Assembly (NCBI GenBank): GCA_031279835.1
Contig: JAITHV010000011.1
Location: forward strand, 1-44,458
Reading direction: 5' to 3'
DNA length: 44,458 bases
From: Coriobacteriales bacterium
GTDB lineage: Bacteria > Actinomycetota > Coriobacteriia > Coriobacteriales > UBA8131
Shown: positions 1 through 44,458 of the stretch, one piece after another
Numbering within the stretch: position 1 is the first letter of the stretch
Layout: the number at the start of each line of letters is the position of its first letter
The notes under the pieces: generated by a model
Databases searched by the model: none
What the model saw: the letters and a program-made list of their open reading frames with translations, nothing else
Told to the model about the DNA's origin: nothing
Made by a program: the position numbers and the translations under genes

Positions 1-971
1 ACCACCGTGTCGGCAGGGCGCTCGCGCACCGGGCGATACGTCATGCCTGCCTGGCAAAAGCGACAGCCCCGCGCGCAGCCGCGCAAGATCTCCACTGCGA
101 GGCGGTCATGGACGACTTCCATGTAGGGCACCAGTGGCAGCGTCGGCGGCGCGCTGCGCGAAAAATCGCGCATGAGGCGTTTGTCCACGCAAGCGGGCAC
201 GTCCGGTGCGGTCGGCAGGGGCGTCCCTCCGGGCACTGCCGCCTCGTAGTGCGACGGCACATACATGCCGCTGACAGCGCCGAGAAGGCCGAGTGTCTCT
301 GCGCGCGACGCGCCTTTGACCCGTGCCGCGCGCAGGGCGTCGACGATGTCTGCGACGGCGTCTTCTCCTTCGCCCAGGAGCAGCGCGTCAAAAAACGGCG
401 CGAGCGGCTCAGGGTTGAAGGCGCACGGGCCGCCGCCTATGACGAGGGGGTCGCCCTCGGCGCGCTCGGAGCTGCGCAAAGAAACCCCTGCAAGGTCGAG
501 CAACTCTAGTATGTTTGTGTATGAGAGTTCATGAGGAATCGTAATAGCTATGACGTCAAACGACGCGAGCGGCAAAAAGCTCTCGAGCGTGAACATCGGG
601 ATATCATGCTCGCGCATCAGCTTGATCATGTCGTACCAAGGGAGGCACGCGCGCTCGGCGCGCACTCCGGGCAGGGCACGCGCCTTGTCGTAAAGGATGG
701 CAATGGCCTGGTTTGACGCGCCTACCTCATAGGCGTCGGGATACACAAAGGCAACGGACACCGGCGCCACGTCATCGCCGCCGATCGCGCCTGGCACCGA
801 AGATGCCGCGTTGAGCTCTGAGCCGATGTAGCGGGCTGGCTTTTCGACCTGCAGGAGCAGCGGCTCAACGCGCTGCCAAAGCGACTCCTGAAGGGCCGGG
901 GCGCTCGGCCTTGGCTCGACACGCGCCCTTGCCCCCTGCTGGCCGCTGGCGTTTGCTGCGAAACCACTCAT
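1..971 (-). CDS. Radical SAM protein, TIGR03960-like (N-terminal part; 3' end beyond the left edge)
   Basis: This reading frame starts at ATG 971 and runs open to base 1, so only the first ~323 residues are visible. The N-terminus has the pattern of the TIGR03960 family: a KPARYIGSELN segment followed by AFVYPDAYEVGASNQA (family pattern: PDxYEVGmSnlG). At about residues 294-310 is CARGCRFCQAG, the CxxxCxxC that binds the radical-SAM 4Fe-4S cluster. The start codon overlaps the stop of the upstream DUF697 gene (ATGA, 4 bp), implying translational coupling as the last visible gene of the mre/rodA run. The family's substrate is not established; members often carry a TIGR03936 domain or a neighbouring gene encoding it. 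The family call is good; the biochemical role is unknown. Confidence 0.85.
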   Translation of the reverse strand, partial: MSGFAANASGQQGARARVEPRPSAPALQESLWQRVEPLLLQVEKPARYIGSELNAASSVPGAIGGDDVAPVSVAFVYPDAYEVGASNQAIAILYDKARALPGVRAERACLPWYDMIKLMREHDIPMFTLESFLPLASFDVIAITIPHELSYTNILELLDLAGVSLRSSERAEGDPLVIGGGPCAFNPEPLAPFFDALLLGEGEDAVADIVDALRAARVKGASRAETLGLLGAVSGMYVPSHYEAAVPGGTPLPTAPDVPACVDKRLMRDFSRSAPPTLPLVPYMEVVHDRLAVEILRGCARGCRFCQAGMTYRPVRERPADTV

Positions 972-1912
972 GCGGCGCCGCCGTGGGGCACGATGCTGCA
1001 GCCAGCCTCGTCTGGCGCATCGTCTGTGCGCTGCTCGTAGTAGCGCAGCGCCAAGGCGCCGATGGCCGTCGTCGCGCCGAAGGCGACCACGACGCTCAAA
1101 GGCACGGTCACAACCGGCACGCGCGAGGTCACAAGGCGCACAAGCGCCCTGCATCCTAGTCCGCCGAGCACCACCGCGAAGGCCTCAGGCAGCCGGGCCG
1201 TCTTGAGCGGAAGGTCAAACAGCGCCGCTATCTGCACCACAAGTCGAATCTGGTTGAAGGTGAGCGGCGCAAGGTCGCTGCCCGGCAGGATGAAGGCAGC
1301 TGAGACCAGCGCGTTGGCAAGCGCGGCCTGGCGCGTGCACTCGTTAGCGACTGCCCTGCGCATGAACGGGTAGGCCTGGGCAAGCGGCGCGCGCAGGTCC
1401 GCGCTTTGGGCGGCGACCCAAACGGCAAGCTCCTCAAAGCACGCAGCGTAGACATCCTCGGCATCTGCCCCGCCTGCCTCAAGCTCGGGCACCGGGATGA
1501 CGTCTGACAACGACTGTGCCACCGAGTCCTCGTCGAGCTGCCGCGCCAAGGCAGCAGGCACTGTGGCAAACAGCGCAAGCGGTGTCTCGGCCTGGCGCAA
1601 TGCCGCCAGCAGCTCCCCCGTGCAGCTGCTCCGCGCGGCGATGACGATCGCAAGCGAGGGCCTGGCAGCTTTGTCATGCACGTTGAGCGTCACTGGCCCG
1701 TCGCCATACTGCGCGACCTCGACGTCTACTTTGTCGCTCACGGGGAAGAGCACCCGGCGCGCGTGGCGCACAAAGCCCGCGTCGGCGCCCTTGTCCACAC
1801 ACACGAGCAACCGCACCGTCGCTTTACGCTTGCCGGAATATCGAGAAGAGGCCGCGTTGAGCGCGCGCAGCCCGCTTTTTGCACGGGGTATGATCTCCAT
1901 CATGTTCGGCAT
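968..1912 (-). CDS. DUF697-type membrane protein of unknown function
   Basis: This 314-residue protein has no assigned role. The N-terminal two thirds look soluble and are not recognised. The C-terminal third (about residues 205-300) contains FILPGSDLAPLTFNQIRLV followed by hydrophobic segments, which is the pattern of the YcjF/DUF697 domain, often linked to GTPase or envelope proteins. It starts 3 bases after the rodA stop, and the GCGAGG just upstream of its ATG lies within the end of rodA. Its stop overlaps the start of the radical SAM gene. Position in the elongation operon suggests an envelope or division role, but this is context only. Two further in-frame ATGs lie within the first five codons. 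Confidence 0.75.
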   Translation of the reverse strand: MPNMMEIIPRAKSGLRALNAASSRYSGKRKATVRLLVCVDKGADAGFVRHARRVLFPVSDKVDVEVAQYGDGPVTLNVHDKAARPSLAIVIAARSSCTGELLAALRQAETPLALFATVPAALARQLDEDSVAQSLSDVIPVPELEAGGADAEDVYAACFEELAVWVAAQSADLRAPLAQAYPFMRRAVANECTRQAALANALVSAAFILPGSDLAPLTFNQIRLVVQIAALFDLPLKTARLPEAFAVVLGGLGCRALVRLVTSRVPVVTVPLSVVVAFGATTAIGALALRYYEQRTDDAPDEAGCSIVPHGGAA

Positions 1913-1915
1913 TGC

Positions 1916-3118
1916 TTAACCTCGCTTCTTGTTGGTGTCGCGGTGTGCCCAGACAGAGCATAGCAGGCCAACGACGGCAAAATTGACGATGAGAAATGAC
2001 GAGCCGTAGCTCACGAAGGGCAGGGGGATGCCGGTGATCGGCATGAGCCCACAGGTCATGCCGATGTTCTCGAACACTTGGAACACCCACATGCCCATGG
2101 CGCCAGAGACGATGAGGGTCCCGTAGAGGTTGTTTGCGGTGAACGCGATATGCAGCGCGACCGTCAGCAGGGCGACGTACATCCCGATCAGTGTGAGGCT
2201 GCCGAGAAAACCGAACTGCTCGGCGAGCGCGCAGAAAATGAAGTCGGTGGGCGCCTCCGGCAAAAAGCCCAGCCCCGACTGGGTGGCGTTGCCAAGCCCC
2301 TTGCCGAGCAGGCCACCCGACCCGATGGCTATCTTGGACTGGCGCAGGTTGTAGCTTATCCCCTGCGGATCGATGTTCTCGTTGAGAAAGACGAGAAGCC
2401 GGTTTTTTTGATAGTCCTTGATAAAGACGTCCCTGCCGATCCCCGCGTCCAAAACGCCGTCAAACCACAGGCAAAAAACGACGGCGACGATCACGACGAC
2501 GGCCGTGACGGCCAGCCAGCGCCGGTTTGCGCCGCCGGTGAACAAAACGACCATGCCGATAATGAAGAGCACCATGCCGGTTCCAAGATCGGGCTGGGCC
2601 ATTATGCATACTGTCGGAACAAGGAGGAGCCCGAGGACCTTCAGGTAGGCGCTTCCTGAGCGAATGGAGCCCCGATAACGTGCCACGAGTGCGGCGGCGT
2701 AGAGGATGAAGGCCACCTTGGCGAACTCAGCTGGCTGGAACTGCTGGCCGAAGACCGTGATCCAGCTGCGCGCGCCGTTGACGTCTGTGCCTATGACCGG
2801 CGCGAGCGGCGAGAGCGTGAGCACGACAATGACGACAAGCAGCGGGAACACGAGGTTGGACATCTTTCGGTAATCGACGCGCCACAGCACACACATGACC
2901 ACAAGCCCGGCGGCAGCGCCGCTGAGCTGTCGTGAGAAGCTGTACTTTGGCAGGCCAACGACCACCGAGTAGACGACGACCAGGCCGAAGGCCACGAGTA
3001 GGGCCGTGACCAGCAGAAGGGGCACATTGGTGACAGCCAATGCCCTCGAGGCAAGCGAGCGCGGGTTGACTCGGCGCTGCATGCGCGGGTCGTGCTTGAC
3101 TTTGGGCGCTACCGGCAC
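1916..3118 (-). CDS. rodA: RodA, SEDS peptidoglycan glycosyltransferase
   Basis: RodA polymerises lipid II during side-wall elongation as a complex with a class B PBP. The 400-residue protein has the multi-spanning FtsW/RodA/SpoVE pattern: hydrophobic segments from about residue 30, the early NGARSWI motif, and the conserved loop PEAPTDFIFCALAEQFG containing the catalytic-region aspartate. It ends in PFVSYGSSFLIVNFAVVG, typical of SEDS proteins. The start is GTG at 3118, preceded by GGGAGGAAGAC (good Shine-Dalgarno, about 6 nt spacing). It follows PBP2 by 28 bp and is followed almost directly by the DUF697 gene, so it is part of one transcript. RodA is favoured over FtsW because of the mreBCD and PBP2 neighbours. 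Confidence 0.93.
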   Translation of the reverse strand: MPVAPKVKHDPRMQRRVNPRSLASRALAVTNVPLLLVTALLVAFGLVVVYSVVVGLPKYSFSRQLSGAAAGLVVMCVLWRVDYRKMSNLVFPLLVVIVVLTLSPLAPVIGTDVNGARSWITVFGQQFQPAEFAKVAFILYAAALVARYRGSIRSGSAYLKVLGLLLVPTVCIMAQPDLGTGMVLFIIGMVVLFTGGANRRWLAVTAVVVIVAVVFCLWFDGVLDAGIGRDVFIKDYQKNRLLVFLNENIDPQGISYNLRQSKIAIGSGGLLGKGLGNATQSGLGFLPEAPTDFIFCALAEQFGFLGSLTLIGMYVALLTVALHIAFTANNLYGTLIVSGAMGMWVFQVFENIGMTCGLMPITGIPLPFVSYGSSFLIVNFAVVGLLCSVWAHRDTNKKRG

Positions 3119-3146
3119 GTCTTCCTCCCGTCAGTTGCTGCTAGCG

Positions 3147-5225
3147 TCATCGTTCTCCCGTGGCCTCGTAGGTCAAGATCTCTCCCACGTCAACGCCGTA
3201 GATGGCCGCAAAGGTGTGGAGCACGCCCGTGATGGCAGTAGACGAGCCGCCGCCGCCCTGCTCGACGATACAGGCGACGCTGTAGTGCGGGTCTGTCATC
3301 GGGCCGTAGGCGACGAACCAAGAGTACTCGCCTTTTCCGGCCACCTCGGCAGTGCCAGACTTCCCGGCGAGCTCGACCGGTATTGGCGCGAAGACGCCCT
3401 CGCGCATGATGACACGCCTGAGACCGTCGATGACGCGCTCGCGATGATGCGGCTCGTATACGGGCTGGATTGGCCCGGTTGCGGGAGCGTGCGCACGGAC
3501 GGTGTTGCCGTCCTTGTCAACCACCTTGTGAAACACATGGGGGACGAGCGCATGGCCGCGCGCAAGAGTAGCATAGGCGTTTGCTATCTGAAGGGGCGTC
3601 ACGAGCAGGTCGCCCTGCCCGATCACCATGTTCGCCATGTCGCCCGCCAGCCATCGGGCATCCTCGGGCGTGTCGGGAAAAGCGGCCTTCTTCCATGCGG
3701 CATCAGGGACCACGCCGGCAAACTCCCCCACGAGGTCGATGCCGCTTTGAGACCCAAAGCCCCATCCTCTGAGATACTCTTGGAACACGTCTTTTCTCTC
3801 GCTTGAAGGGGTGGCGTTCCAGATCTCCCAGAAGTCAGTGCCGGTGTTGTAGAAGAACACGTCGCAGCTGTGGTTTATGGCCTCCTCAAGGCCAAGCGTC
3901 CCATGCCCGTTGGGAAATATCCAGCAGCGCTTGCCCCACTCGTCTCCGTAACGGTTCCACCAGCCGTTGCAGTGGTGGCTCGTGTCGGGGCCGATGATGC
4001 CGTGGTGCAGCCCTGCCAGGCTGGTGAACGCCTTGAACGTGGACGCGGCAGGATACGCCCCCGAAATGACGCGGTTGTACAGCGGCCTGTTGGCGTCCTC
4101 GCTGTTGAGCTGGTCCCAGATGCCCTGCGTGATGCTCCCCGAGAGGTCGGCAGGATTGAACGTGGGATAACTCGACGATGCAAGAATGCCACCATCGGTT
4201 ATGTCTATGCAGACAAGCGCCCCTGCGTTCGCTTCCGGGTAGTCGCCCTCCTTCGCAGCGGCAATGGTCTGCGCGAGGATGCGGTCCGTCTCGCGCTGAA
4301 GCGGCATGTCGATGGTAAGGCAGACGTCAGAGCCGGTGGCGGACTCGCGCTCGCCCAAAAGCGCGAGGGGGTTTCCCGAGGAGTCCACCTGATAGCTGCG
4401 CGTCCCGCGTGTCCCCTGCAAGGCTCGCTCGAAGGCCAGCTCGGCGCCCATCTGCCCTTTGCTGTCGCCGTTCTCGTACTGGATCGCGCTCGGGTCCATC
4501 ATGGCCGCGTCCATGTCGGCCTGGCTGACGGAGCCGGTGTATCCGAGCACATGCGCCCCGAGCGAGCCATAGGGATAATGGCGCATCGTGCGCGTCTCCA
4601 CGTTAATGCCCCGGAACAACAGGGGGTGCTCGGTGATGTAGGCGACCACTCGGTAGGGGACGTCGGCCGCAATCACATGGTCGGACTGCGCCCCCGTCGT
4701 GTCGTCCAGCAGGTTGCGCCTCACGATGCCCTTGGGGATGCCGCAGGCAAGAGAGAGCCGGTGCACGAGCCCACGGTCCTCTGCGAGCGCACGCTTGCCC
4801 GAGAGCACAGAGGTCGGCCGGTTGGTAACGAGCACCACGCCGTTGCGGTCGAGGATGCGCCCGCGCATGGCAGGCACAGAGACCTCGGTGGTCATGTTGT
4901 CGGTGGCGCGGGCGGTGTACTCTTCGCCAGAGAGCACCTGAAGCGCCCAGAGCCTCACGGCAAGCGTGCCGAACACAGCTGCGACTAGAACGCCGAAAGC
5001 GTAGAACCGCCCTTTTGTCTCGAGCCCCTTTTGCTTGCCTGACAGCTCGCGGCGCGTGAAGCGCTCCTCGTCTTTGACGAGCTGTGCGTCGGCGCGCTCG
5101 AAGCTCGGCGTAACCGCCTGTTCTTTTGAGCGGCGCTGTGAGCGCCAGTACACGACGGCCAGTATGCCGGCGACAATCAGCGCCGCGCCGATCCCGGCGG
5201 CCAGGGCAAACCCATACCCGCCCAT
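3147..5225 (-). CDS. mrdA: Penicillin-binding protein 2 (class B transpeptidase, elongasome)
   Basis: Cross-links peptidoglycan during elongation as RodA's partner. The 692-residue protein has an N-terminal membrane anchor, a PBP dimerisation region beginning around VPAMRGRILDRNGVVL, and a transpeptidase domain with SxxK (ASTFKAF), SxD (NHSCDVFF) and KSG (AGKSGTAEV) motifs. I chose ATG 5225, one base after the mreD stop and with AAGGAAG about 10 nt upstream. The frame stays open to 5408 but the extra 61 residues lie wholly inside mreD and are Arg-rich shadow sequence. The first hydrophobic segment is followed by a basic stretch and a second hydrophobic segment (about residues 75-95), so it may have two spans instead of the usual one. 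Confidence 0.93.
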   Translation of the reverse strand: MGGYGFALAAGIGAALIVAGILAVVYWRSQRRSKEQAVTPSFERADAQLVKDEERFTRRELSGKQKGLETKGRFYAFGVLVAAVFGTLAVRLWALQVLSGEEYTARATDNMTTEVSVPAMRGRILDRNGVVLVTNRPTSVLSGKRALAEDRGLVHRLSLACGIPKGIVRRNLLDDTTGAQSDHVIAADVPYRVVAYITEHPLLFRGINVETRTMRHYPYGSLGAHVLGYTGSVSQADMDAAMMDPSAIQYENGDSKGQMGAELAFERALQGTRGTRSYQVDSSGNPLALLGERESATGSDVCLTIDMPLQRETDRILAQTIAAAKEGDYPEANAGALVCIDITDGGILASSSYPTFNPADLSGSITQGIWDQLNSEDANRPLYNRVISGAYPAASTFKAFTSLAGLHHGIIGPDTSHHCNGWWNRYGDEWGKRCWIFPNGHGTLGLEEAINHSCDVFFYNTGTDFWEIWNATPSSERKDVFQEYLRGWGFGSQSGIDLVGEFAGVVPDAAWKKAAFPDTPEDARWLAGDMANMVIGQGDLLVTPLQIANAYATLARGHALVPHVFHKVVDKDGNTVRAHAPATGPIQPVYEPHHRERVIDGLRRVIMREGVFAPIPVELAGKSGTAEVAGKGEYSWFVAYGPMTDPHYSVACIVEQGGGGSSTAITGVLHTFAAIYGVDVGEILTYEATGER

Positions 5226-5226
5226 G

Positions 5227-5880
5227 TCAGTCAAACTTCCTTTTGCGCAGGCGCCTGCTCGACGCGCGCGGCATTCGGCGGCTGCTGGGTCCCGTTGTGC
5301 TGAGGCGTCGGTGCGATCCCATGCGCAGCCGTGGGCCAGCCGGCGCACCAGACCGGTAGTCCATCTGAAGGCCCGACCTGCCTGATCCCTTGCGGGAGCC
5401 CAAGGCATTGAGCACGAGAAGCGCCACGAGCCCGATCAACGCATCAAAGGCCACGCCAGGAAGCGCCACAAAAACAAGCGAGTGGAGCACGTCGGCGCTG
5501 TAGCCAATGATGCCAAGGACCAGCGCATGGAGCATTTCGCCAAACAAGGCGGCCAGCACAACGGCTGCCATCTTCGCGAGCAGGCTTTCAGAGAAGCTGC
5601 CTTTGGTGACGGTACTCAAGGCATAGCCGATGATGCACGAGACGAGCGCCATGACGCCGAGCGGCCCGCCGGAGGCTAGGTCATAGAGCATTCCGACGAC
5701 GAAGCCAAACACGCACGCACGCAGCGCGCTGTGGCTGAGCGCCGTCAGGGCAGTCGCGACAATCATGAGGTTAGGCACCACGCCTGCGATGGCGCAATTG
5801 GGGGCAAGGGCTACTTGGGCCACAAAGGCAGCGAGCCCGCCCAGGAACACATAACGCACCGATGGCGAGGCAGTCTCCAT
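5227..5880 (-). CDS. mreD: MreD, rod-shape membrane protein with a basic C-terminal tail
   Basis: MreD is an integral membrane component of the elongasome, working with MreC. The 217-residue product has about five hydrophobic segments over residues 8-165, including VVPNLMIVATAL and GFVVGMLYDLASGGPLG, the region typical of MreD. It is assigned by these features and by its place directly between mreC (its ATG abuts the mreC TAG) and PBP2 (1 bp gap). The last ~50 residues are unusual: a strongly Arg-rich tail ending RRLRKRKFD, which lengthens the protein beyond the usual ~160-170 residues. The tail could bind membrane phospholipid or nucleoprotein; no function is shown. Confidence 0.88.
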   Translation of the reverse strand: METASPSVRYVFLGGLAAFVAQVALAPNCAIAGVVPNLMIVATALTALSHSALRACVFGFVVGMLYDLASGGPLGVMALVSCIIGYALSTVTKGSFSESLLAKMAAVVLAALFGEMLHALVLGIIGYSADVLHSLVFVALPGVAFDALIGLVALLVLNALGSRKGSGRSGLQMDYRSGAPAGPRLRMGSHRRLSTTGPSSRRMPRASSRRLRKRKFD

Positions 5881-6870
5881 CTAGCCAGCCTGCCCCTCTA
5901 AAGGCTCCTGCCCTGGCTCCTGCCCTGGCTCTTGGCCGGTCTCGTGCCCCGCCGCCTGTTCCTGCGCCTGTGCGCCGGCGCCAGATCCGCCCCCCACTCC
6001 GGCCGCTCCCTGGTCTTGAGGGTTCCAGACCACTTCGCTGGCTCGACCGACAATCACCAAAACCTCCTCGTAGGCATCCACCTGCCGCACAGGTTTCACC
6101 ACTATGTCTAAATACACGTCTGCAGGGTTCTCGGTCACGCTTATTACTTCTCCGAGAATAATTCCCTTGGGATACACGCCGCCCGCGCCCGACGTTATCA
6201 CTACGTCGCCTGCCACGACGCCGGACGACTGTGGAACGCGCTCAAGATACAGCAGCCCGTCGGGCGAGCCGACCAGAATGCCTTCGGACCGATTGGCCTG
6301 AAGAAACACGGCGACCCCAGAGCGAGGGTCGGTGACAAGCCGCACGACCGAGGAGAACAGCCCTACTGCCTCGATCTGCCCCACGAGCCCGTTAGCGCTC
6401 ATAACCGGCATGCCGACGGACAATCCGTCAACGGTCCCACGATCTATCGTGATAGTCCGGTTGTATGAGTCTGAGGTGCGGCTGATAATGCGCGCGCCAA
6501 GGCCGGGGAGCGCGTAGGCGTCAGCGATGCGCAACAGCTTCGAGAGCCGCTCGTTTTCGAGCCGGTACTCTTCAAGCCGCATGACGAGCCCAGCCAGATC
6601 CTCGTTTTGTGCGCGCAACGACGCCACGGTGTCGGGGCTTGTCGTCAGGTCCTCCACTGCCGCGTCCGCCGCGCGCAGGGGCGAAAAGGCAACTGCCCCA
6701 GCTTGCTGGAGAGGGGCGGTGAGCAGCATCGAGGCGGACCTGACCGCATGCAGCGGCCCTGTAGCGCCTTCACGCAGCCATACCGTCATCAAAGCGACAG
6801 AGAGCAGGCACAGGAAAACCGTAACCACCCCCGCCGAAACCTGTCTCGGTCTTTGGGGCAACAGCGCCAT
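5881..6870 (-). CDS. mreC: MreC, rod-shape-determining protein
   Basis: MreC is a bitopic extracytoplasmic scaffold that links MreB/MreD to PBP2. The 329-residue protein has a short cytoplasmic start, one membrane segment (about residues 15-33), a coiled coil (about 85-115, rich in Glu/Leu/Arg) and the beta-domain with SYNRTITIDRGTVDGLSVGMPV and TDPRSGVAVFLQ, both typical of MreC. The C-terminus (about 295-329) is a low-complexity Gly/Ala/Gln/Glu tail containing three tandem GQEP units. It lies 22 bp downstream of mreB, and its TAG is followed immediately by the mreD ATG. Confidence 0.92.
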   Translation of the reverse strand: MALLPQRPRQVSAGVVTVFLCLLSVALMTVWLREGATGPLHAVRSASMLLTAPLQQAGAVAFSPLRAADAAVEDLTTSPDTVASLRAQNEDLAGLVMRLEEYRLENERLSKLLRIADAYALPGLGARIISRTSDSYNRTITIDRGTVDGLSVGMPVMSANGLVGQIEAVGLFSSVVRLVTDPRSGVAVFLQANRSEGILVGSPDGLLYLERVPQSSGVVAGDVVITSGAGGVYPKGIILGEVISVTENPADVYLDIVVKPVRQVDAYEEVLVIVGRASEVVWNPQDQGAAGVGGGSGAGAQAQEQAAGHETGQEPGQEPGQEPLEGQAG

Positions 6871-6892
6871 GTTTTAGAGGCGACCTTTCTTT

Positions 6893-7933
6893 CTATCGCT
6901 GCGTATAGGAGCGCTGGAGGGCGTTGGGGTTTTCGAGCGCCATCGCACACCCGATGACGACGTTGGTGAACGCGGTCTCAGAGACATAGACGGGCACCTC
7001 AAGCTCGCGCGTCAAGAACACGTCGAGCATCTTGAGCAGCCCGCCGCCGCCGGTCAACAGGATGCCGTTGGTGATGATGTCGGCGGCCAGGTCAGGGTCA
7101 GTCTCGAGGAACGTCTCCTTGATTGCGATAAGGATGTCTTGAAGCGGGGCCTTTATCCCCTCGCGCACGTCTTCGGACTGGATGAGCTCGCTGCGCGGCA
7201 AATTGGTGGCCAGGTCGCGCCCCGAGATCTCCATGTCCAGCTCGCCCGAGCTGATGGGCATAGCAGAGCCGATCGCTATCTTGATGTCCTCTGCCGTGCG
7301 CACGCCGATGTTGAGCCCATAGACCTCGCGCACGTGACGCGCCACTGCCTCGTCGAACTCGTTGCCGGCAATGCGCAGCGAGCGCGAGGTGACGATGCCG
7401 CCGAGCGATATTACCGCGATCTCAGTCGTGCCGCCGCCGATGTCAACGACCATGGAGCCGGTCGGCTCCTCTACGGGCAGCCCGGCGCCGATGGCTGCCG
7501 CCATGGGCTCCTCGATCAGGAAGGCCTGGCGGGCGCCGGCTTGTATAGTCGCCTCAAAGACAGCCCGCTTTTCGACCGAGGTCACACCGCACGGAATACA
7601 GATGACAATACGCGGCTTTGGCTGCCAGAGGCGGGTCTTGGGGTTAGCCTTGTTGATAAAATACGACAGCATCGCCTCAGTAACGTCGTAGTCTGCGATC
7701 ACGCCGTCTGCCAACGGGCGCTCGACCGATATGTTCCCGGGGTTGCGCCCGATCATCTCGCGCGCCTCAGTGCCAACGGAGATGACGCGGTTGACCTCGT
7801 TGTCGATGGCGACGACAGACGGCTCGTTTAAGACGATGCCCTCGCCGGCAATGGCGACAAGGGTATTGGCGGTCCCCAGGTCGATCGCCATGTCACAGCT
7901 CCATTGGCTGAATAGATTGTCGAGGATCGACAT
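6893..7933 (-). CDS. mreB: MreB, actin-like cell-shape protein
   Basis: MreB filaments direct the elongation machinery along the inner membrane. The 346-residue protein carries the actin-fold nucleotide motifs: DMAIDLGTANTLV (phosphate 1), VVDIGGGTTEIAVISLGG (phosphate 2) and ILLTGGGGLL (adenosine). The start ATG 7933 (MSILDNLF) has AAGGAG about 12 nt upstream; the frame stays open to 8008 but the added 25 residues are unlike MreB. First gene of the operon mreB-mreC-mreD-PBP2-rodA-DUF697-radical SAM. A -10 box, TATACT, lies about 30 bp upstream of the start. Confidence 0.95.
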   Translation of the reverse strand: MSILDNLFSQWSCDMAIDLGTANTLVAIAGEGIVLNEPSVVAIDNEVNRVISVGTEAREMIGRNPGNISVERPLADGVIADYDVTEAMLSYFINKANPKTRLWQPKPRIVICIPCGVTSVEKRAVFEATIQAGARQAFLIEEPMAAAIGAGLPVEEPTGSMVVDIGGGTTEIAVISLGGIVTSRSLRIAGNEFDEAVARHVREVYGLNIGVRTAEDIKIAIGSAMPISSGELDMEISGRDLATNLPRSELIQSEDVREGIKAPLQDILIAIKETFLETDPDLAADIITNGILLTGGGGLLKMLDVFLTRELEVPVYVSETAFTNVVIGCAMALENPNALQRSYTQR

Positions 7934-7945
7934 TGTCGCGCAAAC

Positions 7946-7967
7946 TCCTTTGTCCTTTGTCAGTATA
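7946..7967 (-). promoter_or_regulatory. Likely mreB promoter -10 (TATACT) and ribosome binding site
   Basis: Reading the minus strand, TATACT (7967-7962) is followed by a short leader with AAGGAG (about 7951-7946) and then the mreB ATG at 7933. No convincing -35 is seen at 16-18 bp. A 7-bp perfect hairpin (GGCGCAC/GTGCGCC, 7988-8005) sits just upstream and might bind a regulator. The rest of the 174-bp interval 7934-8107 holds only a 12-bp palindrome (8061-8072) and no gene. Confidence 0.5.
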
Positions 7968-8107
7968 GTGCTCTCGCCCGCAGCAGCGGCGCACCATCGT
8001 GCGCCCAAGCGTGCTGTCGCGAATTAGCCAAACGATAATTCTACCATAGAGCCGCATTTTGCCTGCGCAGGCTGCCAGCACGCATGGCGTTGCTGCTCGC
8101 CTCAGCC

Positions 8108-8512
8108 TTACGCAGGGAAGAAGACCTTGATCTCGCGCTCTGCCGAGGCCAAGGAGTCAGACCCGTGGATGACGTTTCGGTCGAGGGTCAGGCTGAAGTC
8201 TCCCCGTATGGTGCCTGGCGCTGCCTCCAGGGGGTCGGTCGCGCCCATGAGCTTGCGGGTGACTGCGACGGCACCCTCCCCGCCGAGCACCATCTTGACC
8301 ACCGGCCCCGAGGTAATGTGTGCGACAAGTTCCTCGTAAAACGGCTTTTCAGCATGCTCGACATAGTTTTCCCTTGCCTGCTCTTTGGTCACGCAGGCAA
8401 GCTCAAGCCGTTCGATCACGAGGCCAACACGCTCCAGGCGCGCAAGTATCTCGCCGACAAGTCCGCCGGCCACCGCCTCTGGCTTAAGCATGCAATAGGT
8501 TCTTTCGTACAT
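8108..8512 (-). CDS. ndk: Nucleoside diphosphate kinase
   Basis: Transfers the gamma phosphate of ATP to NDPs through a phosphohistidine intermediate. The 134-residue protein begins MYERTYCMLKPEAV (the usual TxxMxKPD/E-like opening) and has the active-site region NVIHGSDSLASAEREI, where the His is the phosphorylated residue. The length matches the family. ATG 8512 is chosen over the upstream one at 8539 because it gives the family N-terminus and has AAAGG about 9 nt upstream. It lies between the TPR gene and the mreB promoter on the same strand. Confidence 0.95.
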   Translation of the reverse strand: MYERTYCMLKPEAVAGGLVGEILARLERVGLVIERLELACVTKEQARENYVEHAEKPFYEELVAHITSGPVVKMVLGGEGAVAVTRKLMGATDPLEAAPGTIRGDFSLTLDRNVIHGSDSLASAEREIKVFFPA

Positions 8513-8575
8513 AGATGTTGCCTTTCTTGCTCGTAACACTGACGCGCCTTGATGGGCAGAAAACGTCCAATGAGG

Positions 8576-9931
8576 TCATGTCACCTGTTGAGAGGCGAAT
8601 ATCATCTCTAGGCCGCTGATCTTCCAGCCAATGAACGAGCGCTCGAGGGATATCCGGTAGTTGAGGCTCCCGCCTCCGGAGAGATGGGCGACCACCTGCG
8701 CCTCAGACTTGTTCATCTGAGCGTCGAGATAGCTTATCTCTATCGTGTCAGTCGGGGCCACCAGGTCCATGATGTGGTCCACGGCGGCCTTCTCTTCGTC
8801 AGTCTGCGCGGTCCAGTACTGCGAGACGTCCTTGCCCGCTGCATGGTCGGCGAACAGGCTGCCGATGACGGCCTGTTGCGAAGGGAAGCCAAATCCCTGA
8901 GTGTAGGCGAACACGCCGGTGCCGAGCAGGAGCACGAGGATCACGACCACAGCGAGCAGCACCTTGAGCCCCACATGGCGCAGCTTGCGCTCGCGCCGGA
9001 TCTGGGACTTGCTCATGGCGATAAGGTCTGCGTCAGTGACCGAGAAGAAGTCGGTGTTGTTGGCAAGCGGGACGTTGCCCGCTCCGTAGCCCTCCTCGCT
9101 CTCGGCCAAGGCGGCGATGGGGTCGTCGGGGTCAAAGGGGGCAGCCCGGCGCTGGCCTGTCAAGGCCTCTGGGGCAACTGCGTCCATGCCTTCTACTGCC
9201 TTGGCCGACGAGGTGTCGTCGCTCAGAGCGTCCATGGAGCGCTGATAGTCGGCAAGCGCCTCGTCAGAGAGCGCGTAGCGGCCTTCAGAGACCGCAGCGG
9301 TGAAGGCGTCAAGCGCTTCTTGATACCTGCCTACAGCGGCAAGCGACTGCCCGAGGCTCTCATACGCCTTTGAGCGCGTCACGCCCGTGGGCTCGAACTC
9401 GAAGACCGCCTGGTACGCCTCGATGGCGTCCTGTGGCCGCCCAAGCGCGACAAAGCACACGCCGAGCTGCATGAGCGCCTTGACGGGGTTCGGGTTGCCC
9501 TCGTCGAGAGCGGCGTTGCGATAGGCCGTGCCGGCATCGATGATCATCCCAAGGCGTGAATAAGCCGTGCCGAGTCCCATCTGGGCCTGGTATGGCTTGG
9601 AGTAGCTAGGGTCGGCGAGCGCGGAGTTGAAACTCGTGATCGCGCGCTCGTACTCGCCCAGGCCGATGAGCGACTTGCCAAGGTTCACATGGACCGCGGC
9701 CTTTTCGAGGTGGTCCGGGTCGTCCAATGCCTTGGCGTAGGTAGCGCTCGCCTCCTGGAAGTTGCGCATCTTCAACAGGCAGTTGCCGAGGCGGTAGTAC
9801 AACAAGCCGGCGTCTCCTGGCTCAAAGCTGTCGCTGTCTTCCTTTAAGCAGGCGTAAAACCCCTTGAGCGCCTCTACGTAGTCACCCTTCTCATACGACT
9901 GGCGCGCCCGCTCGAAATGTGTGCTGTTCAA
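8576..9931 (-). CDS. Tetratricopeptide-repeat membrane protein
   Basis: About 451 residues. Residues ~5-240 form successive TPR helices (for example ARQSYEKGDYVEALKGFYACL and ALMQLGVCFVALGRPQDAIEAYQ), a protein-interaction scaffold. A polar linker follows, then one membrane segment (roughly residues 320-345, VLLAVVVILVLLLGTGVFAY), then a ~105-residue domain predicted outside the membrane, resembling a small lumicin-like or NTF2-like lipoprotein domain without a firm match. The start is a TTG: either 9937, directly abutting AGAAGAGG, or 9931, 6 nt after it; spacing favours 9931. It follows the cyclophilin gene by 23 bp. Function unknown; a cell-envelope scaffold is only an inference. Confidence 0.75.
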   Translation of the reverse strand: MNSTHFERARQSYEKGDYVEALKGFYACLKEDSDSFEPGDAGLLYYRLGNCLLKMRNFQEASATYAKALDDPDHLEKAAVHVNLGKSLIGLGEYERAITSFNSALADPSYSKPYQAQMGLGTAYSRLGMIIDAGTAYRNAALDEGNPNPVKALMQLGVCFVALGRPQDAIEAYQAVFEFEPTGVTRSKAYESLGQSLAAVGRYQEALDAFTAAVSEGRYALSDEALADYQRSMDALSDDTSSAKAVEGMDAVAPEALTGQRRAAPFDPDDPIAALAESEEGYGAGNVPLANNTDFFSVTDADLIAMSKSQIRRERKLRHVGLKVLLAVVVILVLLLGTGVFAYTQGFGFPSQQAVIGSLFADHAAGKDVSQYWTAQTDEEKAAVDHIMDLVAPTDTIEISYLDAQMNKSEAQVVAHLSGGGSLNYRISLERSFIGWKISGLEMIFASQQVT

Positions 9932-9954
9932 GCCCAACCTCTTCTCATGAACTG

Positions 9955-10479
9955 TTATCCGGCATTGAGCACGGAGACAGACAAGATCTCATCGCCTTTT
10001 TCTAGCGTGTGGACAACCGCGAGCGAGTCTGCGTCCACCGGGTCGCCGAACACTGTGTAGTTAGAGTCCAGGAACGGCTGCGCGCCCAGGCAGAAGTAGA
10101 ACTGAGAGCCAGCCGAGTCAGGCATCGACGAGCGCGCCATGGCCAGCGTGCCGTCCTTGTGCACATTGTCTGGGTTGACCGTCCACTCGCCCTTGATGGT
10201 GTAGCCCGGACCGCCCGTCCCAAGCGTCGGGTTGCCTCTGCGCACCTCGTCTGCTGTGAGGTCGCGGGTGTTGGGACATCCGCCTTGAATGACAAAGCCC
10301 GGCTCATGGCGATGGAACTTTATCCCGTTATAAAACCCACTCTGGGCAAGCTCGACGAAATTCGCGACGTGCACAGGCGCGCCTGAGCTGTTGAGACGGA
10401 CAGAAATGTCGCCTTTAGTCGTATGGAAAACAGCAACCTCGCTGCCGTTCGGCTGGTATTCCGGGGTGTACAAAGCCAT
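9955..10479 (-). CDS. Cyclophilin-type peptidyl-prolyl cis-trans isomerase
   Basis: Catalyses proline isomerisation in protein folding. The 174-residue protein has the cyclophilin core: FHTTKGDISVRL, GIKFHRHEPGFVIQGG (catalytic Arg in FHR, then FVIQGG), GTLAMARSSMPDSAGSQFYFCLG (MAR and QFY active-site segments) and YTVFGDPVDADSL. There is no signal peptide, so it is predicted cytoplasmic. The start ATG has AAGGAGG 5 nt upstream. A weak -10 candidate (TACTAT) lies near 10520. The 103-bp gap to the MobA-like gene holds no other feature I can identify. Confidence 0.93.
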   Translation of the reverse strand: MALYTPEYQPNGSEVAVFHTTKGDISVRLNSSGAPVHVANFVELAQSGFYNGIKFHRHEPGFVIQGGCPNTRDLTADEVRRGNPTLGTGGPGYTIKGEWTVNPDNVHKDGTLAMARSSMPDSAGSQFYFCLGAQPFLDSNYTVFGDPVDADSLAVVHTLEKGDEILSVSVLNAG

Positions 10480-10582
10480 GAAACCTCCTTGAAGCTAGTG
10501 CTTTCGTGTAAGGCTCAATAGTACCATAGTGCATGATTGTCGATGGCTGAAGAGAAAAGGCCTCGTCCTGGCCAGCAGTTCG

Positions 10583-11233
10583 TCACGAGGACCCGTCAGC
10601 GCGCGGCATGTTGCCGCTGAGGATCCGGCGCTCCATCTCGAGCAGCTCGTCAGGGGTGTTCACATTGATAAAGGCGCCGCCGCGCGGGTCGGCCGCAAGC
10701 GTCATGTCGTGGTCGAACTCGACGACGCGCACGCTGCCATACCAGGAAGTGGCGCGGGTCTGGCCCTGCCTGAGGGCGGCATGCACGATGGGCAGGCAGG
10801 TCTCGCGGCGGTACACCGCATGAAACGGCTCGTAGCCGTGGCTGGTCACGGGCACAGCGATATCGGCACCGCTTTCTGCCAGGGCGTCACGTTCTGCCAA
10901 GAGCAACGGGGCAGAGGGAAACACCATGTCGCAGGCGACAACGCCCACATAGGGGCACGAGGCGTACAGCAGCGCGGTGTACAGGCCGTTCAGGGCGCTG
11001 CGCTTGTCATAGACGTCGCTGAACATCTGGAGCTTGTCATAGGTGACTTGTGCGCACAAGAACGCCAGGCTGCGCTTGTCGTTGGTGGTGACGATAAGCT
11101 CGTCCGCAATGCCCCCCAGGCGCTTTAAGCCACGGCACAGCATGGGAGAGCCAATAAACGGCACCAGCGCCTTCGGCTTTCCCATTCGCTTTGACTCTCC
11201 GCCTGCCTGGATCACTACGGCCAACTCGTTCAT
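10583..11233 (-). CDS. MobA-like NTP transferase (molybdenum cofactor guanylyltransferase family)
   Basis: The 216-residue protein opens MNELAVVIQAGGESKRMGKPKAL, the LAGGxSxRMGxxKxL nucleotide-binding signature of MobA, which attaches GMP to molybdopterin. It continues with a VVACDMVF segment at the site of the usual CDxPF metal-binding motif (here with Met for Pro) and a C-terminal AFINVNTPDELLEME, as in MobA. Related MobA-like nucleotidyltransferases act on other cofactors, so the exact substrate is uncertain. I chose ATG 11233; upstream ATGs at 11242 and 11335 are in frame, but a near-perfect extended -10 box lies at 11241-11249, so transcription probably begins at or beside this ATG and the message is leaderless. 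Confidence 0.8.
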   Translation of the reverse strand: MNELAVVIQAGGESKRMGKPKALVPFIGSPMLCRGLKRLGGIADELIVTTNDKRSLAFLCAQVTYDKLQMFSDVYDKRSALNGLYTALLYASCPYVGVVACDMVFPSAPLLLAERDALAESGADIAVPVTSHGYEPFHAVYRRETCLPIVHAALRQGQTRATSWYGSVRVVEFDHDMTLAADPRGGAFINVNTPDELLEMERRILSGNMPRADGSS

Positions 11234-11240
11234 AAAGAAC

Positions 11241-11249
11241 ATTATAGCA
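11241..11249 (-). promoter_or_regulatory. Extended -10 promoter TGCTATAAT for the MobA-like gene, probably leaderless
   Basis: On the minus strand TGC-TATAAT (11249-11241) is a perfect extended -10. Exactly 7 nt separate the hexamer from the A of ATG 11233, the normal distance from -10 to the transcription start. No Shine-Dalgarno sequence precedes the ATG. Leaderless mRNAs are common in Actinobacteria (established), so a start at +1 is inferred here. Confidence 0.65.
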
Positions 11250-11473
11250 TTTTGAGCAACGTTTTGTGAGCTTGAATGCAGGTTCTCTACTGCATGTGAC
11301 CGACATCTGGCCGAGGAGCGGAACGGGGCAGCCATGCCACGACAAGGGGTGTGCGCGCGACAAAAAGGTCACTGCCACACGATGGCGACTCACGTGCCGC
11401 TCAGCAGCGAGCCCATGGCGCACCGCATGTGCGCCGCACACCGAGCGCTCTGGCCAGATGGGAGGTTGTTTTA

Positions 11474-11497
11474 GCATGTCATCAACTCTTCACATGC
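11474..11497. promoter_or_regulatory. Inverted repeat GCATGT-N12-ACATGC overlapping the nifJ -35
   Basis: Two perfect 6-bp half-sites, GCATGT (11474-11479) and ACATGC (11492-11497), flank 12 bp and cover the candidate -35 of the pyruvate:ferredoxin oxidoreductase promoter. The position would suit a repressor operator. The half-sites are short, so chance is possible. Confidence 0.3.
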
Positions 11498-11518
11498 AAG
11501 CGGATATCCTGTTACAAT
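11489..11518 (+). promoter_or_regulatory. Promoter of the pyruvate:ferredoxin oxidoreductase gene
   Basis: TTCACA (11489-11494), an 18-bp spacer, then TACAAT (11513-11518) preceded by TGT, which makes an extended -10. Both hexamers match consensus at five of six positions. The predicted start is near 11525, giving a leader of about 168 nt. The upstream part of the intergenic region (11250-11473) holds nothing I can identify; an open frame across it has no coding character. Confidence 0.6.
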
Positions 11519-11582
11519 TGTTGAAGGGAGTGATGATTGGTAGCTTGTTTCCCAAATCCCACACTGATCCTACGCCGACAAG

Positions 11583-11666
11583 ACGGGGTTGCGCTGTTTC
11601 GCCTGCGAAGCACTGGTGCTGCACGGCATCAGGCGAGACAAACGGCCTTGACGCGGCATGCCCCGT
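11583..11666 (+). promoter_or_regulatory. Structured 5' leader before nifJ, possible cis-regulatory RNA
   Basis: Nested complementary segments are visible: ACGGGG (11583-11588) with CCCCGT (11661-11666); inside it TGTTTCGCCTG (11595-11605) with CAGGCGAGACA (11630-11640), 11 bp with one G-U pair; and inside that a small GCAC/GTGC hairpin. The structure ends about 10 nt before the Shine-Dalgarno GAGAGGTG. It matches no riboswitch class I recognise. A plain mRNA fold is equally possible. Confidence 0.35.
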
Positions 11667-11668
11667 AA

Positions 11669-15283
<3,615 letters not shown>

Positions 15284-15308
15284 GACCAAGCGCGTGTTTT
15301 TTTCTCCG

Positions 15309-15338
15309 GAGGGGCCCGTCGGCAACGGCGGGCCCCTC
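15309..15338 (+). terminator. Terminator hairpin after nifJ
   Basis: A perfect 10-bp GC-rich stem, GAGGGGCCCG (15309-15318) with CGGGCCCCTC (15329-15338), closes a 10-nt loop 26 bp after the nifJ stop. It is followed by TTGTGTGCTTTT, an interrupted T tract. It separates nifJ from the convergent NifK-like gene ending at 15359. Confidence 0.75.
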
Positions 15339-15358
15339 TTGTGTGCTTTTCAGGCGCC

Positions 15359-16651
15359 TCAGACGTAGCGCAGGCCGTTGACGATCTGCTCGAGGAGCCA
15401 CAGTGCGCCTTCCGGCCCATACAGCTGCTTGCGCGTGATGTCAAGGTAGCTGAGAGACGGAAACCCGATCTCGATCCCGCAGGTCGCATGGCCTTCCATG
15501 CGGCAGGCAGCGATGGTGTCGCCGTCTGCCAAGACGAGCTGAGAGGGCGTGCTCACGATACGGCGCCCCAGCGCTCCTTCGCTGCATATAGCCTCAAGAT
15601 AACGTCGCAACGCGTCACCATGACCAGAATCCTCGCCCGGCAAGAGCTCTATCGCCTGCGGCACCATGCCGAGGTACCCGCTCAGCCATCGCACGAACGG
15701 GTAAGCCATCGAAGGTGTCGCGCGCAGCGAGTAGTAGGCGCCTTTGGGCAGGCCAAGGCGTGAGGAAAAGCGCGCCAGGTGCAGATAGGCGCAGGCACGG
15801 GCCTTCTCCATCTGCAGGGCTGCCGCAGACGGGTCTGCGCCCAGGGCAGCGCAGACGTGCTGGACAAACGACTCGGTCGCCTCAAAGCCGATGGGCTGCC
15901 CCTCCTCTACGCACAGCCACGGCGTCCCCCACTCGACTGCAAGCTTGCGTGCCGTCAGCAGGCCGGTCTCGGGGCACACCACGACATTGAGCTCTGCCTC
16001 GCGAGCGCGACAGACCGTCTTGAGGCCGTCCCCAGCCCCCAGTGCGCTGATCACTTCGATGCCGCAGAGCATGAGCAGCTCGCGCAGCGTCGCGTAGTTG
16101 TGCTCGTAATGCTTCTGGCTCAGGTTCAGGCCGAGAAGGTTGACCGAGCAAGGAGTCTTGGGGACCTCGGGCAGGGCAAGCGTGTCGAGCATGCTGTTGA
16201 CCGCCAGCTGGAACCCGTCGCCATAGGCGCCTGACGAGCCGGTGTTCTCGATCGCGAGGTGCAAGACGTCGTCCAAGGCGCCGGCGAGCAGTCGTTCAAG
16301 GTCGTCGCCGATCAGGGCGGCGCCTGGCGAGTTGACCACTGCGATGAGCGAGAAGCCCTTTGAGGCCACCACGCGCAGCGTCTCGTCGAGCTTCTGTGCG
16401 CTGCCGAAGACGTAGTCGTCGCCGTCTAGGTACGTTGACGGCACGCGTGGCTGTCCGAAGTAACAGCGGTCGGCGTACGAGAGTGGGTCGTAGTCTGCCG
16501 AGCGCGGGAACTGCGCGTCAGACACGGCGCTGTGAAAAAACTTGCAGCCAGTCGGCCCGTTGAGCACCACGGCTGCGTCGGCCACGCCCTCGAAGGCGAA
16601 GATCGCGCCCGTCAGGCTGTCAGGAAAGGTGCTTGCGATATAGGTCGCCAT
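15359..16651 (-). CDS. Nitrogenase component 1-type protein (NifK/BchB-like partner subunit)
   Basis: The 430-residue protein has the nitrogenase MoFe-protein fold signature. LNGPTGCKFF near the N-terminus keeps the Cys (C36) that aligns with the second P-cluster ligand of NifK. The other two usual ligands appear to be Ser: S12 in DSLTGA and S108 in NSPGAALIGDDLERL. The end, IEIGFPSLSYLD plus a Gly-Pro-Glu-Gly-Ala segment, is typical of component 1 subunits. It overlaps the upstream fused gene by about 32 bp. ATG 16651 follows GGAGG; a GTG at 16654 is also possible. Predicted to pair with the NifD half of the fusion, completing one 4Fe-4S cluster (three Cys from D, one from K). Substrate unknown. 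Confidence 0.85.
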   Translation of the reverse strand: MATYIASTFPDSLTGAIFAFEGVADAAVVLNGPTGCKFFHSAVSDAQFPRSADYDPLSYADRCYFGQPRVPSTYLDGDDYVFGSAQKLDETLRVVASKGFSLIAVVNSPGAALIGDDLERLLAGALDDVLHLAIENTGSSGAYGDGFQLAVNSMLDTLALPEVPKTPCSVNLLGLNLSQKHYEHNYATLRELLMLCGIEVISALGAGDGLKTVCRAREAELNVVVCPETGLLTARKLAVEWGTPWLCVEEGQPIGFEATESFVQHVCAALGADPSAAALQMEKARACAYLHLARFSSRLGLPKGAYYSLRATPSMAYPFVRWLSGYLGMVPQAIELLPGEDSGHGDALRRYLEAICSEGALGRRIVSTPSQLVLADGDTIAACRMEGHATCGIEIGFPSLSYLDITRKQLYGPEGALWLLEQIVNGLRYV

Positions 16652-18920
16652 CACGCCTCCATCCTTCCTCGATGTCTATGCGCATCATGTCTGCCCAACG
16701 AGACGCCCGGTAAATCCCTGAGAGAAAGCCCGCGTCGGGGCACAGCGGTATCGTGTCCATAACCACCCCGGTCAAGTCGTCAGAGAACAGGTAGTTGCTG
16801 ATAAGGACGTCGGGGTCGATGTCGCGCACCTCTGCGGTGCGCTCCAGGGCGTCGAACTCCAGTTCAGTCTGCAGCACTTGGATCTGATCGATGAAGCGGC
16901 TCACAAAGCGGTTTTCTTGTGAATATGCGAGTATGCCCACATAGGCAATTTGCATGCCGAGGTCCAAGGCGGTGGACAAGATCCAGTCGATGTTGTGGTT
17001 GAAGGTCACTATCATGAGCCTGCGGCCTTCGAGGATGGGCCGCAGCTGCTCGACCAGCGCGTCATAGCGCCTTTGAAACGTCTCCACGATGCCCGACACG
17101 GCGTCCTCGCGGCCATAGCGCGCGGCAAGCTCGGCAACCCAGGCCTGGCTCTCGGCAAAGCCGATCGGCATGGCCTTGTCGAAGAAGACCGCGCCGAACT
17201 CCTCTTGCAAGTAGTCTCGCAGGCCGCGCCCCATGTAGTCCTCGTTCGCAAGGAGGTTGAGCGGCGCCTTCATGAAGCCGCGCAGCTGCTCGTAGCTGGT
17301 CTCACAGATAAAGCGGCAGTTGACCCGAAGGCCGAGCTGGACAAGCACCTCGGTCACGAAGTCGAGATTGCCTTCGGTCGCGTTCGCGATGGTCTTCTCG
17401 GCAACGATGTTCACGAGGTCGGGCTCGGTGCTGACGCCGCGCTCGATCAGTTCCTCGGCGATGTGCTGGTAGGCGAGAAAGATGCCTTGGAGATGATCGC
17501 CCGTCAGGTTTCCGTCGGCAGCAAGGGGTATGACGCGCGTCTGGTCGTTGCCGAGGGCGCGCGTTGCCTCAATGTCTTCGCCGATGATGCCACTCGGGCA
17601 GGTGGAGACCACAAAAACGGCGGGCGGACGACACGCCACAGCCTGCTCCACGCGCGCGCGCAGCTTGTCGCTGCCTCCAAACACCATGACGGCCTCGCTC
17701 ATATCGGTACTGAAGATGGGAGGCGCCGTCAGCATCGGCAAGACCGTGCCGCGCTCAAGGAGGTGGCGGCGCGAGAGCGACGTGATCGTCTGAAAGGCGA
17801 TATGCGCGCAGCTCTGTGGCCCGTGCGCGACGCTCAGGCAGTCGGCGAGCTGTGTGGTGATGGAGAGAACCCCGTTGAAGGCACAGCCGTGCAGCGGCTC
17901 CTTGGCTGCGACGCTCTTAGAGACGAGCGGGCTGGAAGCAGGCGGCGCGGGCGCGGCGCGGAACACGTCGCCTCCGGAGGCGCCGTTGCTGTTGTCAGCG
18001 TAGGCATCGCTGCTGTCGGTGTGGGCAGGCACTTCGCAGGTTGGCGCAGGCACTTCGCAGGTTGGCGCAGGCGCGGCTCTCTTTGGTGCGGGCGTGAAGG
18101 ACGTCGGCGGCCTTCTCCCCTCCAAAACGCACTCTTCCAGCGCCCGGTCGCCAAGCGGGCGCGCATGGCACATGGCCGAGTCGTCGCACATCCTCTCGGC
18201 GAGCGCGCGCAGCGTCTCGGCCAGCGCAGAGCCTGGCGTGTGCTCAACAATGCAGCGCATGGCGCGCTCGCTGGCTGCGAAGGTCTCGTCTCGCGGCAGT
18301 GCGGCGACGATCGGCAGGCCTGCCGCTTCGGCGAATCGCTCAACCCGCTCAAGCTCGCCGGATCCTCCTCGCGCGTTGAAGACCAGGCCGCCGACGCGGC
18401 CGGCCTCTGCCTCGTAGTTCTGCATGCCGCGCAGGATGTTGTTTGCCGCGTATATGCTCATAAACTCGCCGGAGGTGACGATGTAGACGCGGTCGGCGTA
18501 CTCGTTGCGTATGGGGACTGCGAAGCCGCCACAGACCACGTCGCCGAGCACGTCGTAGAGAATGACGTCCCAGTCGCGCCCGAACACCCCTAGGCGCTCC
18601 AAGAGCTCGAAGGTGGTGAGAATGCCGCGCCCTGCACAGCCGACGCCGGGCTCTGGGCCGCCCGCCTCAACGCAATGCACGCCGAAGGCGCCCACGCGCA
18701 CGATGTCGTCGGCCGCGTGCTCTCCCGGCGGCGCGTCGCGTATATAGTCGAGCACCGTCGGAGGAGAGGCGCCGTGGAGCAGCAGGCGCGTCGAGTCGTG
18801 CTTGGGGTCGCAGCCGACTTGCAGCACGCGCTTGCCGAGCGCGCCCATCGCCGCAGCCACATTGGCCGCAATAGTGGACTTCCCTATCCCACCCTTACCA
18901 TAGAGCGCAATTTGTGACAT
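16620..18920 (-). CDS. NifH-NifD fusion: nitrogenase-like Fe protein joined to a component 1 subunit
   Basis: A 766-residue fusion. Residues 1-~265 are a complete Fe protein: P-loop GKGGIGKST (8-16), GCDPKHDSTRLLLHG, PGVGCAGRG (C95, with Arg98 at the ADP-ribosylation position) and DVLGDVVCGGFAVPIR (C130); C95 and C130 are the bridging-cluster ligands. Residues ~270-340 form a Pro/Ala/Ser-rich linker with a duplicated PAPTCEV. Residues ~341-766 are NifD-like: HGCAFNG (C346), HGPQSC (C371) and STCPSGIIGEDIEA (C441) match the three P-cluster Cys. At the FeMo-cofactor Cys position (LNLLANED, near 554-561) there is no Cys, so a nitrogenase active site is unlikely. ATG 18920 has AAGGAG 6 nt upstream. 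Family relatives include BchL/N, CfbC/D and MarH/D; the substrate here is unknown. Confidence 0.9.
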   Translation of the reverse strand: MSQIALYGKGGIGKSTIAANVAAAMGALGKRVLQVGCDPKHDSTRLLLHGASPPTVLDYIRDAPPGEHAADDIVRVGAFGVHCVEAGGPEPGVGCAGRGILTTFELLERLGVFGRDWDVILYDVLGDVVCGGFAVPIRNEYADRVYIVTSGEFMSIYAANNILRGMQNYEAEAGRVGGLVFNARGGSGELERVERFAEAAGLPIVAALPRDETFAASERAMRCIVEHTPGSALAETLRALAERMCDDSAMCHARPLGDRALEECVLEGRRPPTSFTPAPKRAAPAPTCEVPAPTCEVPAHTDSSDAYADNSNGASGGDVFRAAPAPPASSPLVSKSVAAKEPLHGCAFNGVLSITTQLADCLSVAHGPQSCAHIAFQTITSLSRRHLLERGTVLPMLTAPPIFSTDMSEAVMVFGGSDKLRARVEQAVACRPPAVFVVSTCPSGIIGEDIEATRALGNDQTRVIPLAADGNLTGDHLQGIFLAYQHIAEELIERGVSTEPDLVNIVAEKTIANATEGNLDFVTEVLVQLGLRVNCRFICETSYEQLRGFMKAPLNLLANEDYMGRGLRDYLQEEFGAVFFDKAMPIGFAESQAWVAELAARYGREDAVSGIVETFQRRYDALVEQLRPILEGRRLMIVTFNHNIDWILSTALDLGMQIAYVGILAYSQENRFVSRFIDQIQVLQTELEFDALERTAEVRDIDPDVLISNYLFSDDLTGVVMDTIPLCPDAGFLSGIYRASRWADMMRIDIEEGWRRDGDLYRKHLS
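18025..18072 (-). repeat. Tandem 21-bp duplication in the NifH-NifD linker
   Basis: A 21-bp unit occurs twice in direct tandem (18025-18045 and 18046-18066), with identity continuing to 18072. It encodes the doubled PAPTCEV heptapeptide, adding one Cys per copy. The exact DNA identity suggests a recent slippage duplication. Confidence 0.85.
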
Positions 18921-18950
18921 GTGTCTCCTTAAATTCGTCAATACGGCAGC

Positions 18951-18980
18951 ATAAAACAAAGGAAGATGCCCTTGTGACAA
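18951..18980 (-). promoter_or_regulatory. Candidate promoter of the nitrogenase-like operon
   Basis: On the minus strand TTGTCA (18980-18975), 18 bp, then TTTTAT (18956-18951), about 30 bp before the ATG. The -35 sits inside the near-palindrome TTGTGACAA. The 192-bp gap 18921-19112 holds no gene. Confidence 0.45.
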
Positions 18981-19021
18981 AACACGCGCGTTGGTGTGTA
19001 AAGCCCTGTGGTGCCAAATGC

Positions 19022-19038
19022 AGCGCCCGAGAGGCGCT
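19022..19038 (-). terminator. Weak hairpin after the EIIC-EAL gene
   Basis: AGCGCC (19022-19027) and GGCGCT (19033-19038) form a 6-bp stem with a 5-nt loop, about 75 bp after the EAL stop on the minus strand. It is followed by GCATTTGG with only a short T run, so termination is uncertain. Confidence 0.3.
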
Positions 19039-19112
19039 TCTCAGTGCCCGCTTACATCGTAACGCATCCGTTGCGGTGCTGCTCCTGGCGCGCCCTGACA
19101 AACGGCAGCAGG

Positions 19113-21221
19113 TCAGTGCTCGAGAACATAGGCGACAAAAGCGTCTGGCTCCAACGGCCTGCTGAAGTAGTATCCCTGGAAGTACCGGCACCCGATTGCC
19201 GTGAGCGCCTCGACCTGCGCGGCCGTCTCAACGCCTTCTACAATGATCTTGAGGTCGAGCTGGCCGGCAAGCTGGACGATGGATCGCACGATCTCCTGCT
19301 GGCGTACGTCGTCTGCGATGTCACTCACGAGCGAAGTGTCTATCTTCACCGAGGACACGCCGTAATCCGTGATATAGGTCAGCGACGAATAGCCCATGCC
19401 CATGTCGTCAATGGACAGGCTCACGCCCTGTGCGCGCAGGTCTTTGAACAGGTGCTGCATCGTAGTGCCCGACCGCACCGCCACGTGCTCGGTTATCTCG
19501 AGCTCGAGCTCGCCCTCGGCGATCCCGTGCTTGTTAAGCAGGCTGCCGATGAAGGCCGGGAACTCAGGGTCTTGAGCCAGGTGGCGCGGGTTGAGGTTCA
19601 CCGACAACACCGGCGGCGCAATGCCGAGCGCCTTCCAGCGCGCAAGCTCGGCGATGCCGACGCCTGCCACCCAACGCCCGAGCTCGACCGAGAGGCCTGC
19701 CTCATCGGTCATTTCGACAAGCACGACGGGCGACACGGCGCCGTGCTCAGGGTGCGTCCAACGCAAAAGGGCCTCGGCGCCGACGACGCGCCCCGCCGCG
19801 TCGGTCTTTGGCTGATAGACGAGGCGGAAGGGCAGTTGTCCCGAGTCGAAGTACTCATGGAGCTCGACGGCAAACTCGCGGGCGGTGTCGCCCAGCGCGT
19901 CGCGCCGCATGAGCAGCGAGGACTGCTCGTTTTCTGCCGCGTCGAGCGCTACAGCCTTGAACCGGTCGAAGCGCGCGCGGTCGATCGCCTGGTTGCGACG
20001 CTTGACCCAGCGCACGAAGGGCAGGTAGACAAGCACCGACACCGCGAGACACACGCCTTGCAGCAGCGCGCCCGCCACTGAGCCGGTTGCCAGGTAGCCG
20101 GATGCGACAACCGGTGTCGTCCAGCCTGGGCTTGCCGTTATCGGCGGCACGATCCCTGAGCCGAAGGCAACAAGGCACAGCGCGGCGTTGAGGAGCGGCA
20201 CGCCGACGAAGGGCACGAGAACAAACGGGTTGAAGACGAGTGGCAGCCCGTAAAGCAAGGTCTCGTTGACGTTGAGCAGCGAGGGGAACACCGAGGCCTT
20301 GGCAATGCGCCGCCCATGCTGGCGCGAGCCGACGATGAGCAGCGCGGCCAACAGCCCGAGCGTGGCGCCACAACCGCCCAGGTTGATGAAGCTGAGGTAG
20401 AACTCCTTGCTGGCGAACAGCGTCTCGCCCGGCAGCGCCCCCGCGCCGGCCGCAAGCGACGGGAAGGTCGATATCACCGTGTCGGTGCCGTGCACGCCAA
20501 AGAACCACAAAAGCTGCGACAAGAACACGGTGCCAAGCACCGAGAGCGGGTTGTCTGAGATGAGAAACTCTTGGGCAAATGCCCCGAACGCCTTGCTCGC
20601 CGCGTCGATCTCAAAGACCTCGACGTACAGCACCCGCGCGACGGCAAAGGCAGCGAGGGTCGCCGCGAGGGGAAATATGGAAGCGAAAGCCGAGCGCACC
20701 TGAAGGTTGGCGAAGCGCCATGCCATGCGATTGGTCACCAGGCGCCGCCACAGGCGAGCGCTCGCAAAAAACAGGGAGGTTGCGGCCAACGCGGTAGCCA
20801 GCGCATAGAAGACGCCCGTCCTGCCGGGATGCGGAAAGTCAAGGACGGTGTCGCCGGGAGCGTCCCACACGAAGGCCGCGACATAGCAGGCAAATGCCGT
20901 GAACATCACGACGAAGCGGTTTGTCTCCCCCTTCTTGACAAGCTGGTCCTCACCAGCGAGCTCAAGGCTGACCGAAAGCAGCGCGGCAAGCCCCACGACC
21001 TCAAGCGTAGCGAACTTGACGGCAGCAGTAGCCGACATCCAGTAGCCGTTGGTCATGGCGTTGAGGAAGTCATGGAACGGCGGCACCGGCAGGCCGGCGA
21101 GCGCGGTCGCGAAGGCACCGATAAGGACCACGGGTATGATGTTGACAAGCCCGTTGCTGATCGAGCGGACGTAGCGGTTGTCCGCAAAAGCTGATGCGAC
21201 TGTCTCAGGCACCCTGGGCAT
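19113..21221 (-). CDS. PTS EIIC (cellobiose-type) permease fused to an EAL c-di-GMP phosphodiesterase
   Basis: A 702-residue fusion. Residues ~1-430 are a lactose/cellobiose-family EIIC domain with about ten membrane segments and the signature NVNETLLYGLPLVFNPFVLV, plus FYLSFINLGGCGATLGLL. Residues ~460-700 are an EAL domain with its catalytic set intact: AEALLRW (EAL), NLNPRHLA (Asn), LEITEH (Glu), IDDMGMGYSSL (Asp-Asp), KIDTSLV (Lys), IVEGVE (Glu) and YFQGYYFSRPL. Predicted to hydrolyse c-di-GMP, perhaps in response to a sugar bound by the EIIC half; no EIIA or EIIB gene is in the window, so transport is doubtful. ATG 21221 is preceded at 8 nt by TATTAT, so it may be leaderless; an open frame extends to 21290. 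Confidence 0.9.
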   Translation of the reverse strand: MPRVPETVASAFADNRYVRSISNGLVNIIPVVLIGAFATALAGLPVPPFHDFLNAMTNGYWMSATAAVKFATLEVVGLAALLSVSLELAGEDQLVKKGETNRFVVMFTAFACYVAAFVWDAPGDTVLDFPHPGRTGVFYALATALAATSLFFASARLWRRLVTNRMAWRFANLQVRSAFASIFPLAATLAAFAVARVLYVEVFEIDAASKAFGAFAQEFLISDNPLSVLGTVFLSQLLWFFGVHGTDTVISTFPSLAAGAGALPGETLFASKEFYLSFINLGGCGATLGLLAALLIVGSRQHGRRIAKASVFPSLLNVNETLLYGLPLVFNPFVLVPFVGVPLLNAALCLVAFGSGIVPPITASPGWTTPVVASGYLATGSVAGALLQGVCLAVSVLVYLPFVRWVKRRNQAIDRARFDRFKAVALDAAENEQSSLLMRRDALGDTAREFAVELHEYFDSGQLPFRLVYQPKTDAAGRVVGAEALLRWTHPEHGAVSPVVLVEMTDEAGLSVELGRWVAGVGIAELARWKALGIAPPVLSVNLNPRHLAQDPEFPAFIGSLLNKHGIAEGELELEITEHVAVRSGTTMQHLFKDLRAQGVSLSIDDMGMGYSSLTYITDYGVSSVKIDTSLVSDIADDVRQQEIVRSIVQLAGQLDLKIIVEGVETAAQVEALTAIGCRYFQGYYFSRPLEPDAFVAYVLEH

Positions 21222-21229
21222 GATGCAAC

Positions 21230-21235
21230 ATAATA
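21230..21235 (-). promoter_or_regulatory. Possible -10 (TATTAT) directly before the EIIC-EAL start
   Basis: TATTAT (21235-21230, minus strand) lies 8 nt before ATG 21221, and there is no Shine-Dalgarno sequence between. This resembles the leaderless arrangement at the MobA-like gene, but the -35 and TGn are missing. Confidence 0.35.
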
Positions 21236-21325
21236 GCGCATGAAAAGGTCGCGGGCGGGCGCGGCACTGACAGGGTTGACAGGTGGCCAACGTCAGAATG
21301 AACGAACCATCATTAAGCGGATCTA

Positions 21326-21334
21326 TGCTATAGT
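21326..21334 (+). promoter_or_regulatory. Extended -10 TGCTATAGT upstream of the first HD-GYP gene
   Basis: TGC plus TATAGT (21329-21334) sits about 70 bp before the ATG at 21404. It closely resembles TATGCTACACT at the second HD-GYP gene, so the two paralogs may be expressed alike. No clear -35. Confidence 0.5.
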
Positions 21335-21403
21335 GAAAAAAGCACGGCCTGGGGGCAGCCCCGCATGACGCGGCGGCTCACACACGAAAGGGGCACACTG
21401 CCT

Positions 21404-22498
21404 ATGGACAGCTTGCGACACACCGTGATGATGGTGGACGACAATGTGACCAACCTGACGCTTGGCAAAAACCTGCTCAAGGAAGTCTACGACGTGTACA
21501 CGGTCCCCTCGGCAAAAAAAATGCTCGACCTTCTCGACAAGCTTCAGCCTGACCTCATTTTGCTCGACATCGAGATGCCCGAGATGAACGGGTACGAGGC
21601 CATCAAAAAGCTCAAGTCAGACCCGCGCTTCGCAGACATCCCGGTCGTCTTTTTGACCGCGCGCGCAGACGAGGGCTCCGAGATGGAGGGCCTGAGCCTT
21701 GGCGCCGTCGACTACATCTACAAGCCGTTCTCAGGGCCCCTGCTGATTCAGCGCATCAGAAACCATCTGATCACCGTCGAGCAGCGCAGGGACCTCGAGC
21801 GCTACAACCACGACCTCGAGAGCCTGGTCGAGCAGAAGGCAGCGCAGGTCAACGAGCTCAAGAACACCGTGATCGCCTCCATCGCGGAGCTGGTCGAAAG
21901 CCGCGACAACGTGACGGGAAACCACATCATGCGCACCCAGGCCTACCTGAAGCTATTGCTCGACGAGCTCACCGGGCAAGGAATCTACACAGACCTGACA
22001 CGCGAGTGGAACTTTGACTTCCTGTTCACGGCGGCCCAGCTGCATGACGTAGGAAAAATAGCGATAAGCGACACCATCCTCAACAAGCCGGACCGACTCA
22101 CGGCTGAGGAGTTCGAGATAATGAAGACGCATGCGCCGCTCGGTGTCAAGATAATCAACACCATTGAGGGCAAGACCAAGGAGCATGCCTTTCTCCACCA
22201 TGCCAAGACCATTGCAGGCACCCATCATGAGAAGTGGGACGGCACGGGCTATCCGAGCGGCCTGAAAGGCAAGAACATACCGCTCGAAGGGCGGCTCATG
22301 GCCATCGCCGACGTCTACGACGCGCTCATCTCGGTGCGCCCCTACAAGAAGGCGCTTCCCATCCCCGAGGCAGAGCACATCATCGTGGAAGGCGCCGGCA
22401 CCCACTTTGACCCGGTGCTCGTTGGCGTGTTCCAGACCATCGCCGACCGCTTTGCGAACATCGCCCAAGCGCATCGAGACAGCCCGGCCTGCAGCTGA
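21404..22498 (+). CDS. Response regulator with HD-GYP c-di-GMP phosphodiesterase domain (copy 1)
   Basis: A 364-residue two-domain protein. The REC domain (about 1-125) has the acidic pair in MMVDDN, the phospho-Asp in LILLDIEMPEMNGYEA, the Thr in FLTAR and the Lys in YIYKPFSG. The HD-GYP domain (about 165-355) has LHDVGKIAISDTILNKP (HD), HAKTIAGTHHEKWDGTGYP (HH and GYP variant) and ADVYDALISVRPYK. Such proteins cleave c-di-GMP to GMP when the receiver is phosphorylated. ATG 21404 has AAAGGGG 10 nt upstream; the frame stays open to 21365. It is followed by a close paralog, and no histidine kinase gene is in the window. Confidence 0.92.
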   Translation: MDSLRHTVMMVDDNVTNLTLGKNLLKEVYDVYTVPSAKKMLDLLDKLQPDLILLDIEMPEMNGYEAIKKLKSDPRFADIPVVFLTARADEGSEMEGLSLGAVDYIYKPFSGPLLIQRIRNHLITVEQRRDLERYNHDLESLVEQKAAQVNELKNTVIASIAELVESRDNVTGNHIMRTQAYLKLLLDELTGQGIYTDLTREWNFDFLFTAAQLHDVGKIAISDTILNKPDRLTAEEFEIMKTHAPLGVKIINTIEGKTKEHAFLHHAKTIAGTHHEKWDGTGYPSGLKGKNIPLEGRLMAIADVYDALISVRPYKKALPIPEAEHIIVEGAGTHFDPVLVGVFQTIADRFANIAQAHRDSPACS

Positions 22499-22614
22499 GC
22501 GACACGCGCTGCCCGATCTGGCGCACGTGTGCTTCGCCAGCCTTTTAGCGCGACAGAAGGCCTTTGCTCTAGGACGCCTGCGGAGGCTTCATACCGGCCT
22601 TCGCCACCACGCTA

Positions 22615-22623
22615 TGCTACACT
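22615..22623 (+). promoter_or_regulatory. Extended -10-like TGCTACACT before the second HD-GYP gene
   Basis: TGC plus TACACT (22618-22623) lies about 140 bp before ATG 22764. The rest of the 265-bp gap between the two HD-GYP genes shows no gene and no c-di-GMP riboswitch consensus. Confidence 0.35.
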
Positions 22624-22763
22624 GTATGTGGTCGTTAATCGTGCGGCAGAGGGGGCAGTTTGGGGACTGCGTCTGCTAGGATGTGCGACCTGTTCCGCAG
22701 CTATCAGTGCTTCAGCGCCCGGGGGCCAGCTTCTCGTCTCAGGGTCGAAAGGGGTTGTTAACC

Positions 22764-23897
22764 ATGAGTGACATCCGCAACAAGGTCTTGTTGGTAGACG
22801 ACAATTTGACCAACCTCTCCATGGGAAAGAACATACTCAAAAACATCTACGAAGTCTACACGGTGTCGTCTGCGCAGCGCATGTTCTCGCTCCTCGAGAA
22901 GATACAGCCGGACCTTATCCTCCTCGACATCGAGATGCCCGAGATGAACGGGTACGAGGCCATAAAGAAGCTCAAGTCCGACTCGCACTTCGCCGACATT
23001 CCCGTCATTTTTGTGACGGCGCGCTCAGACGAAGGCTCGGAGATGGAGGGGCTGAGCCTCGGCGCCATCGACTACATTTACAAGCCGTTTTCGGGCGCAC
23101 TGATCATACAGCGCATCAAGAACCACCTCATCACCGTCGAGCAGCGAAAGACGCTCGAGCGCTACAACCACAACCTCGAGAGCGCGGTGCGGGAGAAGAG
23201 CGAACAGGTCCACGAGCTCAAGAACACCGTCATCACCTCCATCGCAGAGATGGTCGAGAGCCGCGACAACGTGACGGGAAACCACATCATGCGCACCCAG
23301 GCCTACCTGAAGCTATTGCTCGACGAGCTCGTTGAACAGGGCATTTACTCCGACGTGACGAGAGGCTGGAACTTCGACTTCCTGTTCACAGCGGCCCAGC
23401 TGCACGACGTGGGAAAGATATCGATAAGCGACACCATCCTCAACAAGCCGGATCGCCTCACGGCTGAGGAGTTCGAGATAATGAAGACGCACGCGTTGCT
23501 CGGCGTCAAGATAATCAACTCCATTGAGGGCAACACGCGCGAGCACGAGTTCCTGCGCCATGCGAAGACTATTGCAGGCACCCATCATGAGAAGTGGGAC
23601 GGCACAGGCTACCCGTACGGCCTCAAGGGCAGGGAGATACCGCTCGAGGGGCGTCTCATGGCAATCGCCGACGTCTACGACGCGCTCATCTCGGTGCGCC
23701 CCTACAAAGAGGCCCTGCCCATCCCCGAGGCCGAGCGCATCATAGTCGAGGGCGCCGGCTCCCACTTTGACCCGGTTCTCGTCGGCGTGTTCCAGACGGT
23801 TGCGAGTCGTTTTGCGCACATTGCCCAAAACTACCGCGACAGCTCCCCAGAAGGCGAGACGCCGCACACGCCCCTGGAGCGCGCGCGCGTGGCATAG
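22764..23897 (+). CDS. Response regulator with HD-GYP domain (copy 2, paralog of the preceding gene)
   Basis: A 377-residue protein with the same REC plus HD-GYP layout as copy 1 and very similar throughout: phospho-Asp in LLDIEMPEMNGYEA, the HD pair in LHDVGKISISD, HHEKWDGTGYPYG and ADVYDALISVRPYK. Residues diverge mainly in the linker (about 130-160) and at the C-terminus, where this copy adds a short tail. ATG 22764 (MSDIRNKVLLVDDN) has AAAGGGG about 11 nt upstream. Predicted c-di-GMP phosphodiesterase under two-component control. Tandem duplication with later sequence exchange is suggested by a 72-bp identical block shared with copy 1. Confidence 0.92.
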   Translation: MSDIRNKVLLVDDNLTNLSMGKNILKNIYEVYTVSSAQRMFSLLEKIQPDLILLDIEMPEMNGYEAIKKLKSDSHFADIPVIFVTARSDEGSEMEGLSLGAIDYIYKPFSGALIIQRIKNHLITVEQRKTLERYNHNLESAVREKSEQVHELKNTVITSIAEMVESRDNVTGNHIMRTQAYLKLLLDELVEQGIYSDVTRGWNFDFLFTAAQLHDVGKISISDTILNKPDRLTAEEFEIMKTHALLGVKIINSIEGNTREHEFLRHAKTIAGTHHEKWDGTGYPYGLKGREIPLEGRLMAIADVYDALISVRPYKEALPIPEAERIIVEGAGSHFDPVLVGVFQTVASRFAHIAQNYRDSSPEGETPHTPLERARVA

Positions 23898-23915
23898 CCT
23901 GCCTGTCGTTGTCAA

Positions 23916-23948
23916 CGTGACCTGACTGCGCGACGCGGTCAGGTCACG
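23916..23948. terminator. Shared convergent terminator between HD-GYP copy 2 and ruvX
   Basis: A perfect 11-bp stem, CGTGACCTGAC (23916-23926) with GTCAGGTCACG (23938-23948), lies between the convergent genes and includes the ruvX stop. On the plus strand CTTTGCTTGT follows; on the minus strand TTGAC. The symmetry lets it serve both directions. Confidence 0.65.
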
Positions 23949-24357
23949 CTTTGCTTGTGTCTAGATAGGTTTGGAGCACAACGGTCGCCGCCAGCGCGTC
24001 GAGTTTTCCGCGCTGCGCGCGCCCGTTGGCGCCCGCCTCACGGGCGACTCGCCGCGCCTCATGGGTGCTCAGGCGCTCGTCGGCGAACGCCACGTCTATG
24101 CCAGAGGCCGCGCTGACTTGCTCGGCGCAAGCGCGCACGCGGGCAGCCTGTGGGCCCTCCTCGCCCGCAAGCGTCAAAGGAAGACCGCACAGCAGCAAGG
24201 CTGGCTCATAGTCTTCTAGCATGCGACGAAACGGAGGGGCGCTTTTGAGCACGTCGCACGTTGCCACCACGCCGAGCGGGCTTGCCACCGTACCGGTCGC
24301 GTCTGAGACGGCCACGCCGCAGCGTTTTTCTCCTATGTCGAGGCACATGACTCTCAT
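23944..24357 (-). CDS. ruvX: RuvX/YqgF family nuclease (Holliday junction resolvase-like; rRNA processing)
   Basis: The 137-residue protein starts MRVMCLDIGEKRCGVAVSD, the RNase H-like DxGxKRxGxAxSD signature of the YqgF family, with further conserved LLCGLPLTLAGEEGPQA and FADERLSTHEA segments. Members act in 16S rRNA 5'-end maturation or at Holliday junctions. An ATG five codons upstream (24372) is also possible; neither has a strong Shine-Dalgarno. It follows alaS by ~70 bp in the same direction, a common pairing in Gram-positives. Confidence 0.9.
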   Translation of the reverse strand: MRVMCLDIGEKRCGVAVSDATGTVASPLGVVATCDVLKSAPPFRRMLEDYEPALLLCGLPLTLAGEEGPQAARVRACAEQVSAASGIDVAFADERLSTHEARRVAREAGANGRAQRGKLDALAATVVLQTYLDTSKA

Positions 24358-24429
24358 GCCATTGCCCGGCATGACTGCGACTGTGCCTGCAGCTCAAGAA
24401 TTTGGCGCAAGCCCATGGCCAGTGACCGC

Positions 24430-27171
24430 CTACGAGGGCTCATCGGGGGCTTCGAGCAGCGCGCGCGCGGCTGTGAGCGCGCCGTCAAGGCCGGCAGGGT
24501 CCTTCCCGCCTGCCTGTGCCATCGAGGGCTTGCCCCCGCCGCTTCCGCCCATGCAGGAAGAGACGTGCCGAATCACCGCGCCTGCGTCAAACCCTGCCTC
24601 GACAGCGGCTGGCGTCGCCGCTGCCAAAACAAGCGGGGATCCGGTGGGGCGCAACGTGCCGAGCACCACGGCCGAGCTCGCGCCCAGCGTCGTTCGCAGC
24701 CCGTCCCACAAAGAGCGCAGGCCTTCGGCCTCAAGGCCGTCCACGCGCGCCACCACGAGCGCATATCCGACATCGTGCGCTGCCGACGCAAGCCGCTGCA
24801 CGTCGAGCGCCGCAGACGCCTTCCTGCTCGCTGCTGCGTCAGCCTCCAGCTCGCGGACCTTGGCGACCAGGGCAGCCACTTTGTCGGGCACTTCTCCCGG
24901 CGACGACTTGAGCAAGGCCGCCGACGCGTGCAGCTGTGCCTCCTGTCTGTTGACGTGCGCAAGCGCGTCAAAGCTCGTGACTGCCTCGATGCGCCGAAGA
25001 TTGGCACCAATGCTCGACTCGCCGAGGATCTTGCAAAACCCGATCTGCGCGGTGTGCTGCACATGGGTCCCCCCGCACAGTTCACGTGAGCGCGGCCCAG
25101 CCTCGAGAACACGGACCCGTTCGCCGTACTTTTCGCCAAACAGTGCCGTCACGCCTTGCTCGCGCGCCTCAGAGAGCGAGGCCTCATAGGAGGTCACCGT
25201 GCCGTCTTCCATGATGAGGGTGTTGACGAGCTGCTCGATCTCAACGATCTGCTCAGGGGCAATGTGCTCGAAGTGCGTGAAGTCGAAGCGAAGGTGGTCG
25301 AAGCTCACCAGCGAGCCCGCCTGCTTGACATGGGCGCCGAGGACCTCCTGAAGCGCATGGTGGAGAAGGTGCGTCGCGGTATGGTTGCGCTGGATGCGCT
25401 CGCGGCGCACGATGTCGATTCGCGCGCTCACCGCGTCGCCTACGCGCAAGGTCCCGTCGACGCGGCCGATGTGCGCATAGACGGACTTCTCAAAGACTTG
25501 GGTGTCCTCGACCGTGAAGACGCCGACACTGACACTCGCGACTGGCTCAGGAGCAGCGCCAGGGGCACCGAGCACGACCAGCGTGCCGGTGTCGCCCACT
25601 TGTCCTCCCATCTCGCCATAAAAGGGCGTGCGGTCCAACACTACCGTAGCCTGCTGCCCGTCGCAGACCTCAACGGCCTTCTCGCCGTTCACTATGAGCG
25701 CCAACACTTGTGCGTCCAGCTCATGGTGGTCGTAGCCTTCAAAGCTGGTCGCGCCGTGCTCGTTGAGCAGGTCGCTGTAGACACCAAGGTAAGTGCCCCA
25801 GGCATCGTCTTTGGCGTGGGTGCGCGCCCGCTCGCGCTGCTGCTCCATATGCGCCTCGAAGCCTTCGCGGTCTACGGAGACCCCCTGCTCGGCGGCAATC
25901 TCGACCGTTAGGTCGATGGGAAAGCCAAAGCGGTCGTGCAGCTCGAAGGCCACGGCGCCATCAAGACGACGAGACGAGCCGCAACGGTCGAGATGCCCGT
26001 CAGGCAGTTGTGCGAGATGCTGTTCGAGGTAGCCTTGGCCTTGGCGCAGCGTCTGGGCGAAGCGGTCCTCCTCATTGCGAACGATGCGCTCGATGAGCCG
26101 TCGGTTCTCGGCAAGCTCGGGATACACGTCGCCCATCTCGTCAATGACAGCCTCGACGAAGGCCTCAAGAAACGGCGGCTCGATGCCGAGCAGCTGGCCA
26201 TGGCGCATCGCACGGCGCAGAAGGCGGCGCAGCACGTAGCCGCGTCCCTCGTTCGCAGGCAGTATGCCGTCGGCGATCATGAAGGTGACCGCGCGTGCGT
26301 GGTCTGCGAGTATGCGCAGCGAGAGGTCGTCGCGCGCCGTGCGGGCCAAGACAGGGTCGGCACCGTCCACAGCGTCAAAGCTCCCGGTGTAGGCAAGGCC
26401 GCTCAAGCGCTCCCCCACCACTATGAGGCCACGCAGTATGTCCGCGTCATAGTTCGACTTGACTCCCTGGAGTATGGCCGCAGTGCGCTCCAAGCCCATT
26501 CCGGTGTCGATGTTCTTCTTGGGCAGCGGCACGAGCGTGCCGTCCTCCTGACGGTCGAATTGTGTAAAGACGCAGTTCCAGTACTCGAGGTACCTGTCGC
26601 AGTCACAGCCTGGACCACAGTCTGGGCTCCCGCACCCGAACTCAGCGCCCTGGTCGTAGTACAGTTCGCTGCAGGGGCCGCACGGTCCTGTGGGGCCGGC
26701 GGTCCAGAAGTTGTCCTTCTCCCCAAGTCTTCGTATGCGGTCTTCAGGCACGCCGATGGACTTCCAGATCTCGATAGTCTCGTCGTCGTCGAGGTAGACG
26801 GTATAGTAGAGACGGTCGGGGTCGAATCCAAGCACCTCTGTTGAGAACTCGTAAGCCCAGGCGCACATCTCCTTTTTGAAGTAGGCCCCGAACGAGAAGT
26901 TGCCGAGCATCTCAAAAAAGCTCAAGTGGCGCCCCGTCGTCCCGATTATGTCGATGTCAGTTGTGCGAACGCACTTTTGCACGGTAGCTGTGCCAACGTA
27001 AGGGTCTTCGAGCTGCTTTTGTTGCAGGAAGTACGGTTTGAACTGGACCATGCCCGCACTGGTGAGCAGCAGCGACGGGTCATCGGGCACAAGAGAAGAA
27101 GATGGCCAGCGCTTGCAGCCTTTCGACTCGAAGAAGGCGAGGTATTTCTCCCTCAGCTCTGAGCTTTTCAT
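24430..27171 (-). CDS. alaS: Alanyl-tRNA synthetase
   Basis: Charges tRNA-Ala and edits misloaded Ser/Gly. The 913-residue protein is of full length. The N-terminal catalytic domain begins with the expected SSELREKYLAFFESKGCKR and has TSAGMVQFKPYF. The editing domain has HTATHLLHHAL (HxxxH zinc motif) and the CGGTHV motif, followed by the C-terminal DHHA1-like oligomerisation region ending in MGGSGGGKPSMAQAGG. ATG 27171 has AAGGAG 6 nt upstream. An internal Cys cluster (CGSPDCGPGCDCD, about residue 180) is present, as in many bacterial AlaRS. Confidence 0.97.
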   Translation of the reverse strand: MKSSELREKYLAFFESKGCKRWPSSSLVPDDPSLLLTSAGMVQFKPYFLQQKQLEDPYVGTATVQKCVRTTDIDIIGTTGRHLSFFEMLGNFSFGAYFKKEMCAWAYEFSTEVLGFDPDRLYYTVYLDDDETIEIWKSIGVPEDRIRRLGEKDNFWTAGPTGPCGPCSELYYDQGAEFGCGSPDCGPGCDCDRYLEYWNCVFTQFDRQEDGTLVPLPKKNIDTGMGLERTAAILQGVKSNYDADILRGLIVVGERLSGLAYTGSFDAVDGADPVLARTARDDLSLRILADHARAVTFMIADGILPANEGRGYVLRRLLRRAMRHGQLLGIEPPFLEAFVEAVIDEMGDVYPELAENRRLIERIVRNEEDRFAQTLRQGQGYLEQHLAQLPDGHLDRCGSSRRLDGAVAFELHDRFGFPIDLTVEIAAEQGVSVDREGFEAHMEQQRERARTHAKDDAWGTYLGVYSDLLNEHGATSFEGYDHHELDAQVLALIVNGEKAVEVCDGQQATVVLDRTPFYGEMGGQVGDTGTLVVLGAPGAAPEPVASVSVGVFTVEDTQVFEKSVYAHIGRVDGTLRVGDAVSARIDIVRRERIQRNHTATHLLHHALQEVLGAHVKQAGSLVSFDHLRFDFTHFEHIAPEQIVEIEQLVNTLIMEDGTVTSYEASLSEAREQGVTALFGEKYGERVRVLEAGPRSRELCGGTHVQHTAQIGFCKILGESSIGANLRRIEAVTSFDALAHVNRQEAQLHASAALLKSSPGEVPDKVAALVAKVRELEADAAASRKASAALDVQRLASAAHDVGYALVVARVDGLEAEGLRSLWDGLRTTLGASSAVVLGTLRPTGSPLVLAAATPAAVEAGFDAGAVIRHVSSCMGGSGGGKPSMAQAGGKDPAGLDGALTAARALLEAPDEPS

Positions 27172-27210
27172 GCGCGTCTCCTTGATGGGCGGAATAAAGA
27201 CAGTCGCATT

Positions 27211-27216
27211 ATTATA
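27211..27216 (-). promoter_or_regulatory. -10 box TATAAT upstream of alaS
   Basis: A perfect TATAAT (27216-27211, minus strand) lies 40 bp before the alaS ATG, inside the 50-bp gap after the AI-2E transporter stop. No -35 match at 16-18 bp. Confidence 0.5.
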
Positions 27217-27221
27217 GCGAT

Positions 27222-28439
27222 TTACTGCGTGTCGTCCGTCTCGACAGCGCTCTCGTCTTCGCCGGGCGTTGCGTCGCCTTTCTCAGCCGACGCGTCGTCA
27301 GCGTCGCTTGCATCGTCCGCCTCGTCGTCAGGCGCCCTGCTCTTGAAAAACGCGCCATTGACTGACACGAGATGTCTTCCTGTGCGCTTTTCAAAGTAAA
27401 AAACGAAGATTGACTTCAAGGCAGCTGTGAGCGGTATGGCGCAGATCATCCCAAAAATGCCGCCGATGGCACCGCCCGCGATAAGAACGACGAGTATCAT
27501 GCTGGGATGCAGCTCTACAGCCCCTGACATGACGCGCGGCGATATTAAGTTATCGGTGATCTGCTGGGGCACGATGGTGAAAACGAGGGCAAGCAGCGCG
27601 GTGAGCGGCGAGACGAACAGCCCCAGCACCGCGACGGTCGCGCCCGCTATCCATACGCCAAGAAACGGAATGAAGTTCATCAGCCCGGTGAACATCCCGA
27701 GCACCACCGGATACGGAAGCCCAATGAAGTAGTAGGCGATGCCCGCCATTGTCCCTGTGCAAAAGCTCGCGACCACCATGCCTTTAAGATAACCGCCGAT
27801 CGCGGAAGAAAACGAGTGTGCGACAAACTGGAAGTCGTTTTTATAGCGCGGACCGACGACAAGCAGTATCTCCTCGCTGATGCGCGGCAGGTCCTTGAGC
27901 ACCCAAAAGCCGACGATGAGCGAGACGCCGACGACCAAAAAGCCGTTCGCGATCCCTGAGCTCGCCCGAACGAGCCAGTTAGCCGACTCTCCCGCGAGCG
28001 ATGTGGCCCATCGCGAGAGGTCGCTGCTAAAACCGAGAAACAACTGCTGGATGTTGCTGTCTTCGAGCAGGTCTTGGTACTGCACATAAAAGGCGGTCAT
28101 CGCCTCTTGGGCGTCGTTCACATAGCCGGGAACCAATGATAGTATTCCCACAAGCTGCTCTATTAATATTGGCAGGATAATGAGGAGGACAAGGGCGATG
28201 ACAAGAAGGGCGCACAGGTACAGCAGCGCGGCCCCGAGCGCACGGGGCACTTTTCTCTGCTCAAGCCATTTGACCGGCACCCTGAGCACGAAAACGAGAA
28301 ACGCAGAGAACAGGATGACAGAAATCGAGGTCCATACCTGGCCAAGCACATACCCGCAGGCAGCGACAATGAGGACAATGCCGATGGCGGTCCATACCAG
28401 ATGGAAGGTCCGACGTGCTTTTTCTTGTCGCGTTTCCAT
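27222..28439 (-). CDS. AI-2E family (PerM/YtvI-type) membrane transporter
   Basis: The 405-residue protein has about eight membrane segments in the layout of the AI-2E exporter/PerM family: two N-terminal segments, a long central loop (about 130-180), then segments including GLMNFIPFLGVWIAG, the conserved family loop, and PQQITDNLISPRVM. Substrates vary and are mostly unknown in this family (autoinducer-2, Na+/H+ antiport in others). The last ~40 residues are very acidic (Asp/Glu/Ala/Ser), predicted cytoplasmic. It lies between the Pro/Glu-rich membrane protein and alaS on the same strand; its ATG lacks a good Shine-Dalgarno and follows a strong hairpin at 28453-28487. Confidence 0.85.
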   Translation of the reverse strand: METRQEKARRTFHLVWTAIGIVLIVAACGYVLGQVWTSISVILFSAFLVFVLRVPVKWLEQRKVPRALGAALLYLCALLVIALVLLIILPILIEQLVGILSLVPGYVNDAQEAMTAFYVQYQDLLEDSNIQQLFLGFSSDLSRWATSLAGESANWLVRASSGIANGFLVVGVSLIVGFWVLKDLPRISEEILLVVGPRYKNDFQFVAHSFSSAIGGYLKGMVVASFCTGTMAGIAYYFIGLPYPVVLGMFTGLMNFIPFLGVWIAGATVAVLGLFVSPLTALLALVFTIVPQQITDNLISPRVMSGAVELHPSMILVVLIAGGAIGGIFGMICAIPLTAALKSIFVFYFEKRTGRHLVSVNGAFFKSRAPDDEADDASDADDASAEKGDATPGEDESAVETDDTQ

Positions 28440-28452
28440 GCCCGCTTCGCTT

Positions 28453-28487
28453 ATCTCCCCATGCTGCTCGACGCAGCGCGGGGAGAT
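28453..28487 (-). other. Strong hairpin between the DUF948-like gene and the transporter
   Basis: ATCTCCCC (28453-28460) pairs with GGGGAGAT (28480-28487), and inside it GCTGC pairs with GCAGC. There is no T run on either side. It lies 14 bp before the transporter ATG, so it may be a Rho-type stop, an RNA-processing or stability element, or affect translation. Confidence 0.5.
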
Positions 28488-28550
28488 GCTTGGGTGGGGC
28501 AGGGAGACCCAGTCTGACCGACCGCTCGGTTGAGGGCGGCAGGAAAGTCG

Positions 28551-30332
28551 CTAGTCATCGTCGTCAGAACCGGACGTGTAGTAAAGGAAGAAGTCGTCTT
28601 GCGCGTCCGCGTCAACGGCATCAGGCAGCGCTGAGGGCTGCGACGAGCTGAGCGCGTCTGCAGGGACGCCTTCTGGTGCAGTTGAGGGAGCAGCCGGTTG
28701 AGGGGCTGGCTCTGGCTCTGTGGGGGACGTGACAAGAGGAGCCGGGACGACTACTGCCGATTGCTGAGTGAAGTACTCGTCGAGAAGGTCGTCCTCCGTG
28801 CCTTCAACGACCTCGCTGCTTGACGAGGCGAAATCAAAATAACCAGTGCCGGGAATCCCAAAGTTTCGGCGGTCGTCCACATAGGGGGCTGCCTTGAAGT
28901 AGGATGACTCGCCCATATTGACCGCTACAGTCCTAGTCTGCGCTTCTGTTTTTTGCTCGTAGCTTCCTTCGTCTGGCTCGAAGTCAGGGTCGAAACTCAT
29001 CCCGGCGTTGACCGGAGTGAAGGACACAGTTGACCCGAGATCTTCAGGCGCTGAGGAGACCGACAGCTGCGGCACGTGGGGATGCGCCTCAGGCACTTCA
29101 TCCTGCTGCAGAGTGTCCGAGGTTGCCTCCAGCATCGTCTCTTGCTCGTCGAGCGGCTTTTCGGCAACCGGCGTGTCAAATGGCTCATAGGCGATATGGC
29201 TGTCGAAGAACGCCTGGTCAGGATCGGGCTCTTGAGGCGGCATGCTTGCGTCGACTTGCTTCGCAGAGGTGTACGCCGGGCGATAAAAAGCGACTTCGGG
29301 CGCTGGCGCAGGCGCTGGCTCTGGTTGCGGATCGGGCATTGATTGCGGCTCGGGCTCGGGTTCCGGCTCGGGCGTTGGCTCGTGCACGGGCTCGGGCGCT
29401 GGCTCGGGCTCGGGCGCTGGCTCCGGCTCGGGCTCGGGCGCTGGCTCCGGTTGCTGCACCTGCTCAGGCTCTGGTTCCGGCACGGGCTCCGGCTCGGGAT
29501 CAGGCGTTGGCTCCGGTTGCTGCACTTGCTCAGGCTCCGGTTCCGGCACGGGCTCCGGCTCGCGCACGGGCGCTGGCTCGTGCACGGGCTCGGGCGCTGG
29601 CTCCGGTTGCTGCACCTGCTCAGGCTCGGGCTCGAGCATTGGCGCAGGCTCAAGTCCCGAGAACAGGTCAGGGAACGACTCAAAGAACGAGTCGTCGCCC
29701 GCCACCGTCTGTTCTGAGGCAATAAAGCTGTCGTCCTGCGTAGGACCGGCATACGACGCAAAGAACTCAGTGGGGGGTTCCCCAACTGGCTGCTCTCCCC
29801 CCCCGGGTGCATACTCAGGATACGAGGACGGAACACCCGCCTGCTCTTCCACAGGCGCATGGGTGCCATAGCCTGCTTCTGCCTCGGCAGCAGCTGCAGC
29901 CCTCAGCACCTCTTCGGCCTCGTCTGCGCGACGACCAGCACGTCGCTTGCCAAAGACGCTGCGAATCTTGTCACTCGCCGAGTTGAGCAGGTTCAAAGGC
30001 GCGTCAGTGATCTCGGCTACCTTGCCCACAGCCTCAGAGGCCACGTCGGTGATGTCGCTGATATTAGCGAGAATCTGGTCGGCGCGCATTATCTCTAAGC
30101 TCGCCGCATCGACCATCAACGACACGCGCTCAAGCAGCGGGTCGACCTTTTGGATCGCCGGCTGGAGCTCTTGTATGGTTGCGTTGACCTTCTCGATGGT
30201 AGGCCGCAGCTCGTCTATGGTTTTGTTGACCTTGCGCACTGTGGCGATCAGGTTCACAACCAAGACAATTAGTACAATCACAAACAGGGCAATGACCAAA
30301 AAGAGTATCTGAAGTATCAGCTCTGTGGTCAT
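28551..30332 (-). CDS. DUF948-like membrane protein with long Pro/Glu repeat region
   Basis: A 593-residue protein of unknown role. It begins with one membrane segment (about residues 5-30) then a coiled-coil-like stretch with regular TIxxxxPxIxKV spacing, resembling DUF948 envelope proteins. Residues ~230-345 are a low-complexity region built of [14 protein letters not shown] and EQVQQPEP units. The C-terminal third is acidic, with a short conserved-looking block [17 protein letters not shown] and GYFDF. The repeat region could span part of the cell wall or act as a flexible spacer. Start ATG with AAAGGGGG upstream; an extended -10 (TGCTATTAT) is at 30368-30376. Confidence 0.75.
29300..29650 (-). 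repeat. Imperfect hexanucleotide repeats encoding Pro-Glu/Pro-Val runs
   Basis: About 350 bp of degenerate GGCTCG/GGCTCC units (plus-strand view) that encode the Glu-Pro-rich region of the DUF948-like protein, with longer duplicated blocks such as TGCACCTGCTCAGG recurring three times. This is a site prone to length variation between strains. Confidence 0.8.
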
Positions 30333-30367
30333 ACAGCCCCCTTTCTCTCGGTCCGCTCGTTGTTCAC

Positions 30368-30376
30368 ATAATAGCA
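30368..30376 (-). promoter_or_regulatory. Extended -10 TGCTATTAT for the DUF948-like gene
   Basis: TGC (30376-30374) plus TATTAT (30373-30368) on the minus strand, 36 bp before the ATG at 30332, in the 89-bp gap after rarA. Confidence 0.5.
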
Positions 30377-30421
30377 GAAATCTCCTGCAAAGAGACGGCT
30401 TGCCAGCAGCGCAATGCCGAT

Positions 30422-31825
30422 TTACAGTGCGCCGGGAGGAGAAGGACTGTCGTCCTCGTTGCGGTCGCGCGCCACTGACTCAGTGCGATACGCCTCCCAA
30501 CCACGCGGTCCCGGCTCATAAAAGGCTCCTCGGGCGAGGCCGTCTGGAAGGTAGCGCTGCGTGTTCCAGCCGCGTGGGTCTGTGTGCGGGTAGCGGTACT
30601 TCTCGTAGTCTTCGGCGCCCGGACGATGACGGTCGCGCAGATGGTTGGGCACTGGGCGCAGTGCGCCCGAGCGAACCTCTGCGCGCGCCGCAAAGATGGC
30701 GGAGGTAGCGCTGTTGGACTTGGGGGCAAGTGCCATATAGAGGGCGGCCTGACTGAGGTTGAGCTGACACTCAGGATATCCTATGCACTCGGCAGACTTG
30801 AACGCTGCATGTGCGACGAGCAGTGCCTGAGGGTCGGCGTTCCCTATGTCTTCGCTAGCGAATATGAGGATACGGCGGGCGATGAACTTTGGGTCTTCTC
30901 CCCCTTCGATCATGCGCGCTAGCCAGTATACTGCGGCGTCAGGGTCGCTTCCCCGCATCGACTTGATAAAGGCGCTGATGACGTCGTAGTGGGTATCGCC
31001 CTTCTTGTCGTAGGGCAACATGCTGCGCGGCGAGACTTCGCGCAACACCGCTGAGGTTATGTAACGCGGCGCGCCTGGGTCCTCATGAACCGGCGCCTCC
31101 CCGTCGGCGGCAAGCTCCTCGAGCTCCTCGCCTCCCAGGCCATGTGCCGTGCGAGCGACGTCGGCCGCGAGCTCAAGCGTCGTGAGCGCGCTACGGGCAT
31201 CTCCTGCTGCCATGCGACAGACGGCCTCACGTGCGGCGCCCGTCAGCACAAAGGCCCCGGCAAGGCCGCGCTCGTCGCTGAGTGCCCGTAAAACGAGGGC
31301 CTCGAGGTCAGCGATGGCCAAGGGAGAGAACTCAATGATGCGCGAGCGGGACAAGAGCGCGCTGTTGACCTCAAAGAAAGGGTTTTCGGTCGTGGCGCCG
31401 ACAAGTACGACGAGCCGGTCCTCAACCGCATGGAGCAAGGCGTCTTGCTGCGTGCGCGAGAAGCGGTGTATCTCGTCGATGAACAAGATGGTGCGTTCGT
31501 CTTGGAGGGTCAGGCGCCTCGTGGCCTCGTCAAACACGCGGCGAAGGTCGCCCACTCCCCCGCTGACAGCAGAGACTTCGGCGAAGTGCGCTCGGGTCTG
31601 CAGCGCAATAACGCGTGCCAGTGTGGTCTTTCCGCTGCCTGCGGGACCATACAGTATGACTGACGAGAGGCTGTCAGCCTCAATGGCGCTGCGCAGCCAG
31701 GTTCCTGGCCCGATTACGTCGTCTTGGCCGACAAGCTCGTCGAGGCTGCGCGGGCGCATCCTGACGGCCAGCGGGGCCACGCCTTTGCGCGCCGCAGCGC
31801 CAAGCTCTTCAAAGATGGTATCCAT
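30422..31825 (-). CDS. rarA: RarA/MgsA replication-associated recombination AAA+ ATPase
   Basis: Clamp-loader-like ATPase acting at stalled replication forks. The 467-residue protein has the family N-terminus ([21 protein letters not shown]), Walker [10 protein letters not shown], Walker [11 protein letters not shown], sensor [17 protein letters not shown], and the C-terminal MgsA domain ([33 protein letters not shown]) ending with the usual [12 protein letters not shown]-type block. ATG 31825 is chosen; the frame stays open to 31936 but the added segment overlaps the hairpin and 6S RNA 3' region. Its Shine-Dalgarno is weak. Directly downstream of the 6S RNA gene on the same strand. Confidence 0.94.
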
Positions 31826-31865
31826 GACTTGACCATGGTAGCGCAAGACGCCCCTCGAGCCAACA

Positions 31866-31893
31866 ACGCCCCCGGCGTGTGCGCCGGGGGCGT
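31866..31893 (-). terminator. 12-bp GC-rich hairpin after the 6S RNA, before rarA
   Basis: ACGCCCCCGGCG (31866-31877) and CGCCGGGGGCGT (31882-31893) pair perfectly around a TGTG loop. On the minus strand TGTTGGCT follows, so the T tract is poor. It lies 13-40 nt beyond the predicted 6S RNA 3' end and is the likely terminator or processing boundary. Confidence 0.5.
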
Positions 31894-31901
31894 CGATATC
31901 A

Positions 31902-32066
31902 CTCACCTCATCCTTGATCCGACAGGATGAACCCACCTATCAAAAGGTGGGTAACCGCACTGCGGCTTCCAGCTTCCTCAGCTAAGGAGGATACCTGTAG
32001 ACCGCAGAATCTTGGGTCCCTATTCATTCATGTCGGTCCATCGAATAGGCCGGTCAAGAATGAGGC
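31902..32066 (-). ncRNA. ssrS: 6S RNA (RNA polymerase regulator)
   Basis: On the minus strand the segment folds in the 6S pattern. The 5' end (CCTCATTCTTGA, about 32065-32054) pairs with the 3' end (TCAAGGATGAGG, about 31917-31906) as a long closing stem. The centre is mostly unpaired and its 3' side carries the typical small hairpin ACCCACC/GGTGGGT followed by TTCATCC. The apex is a stem CTGCGG/CCGCAG topped by TCCTC/GAGGA. Length ~165 nt, a promoter at the right distance and the position just upstream of rarA (as in several Firmicutes) all fit. 6S RNA mimics an open promoter and binds housekeeping RNA polymerase. SRP RNA was considered and lacks support. Ends are approximate. Confidence 0.72.
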
Positions 32067-32072
32067 GGCATA

Positions 32073-32102
32073 AGTGTACCTTTTCTTAATGTGCTAATTC
32101 AA
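32073..32102 (-). promoter_or_regulatory. Promoter of the 6S RNA gene
   Basis: On the minus strand TTGAAT (32102-32097), an 18-bp spacer, then TACACT (32078-32073). The expected start, 7 nt on at about 32066, coincides with the first base of the closing stem of the 6S RNA, which supports both calls. Confidence 0.65.
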
Positions 32103-32130
32103 CCATCCCATTTTGCCAATCGGCGACAGA

Positions 32131-32712
32131 CTACATAAGCTGGCTGAGAGACTTTCGGTAGGTCCCGTACGCGTCAGGCGGACTGCCTAAGAAAATCTCG
32201 TGAACGTTGCCCTGTTTGTCGATAATGACTGTGTAGGGTATGCCGTCAGACGGGTAGGCCTGTGCTATGTCGCCTGTCTTGTCGATAGTCCACATGAAGC
32301 CATAATCATTGTTTTGGATAAACTTCTCGGCATCAGCGGGCGAATCGCCGACATTCGCCGCCAGCACCACCAAGTCGGGGAAGTCTTGTCTCAGGCGCTC
32401 GATGTCTGGCATCTCACGCACGCACGGACCACACCAGGAGGCCCACAGGTTCAGCAAGACCACCTTGCCTTGGTAGGCCGAAAGGCTCGACGTACTATTG
32501 TCGGTGGTAGTGAATCTGAAGTCCGGCGCAGGAGACCCCTTCTTTACCGTCCCGAACTTGGCCGGGGGGCTTGTTTGTGTGTCACTCGCTATGGTCGCGC
32601 CTGCTGGCAGACAGCCAGTCAGGCTGAGGACAAATGCCGCTTGAGCCACACACGCCGCCAAGACAAGCAATGCGACGCGTTGGGCCAAGCTGCGGGTCGA
32701 ATGTGATTTCAT
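32131..32712 (-). CDS. TlpA/ResA-like thioredoxin lipoprotein
   Basis: A 193-residue protein with a lipoprotein signal (basic start, hydrophobic segment, LSLTGC lipobox with the Cys at about residue 33) and a thioredoxin-fold domain of the AhpC/TSA-TlpA type: GSPAPDFRF, LLNLWASWCGPCVREMPDIE (CxxC active site) and DGIPYTVIIDKQG (cis-Pro). It probably reduces or exchanges disulfides outside the membrane. ATG 32712 has AAGGAG 9 nt upstream, which lies just after the stop of the NapH-like gene (14 bp gap), so it is translated with that gene. Last gene of the redox operon; the 6S promoter lies just beyond. Confidence 0.9.
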   Translation of the reverse strand: MKSHSTRSLAQRVALLVLAACVAQAAFVLSLTGCLPAGATIASDTQTSPPAKFGTVKKGSPAPDFRFTTTDNSTSSLSAYQGKVVLLNLWASWCGPCVREMPDIERLRQDFPDLVVLAANVGDSPADAEKFIQNNDYGFMWTIDKTGDIAQAYPSDGIPYTVIIDKQGNVHEIFLGSPPDAYGTYRKSLSQLM

Positions 32713-32725
32713 TAGCCTTCTCTCC

Positions 32726-33739
32726 TTAGGGCTCATTGTTTTTGTCTGCGACGTGGCCAGAAGTGTTGGCAATCGTCATGTGGCTGTCAGCTGCTGATGC
32801 GTCTTTTGTTCCCAGGCGGACAACGTGACCAGTGGTCGAGGCGGTGCCTAGCAGGCCTTTGAGGGTAAAGCGAATGGCCCCTTGCTCACAGTGTCTCGCA
32901 CAGGCCCCGCATTGGATGCACTCACGATCGCTGACTTCTCTAATGTCCATCTTGCAAGTGCCCACACAGGCACCGCATTGTGTGCAGCACGAATGGTCAA
33001 CATAGTAGCGCAGCAGGGCAAAACGGTTAAAAAACGAGTATAGCGCACCGAGCGGGCACAAAAAACGGCAAAATGGGCGGTAGACGAACAGGGCGATGGC
33101 AACAAGGCCTACGAGCATGGCTGCCTTCCAGACAAACTGCCAGCCGATGATGGCCTGCAGGCCGCTGATGGACGCTACGAGCGGAATTCCGGCCTCCAAG
33201 GTCCCAGCAGGACACAGCCATGCACAGAAAAACGGCAGGGGCGCAGGGCCAAACAACCCGAAGGACAGCGGTAGTAGCAACACGGCCAGGATCAACACAA
33301 GGTACTTGCCACAGCTGAGCCTACGGCTCCAACGACCCTTGCGCAGCTTGGGGAGAGGGACTTTGTCCAGAAGCTCCTGGATCAGCCCGAACGGGCAAAG
33401 CCAGCCGCAGACGGTGCGGGCAAAAAGGGCGCCGAAGGCCAGGATGGTGCCGACCAGGTACAGTGGCAGCTTGGCATCGGCCGCCCCGAGCGCCGACTGC
33501 AACGATCCGAGCGGGCATGCGGCAATCGCGCCAGGGCAGGAGTAGCAGTTCAGCCCGGGCACGCAGATGCTTTTTGACACGCCTCGATAGATGCTGCCCG
33601 TGGCAAAACCGGGCATGTTGAGGTTGTAGAGCAGTGCCGACAAGAGCTGGACAACACGACGCCGATGGCCAGTGAGCAGCAACACCGCCCGGCCAGGGTG
33701 CGAGCACGGGCGCTGCGGCTTGGGCGCGCTTGGCTGCAT
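32726..33739 (-). CDS. NapH/NosR/RdxA-type 4Fe-4S membrane protein
   Basis: The 337-residue protein has about five membrane segments, with paired cytoplasm-facing motifs CGWLCPFGLIQ and CRFLCPLGAL typical of NapH/NosR-type polyferredoxins, plus two C-terminal 4Fe-4S sites (CTQCGACVGTCKMD and CIQCGACARHCEQG). An early CYSCPGAIAACPLG fits the same family. It likely passes electrons across or along the membrane, here perhaps to the CXXC protein and the TlpA-like lipoprotein. ATG 33739 overlaps the upstream stop (TGATG), a coupled start; the ATG at 33757 is in frame but less likely. Confidence 0.88.
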   Translation of the reverse strand: MQPSAPKPQRPCSHPGRAVLLLTGHRRRVVQLLSALLYNLNMPGFATGSIYRGVSKSICVPGLNCYSCPGAIAACPLGSLQSALGAADAKLPLYLVGTILAFGALFARTVCGWLCPFGLIQELLDKVPLPKLRKGRWSRRLSCGKYLVLILAVLLLPLSFGLFGPAPLPFFCAWLCPAGTLEAGIPLVASISGLQAIIGWQFVWKAAMLVGLVAIALFVYRPFCRFLCPLGALYSFFNRFALLRYYVDHSCCTQCGACVGTCKMDIREVSDRECIQCGACARHCEQGAIRFTLKGLLGTASTTGHVVRLGTKDASAADSHMTIANTSGHVADKNNEP

Positions 33740-33888
33740 CACCCGATGCCTATACACTCAAAGCAGATACGCGATGCCTTCTGAAAGGTGTCAAAAACGT
33801 CACCCTGGACCACGCCGAGCACCAACAGTGCTACCGCAAGGACCAGAGCGACACCTGCAACTATTTTATTTCTCTTTTTGGGACTCAT
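33739..33888 (-). CDS. CD1871A-family CXXC miniprotein
   Basis: A 49-residue protein. ATG 33888 begins MSPKKRNKIVAGVALVLAV, a basic start and one membrane segment (about residues 8-27). It ends ASRICFECIGIG, the CxxC C-terminus that defines the CD1871A family (RIC-x-ECIGIG). The members' biochemical role is not established; they occur beside NapH-like polyferredoxins, as here. Its TGA overlaps the ATG of the NapH-like gene (TGATG). It lies 47 bp downstream of bioY on the same strand. The ATG has no evident Shine-Dalgarno; AATAGTAGT precedes it. Confidence 0.85.
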   Translation of the reverse strand: MSPKKRNKIVAGVALVLAVALLVLGVVQGDVFDTFQKASRICFECIGIG

Positions 33889-33935
33889 ACTACTATTGTT
33901 CAGATGGTGCCAAATGGTAATTAGTTCGTTGTCTT

Positions 33936-34529
33936 CTACTGGGTGTTTTTGCTGCTTTCGGCAGTAACGCGAATGCCTAAAGCAGCACGCACAGGCTGCG
34001 CGGTCAGTATCGCTGCTATGGCCTTTATCGCGTCAGGAAGCAGGAACGGGATTACACAGGCGGCAAGCGCTACCGCAATGCTGTTGCCTGTCACAAAACT
34101 GAACCACAAAGTGCCACAAGCGTAAAACACTGCCGACGCCGCAGCAGACGCGGCAATATCTTGCACCAACCGGACAACAGCGCTCCGAGAAGGCTTGGAG
34201 CGGCGCTCAAACAGGAAGCGCAACAACCCGACAACCGCCGCCGCCACAAGAAATCCCACGAGAAAGCCACCTGTCGGCCCCGCCAGCACGGCAATGCCGC
34301 CGCGCATCCCCGCAAACACCGGCAACCCGATTGCACCGAGCGCTAGGTAGCCGCCAACTGCGGCCACAGCCTCGCTCGGTCTTAGCAGCAAGACGATCAG
34401 CAACAGCATCATGGTCTGCAAGGTAAAGGGAACGGGTCCAAAGGGCACCGTCACAAACGCGCCCACGGTGAGTAAGGCTATTGACAGCCCACAGAGCGCT
34501 ATCGACCTTGTCTTGCTGTTACTTCTCAT
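33936..34529 (-). CDS. bioY: BioY, biotin transporter substrate-binding component
   Basis: The 197-residue protein has six hydrophobic segments and the BioY hallmarks: VPFGPVPFTLQTMMLLLIVLLL near the start and GYLALGAIGLPVFAG then GPTGGFLVGF, which are the family's most conserved blocks. It is the S component of an ECF biotin importer; no EcfA or EcfT gene is in the window, so it would use shared energising subunits or act alone. ATG 34529 has AAGGAG 6 nt upstream. It leads the CXXC/NapH/TlpA run, a context whose meaning is unclear. No BirA-type operator was recognised upstream. Confidence 0.95.
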   Translation of the reverse strand: MRSNSKTRSIALCGLSIALLTVGAFVTVPFGPVPFTLQTMMLLLIVLLLRPSEAVAAVGGYLALGAIGLPVFAGMRGGIAVLAGPTGGFLVGFLVAAAVVGLLRFLFERRSKPSRSAVVRLVQDIAASAAASAVFYACGTLWFSFVTGNSIAVALAACVIPFLLPDAIKAIAAILTAQPVRAALGIRVTAESSKNTQ

Positions 34530-34671
34530 GCGTTGCTCCTTGTCATTCGACTTTCGACTTGCCTTCTAATCAACACATTCAATGATACCAGCACCCCGTC
34601 CAATCCATCGATGAGGGACCATAAGGCTCAGGACTGGGGCCGCTCAGCTGACGGGACGCTGACTGTGCCCT

Positions 34672-35973
34672 TTACAGACGCCCTCGTATCACCGTCGCCG
34701 CGCTTTGAACCTCGCGAAGGGCGCGCTCCACGTCGATGGTCGGCCATATGCCGTCTTGGTACAGCACCTTCCCGTCAACCATGGTAAGCACCACGTCCGA
34801 GCCTTGTGCTGCATAGACGACGTTGTTGAGCACGTCGTGCACTGGGCACATCCAGGGCACGTCGCTTTTTAGTACGGCCAGGTCTGCGCGCGCGCCGATT
34901 TCAATGCTCCCGCAGTCGCCTCTCCCTTGTGAGCGCGCTCCATTGACCGTCGCGGCGGCAAGCGCCTGGCGTGGCGAGACGAGCGTCGGGTCTCCCTGAG
35001 CGCCCTTGTTGACAAGCGCGAGCAGGTAAAGCTCCCTGAACAGGTTGTGGCTGTTGTTGCTGGCTGCCCCGTCAGTGCCAAGCGCCACGTTGACTCCTGC
35101 GTCAAGCATCAAGGGCACAGGCGCAAAACCGCTCGCCAGCTTGAGGTTGCTCGCAGGGCAACAGGCAACAGTGACGCCGCGCCGGGCAAGCGTCTCCCAG
35201 TCTCCCGGCTCGGTGTGCACGCCATGTGCCGCAGTGCAAGGCGCTTCAAAGAAGCCGAGCGACTCGAAGTACGCGGTTGGCGTCATGCCCTTGTGGCGCT
35301 GCTTGCACTCCTCATGCTCTGAGCGCGTCTCAGAGAGATGGATATGAGTACGCACGCCCATGCGCGCCGCCGCCTGCCCCAGGGCCTCGACGACACGAGG
35401 CGTGGTGGTGTACTCGGCATGTATGTTGAGGTCGATGCGCAACCGACCGTCAAACGCGCCATGCCATTCACGGACGAGCGCTTCGTTTATGGCCTTGTTG
35501 GGCAACTCGTCATACGTGCTCTCGTCAAAACAGACAAGCCCGCTGCATAGGTTTGCCTTGATGCCGGTTTCTTCAATCGCACGGATGCGCGCCATGTCGA
35601 AGTAATACATGTCGGTAAAGCTCACCGTCCCAAAACGCAACATCTCAGCTATGGCAAGCACGGTGGCAGGATGCGCCTCGTCATCAGTCATCTTAGCCTC
35701 AAACGGCAAAACGCGCTCGTTGAGCCAGCGGTGAAGCGAGAGATTCTCGGCATACCCACGCAACAAGGTCATGGGGGCGTGCGTGTGCGCGTTGACAAGC
35801 CCAGGAACAAGGAGCCGTCCGCGTCCGTCGTACTCTTGGCCATAGGAGGGCGCATCGGGCAGCAACCGTGGGTCGCCAGGGCCGACGTAAGCGATCTGGC
35901 TGCCTTCAGTGGCGACAAAGCCCGTGCAAGGCTCGAAGTCGCTATTCAAATAGTCAATTTTGGTGAACAGCAT
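34672..35973 (-). CDS. mtaD: 5-methylthioadenosine/S-adenosylhomocysteine deaminase (amidohydrolase)
   Basis: The 433-residue protein has the amidohydrolase metal and substrate motifs in order: VPGLVNAHTHAPMTLLRG (HxH), THIHLSETRSE (His), CTAAHGVH (His) and NVALGTDGAASNN (Asp), with the family's YFESLGFF and NLKLASGFAPV. Deaminates SAH/MTA to the inosine forms or, in relatives, other aminopurines; substrate not proven. ATG 35973 has AAAGGA about 9 nt upstream. The frame is open to 36252 but the added 93 residues are Arg-rich and overlap tyrS. It lies 62 bp downstream of tyrS on the same strand. The 142-bp gap 34530-34671 before bioY holds no feature I can identify. Confidence 0.88.
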   Translation of the reverse strand: MLFTKIDYLNSDFEPCTGFVATEGSQIAYVGPGDPRLLPDAPSYGQEYDGRGRLLVPGLVNAHTHAPMTLLRGYAENLSLHRWLNERVLPFEAKMTDDEAHPATVLAIAEMLRFGTVSFTDMYYFDMARIRAIEETGIKANLCSGLVCFDESTYDELPNKAINEALVREWHGAFDGRLRIDLNIHAEYTTTPRVVEALGQAAARMGVRTHIHLSETRSEHEECKQRHKGMTPTAYFESLGFFEAPCTAAHGVHTEPGDWETLARRGVTVACCPASNLKLASGFAPVPLMLDAGVNVALGTDGAASNNSHNLFRELYLLALVNKGAQGDPTLVSPRQALAAATVNGARSQGRGDCGSIEIGARADLAVLKSDVPWMCPVHDVLNNVVYAAQGSDVVLTMVDGKVLYQDGIWPTIDVERALREVQSAATVIRGRL

Positions 35974-36035
35974 GAGGGGATCCTTTCTGCTAACGGCAGC
36001 TTCTCGCCACGCGCGATGACGCGCCTCGCCCTTCG

Positions 36036-37253
36036 CTACGCCTTGAACACCCGAGCGAAGCGCCGCTTGCCTACTTGAACGACCGCGCCGTCGATGACGG
36101 CAGGCTCGACGCGGTAGCCGCCCTCTGTGAGGGCAGCCCCCGCCAACTTGACGCCCCCGCCGTCGATGAGGCGGCGCGCCTCTCCTGCACTTGCTGCAAA
36201 CCCCAGCTCTACGAGCACTGCGGGCAGGTACACCAGGCCGTCCTCGCCACATGCAAGCGAAAGCCCTGCCTCCTGAATCTCTTCCGGCAACTCGCGCTGC
36301 TTGAACAGGCGGTCAAAGGCAGCCTCGGCCTCACGGGCCGCCTCCTCGCCGTGGTAGGACGTGACGATGTCGGCGGCCAACTGGCGTTTGACGAGGTTAG
36401 GATGCAGCGTGCCGGTCGTAAGCCCTGCCACGATCTGCTCGACCTCATGCGGCGGCAAGCTCGAGGCAAGGTAGAAGTATCGCTCCATAAGTGCGTCGGG
36501 GATACTCATGAGCTTCCCGAACATGTCGTCCGGCGGGTCAGTTATCCCCACGTAATTGCCGTAGCTCTTTGACATCTTCTGAACGCCGTCGATGCCTTCG
36601 AGCAGCGGCAGCGTCAGGCAGACCTGCGGCTCCATGCCCATTTTCTCCATAAGCTCACGCCCTGCGAGGAGGTTAAAGAGCTGGTCGGTGCCGCCAAGCT
36701 CGACGTCGGCGCGCACCTGCACGCTGTCGTAAGCCTGCATGAGCGGATACAGGAACTCGTGCAACGCGATCGGCTGCTGAGACTTGTAGCGTTTGGAGAA
36801 GTCGTCACGCTCAAGGATGCGCGCGACGGTGAAGTTGCTCGCGAGCCTGAGCAAGCCCGAAAGGTCAAGCGGGCGCAGCCAGTCGCCGTTGCGCACGAGC
36901 TCGGTGCGGTCGGCGTCGAGAATCTTGAAGGCCTGCTCCACATACGTCTGGGCATTGGCGTCAATCTGCTCGGGCGAAAGCGGCGGGCGCGTCGAGTTGC
37001 GTCCTGACGGGTCGCCCACAAGCGCCGTCCCGTCCCCGATAATAAGCACCACAACGTGCCCGAGGCCTTGCAGCTGCCGCAGCTTGCGCAACGGGACTGC
37101 GTGCCCGAGATGCAGGTCGGGCGCGGTGGGGTCGACCCCAAGCTTGACGCGCAAGGGGCGTCCCGAAGCGAGCTTGGACTTGAGGGCATCAAGCGGGACG
37201 ATGCTCGCATCACCGCTTTGTATGACACGCAACTGTTCTTCGATGGTGGGCAC
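36036..37253 (-). CDS. tyrS: Tyrosyl-tRNA synthetase
   Basis: Class I synthetase. The 405-residue protein has the TyrRS catalytic motifs PDLHLGHAVPLRK (HIGH class) and VQKMSKSYGNY (KMSKS), the QPIALHEFLYPLMQAYDS block, and a C-terminal S4 RNA-binding domain (AGEARRLIDGGGVKLAG). It starts with GTG 37253, 6 nt after GGAGGAAG, and the initiation region is almost identical to that of rodA. Likely first gene of a tyrS-mtaD unit, with a TATAAT box at 37353-37348 that overlaps the divergent galE -10. A leader of about 88 nt follows; no T-box specifier structure was recognised. Confidence 0.95.
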   Translation of the reverse strand: MPTIEEQLRVIQSGDASIVPLDALKSKLASGRPLRVKLGVDPTAPDLHLGHAVPLRKLRQLQGLGHVVVLIIGDGTALVGDPSGRNSTRPPLSPEQIDANAQTYVEQAFKILDADRTELVRNGDWLRPLDLSGLLRLASNFTVARILERDDFSKRYKSQQPIALHEFLYPLMQAYDSVQVRADVELGGTDQLFNLLAGRELMEKMGMEPQVCLTLPLLEGIDGVQKMSKSYGNYVGITDPPDDMFGKLMSIPDALMERYFYLASSLPPHEVEQIVAGLTTGTLHPNLVKRQLAADIVTSYHGEEAAREAEAAFDRLFKQRELPEEIQEAGLSLACGEDGLVYLPAVLVELGFAASAGEARRLIDGGGVKLAGAALTEGGYRVEPAVIDGAVVQVGKRRFARVFKA

Positions 37254-37347
37254 GTCTTCCTCCGGACGGTCGCTTGGCCAGCCGTCTGCTGACCGTCTGT
37301 CAGTCTAATGTCGCCGCCTCACTCAAGGAAGGCAGCCACAAACGGTT

Positions 37348-37357
37348 ATTATACAAT
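37348..37357. promoter_or_regulatory. Overlapping divergent -10 boxes for tyrS and galE
   Basis: On the minus strand TATAAT (37353-37348) points to tyrS; on the plus strand TACAAT (37352-37357) points to galE. The two share two bases. No -35 match is seen for either. Confidence 0.5.
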
Positions 37358-37440
37358 GACCTTGAGAAGTGCCGAGCGCCTTCTCACTCGATCAGCCATT
37401 CGGCCCGTGCTGCTCGCGCAGGCCAGGAAGCGAGAAGCAC

Positions 37441-38424
37441 ATGAAGGTCCTTGTTGCCGGCGGTGCCGGCTATATCGGAAGCCACGCAGTGTATGAGCTG
37501 GTCCGCGCCGGCCATGACGTAGTCGTTCTCGACAACCTCTCAACCGGCAGGCGTAATGCCGTGCATCCTGCGGCGCGCTTTGTTGAAGGCGACATTCGCG
37601 ACAAGGCTTCGGTTGTGGCGGCTCTGGCCACAGACGCGCAGAGCGCGCCTTTCGACGTGGCCATGCACTTTGCGGCAAAGCTCATCGTGCCCGAAAGCGT
37701 CACTGAGCCACTAGCTTACTATGAGAACAACGTCGAGGGACTGCGCACGATGCTTACGGGCATGGTCGAGTGCGATGTGCGCAACATCGTGTTCTCATCG
37801 ACGGCCGCAGTGTACGGGGAGCCTTCTGGAGCCGAGTGCCATGAGGACGACCACACGGTTCCAATCAACCCGTATGGCGAGACGAAGCTTGCCGCTGAGC
37901 GCATGATCAAATGGGTCTGCGCGGCCCATGGCATGAACTACTGCATCCTGCGCTACTTCAATGTCGCCGGCGCAGACGAGACGCTTGAGATCGGCCTTGA
38001 CAAAGACCAGCTCACGCACCTGGTGCCGCTTATTATGCAGACAGCGCTTGGCCTGCGTGACAGCTTGTCGATATTCGGCGACGACTACGACACGCCTGAC
38101 GGCACCTGCATCCGCGACTACGTCCATGTGACCGACCTTGCAAAAGCACACGTGCTCGGCGCGTTGTACTTGGTGAACAATAACGCGTCGCTGCTGGCGA
38201 ACCTGGGGTCTGGCAAGGGGTTCTCGGTCAAAGAGGTCGTCGACGCCGCGCTTGGCATATGTCGCTTCGACTATGAGTACGCGCCGCGACGTGAGGGTGA
38301 CCCCGCAAAGCTCATCGCCAACATCGACCGTGCGCGCGCCTTGCTCGGCTGGGAGCCGACACGCGAGCTTTCGACCATACTCGCAAGCGACTATGCGTAT
38401 CGAAAGAAGATCAACCAGGCATAA
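37441..38424 (+). CDS. galE: UDP-glucose 4-epimerase
   Basis: Interconverts UDP-glucose and UDP-galactose for exopolysaccharide or galactose use. The 327-residue short-chain dehydrogenase has GGAGYIGSHAVYELV (NAD Rossmann loop), STGRRNAV, the catalytic Ser in FSSTAAVYGEPSG, and NPYGETKLAAERM (YxxxK). DGTCIRDYVHVTDLAKAH is a GalE hallmark. ATG 37441 lies at the Rossmann start, with GGAAGCGAGAAG upstream; the frame is open to 37369. Monocistronic by position, convergent with the class A PBP gene. Confidence 0.95.
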   Translation: MKVLVAGGAGYIGSHAVYELVRAGHDVVVLDNLSTGRRNAVHPAARFVEGDIRDKASVVAALATDAQSAPFDVAMHFAAKLIVPESVTEPLAYYENNVEGLRTMLTGMVECDVRNIVFSSTAAVYGEPSGAECHEDDHTVPINPYGETKLAAERMIKWVCAAHGMNYCILRYFNVAGADETLEIGLDKDQLTHLVPLIMQTALGLRDSLSIFGDDYDTPDGTCIRDYVHVTDLAKAHVLGALYLVNNNASLLANLGSGKGFSVKEVVDAALGICRFDYEYAPRREGDPAKLIANIDRARALLGWEPTRELSTILASDYAYRKKINQA

Positions 38425-38461
38425 CGAGGCAAGCGGCCGGGATTGTGCTGTTCGGCCGATT

Positions 38462-38510
38462 GCTTGACGACTGCCTCAAGGCCTGCCTGGCCGTGTGGCA
38501 GTCGTCAAGC
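38462..38510. terminator. 14-bp inverted repeat between galE and the class A PBP gene
   Basis: GCTTGACGACTGCC (38462-38475) and GGCAGTCGTCAAGC (38497-38510) pair perfectly around a 21-nt loop that itself contains GGCC-N5-GGCC. The arm includes the PBP stop codon. There is no T tract, so its role in ending either convergent transcript is inferred from position. Confidence 0.55.
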
Positions 38511-40727
38511 GCCGCCTGCGCCTCCCGAGCCGCCACCCCCTCCTGAGCCCGTGCCTGAGCCTGACCCTGTGCCGGGGTTTGACCCTGTGCCCGGATTTGA
38601 CCCCGTTCCGGGGTTTGTTCCCGTCCCAGGGTTTGACCCAGTCCCGGGGTTCGACCCTGTGCCCGGGTTTGACCCCGTGCCGGGGTTTGTTCCCGTGCCA
38701 GGGCTGGGAGTGCTCGTGCCAGTGTTACTGGAATCGTCTTTTTTGGCGTCCTCTTCGTCCTTTTTCTTTTCGTCCTCTTCCGCCTGCTGCTGCCTTCTGG
38801 CCGCTGCGTCGGCCGCAGCTTTCTCCTCAGGAGTCACAAACGAGACAGAGGCGCCATATACGGGGTCAACGCCAGCAGGGAACTCGATGCCCCATCCGTA
38901 TGAGTCAAGAGCGACCTGCATGACGTTACGCCAGACGGGAGTGCAGTTCATCCCGCCAAGGTTGTCAGGTATGTAGCGTGGCTCGGCCACAGCGCCGATC
39001 CAGACGGCGCAAGAGAGCTGCGGGGTATAGCCGACGAACCATGAGTCCTTGAACTCATCCGATGTTCCCGTCTTGCCAGCGACCTCTTGCCCATACAAGG
39101 CCGCCCCGGTGCCCGTGCCATTCGTGACAACGCCCTTCAGTATGTTGGTCGCGGCATAGGCCACCTCGGGCGAGATGACCTGCTCGCCGTTTGGCTCCTC
39201 GCTGATGACGTTGCCGTCCTTGTCCACGATCTTCGTAATGGCAATGGGCTCGTTGTGCACGCCCCCCACTGCCAAGGTGCCGTAGGCAGACGCCATCTCA
39301 AGCGTGTTGGTGCCAATGGATCCTCCAAGGACAACCGAGTTGACAGGGACGACGTTTTTGAGGCCAAGCCGCGTGGCGACGTCGGCTATAGGCTCAGGGC
39401 CGATGGTCCGCACGACGCGCGCGTATGCGGTGTTCGACGAAAGCCACGTTGCCGAGGCGAGGTTGAGCATGCCGAAGCTCGCGTTGCCGTAGTTCTCAAC
39501 CGACCAGTCCCCTATCTTCAGCGGCCCGGAGCCCGAGACAGGAGTGTAGGGAGATATGCCTTCTTCGAGGCATGCTACCAGTGCGAACATCTTGGCCGTC
39601 GAGCCGGGCTGGCGCTCCATTTGCGTGCTCGTCGAGAACTGGTTGACGTAGAAGTCCTTGCCGCCACGCATGGCCTTGATGTGGCCGGTCCCCGGCTCGA
39701 CGGCGGTGAGGCTGACCTCTACATCGGGGTCGAGCATCTCTTCTTTCTCCGCACAGACCCGCTCGGCCTCGGCTTGGAGGTTGAGGTCGATGGTGGTATA
39801 GACCTTCAGGCCGCCCTTGAACACCATGTCGTACGAGTATTTAGTCATGAGTTCCGTACGCACGTACGAAGTGAAATACGGGACCAGGTAGATGCCGTCG
39901 TCAGGCTTGTCCTGTATGTTCAGCACCACGTCGGCGGCCTGCGCGCGCCTGCACTCGTCTTCGGTTATATAATTGTTGACCTGCATACGGTAGAGCACCT
40001 GGTTGCGACGAGCCTTGGCGTCTTCAGGATAAAACACGGGGTTGTTGAAGGTAGGCTGCTGCGGAATGCCGGCGAGCAGGGCCGCCTCTTCCAGCGACAG
40101 CTCGCTGGCGTGCTTCGAGAAGTAGTGCAGCGCCGCCGACTCGATGCCCCAGGCGCCGTCCCCATAGTTGATGGTGTTAAGGTACATCATCAGCACGGCT
40201 TCCTTGCCGTAGAGCTTCTCGACCTCGAGCGCGAGCGTTATCTCGCGAACCTTGCGCTTGGCGGACATCTCGTTTGCCTCGCCGGAGAGGACGGTCTGGC
40301 GCACAAGCTGCTGCGTGATGGTGGACGCTCCCTGCTGGCCACCGAGCATGTCTACTATCGCCGCGCGCGCGATGCCGTAAAGGTCGGCGCCGTTGTGCGA
40401 CCAGAAGCGCTCGTCCTCGATGGCAATCGTGGCGTCGAACACATGCTTTGACACCTGCCCGGCCTCGACAGGTATGCGGTCTTCCAGGTAAAACTGGCCA
40501 AGAACCGTCGTGCCGTCGCTGGCATAAACAGTGGTCTTGAGGTTGACGTTGAATGCTGACAGGTCATCGACGGGCGGCACGTCCTCAAGCCAGCTGTCTA
40601 CCAGGGCGACAGCGCTGGCCACACCGACTCCACACATCAAGACGATTGCGAAGAAGACCGAGGCGAGCACGAATGGTATTATATGTTTCTTAGGCGCTTG
40701 TTTGGCACGTTTCCTTCGTGATGACAT
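38505..40727 (-). CDS. Class A penicillin-binding protein (PBP1A-like)
   Basis: The 740-residue bifunctional enzyme has a basic start and one membrane segment (about 15-40), a GT51 glycosyltransferase domain with IAIEDERFWSHNGADLYGI (catalytic Glu) and GASTITQQLVRQ, and a transpeptidase domain with QPGSTAKMFALVA (SxxK), LSSNTAYAR (SxN) and AGKTGTSDEFKDSWFVGY (KTG). The tail from about residue 665 is low complexity with nine or so GTGSNP/GTGTNP units and a Gly-rich end, probably crossing the wall. ATG 40727 has AAGGAG 6 nt upstream, preferred over ATG 40733, which abuts it. Confidence 0.95.
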   Translation of the reverse strand: MSSRRKRAKQAPKKHIIPFVLASVFFAIVLMCGVGVASAVALVDSWLEDVPPVDDLSAFNVNLKTTVYASDGTTVLGQFYLEDRIPVEAGQVSKHVFDATIAIEDERFWSHNGADLYGIARAAIVDMLGGQQGASTITQQLVRQTVLSGEANEMSAKRKVREITLALEVEKLYGKEAVLMMYLNTINYGDGAWGIESAALHYFSKHASELSLEEAALLAGIPQQPTFNNPVFYPEDAKARRNQVLYRMQVNNYITEDECRRAQAADVVLNIQDKPDDGIYLVPYFTSYVRTELMTKYSYDMVFKGGLKVYTTIDLNLQAEAERVCAEKEEMLDPDVEVSLTAVEPGTGHIKAMRGGKDFYVNQFSTSTQMERQPGSTAKMFALVACLEEGISPYTPVSGSGPLKIGDWSVENYGNASFGMLNLASATWLSSNTAYARVVRTIGPEPIADVATRLGLKNVVPVNSVVLGGSIGTNTLEMASAYGTLAVGGVHNEPIAITKIVDKDGNVISEEPNGEQVISPEVAYAATNILKGVVTNGTGTGAALYGQEVAGKTGTSDEFKDSWFVGYTPQLSCAVWIGAVAEPRYIPDNLGGMNCTPVWRNVMQVALDSYGWGIEFPAGVDPVYGASVSFVTPEEKAAADAAARRQQQAEEDEKKKDEEDAKKDDSSNTGTSTPSPGTGTNPGTGSNPGTGSNPGTGSNPGTGTNPGTGSNPGTGSNPGTGSGSGTGSGGGGGSGGAGGA
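38530..38710 (-). repeat. 18-bp tandem repeats encoding the (GTGSNP)n tail of the class A PBP
   Basis: About 180 bp of near-identical 18-bp units, CCGGGGTTTGACCCTGTG-like in plus-strand view, each encoding Pro-Gly-Thr-Gly-Ser/Thr-Asn. Substitutions are almost all synonymous or Ser/Thr swaps. A likely site of strain-to-strain length change. Confidence 0.88.
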
Positions 40728-40755
40728 GCGCATCTCCTTACTATTGGTTAAACCC

Positions 40756-40766
40756 TGATTATAGCA
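40756..40766. promoter_or_regulatory. Overlapping extended -10 boxes for the class A PBP and U32 genes
   Basis: On the minus strand TGC-TATAAT (40766-40758) is a perfect extended -10 for the PBP gene. On the plus strand TGA-TTATAG (40756-40764) faces the U32 peptidase. The element is close to a palindrome, so both promoters melt the same bases. Confidence 0.6.
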
Positions 40767-40792
40767 TGGGCGCGACAGAGAGACAGTTTGGC

Positions 40793-43495
40793 ATGAGAAT
40801 TGACAATGACCCACCACACAGAGCGCACAAGGTGCCTCTGTCGACCGTGCCGACTGCGCTTTCTGAGCCTTCTGCGCCTCCCGTGTCGCCGGTGATCCCT
40901 GAGCTATTGGCCCCCGCCGGCAACCGCGACGCGTTTTTTGCTGCCCTCGCCGCCGGTGCTGATGCCGTCTACCTCGGAACCGCGGACTTCAACGCGCGGC
41001 GCGGCGCCGACAACTTCAGGCTCGAAGACCTCCGGGGGCTTTGTGACCTGGCGCATCTCGCCGGCAGGAGGGTCTATCTCACGCTCAACACCGCAGTGCG
41101 CGACGAGGAGTTCCATGACGCGCTCGAGACTGCGCGCCAGGCCTGGATGGCGGGCGTAGACGCGGCCATAGTCCACGACCTTGGGCTTGTCTCTGCGCTG
41201 GCGCGCGTCCTGCCAGCGCTGCGGCTGCATGCCTCGACGCAGCTCAACACGCACAGCGCCGAAGGGGTGCTGGCCCTTGCCGCTCTGGGCGTCAAGCGGG
41301 TGACGCTCGCGCGCGAGCTGAGCCTTCAAGATGTTATGGCACTGAGCATGGTGGGTGTTGAGACAGAGGCTTTTGCCCATGGGGCGCTCTGTTTTTGCTA
41401 TTCAGGACAATGCCTCATGTCGTCCATGATCGGCCGCCGCTCGGCTAACCGAGGGCTGTGCGCCCAACCGTGCCGCCTGCCTTGGAAGCTCATAGACACC
41501 TCGACCGGCCGTGCCGTGAAGGCACCGGGAGACCACCTGCTCTCGGCTGCCGACCTGTGCTCCCTGCCTGTTCTGCCCGAGCTCGTGAAGTCAGGCGTCA
41601 GCTCGATCAAGATCGAAGGGCGCATGAAGTCGGCCAGCTACGTGCATACCGTGGTCAAGACCTACCGCGCGGCGCTTGACGCCCTTTGGGTACCTGATGG
41701 CGTCCACACGGGCACAAGCTGTCAAGTCGACGGCAAAGGCGCGGGAGAGGCGCCAGGCATTTCGGGGCTTAACGAGGTGTACTCCCGCGGGTTCACCACT
41801 GCATACCTCGAAGGAGAGCGTGGCAACGCCATGATGAGCTACGCGCGGCCCAACAACCGGGGGTCCGCAGTCGGGCGCGTCGGAGCGCTACATGGCAAGT
41901 TTGTGGGGATAGACCTGAGCGTGCCGTTGAACACTGGGGACGTCCTTGAGGTTTGGACGACCAAGGGCAATTGCACGATACCTGTCGAGCGGCTGTATGC
42001 CAGCGTCGCAGATGCACGCGACGACAAGGAGCTCGAGCACTTCGATGCGCCAGGGCGCGCTTATCTCTTGGCAAAGGGAGCAGTTGGGCTTGGCGACCGG
42101 GTGTTTCGCGTTCGCAACGCCAATGCAGAGAAGGCTCTTCAGGAAGTGGGAGAGAAGGCCTTGTTCGCCGGCAACTGCGGGCTTGTGCCTGTCCAGCTCG
42201 AGGTCACTGCCCGCCTCGGCGAACCGCTCAAGGTTGTTGCCCGCCTTGAGGAGGATGCTCCATGCCAACAGGGCAGTGGCGAGGGCCTCACAAGGCACGA
42301 TGCCGCCGCGCGAATGAAGGGCACCGGGGTTGGCCCGATAGTCGAGAAAGCGCGCACGAAGGCACTTGACGCGCCCGAGGTTGCCGAGCATGCCTCTCGC
42401 CTCGGCGGTACTCCCTTCTTTGCGCGAGGCTGTTCGGTAGACCTCGACGAGAATGTCGGCATGGGGTACTCTGCCCTGCATGCCGCCCGAGCGCGCGCGT
42501 TGGACGATCTCAGCGACAGCCTGCTCGAGCCATGGCATCGTCGGCGGCTCGCCTCTTGTCCCTCAAGCGACTCTCCCACTCCCGCCGCGCGCGGCCGGGT
42601 TGGCCTCGCTGTCCTTGTCCGTAACCTTGCTTGCGCCAAGGCAGCCATGCGCGGCGCTGGAAGCGCTCATGCTGTGACCCTCTACCAGCACGCCTTGTCG
42701 CTGGACGCCGCTGACGAGGAAGGCTGCCCGGCGCATGCCGACGGTCGCATCTTGACTCGTGTGCGCAGCGCTCAGGGCAAGGACACGCGCCTGTGGCTGC
42801 CGGCAGTCATGCATCAAGACGACCTAGCTGACCTGAGGGCGGGCATGGCCGATGAAGCCGGCACCGAAGCCGGCACCGAAGGCGCTGCCGAAGGCGTTGC
42901 CGTCGCAAACAGCCTGGCAGGGATCTCTCTGGCACAGCAGCTTGATTGGCACTGTGAGGCCGGGCCGTCGCTGCCTGTGTACAACTTCGAAGCGTTGGCA
43001 CTGCTCTCGCGACTCGGGGTGAGCCGTGCCTGGCTTGGCCCAGAGCTCTCCTTTGCCGACATCGAGCGACTTGCCCCTTCGTCGCCCCTTGCGCTCGGCA
43101 TATGCGTGAGCGGTTTCACCGAGCTTATGGTCAGCGAGCACTGTGTTCTCATGGCCCAAGGCGCCTGCAACAGGCGTTGCGCCGAGTGCTCTCGGCGCCG
43201 AGCTCCTCGCCTGTTGGAAGACCGAAAGGGCTACCGGTTTTCCGTGCGCACCGATGGCGCAGGGCGCAGCCACATCTACAACGCGGTAGCGCTCGACCTG
43301 CTTTCAGAGATACCGCGCCTCGCCAGCCTCGGGATCACGCGCTTTCTCGTTGACGCGACCCAACTCACCACGGCGCAGACTGAGGAGGAGGTGCGCCGGG
43401 CAGCGCGCGCAGTGAATCTCGCCGTCAGAGGCGCAGGCGCTTTGCCAAAGCGCGAGGGACTGACCACCGGACACCTGTATCGCGGCATGCTCTAG
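40793..43495 (+). CDS. Large U32-family peptidase (collagenase-like/tRNA-rRNA hydroxylation family)
   Basis: A 900-residue member of the YegQ/RlhA/TrhP-type U32 family. The N-terminal half has LLAPAGNRDAFFAALAAGADAVYLG and the signature EAFAHGALCFCYSGQCLMSS, followed by RGLCAQPCR; both Cys pairs fit the iron-sulfur or cofactor site of the family. A DUF3656-like middle domain follows, then a less conserved second half with CNRRCAECSRRR near residue 810. An Ala/Glu/Gly-rich GTEAGTEGAAEGVA insert (about 700) breaks it. Homologs act in tRNA or rRNA hydroxylation or as secreted peptidases; no signal peptide is seen. ATG 40793 is downstream of a promoter -10 at 40759-40764; an ATG at 40766 would precede the transcript. 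Confidence 0.85.
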   Translation: MRIDNDPPHRAHKVPLSTVPTALSEPSAPPVSPVIPELLAPAGNRDAFFAALAAGADAVYLGTADFNARRGADNFRLEDLRGLCDLAHLAGRRVYLTLNTAVRDEEFHDALETARQAWMAGVDAAIVHDLGLVSALARVLPALRLHASTQLNTHSAEGVLALAALGVKRVTLARELSLQDVMALSMVGVETEAFAHGALCFCYSGQCLMSSMIGRRSANRGLCAQPCRLPWKLIDTSTGRAVKAPGDHLLSAADLCSLPVLPELVKSGVSSIKIEGRMKSASYVHTVVKTYRAALDALWVPDGVHTGTSCQVDGKGAGEAPGISGLNEVYSRGFTTAYLEGERGNAMMSYARPNNRGSAVGRVGALHGKFVGIDLSVPLNTGDVLEVWTTKGNCTIPVERLYASVADARDDKELEHFDAPGRAYLLAKGAVGLGDRVFRVRNANAEKALQEVGEKALFAGNCGLVPVQLEVTARLGEPLKVVARLEEDAPCQQGSGEGLTRHDAAARMKGTGVGPIVEKARTKALDAPEVAEHASRLGGTPFFARGCSVDLDENVGMGYSALHAARARALDDLSDSLLEPWHRRRLASCPSSDSPTPAARGRVGLAVLVRNLACAKAAMRGAGSAHAVTLYQHALSLDAADEEGCPAHADGRILTRVRSAQGKDTRLWLPAVMHQDDLADLRAGMADEAGTEAGTEGAAEGVAVANSLAGISLAQQLDWHCEAGPSLPVYNFEALALLSRLGVSRAWLGPELSFADIERLAPSSPLALGICVSGFTELMVSEHCVLMAQGACNRRCAECSRRRAPRLLEDRKGYRFSVRTDGAGRSHIYNAVALDLLSEIPRLASLGITRFLVDATQLTTAQTEEEVRRAARAVNLAVRGAGALPKREGLTTGHLYRGML

Positions 43496-43639
43496 AGGCT
43501 GCTGCCGCGCGCGGGCGCGGTAGTGCTCTTTGTGCCCTGTGGCCACTCTGAGCCTTGTGCGTCCTTTAGAGCCCTGGCATCGCTGAGCAAACACCGAGCC
43601 AACATGCGACAAGCAAGAAACCAGGTGCTTATGGTACGA

Positions 43640-43668
43640 TTGTCGTCAGCACTTCTGTGCCGTAGTAT
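43640..43668 (+). promoter_or_regulatory. Candidate promoter of the tRNA pair
   Basis: TTGTCG (43640-43645), a 17-bp spacer and TAGTAT (43663-43668) lie 45 bp before tRNA-Lys. The rest of the interval 43496-43712 holds nothing I can name. Confidence 0.45.
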
Positions 43669-43712
43669 TACACATGCGGCGCGTCGTATGTGATACGCTA
43701 TTGTAGTTTTAT

Positions 43713-43788
43713 GCGCCGTTAGCTCAGCTGGTAGAGCAGGGGACTTTTAATCCCAAGGTCGCGGGTTCGATTCCCTCACGGCGCACCA
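43713..43788 (+). tRNA. tRNA-Lys (UUU)
   Basis: A complete 76-nt cloverleaf with acceptor GCGCCGT/ACGGCGC, D-loop AGCTCAGCTGGTAGAGC, anticodon loop CTTTTAA with anticodon TTT at 43746-43748, and T-arm CGCGGGTTCGATTCCC. The discriminator A and an encoded CCA follow. Confidence 0.97.
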
Positions 43789-43806
43789 TCTTCCTTTGCA
43801 ATGCGC

Positions 43807-43891
43807 GGGAGCGTGGCGGAATTGGCATACGCAGCGGACTTAAAATCCGTCGCCGCAAGGCTTGAGGGTACGATCCCCTCCGCTCCTACCA
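43807..43891 (+). tRNA. tRNA-Leu (UAA)
   Basis: A complete 85-nt class II cloverleaf with acceptor GGGAGCG/CGCTCCT (one terminal G-U), anticodon loop CTTAAAA with anticodon TAA at 43841-43843, a variable arm CGCCGCAAGGC and T-arm GAGGGTACGATCCCCTC. The CCA is encoded. It follows tRNA-Lys by 18 bp, presumably in one transcript. Confidence 0.95.
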
Positions 43892-43936
43892 GGTTTACCA
43901 GGCATTATGCGTTCTTGTGTGGGGAAACGCAGCCCA

Positions 43937-44458
43937 TCAAACGAGCAGCAGGACAAAACTGAACAGCAGTCTGAGTCCGTACAGTATGATGACAATGCCG
44001 CAAACGACGTTGATCCTACGCACGACTGCGGGCGTGAACTTGCTTGAGAAGACTGAGATAGCTGTAGAAAGCCCTAAAAACCACAGACAGGACGCTGCAA
44101 TAACGCCAAGCAGGAAGACCAGCCCTTCTCCTTCCCCCAGGCTAGCCTTTGAGGACCCGAGCAACATCGTAACGTCGATAATGGCCTGCGGGTTGAGCCA
44201 TGTGACGATAGCGGCCATAGAGACCAGTCGAGGGATGGGCACGCTCATGTTCGCGCGCTCTTGCGTGACCTCTTTGGCCCGAAGCAAGCTGACCCCTATG
44301 AGAACGACCAGCAGGCCTCCGACACCCAACACGACCATGCGGGCGATGTCCCACTGCTCAATGACCAGGCCGATGCCGAAGTACCCGGCAAGCGCCAGCG
44401 TGATGTCAAAAAAGATCACAAAGAGTGCTGTCAGGATTGCCCGCTTTCTGCGCGGGGT
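43937..44458 (-). CDS. LysE/ArgO-family amino acid exporter (N-terminus cut by the right edge)
   Basis: About 173 residues are visible, in frame to the last base of the window, so the start lies outside. The part seen has four or five membrane segments and the LysE-family block VTWLNPQAIIDVTMLLGS (usual pattern WLNPxaxxDxxxxxG), with an FFDITLALAGYFGIG segment near the edge and a C-terminal RRINVVCGIVIILYGLRLL. Such proteins export lysine, arginine or similar. It is convergent with the tRNA pair; the 45-bp gap has a weak TGCGTT/AACGCA hairpin but no T tract. Confidence 0.85.
   Translation of the reverse strand, partial: TPRRKRAILTALFVIFFDITLALAGYFGIGLVIEQWDIARMVVLGVGGLLVVLIGVSLLRAKEVTQERANMSVPIPRLVSMAAIVTWLNPQAIIDVTMLLGSSKASLGEGEGLVFLLGVIAASCLWFLGLSTAISVFSSKFTPAVVRRINVVCGIVIILYGLRLLFSFVLLLV

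What the first reader, a model, noticed from the sequence alone, without database searches (positions are those of the whole stretch)
15359..18920. Two-gene nitrogenase-like system with a NifH-NifD fusion
The first gene joins a complete Fe protein (P-loop, C95, C130) to a component 1 subunit (C346, C371, C441) in one 766-residue chain, followed by an overlapping NifK-type gene. Fe protein and component 1 are separate proteins in nitrogenase, DPOR, COR, CfbC/D and MarHDK, where the Fe protein docks and leaves with each electron. A covalent link would change that cycle. No nifB/E/N, bch or cfb genes are nearby, so the substrate is open. I know of no characterised fusion of this kind, though I could not search.
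Basis: partly seen in the sequence, partly recalled or inferred. Interest (0 to 1): 0.9.

Follow-up and report, generated by a model that had tools for sequence, protein, structure and literature searches.

The report
Fused nitrogenase-like enzyme linked to B12
A gut-type bacterium carries a nitrogenase-like enzyme whose electron-delivering and receiving parts are welded into one protein; the same fusion occurs in at least 57 species across bacteria and archaea, often among vitamin B12 uptake and salvage genes, so it is probably an energy-driven B12-handling reductase rather than a nitrogen fixer.

Summary
One 766-residue ORF (16620-18920, minus) joins a complete Fe protein to a component-1 subunit, followed by an overlapping NifK-type gene. 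It is no artefact: 57 of 57 informative related loci, in seven phyla including Methanosarcinales, have the same fusion. H, D and K each form one clade apart from the Nif, Anf, NifEN, Bch, Cfb and Group-IV sequences I sampled. Ligands are 3 invariant Cys in D plus 1 in K. The FeMoco-binding Cys is absent, so one [4Fe-4S] cluster (chlorophyllide-reductase-like) is predicted, not nitrogenase chemistry. The fusion itself is not new: Dos Santos et al. 2012 mention fused nifH-nifE in one sentence, set it aside and gave no function. What appears new is the corrinoid link. Cobalamin riboswitches are enriched around these genes (20 found, 1.2 expected) and sit directly upstream of them in two phyla; the commonest neighbours are corrinoid uptake, adenosylation and salvage genes. 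The window's own locus lacks these neighbours, though its genome has 8 cobalamin riboswitches. Best explanation: an ATP-driven corrinoid reductase with a tethered Fe protein, most likely making Co(I) for adenosylation. Substrate and mechanism are inferred, not shown.

The parts
16620..18920 (-). CDS of the H-D fusion protein, 766 aa (P0001)
18123..18920 (-). Fe-protein (NifH-like) domain, residues 1-266: P-loop GKGGIGKS, [4Fe-4S] ligands C95 (codon 18636-18638) and C130 (18531-18533)
   Evidence: PF00142; ligands invariant in 57/57; AF2 confident; Foldseek: nitrogenase Fe proteins
17922..18122 (-). Linker, residues 267-333, Ala/Pro-rich, predicted disordered; family range 30-109 residues, median 42
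   Evidence: (pLDDT below 50 for residues 274-329)
16623..17921 (-). Component-1 alpha-type (NifD/E-like) domain, residues 334-766; cluster Cys C346 (17883-17885), C371 (17808-17810), C441 (17598-17600); no Cys at the FeMoco-ligand position
15359..16651 (-). K-type subunit, 430 aa (P0002); single invariant Cys C36 (16544-16546) in NGPTGC
16620..16651 (-). 32-nt overlap of the fusion and K genes, suggesting translational coupling
   Evidence: overlap conserved in family

Best explanation
The two genes encode a self-contained nitrogenase-like reductase. The N-terminal Fe-protein domain would hydrolyse ATP, pair with a second copy through a shared [4Fe-4S] cluster (C95, C130), and pass single low-potential electrons to a [4Fe-4S] cluster held by three Cys of D and one of K. 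That cluster would reduce a bound tetrapyrrole directly, as in DPOR and COR. The substrate is most likely a corrinoid being salvaged; the likeliest step is reduction of Co(II) to Co(I) so that an adenosyltransferase can act. The flexible linker keeps the Fe protein next to component 1; the 1:1 H:D ratio leaves at most one Fe-protein dimer per D2K2 tetramer (nitrogenase can bind two), implying half-site or alternating docking. Shown: the fusion, its conservation, ligand residues, disordered linker (predicted), riboswitch and gene linkage in other genomes. Inferred: cluster type, corrinoid as substrate (about 0.75), Co(II)-to-Co(I) chemistry (about 0.45), docking behaviour, and transfer of this function to the window's own copy.
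For: Fusion in 57/57 informative loci. Ligands 3+1 invariant; NifD Cys275 position is Y/H/N/W/F/K. Cobalamin riboswitches: 20 in 44 loci against 1.24 expected from the same genomes' densities (data); directly 5' of the fusion gene in L044, L061 and L074, and upstream of genes leading into it in L090, L057, L075, L038, L070. Commonest Pfam families in 125 co-directional neighbours: Peripla_BP_2 6, FecCD 5, DUF71 4, ABC_tran 4, DUF4430 4, Cob_adeno_trans 4, AP_endonuc_2 4, CobU 3; CbiK 2. Treponema gene order: adenosyltransferase-SBP-FecCD-ATPase-HD-K-CobU-TIM barrel-CobT-CobS; corrinoid reduction is the salvage step without a gene there. BtuR and a riboswitch beside HD in L044; CbiZ beside HD in L084; SBP-FecCD-ATPase near HD-K in L146, same order as the window. 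K's best folds are DPOR BchB and MarK. 46 of 51 genomes have a BtuR or PduO-type adenosyltransferase.
Against: The window's locus and the other loci of its family have no corrinoid neighbours or riboswitch. The window's genome (about 91% complete) shows neither adenosyltransferase family nor CbiD, though it has 8 cobalamin riboswitches. Over half of the loci have no recognised corrinoid neighbour. ABC transporters of the FecCD type also carry haem and siderophores. Genome linkage does not identify the chemistry.
Confidence: 0.5

Rival explanations
1. It reductively activates corrinoid proteins (a nitrogenase-like alternative to RamA/RACE activators), reducing Co(II) in methyltransferases, methionine synthase or reductive dehalogenases rather than free corrinoids.
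For: Same chemistry and riboswitch control; some hosts are methylotrophic or demethylating anaerobes (Methanococcoides, Methanosarcina, Formimonas); a gene that reads like a pterin-binding methyltransferase lies behind a cobalamin riboswitch in L088.
Against: Recurring neighbours are uptake and salvage genes, not methyltransferases.
Confidence: 0.15
2. It reduces the corrin or a precorrin macrocycle (a C=C reduction as in DPOR, COR or CfbCD), for example replacing CbiJ or making an unknown corrinoid.
For: Characterised 4Fe-4S-only relatives reduce tetrapyrrole rings; ligand pattern matches COR; chelatase-type neighbours CbiK and ChlI-like in a few loci.
Against: CbiD, a marker of the anaerobic de novo pathway, is found in only 36 of 51 genomes and is absent from the single-contig E. 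minutum genome, which keeps HD-K, both adenosyltransferase types and 6 cobalamin riboswitches; neighbours are mostly late salvage genes.
Confidence: 0.15
3. It acts on another metal chelate or small molecule imported by FecCD-type transporters (haem, siderophore), and the corrinoid linkage reflects only some lineages.
For: Many loci, the window's included, lack corrinoid genes; unfused sister systems lie near FecCD-like permeases.
Against: Riboswitches are cobalamin-specific and linkage recurs in several phyla and in archaea.
Confidence: 0.12
4. It is a nitrogenase or sulfur-compound reductase (Mar/Isr-like) carrying a large Fe-S cofactor.
For: Best PDB sequence match of K is MarK; D aligns with MarD and NifD.
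Against: No FeMoco Cys ligand, only 4 of 6 P-cluster Cys; separate clades; no radical SAM, nifE/N or nifB partner recognised in the window.
Confidence: 0.03

Closest known systems
Fused NifH-NifE-like plus NifN-like genes noted by Dos Santos et al. 2012 (PMC3464626)
   Different: There data not shown, filtered out, no phylogeny or function; here distribution, ligands, phylogeny, linker and corrinoid linkage are given.
Chlorophyllide a oxidoreductase (COR, BchXYZ)
   Same: K has a single Cys at the same (A/G)P-x-GC motif as BchZ (sequence); 3+1 Cys pattern as known for COR (from memory).
   Different: Separate clades, no bch genes, H fused to D.
Dark-operative protochlorophyllide reductase (DPOR, BchLNB)
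   Same: Fold of K closest to BchB; predicted 4Fe-4S-only electron acceptor.
   Different: BchB supplies Asp in HAPQGD where K supplies Cys36; separate clade; fusion.
Methylthio-alkane reductase MarHDK and isethionate reductase IsrHDK (Group IV)
   Same: Nitrogenase-like H, D and K; K's best PDB sequence match is MarK.
   Different: Mar has six P-cluster Cys and Cys270/His429 for an Fe8S9C cluster plus MarB (PMC12552129); here 3+1 Cys, no such Cys, no radical SAM partner.
CfbCD (F430 biosynthesis)
   Same: 4Fe-4S nitrogenase-like enzyme acting on a metallo-tetrapyrrole; fused H scores best against the CfbC model, below cut-off.
   Different: Cfb lacks a K subunit and is unfused.
Corrinoid reductases CobR, PduS and ATP-dependent activators RamA/RACE
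   Same: Proposed function: delivering electrons to Co(II) corrinoids.
   Different: Flavin or non-nitrogenase folds (from memory; CobR flavin-dependent per PMC7242693).

Membership tests
Nitrogenase (NifHDK, AnfHDK, VnfHDK) | Six P-cluster cysteines, three each from D and K | tested here: not met
   D has C346, C371, C441; K has only C36 (52/52); other K positions are D11/S12 and S/T/A108
Nitrogenase (NifHDK, AnfHDK, VnfHDK) | FeMoco ligand Cys275 of NifD | tested here: not met
   Aligned position is Y/H/N/W/F/K
Nitrogenase (NifHDK, AnfHDK, VnfHDK) | Scores above NCBIfam equivalog cut-offs | tested here: not met
   TIGR01287 312.6 vs 394 bits; TIGR01282 86 vs 654
DPOR (BchLNB) | Asp ligand of BchB in the interface cluster | tested here: not met
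   Cys36 in all 52 K proteins; BchB references read HAPQGD
COR (BchXYZ) | 3 Cys (Y) plus 1 Cys (Z) at the interface | tested here: met
   Invariant 3+1 pattern; BchZ reference has Cys at the same motif; the COR ligand set itself is from memory
COR (BchXYZ) | Clade membership and NCBIfam BchX/Y/Z | tested here: not met
   Separate clades; BchX 211 vs 331 bits
MarHDK / IsrHDK | P-cluster Cys set and Fe8S9C ligand Cys | tested here: not met
   ligands from PMC12552129
MarHDK / IsrHDK | Linked radical SAM gene (marB/isrB) | tested here: not met
   None among the annotated window neighbours; a radical-SAM-like gene sits next to the separate C99 set (sequence reading)
CfbCD | No K subunit; TIGR03282 / NF033200 | tested here: not met
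   K present in the family; CfbC 318.6 vs 402 bits
Nitrogenase-like (Group IV in the broad sense) | Fe protein plus component-1 homologues outside Nif/Anf/Vnf and Bch clades | tested here: met
   Trees
Corrinoid reductase (function) | ATP-dependent reduction of a corrinoid | not testable with these tools
   needs biochemistry

The most novel reading that the evidence does not exclude
The first nitrogenase-superfamily enzyme acting on corrinoids: a two-gene, ATP-driven corrinoid reductase whose Fe protein is covalently tethered, so that electron delivery runs by re-docking within one complex instead of free association and dissociation.
Probability: 0.5. Interest if true: 0.9.

Novelty: new variant of a known kind. 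Interest (0 to 1): 0.77.

Why it matters
Characterised nitrogenase-family enzymes act on nitrogen, sulfur compounds, chlorophyll precursors or F430 precursors; I found none described that handles vitamin B12. If the corrinoid link holds, it supplies a candidate for the rarely assigned corrinoid-reduction step of B12 salvage in anaerobes of guts and sediments. The tether gives a natural construct for asking whether Fe-protein dissociation is needed in the nitrogenase cycle, and the 1:1 stoichiometry a natural half-site system.

Tried and rejected
Assembly or frameshift artefact: rejected. Nitrogen fixation: rejected on ligands. Reading function from the window's own neighbours (mre genes, PFOR, EAL-PTS, alaS): PFOR is convergent, and neighbours differ among the fusion loci of the window's family, so not used. 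Riboswitch in the window or in Coriobacteriales fusion loci: none. CbiJ replacement: weakened by CbiD distribution. I could not model HD with K as a complex, as only single chains are folded. Foldseek of the whole fusion listed only Fe-protein matches among the first 50, so D rests on sequence profiles.

Full report
What is there. On the minus strand, 18920 to 16620 encodes one 766-residue chain without a stop: a complete Fe-protein domain (residues 3-265, E 3e-91) and a component-1 domain (346-725, E 8e-65). The next gene, 16651 to 15359, encodes a 430-residue K-type subunit (E 4e-46) and overlaps the first by 32 nt. The window comes from a 2.0-Mb draft genome in 134 contigs. PFOR lies convergent downstream; the annotated neighbours include no nif, bch or cfb gene.

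Is it real? A scan of 84,980 species genomes with the D-domain alignment gave 58 loci. Wherever both halves can be seen, 57 of 57, H and D are one ORF, about 725-860 residues where complete, with K following where the contig and ORF call allow. Named hosts lie in Actinomycetota, Spirochaetota, Bacillota, Thermodesulfobacteriota, Chloroflexota, Planctomycetota and Methanosarcinales. In Coriobacteriales, 13 of 399 genomes carry the K gene at E below 1e-30, a patchy distribution; three contigs fetched there also show the fusion. The 32- or 35-nt H-D/K overlap recurs in 30 of 46 loci, and the linker is 30-109 residues, median 42, 69 in the window.

Anatomy. In 57 fusion proteins C95, C130, C346, C371 and C441 are invariant; in 52 K proteins the only invariant Cys is C36, where nitrogenase K subunits have three cluster Cys. 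The position of NifD Cys275 is Y, H, N, W, F or K. I infer one [4Fe-4S] cluster between D and K, as in COR (3+1 Cys) and DPOR (3 Cys plus Asp), and no FeMoco-type cofactor. AlphaFold2 gives confident H and D domains joined by a disordered stretch, 274-329, and a confident K model apart from residues 1-6 and 41-71 whose best folds are DPOR BchB and MarK.

Phylogeny. Against reference sequences, several labelled with NCBIfam and the rest by operon context and sequence, fused D and fused K each form one clade with SH-aLRT 100, apart from Nif, Anf, NifEN, Bch, CfbD and Group-IV sequences sampled. Fused H is one clade (99), next to two unfused H from other Coriobacteriales. These are quick trees with a small reference set; R. 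rubrum Mar and R. capsulatus Isr sequences were not included, so a position inside or beside those clades is tested only through Group-IV proxies and ligand residues.

Corrinoid linkage. Clustering neighbours and scanning them showed vitamin B12 genes. In termite-gut Treponema the order is adenosyltransferase (PF01923), binding protein (PF01497), FecCD permease, ATPase, HD, K, CobU, a xylose-isomerase-like TIM barrel, CobT, CobS. The TIM barrel may be CbiR-like, which rests on fold family and context only. Formimonas has BtuR upstream and cobalamin riboswitches both before BtuR and directly before HD. Methanococcoides loci have SBP-FecCD-ATPase or CbiZ. Marinisporobacter and a planctomycete have DUF71, a family tied to B12 salvage (PMC3541065). 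One Coriobacteriales contig has SBP-FecCD-ATPase on the same strand beyond K. A count over 125 co-directional neighbours, leaving out the window's closest relatives, which lack this linkage, put corrinoid-type families at the top. Several of these counts come from near-identical Treponema loci, so they are not independent.

Riboswitches. In 44 loci whose genomes were also scanned, 20 RF00174 matches were found against 1.24 expected from genome densities. The genome scan used stricter filters, so the expectation is an underestimate; a threefold correction would still leave a large excess. The test shows proximity to B12-regulated genes; only the direct leaders (L044, L061, L074) show HD-K itself as the likely target.

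Function. In the Treponema operon the salvage steps have genes except reduction of cobalt to Co(I), which adenosyltransferases require; HD-K is the unassigned reductase there. This is an argument by elimination. 46 of 51 genomes have BtuR or PduO-type adenosyltransferase, which does not discriminate since many B12 users do. CbiD is found in 36 of 51 and is absent from the single-contig E. minutum genome, which speaks for salvage rather than de novo synthesis. The window's genome has 8 cobalamin riboswitches but neither adenosyltransferase family nor CbiD was found in it; it is about 91% complete, so the function is carried over to this copy by homology only.

Prior art. Dos Santos et al. [quoted passage not shown] My searches of the held open-access library found no function for them and no link of nitrogenase-like genes to B12 salvage; subscription papers are not covered.

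Verdict. Observation confirmed; architecture already noted in one sentence; conservation, ligand pattern and corrinoid linkage are the new content. I commit to an ATP-driven corrinoid reductase (confidence 0.5 for the full statement; about 0.75 that the substrate is a corrinoid).

Noticed in passing
G000:C99 (L033:4741-8966, +): A second, unfused nitrogenase-like H-D-K set in the same genome, with a downstream gene that reads like a radical SAM protein (CNIACRFCE); Group-IV, Mar/Isr-like.
   Followed up: partly
window 19113-21290 (-): A PTS EIIC domain fused to a c-di-GMP EAL domain in one 725-residue protein directly upstream of the fusion gene.
   Followed up: no
window 11693-15283 (+): Pyruvate:ferredoxin oxidoreductase gene convergent with K, a possible source of low-potential electrons; no PFOR was recognised beside the fusion loci of related genomes.
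   Followed up: partly
window 21365-22498 and 22683-23897 (+): Two adjacent, very similar proteins that read like response regulators with an HD-GYP-type output domain, apparently a tandem duplication.
   Followed up: no
L128:2702-9012, L130:163-9642, L131: Unfused H-D-K sets in other Coriobacteriales, close to FecCD-like permeases, a binding-protein-like gene and a Crp-like gene; H of the L128 and L131 loci is sister to the fused H. Possibly another metal-chelate or tetrapyrrole reductase.
   Followed up: partly
L129:5720-9142: A genome with the fusion (G025) also holds a separate unfused H-D-K set.
   Followed up: no
L088:3-1306: One Treponema copy has the D region split over two frames, perhaps a decaying copy or sequencing error.
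   Followed up: no
L043, L050, L068 downstream of K: Large secreted proteins with DUF4430 (shown for L050) behind a cobalamin riboswitch, candidates for surface corrinoid binding.
   Followed up: partly

Follow-up and report, generated by a model that had tools for sequence, protein, structure and literature searches.

An EIIC permease domain of the PTS is joined in one chain to an EAL phosphodiesterase domain with a complete active site, in a genome from which every PTS part sought is absent; throughout the fusions compared, the sugar-site residues of the permease are kept and a loop signature carried by stand-alone EIICs is lost. The protein is probably a transporter-derived, ligand-gated receptor, that is, a former group translocator which has come off the PTS and drives its EAL phosphodiesterase through a long helix. 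On a broader scale we think the chances slightly better than even that one widespread EIIC clade left the PTS in this way to become receptors, losing the partner loop, keeping the sugar site, gaining an EAL domain and persisting PTS-free as the only EIIC of its genome.

Domain organization of the EIIC-EAL protein

The gene lies on the reverse strand of the window, by which we mean the whole stretch of 44,458 nucleotides that was analysed (Table 1). An in-frame TTG upstream of the ATG would extend the protein to a 725-aa version, and a true start at the ATG or later is likelier because the alignment of relatives begins only at about residue 8. Both halves are recognized by Pfam, PTS_EIIC with E 5.9e-19 (68.7 bits against a cut-off of 30.7) and EAL with E 7.6e-62. 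The best-matching NCBIfam models for the EIIC half are the lactose/cellobiose families TIGR00410 and TIGR00359 (E 1.3e-54, residues 8-414), and a search of solved-structure sequences with this half returned ChbC (3qnq) as its sole match (E 4e-34). The score of 185.9 bits lies under the curated cut-offs of 236 (TIGR00410) and 434.45 (TIGR00359), so that 'cellobiose-type', the description given in an earlier sequence-only reading, serves as a label for the nearest relatives of the domain.

The EAL half matches many solved phosphodiesterases, the top match being 5m1t (E 3.8e-45). Nine residues which we take to be catalytic from EAL structures (E483, N542, E575, E578, D605, D606, K626, E662 and Q682) show no substitution in any of the 26 aligned sequences from the window's order, which include the window's own. 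They are also intact across the 47 fusions compared below, with one or two gaps in each column, as expected from two fragmented copies. The Pfam matches and this invariance confirm the initial claim of a PTS permease domain preceding an EAL domain with its catalytic residues intact.

Table 1. Features of the fusion gene and its surroundings, with positions in the window.
Feature	Position	Strand	Evidence and remarks
EIIC-EAL fusion protein	19113..21221	-	702 aa from ATG; alternative TTG start at 21290
PTS EIIC domain, lactose/cellobiose type (nearest relatives)	19980..21200	-	residues about 8-414; TIGR00410 8-414, PF02378 22-339, 3qnq alignment 8-408
TM4-TM5 loop, residues 162-181	20679..20738	-	signature [IV][KRN][ML]PxxVP absent; alignment with stand-alone EIICs
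Codon of H244	20490..20492	-	aligned with H250 of ChbC; 3qnq alignment, counted by hand
Codon of E320 (N-x-N-E motif)	20262..20264	-	aligned with E334 of ChbC; 3qnq alignment, counted by hand
Linker, residues 403-464	19830..20015	-	predicted models and column counts; last TM helix unbroken 382-430, short helix 442-460
EAL phosphodiesterase domain	19155..19829	-	residues 465-689; PF00563; catalytic set complete; fold match 5m3c, Z 31.7
Response regulator with HD-GYP-type domain	21404..22498	+	PF00072, PF13487; divergent from fusion gene
Second, tandem response regulator with HD-GYP-type domain	22758..23897	+	296/379 aligned positions identical to first
Pyruvate:ferredoxin oxidoreductase, single-chain	11693..15283	+	TIGR02176, 1867 bits
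Nitrogenase-component-1 protein, second	15359..16654	-	adjoins the 767-aa ORF
767-aa ORF, NifH-type reductase domain and nitrogenase-component-1 domain in one chain	16620..18923	-	residues 4-266 and 347-726 respectively
593-aa ORF	28551..30332	-	no Pfam match at 1e-5

Distribution and phylogeny of the fusion

Sampling of the window's order (247 genomes) yielded 28 carriers of the fusion, full-length or split, 16 of them in the window's own family (f1, its own genome included) and 12 in a second family (f2). The f1 carriers are 57-93% complete, and the copies of two of them (G117 and G133) are in pieces. Another 25 genomes of the order contain full-length homologues, several of these on chromosomes assembled as one contig, which rules out both chance and an assembly artefact joining two genes. 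Among 391 sampled genomes of Clostridia, the class of Eisenbergiella tayi, a full-length fusion is found in 15, E. tayi included, and one more copy (G274) is broken at contig ends. Besides the copies in the order, a scan of named genomes gave at least five full-length ones, five being among the 80 loci kept; the carriers among the matches listed are Sporomusa ovata, E. tayi, Oscillospiraceae bacterium CE91-St43, a Clostridiales Family XIII MAG and an Azoarcus MAG, the copy in the last lying on a short contig and possibly misbinned.

A single branch of the EIIC tree (support 100/98) separates the 47 fusions, without exception, from the other EIICs, and a quick EAL tree, from which pieces shorter than 190 aa were left out (two of the 47), likewise parts the 45 remaining fusion EALs from 90 others (SH-aLRT 99), with outgroups limited in both trees. 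Because the EIIC halves and the EAL halves each lie on one side of their tree, a single fusion event would be the simplest reading. Within the EIIC tree the f1 copies group with that of the Family XIII MAG and the f2 copies with those of Clostridia, and on the strength of these groupings transfer of the fusion between phyla is likely.

PTS components in genomes carrying the fusion

No fusion genome of the order, out of 28, gave a match to Enzyme I (PF05524), control genomes matching as expected. Completeness is 90% or more and contamination 5% or less in 14 of the 28, and several consist of a single contig. Across the order Enzyme I scores above cut-off in 132 of the 247 genomes, none being a fusion genome; the association between fusion and Enzyme I absence (Fisher p 7e-11) is descriptive only, since related genomes are counted as independent. 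The search for EIIA and EIIB in the genomes of the order covered lactose-type IIA (PF02255) and PTS_IIB (PF02302), neither of which was found in any of the 28, and HPr was found in two of 30 relatives searched, eight of these 30 being fusion genomes and neither of the two belonging to f1. PTS_EIIC gives a single match per genome in all 28, and that match is always the fusion.

The window's own genome (2.0 Mb, 90.9% complete) returned no Enzyme I, HPr, PTS_IIB, lactose-type IIA or second EIIC, and on these searches a working cellobiose PTS elsewhere in it was rejected. The sequence-only reading had noted that EIIA and EIIB are missing from the window, and had suggested that the permease acts as a membrane sugar sensor. 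The observation is correct, no PTS family match being found among the other scanned proteins of the window, and the reasoning from it, weak when drawn from 44 kb out of 2.0 Mb, is borne out by the whole-genome search for PTS parts. EIIA or EIIB genes elsewhere, if shown to drive transport by this protein, had been named beforehand as evidence against the suggestion; PTS_IIB and lactose-type IIA were sought genome-wide and not found.

Outside the order, 8 of the 15 Clostridia carriers (completeness not given) have Enzyme I, and so do four of the five carriers among the matches listed from the named scan, E. tayi being counted in both sets. Given carriers without Enzyme I in the order and carriers with it in the Bacillota, the fusion needs no PTS, and loss of the PTS is neither a condition for it nor part of its definition.

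Residues kept and lost in the EIIC half

The EIIC halves of 47 fusions (28 from the order, 5 from named genomes and 14 from Clostridia) were compared with 33 stand-alone EIICs (15 from Bacillota and 18 from the order), with two duplicates (L123 and L128, of L027 and L038) and one gene that runs off its contig (L143) dropped from the counts. The Bacillota set consists of 14 of the best-scoring Clostridia loci and one from Sporomusa (L121), the order set of 18 of the 23 EIIC-only rows listed, and some of the stand-alone comparators are near-identical pairs. Seventeen of the 18 order comparators come from genomes with Enzyme I, the exception being a genome without a match that is 86% complete (G230).

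H250 and E334 of ChbC, which correspond to H244 and E320 here, are presumably sugar-site residues. The glutamate is present in 47/47 fusions and 33/33 stand-alone EIICs, the histidine in 46 of the 47 fusions, 14 of the 15 Bacillota and 12 of the 18 order stand-alone proteins. N317, G282, G283, G285, G325, P327 and N331 are likewise found in all 47 fusions. Nineteen of the 20 invariant EIIC columns fall within residues 242-402, the half that holds the sugar site, and mean column information, which reaches 2.68 bits over residues 225-402, drops to 2.01 bits for the N-terminal half and to 1.65 bits for the loop; the linker and the N-terminal half vary widely among fusions. With the permease cut off from any PTS found and these sugar-site residues kept, sensing is favoured, and to that extent the proposal of a membrane sugar sensor is strengthened.

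The loop between TM4 and TM5 presents the opposite picture. The motif [IV][KRN][ML]PxxVP is found there in all 33 stand-alone EIICs, and can also be read in ChbC (3qnq alignment). No fusion among the 47 has it, even where Enzyme I is encoded in the same genome. A proline at position 321, immediately after the site glutamate, is similarly frequent in stand-alone EIICs (31/33) and rare in fusions (6/47). The loop presumably faces the cytosol, to judge from the topology of the model with its N-in start and from its charge (three K+R, no D+E), and we infer that it is a site of EIIB docking or phosphotransfer. A search of the open-licence literature found no passage stating such a role for the TM4-TM5 loop of lactose/cellobiose EIICs.

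Structural models and the linker

A model of the whole protein (mean pLDDT 83.4, pTM 0.69) returned mostly EAL chains in a fold search, with little information on the EIIC half, for which reason the EIIC domain and linker were modelled alone from 47 sequences (mean pLDDT 88.7, pTM 0.87). This second model aligns with ChbC (3qnq) at Z 23.5 over 315 positions and 10.7 Å, and with MalT (5iws) at Z 17.3 over 346 positions and 4.5 Å. ChbC was solved in an inward-facing and MalT in an outward-facing state, as stated in the available part of PMC6048161. Since the model is closer to MalT, it appears outward-like, and the 10.7 Å that separate it from ChbC may reflect a different state of the elevator.

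In the predicted models the last TM helix runs unbroken into the linker and is followed by the second, short helix, which carries the motif R-x-D-x-[LIV]-G-x-x-A-R with G444 in 45 and A447 in 42 of the 47 sequences. This region looks like a signalling linker. Its DxxGxxAR resembles the second helix of HAMP domains. A Pfam HAMP search of ten linkers, at E up to 10, gave no match.

Genomic context

Two response regulators with HD-GYP-type domains lie divergently beside the fusion gene, so that three neighbouring proteins are of c-di-GMP-breakdown type, in a genome where GGDEF matches number just two. The regulators were considered as a conserved operon partner, and are missing from the short flanks of the other f1 loci; the sole HD trace in the short flanks of relatives in the order is a weaker match in one locus (L022). 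A whole-protein search of the window's genome at E <= 0.001 gave no second match, and the fusion thus looks like the only EAL protein detectable there by such a search. GGDEF matches number from 0 to 45 in each of the 28 order fusion genomes, with 0 solely in G117, which is 61% complete.

Comparison of 17 neighbourhoods showed shared families nearly all within f2, plus one in 11 of them that by eye reads as ABC-type; no shared family was recognized by eye as PTS. In the f1 neighbourhoods (L176-L183) the neighbours of the fusion vary by genome, and no common sugar operon was seen. The starts of transaldolase-like proteins recur, by eye, in three of them (L179, L180 and L182).

The remainder of the window offers further observations. 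A NifH-type reductase domain and a nitrogenase-component-1 domain share one chain; its best NCBIfam models, CfbC and NifH, fall under cut-off, so that with the neighbouring component-1 protein it represents a nitrogenase-like system of unplaced type, adjoined by a single-chain pyruvate:ferredoxin oxidoreductase. An Rfam search of the window returned two tRNAs only.

A candidate mechanism and its alternatives

Structures show both EIIC and EAL domains as dimers, and the fusion would presumably form a dimer likewise. In the receptor that we favour, the EIIC half would bind a sugar, probably a disaccharide of the lactose/cellobiose/chitobiose class, and could not be served by a PTS. Sugar binding would shift the elevator-type transport domain, the movement would travel along the last TM helix into the cytoplasm and reach the EAL domains of the dimer, and the resulting change in the EAL dimer would raise or lower hydrolysis of c-di-GMP.

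The retained transport half and sugar-site residues would also suit a dual-function facilitator, in which EIIC moves sugar down its gradient unphosphorylated and EAL reports on or controls the flux; mutations that uncouple PTS transport from phosphorylation are on record, to judge from the title of reference 34 in PMC12900739. This is unlikely, as the TM4-TM5 loop and the proline after the site glutamate, the latter present in 31/33 stand-alone EIICs, are changed in the fusions, and in the 17 neighbourhoods, inspected by eye, no family shared between loci was recognized as sugar-catabolic. The EIIC fold might instead be a scaffold, either a membrane anchor or a sensor of some lipid, membrane state, ion or unrelated small molecule. 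The high variability of linker and N-terminal half would be in keeping with such a role, but a mere anchor is not expected to keep N317, E320, G282-G283-x-G285, N331 and P327 in 47/47 fusions, and we regard this explanation, too, as rather improbable. There is a slim chance that the flow is reversed, with c-di-GMP bound or cleaved by EAL gating the permease; both halves are conserved and nothing in the sequence fixes the direction, yet with its catalytic set complete the EAL domain is more readily seen as an enzyme output than as a degenerate c-di-GMP receptor. A PTS phospho-relay input, with EIIC as a phosphoreceiver whose phosphorylation state controls EAL, in the wording of a 2022 review, is hardly credible and for the window's order is already contradicted unless an undetected Enzyme I exists, for although Enzyme I is present in some Clostridia fusion genomes, EIIC itself is not the receiver, EIIB handing the phosphate to the sugar held in EIIC (stated in the available part of PMC6048161), and 28/28 order fusion genomes are without an Enzyme I match.

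If the receptor reading is right, a group translocator has become a receptor for sugar, and absence of the loop signature would provide a sequence test separating EIIC receptors from EIIC transporters, and thereby a means of finding receptors hidden among annotated 'PTS transporters'. What signals control most c-di-GMP enzymes is an open question. In this case the input domain combines a fold and a ligand class that are known with two pocket residues open to mutation, which makes the question of its signal directly testable, by mutation of those residues for instance.

The architecture itself is already known, and what is new is the PTS-free occurrence, the loop loss and the placement of the fusions on a single branch. 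The survey of C. difficile c-di-GMP enzymes by Bordeleau et al. in 2011 reportedly includes an EAL protein of PTS type, so that part of what is claimed here may have been described earlier. A search of the open-licence literature gave no report of PTS-free occurrence or of loop loss in EIIC-EAL fusions. It likewise gave no experiment on a PTS_EIIC/c-di-GMP fusion, PMC8846402 alone naming the pairing among the excerpts retrieved, and the excerpts of PMC2453333, PMC10513181 and PMC6016940 do not describe an EIIC-EAL fusion.

Comparison with known systems

The fusion shares with lactose/cellobiose EIICs (TIGR00410; ChbC, 3qnq) the fold, the sequence and the sugar-site histidine and glutamate. It differs from them in the attached EAL domain, in the loss of the loop signature in 47/47 cases and in a score below the family cut-off, and its 28 genomes in the order differ in having no Enzyme I, PTS_IIB or lactose-type IIA. 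With the EAL phosphodiesterases PA0575, MorA, DosP and MucR it shares the fold and the nine catalytic residues checked, whereas its input domain is a transporter fold. PMC8846402, in the passages available, lists PTS_EIIC as one of the domains rarely found in c-di-GMP proteins and describes it as a phosphoreceiver; the proteins meant have the same pair of domain names and are very probably of the same kind as the fusion, and the phosphoreceiver reading is challenged by an order that keeps EIIC-EAL without any Enzyme I match. The same passages describe EIIA-Glc and PdeS of Vibrio cholerae, where sugar status controls a c-di-GMP phosphodiesterase via the PTS; that control works through the PTS and EIIA phosphorylation, in contrast to the fusions of the order, beside which no PTS was found. 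A works-like analogue is provided by KsAmt5, an ammonium-transporter domain joined to a histidine kinase, whose Amt domain, according to the available part of PMC8534201, binds ammonium, moves it inefficiently and controls the fused kinase. Transporter family, ligand and output are all different from those of the EIIC-EAL fusion, and in KsAmt5 a transporter fold serves as the receptor.
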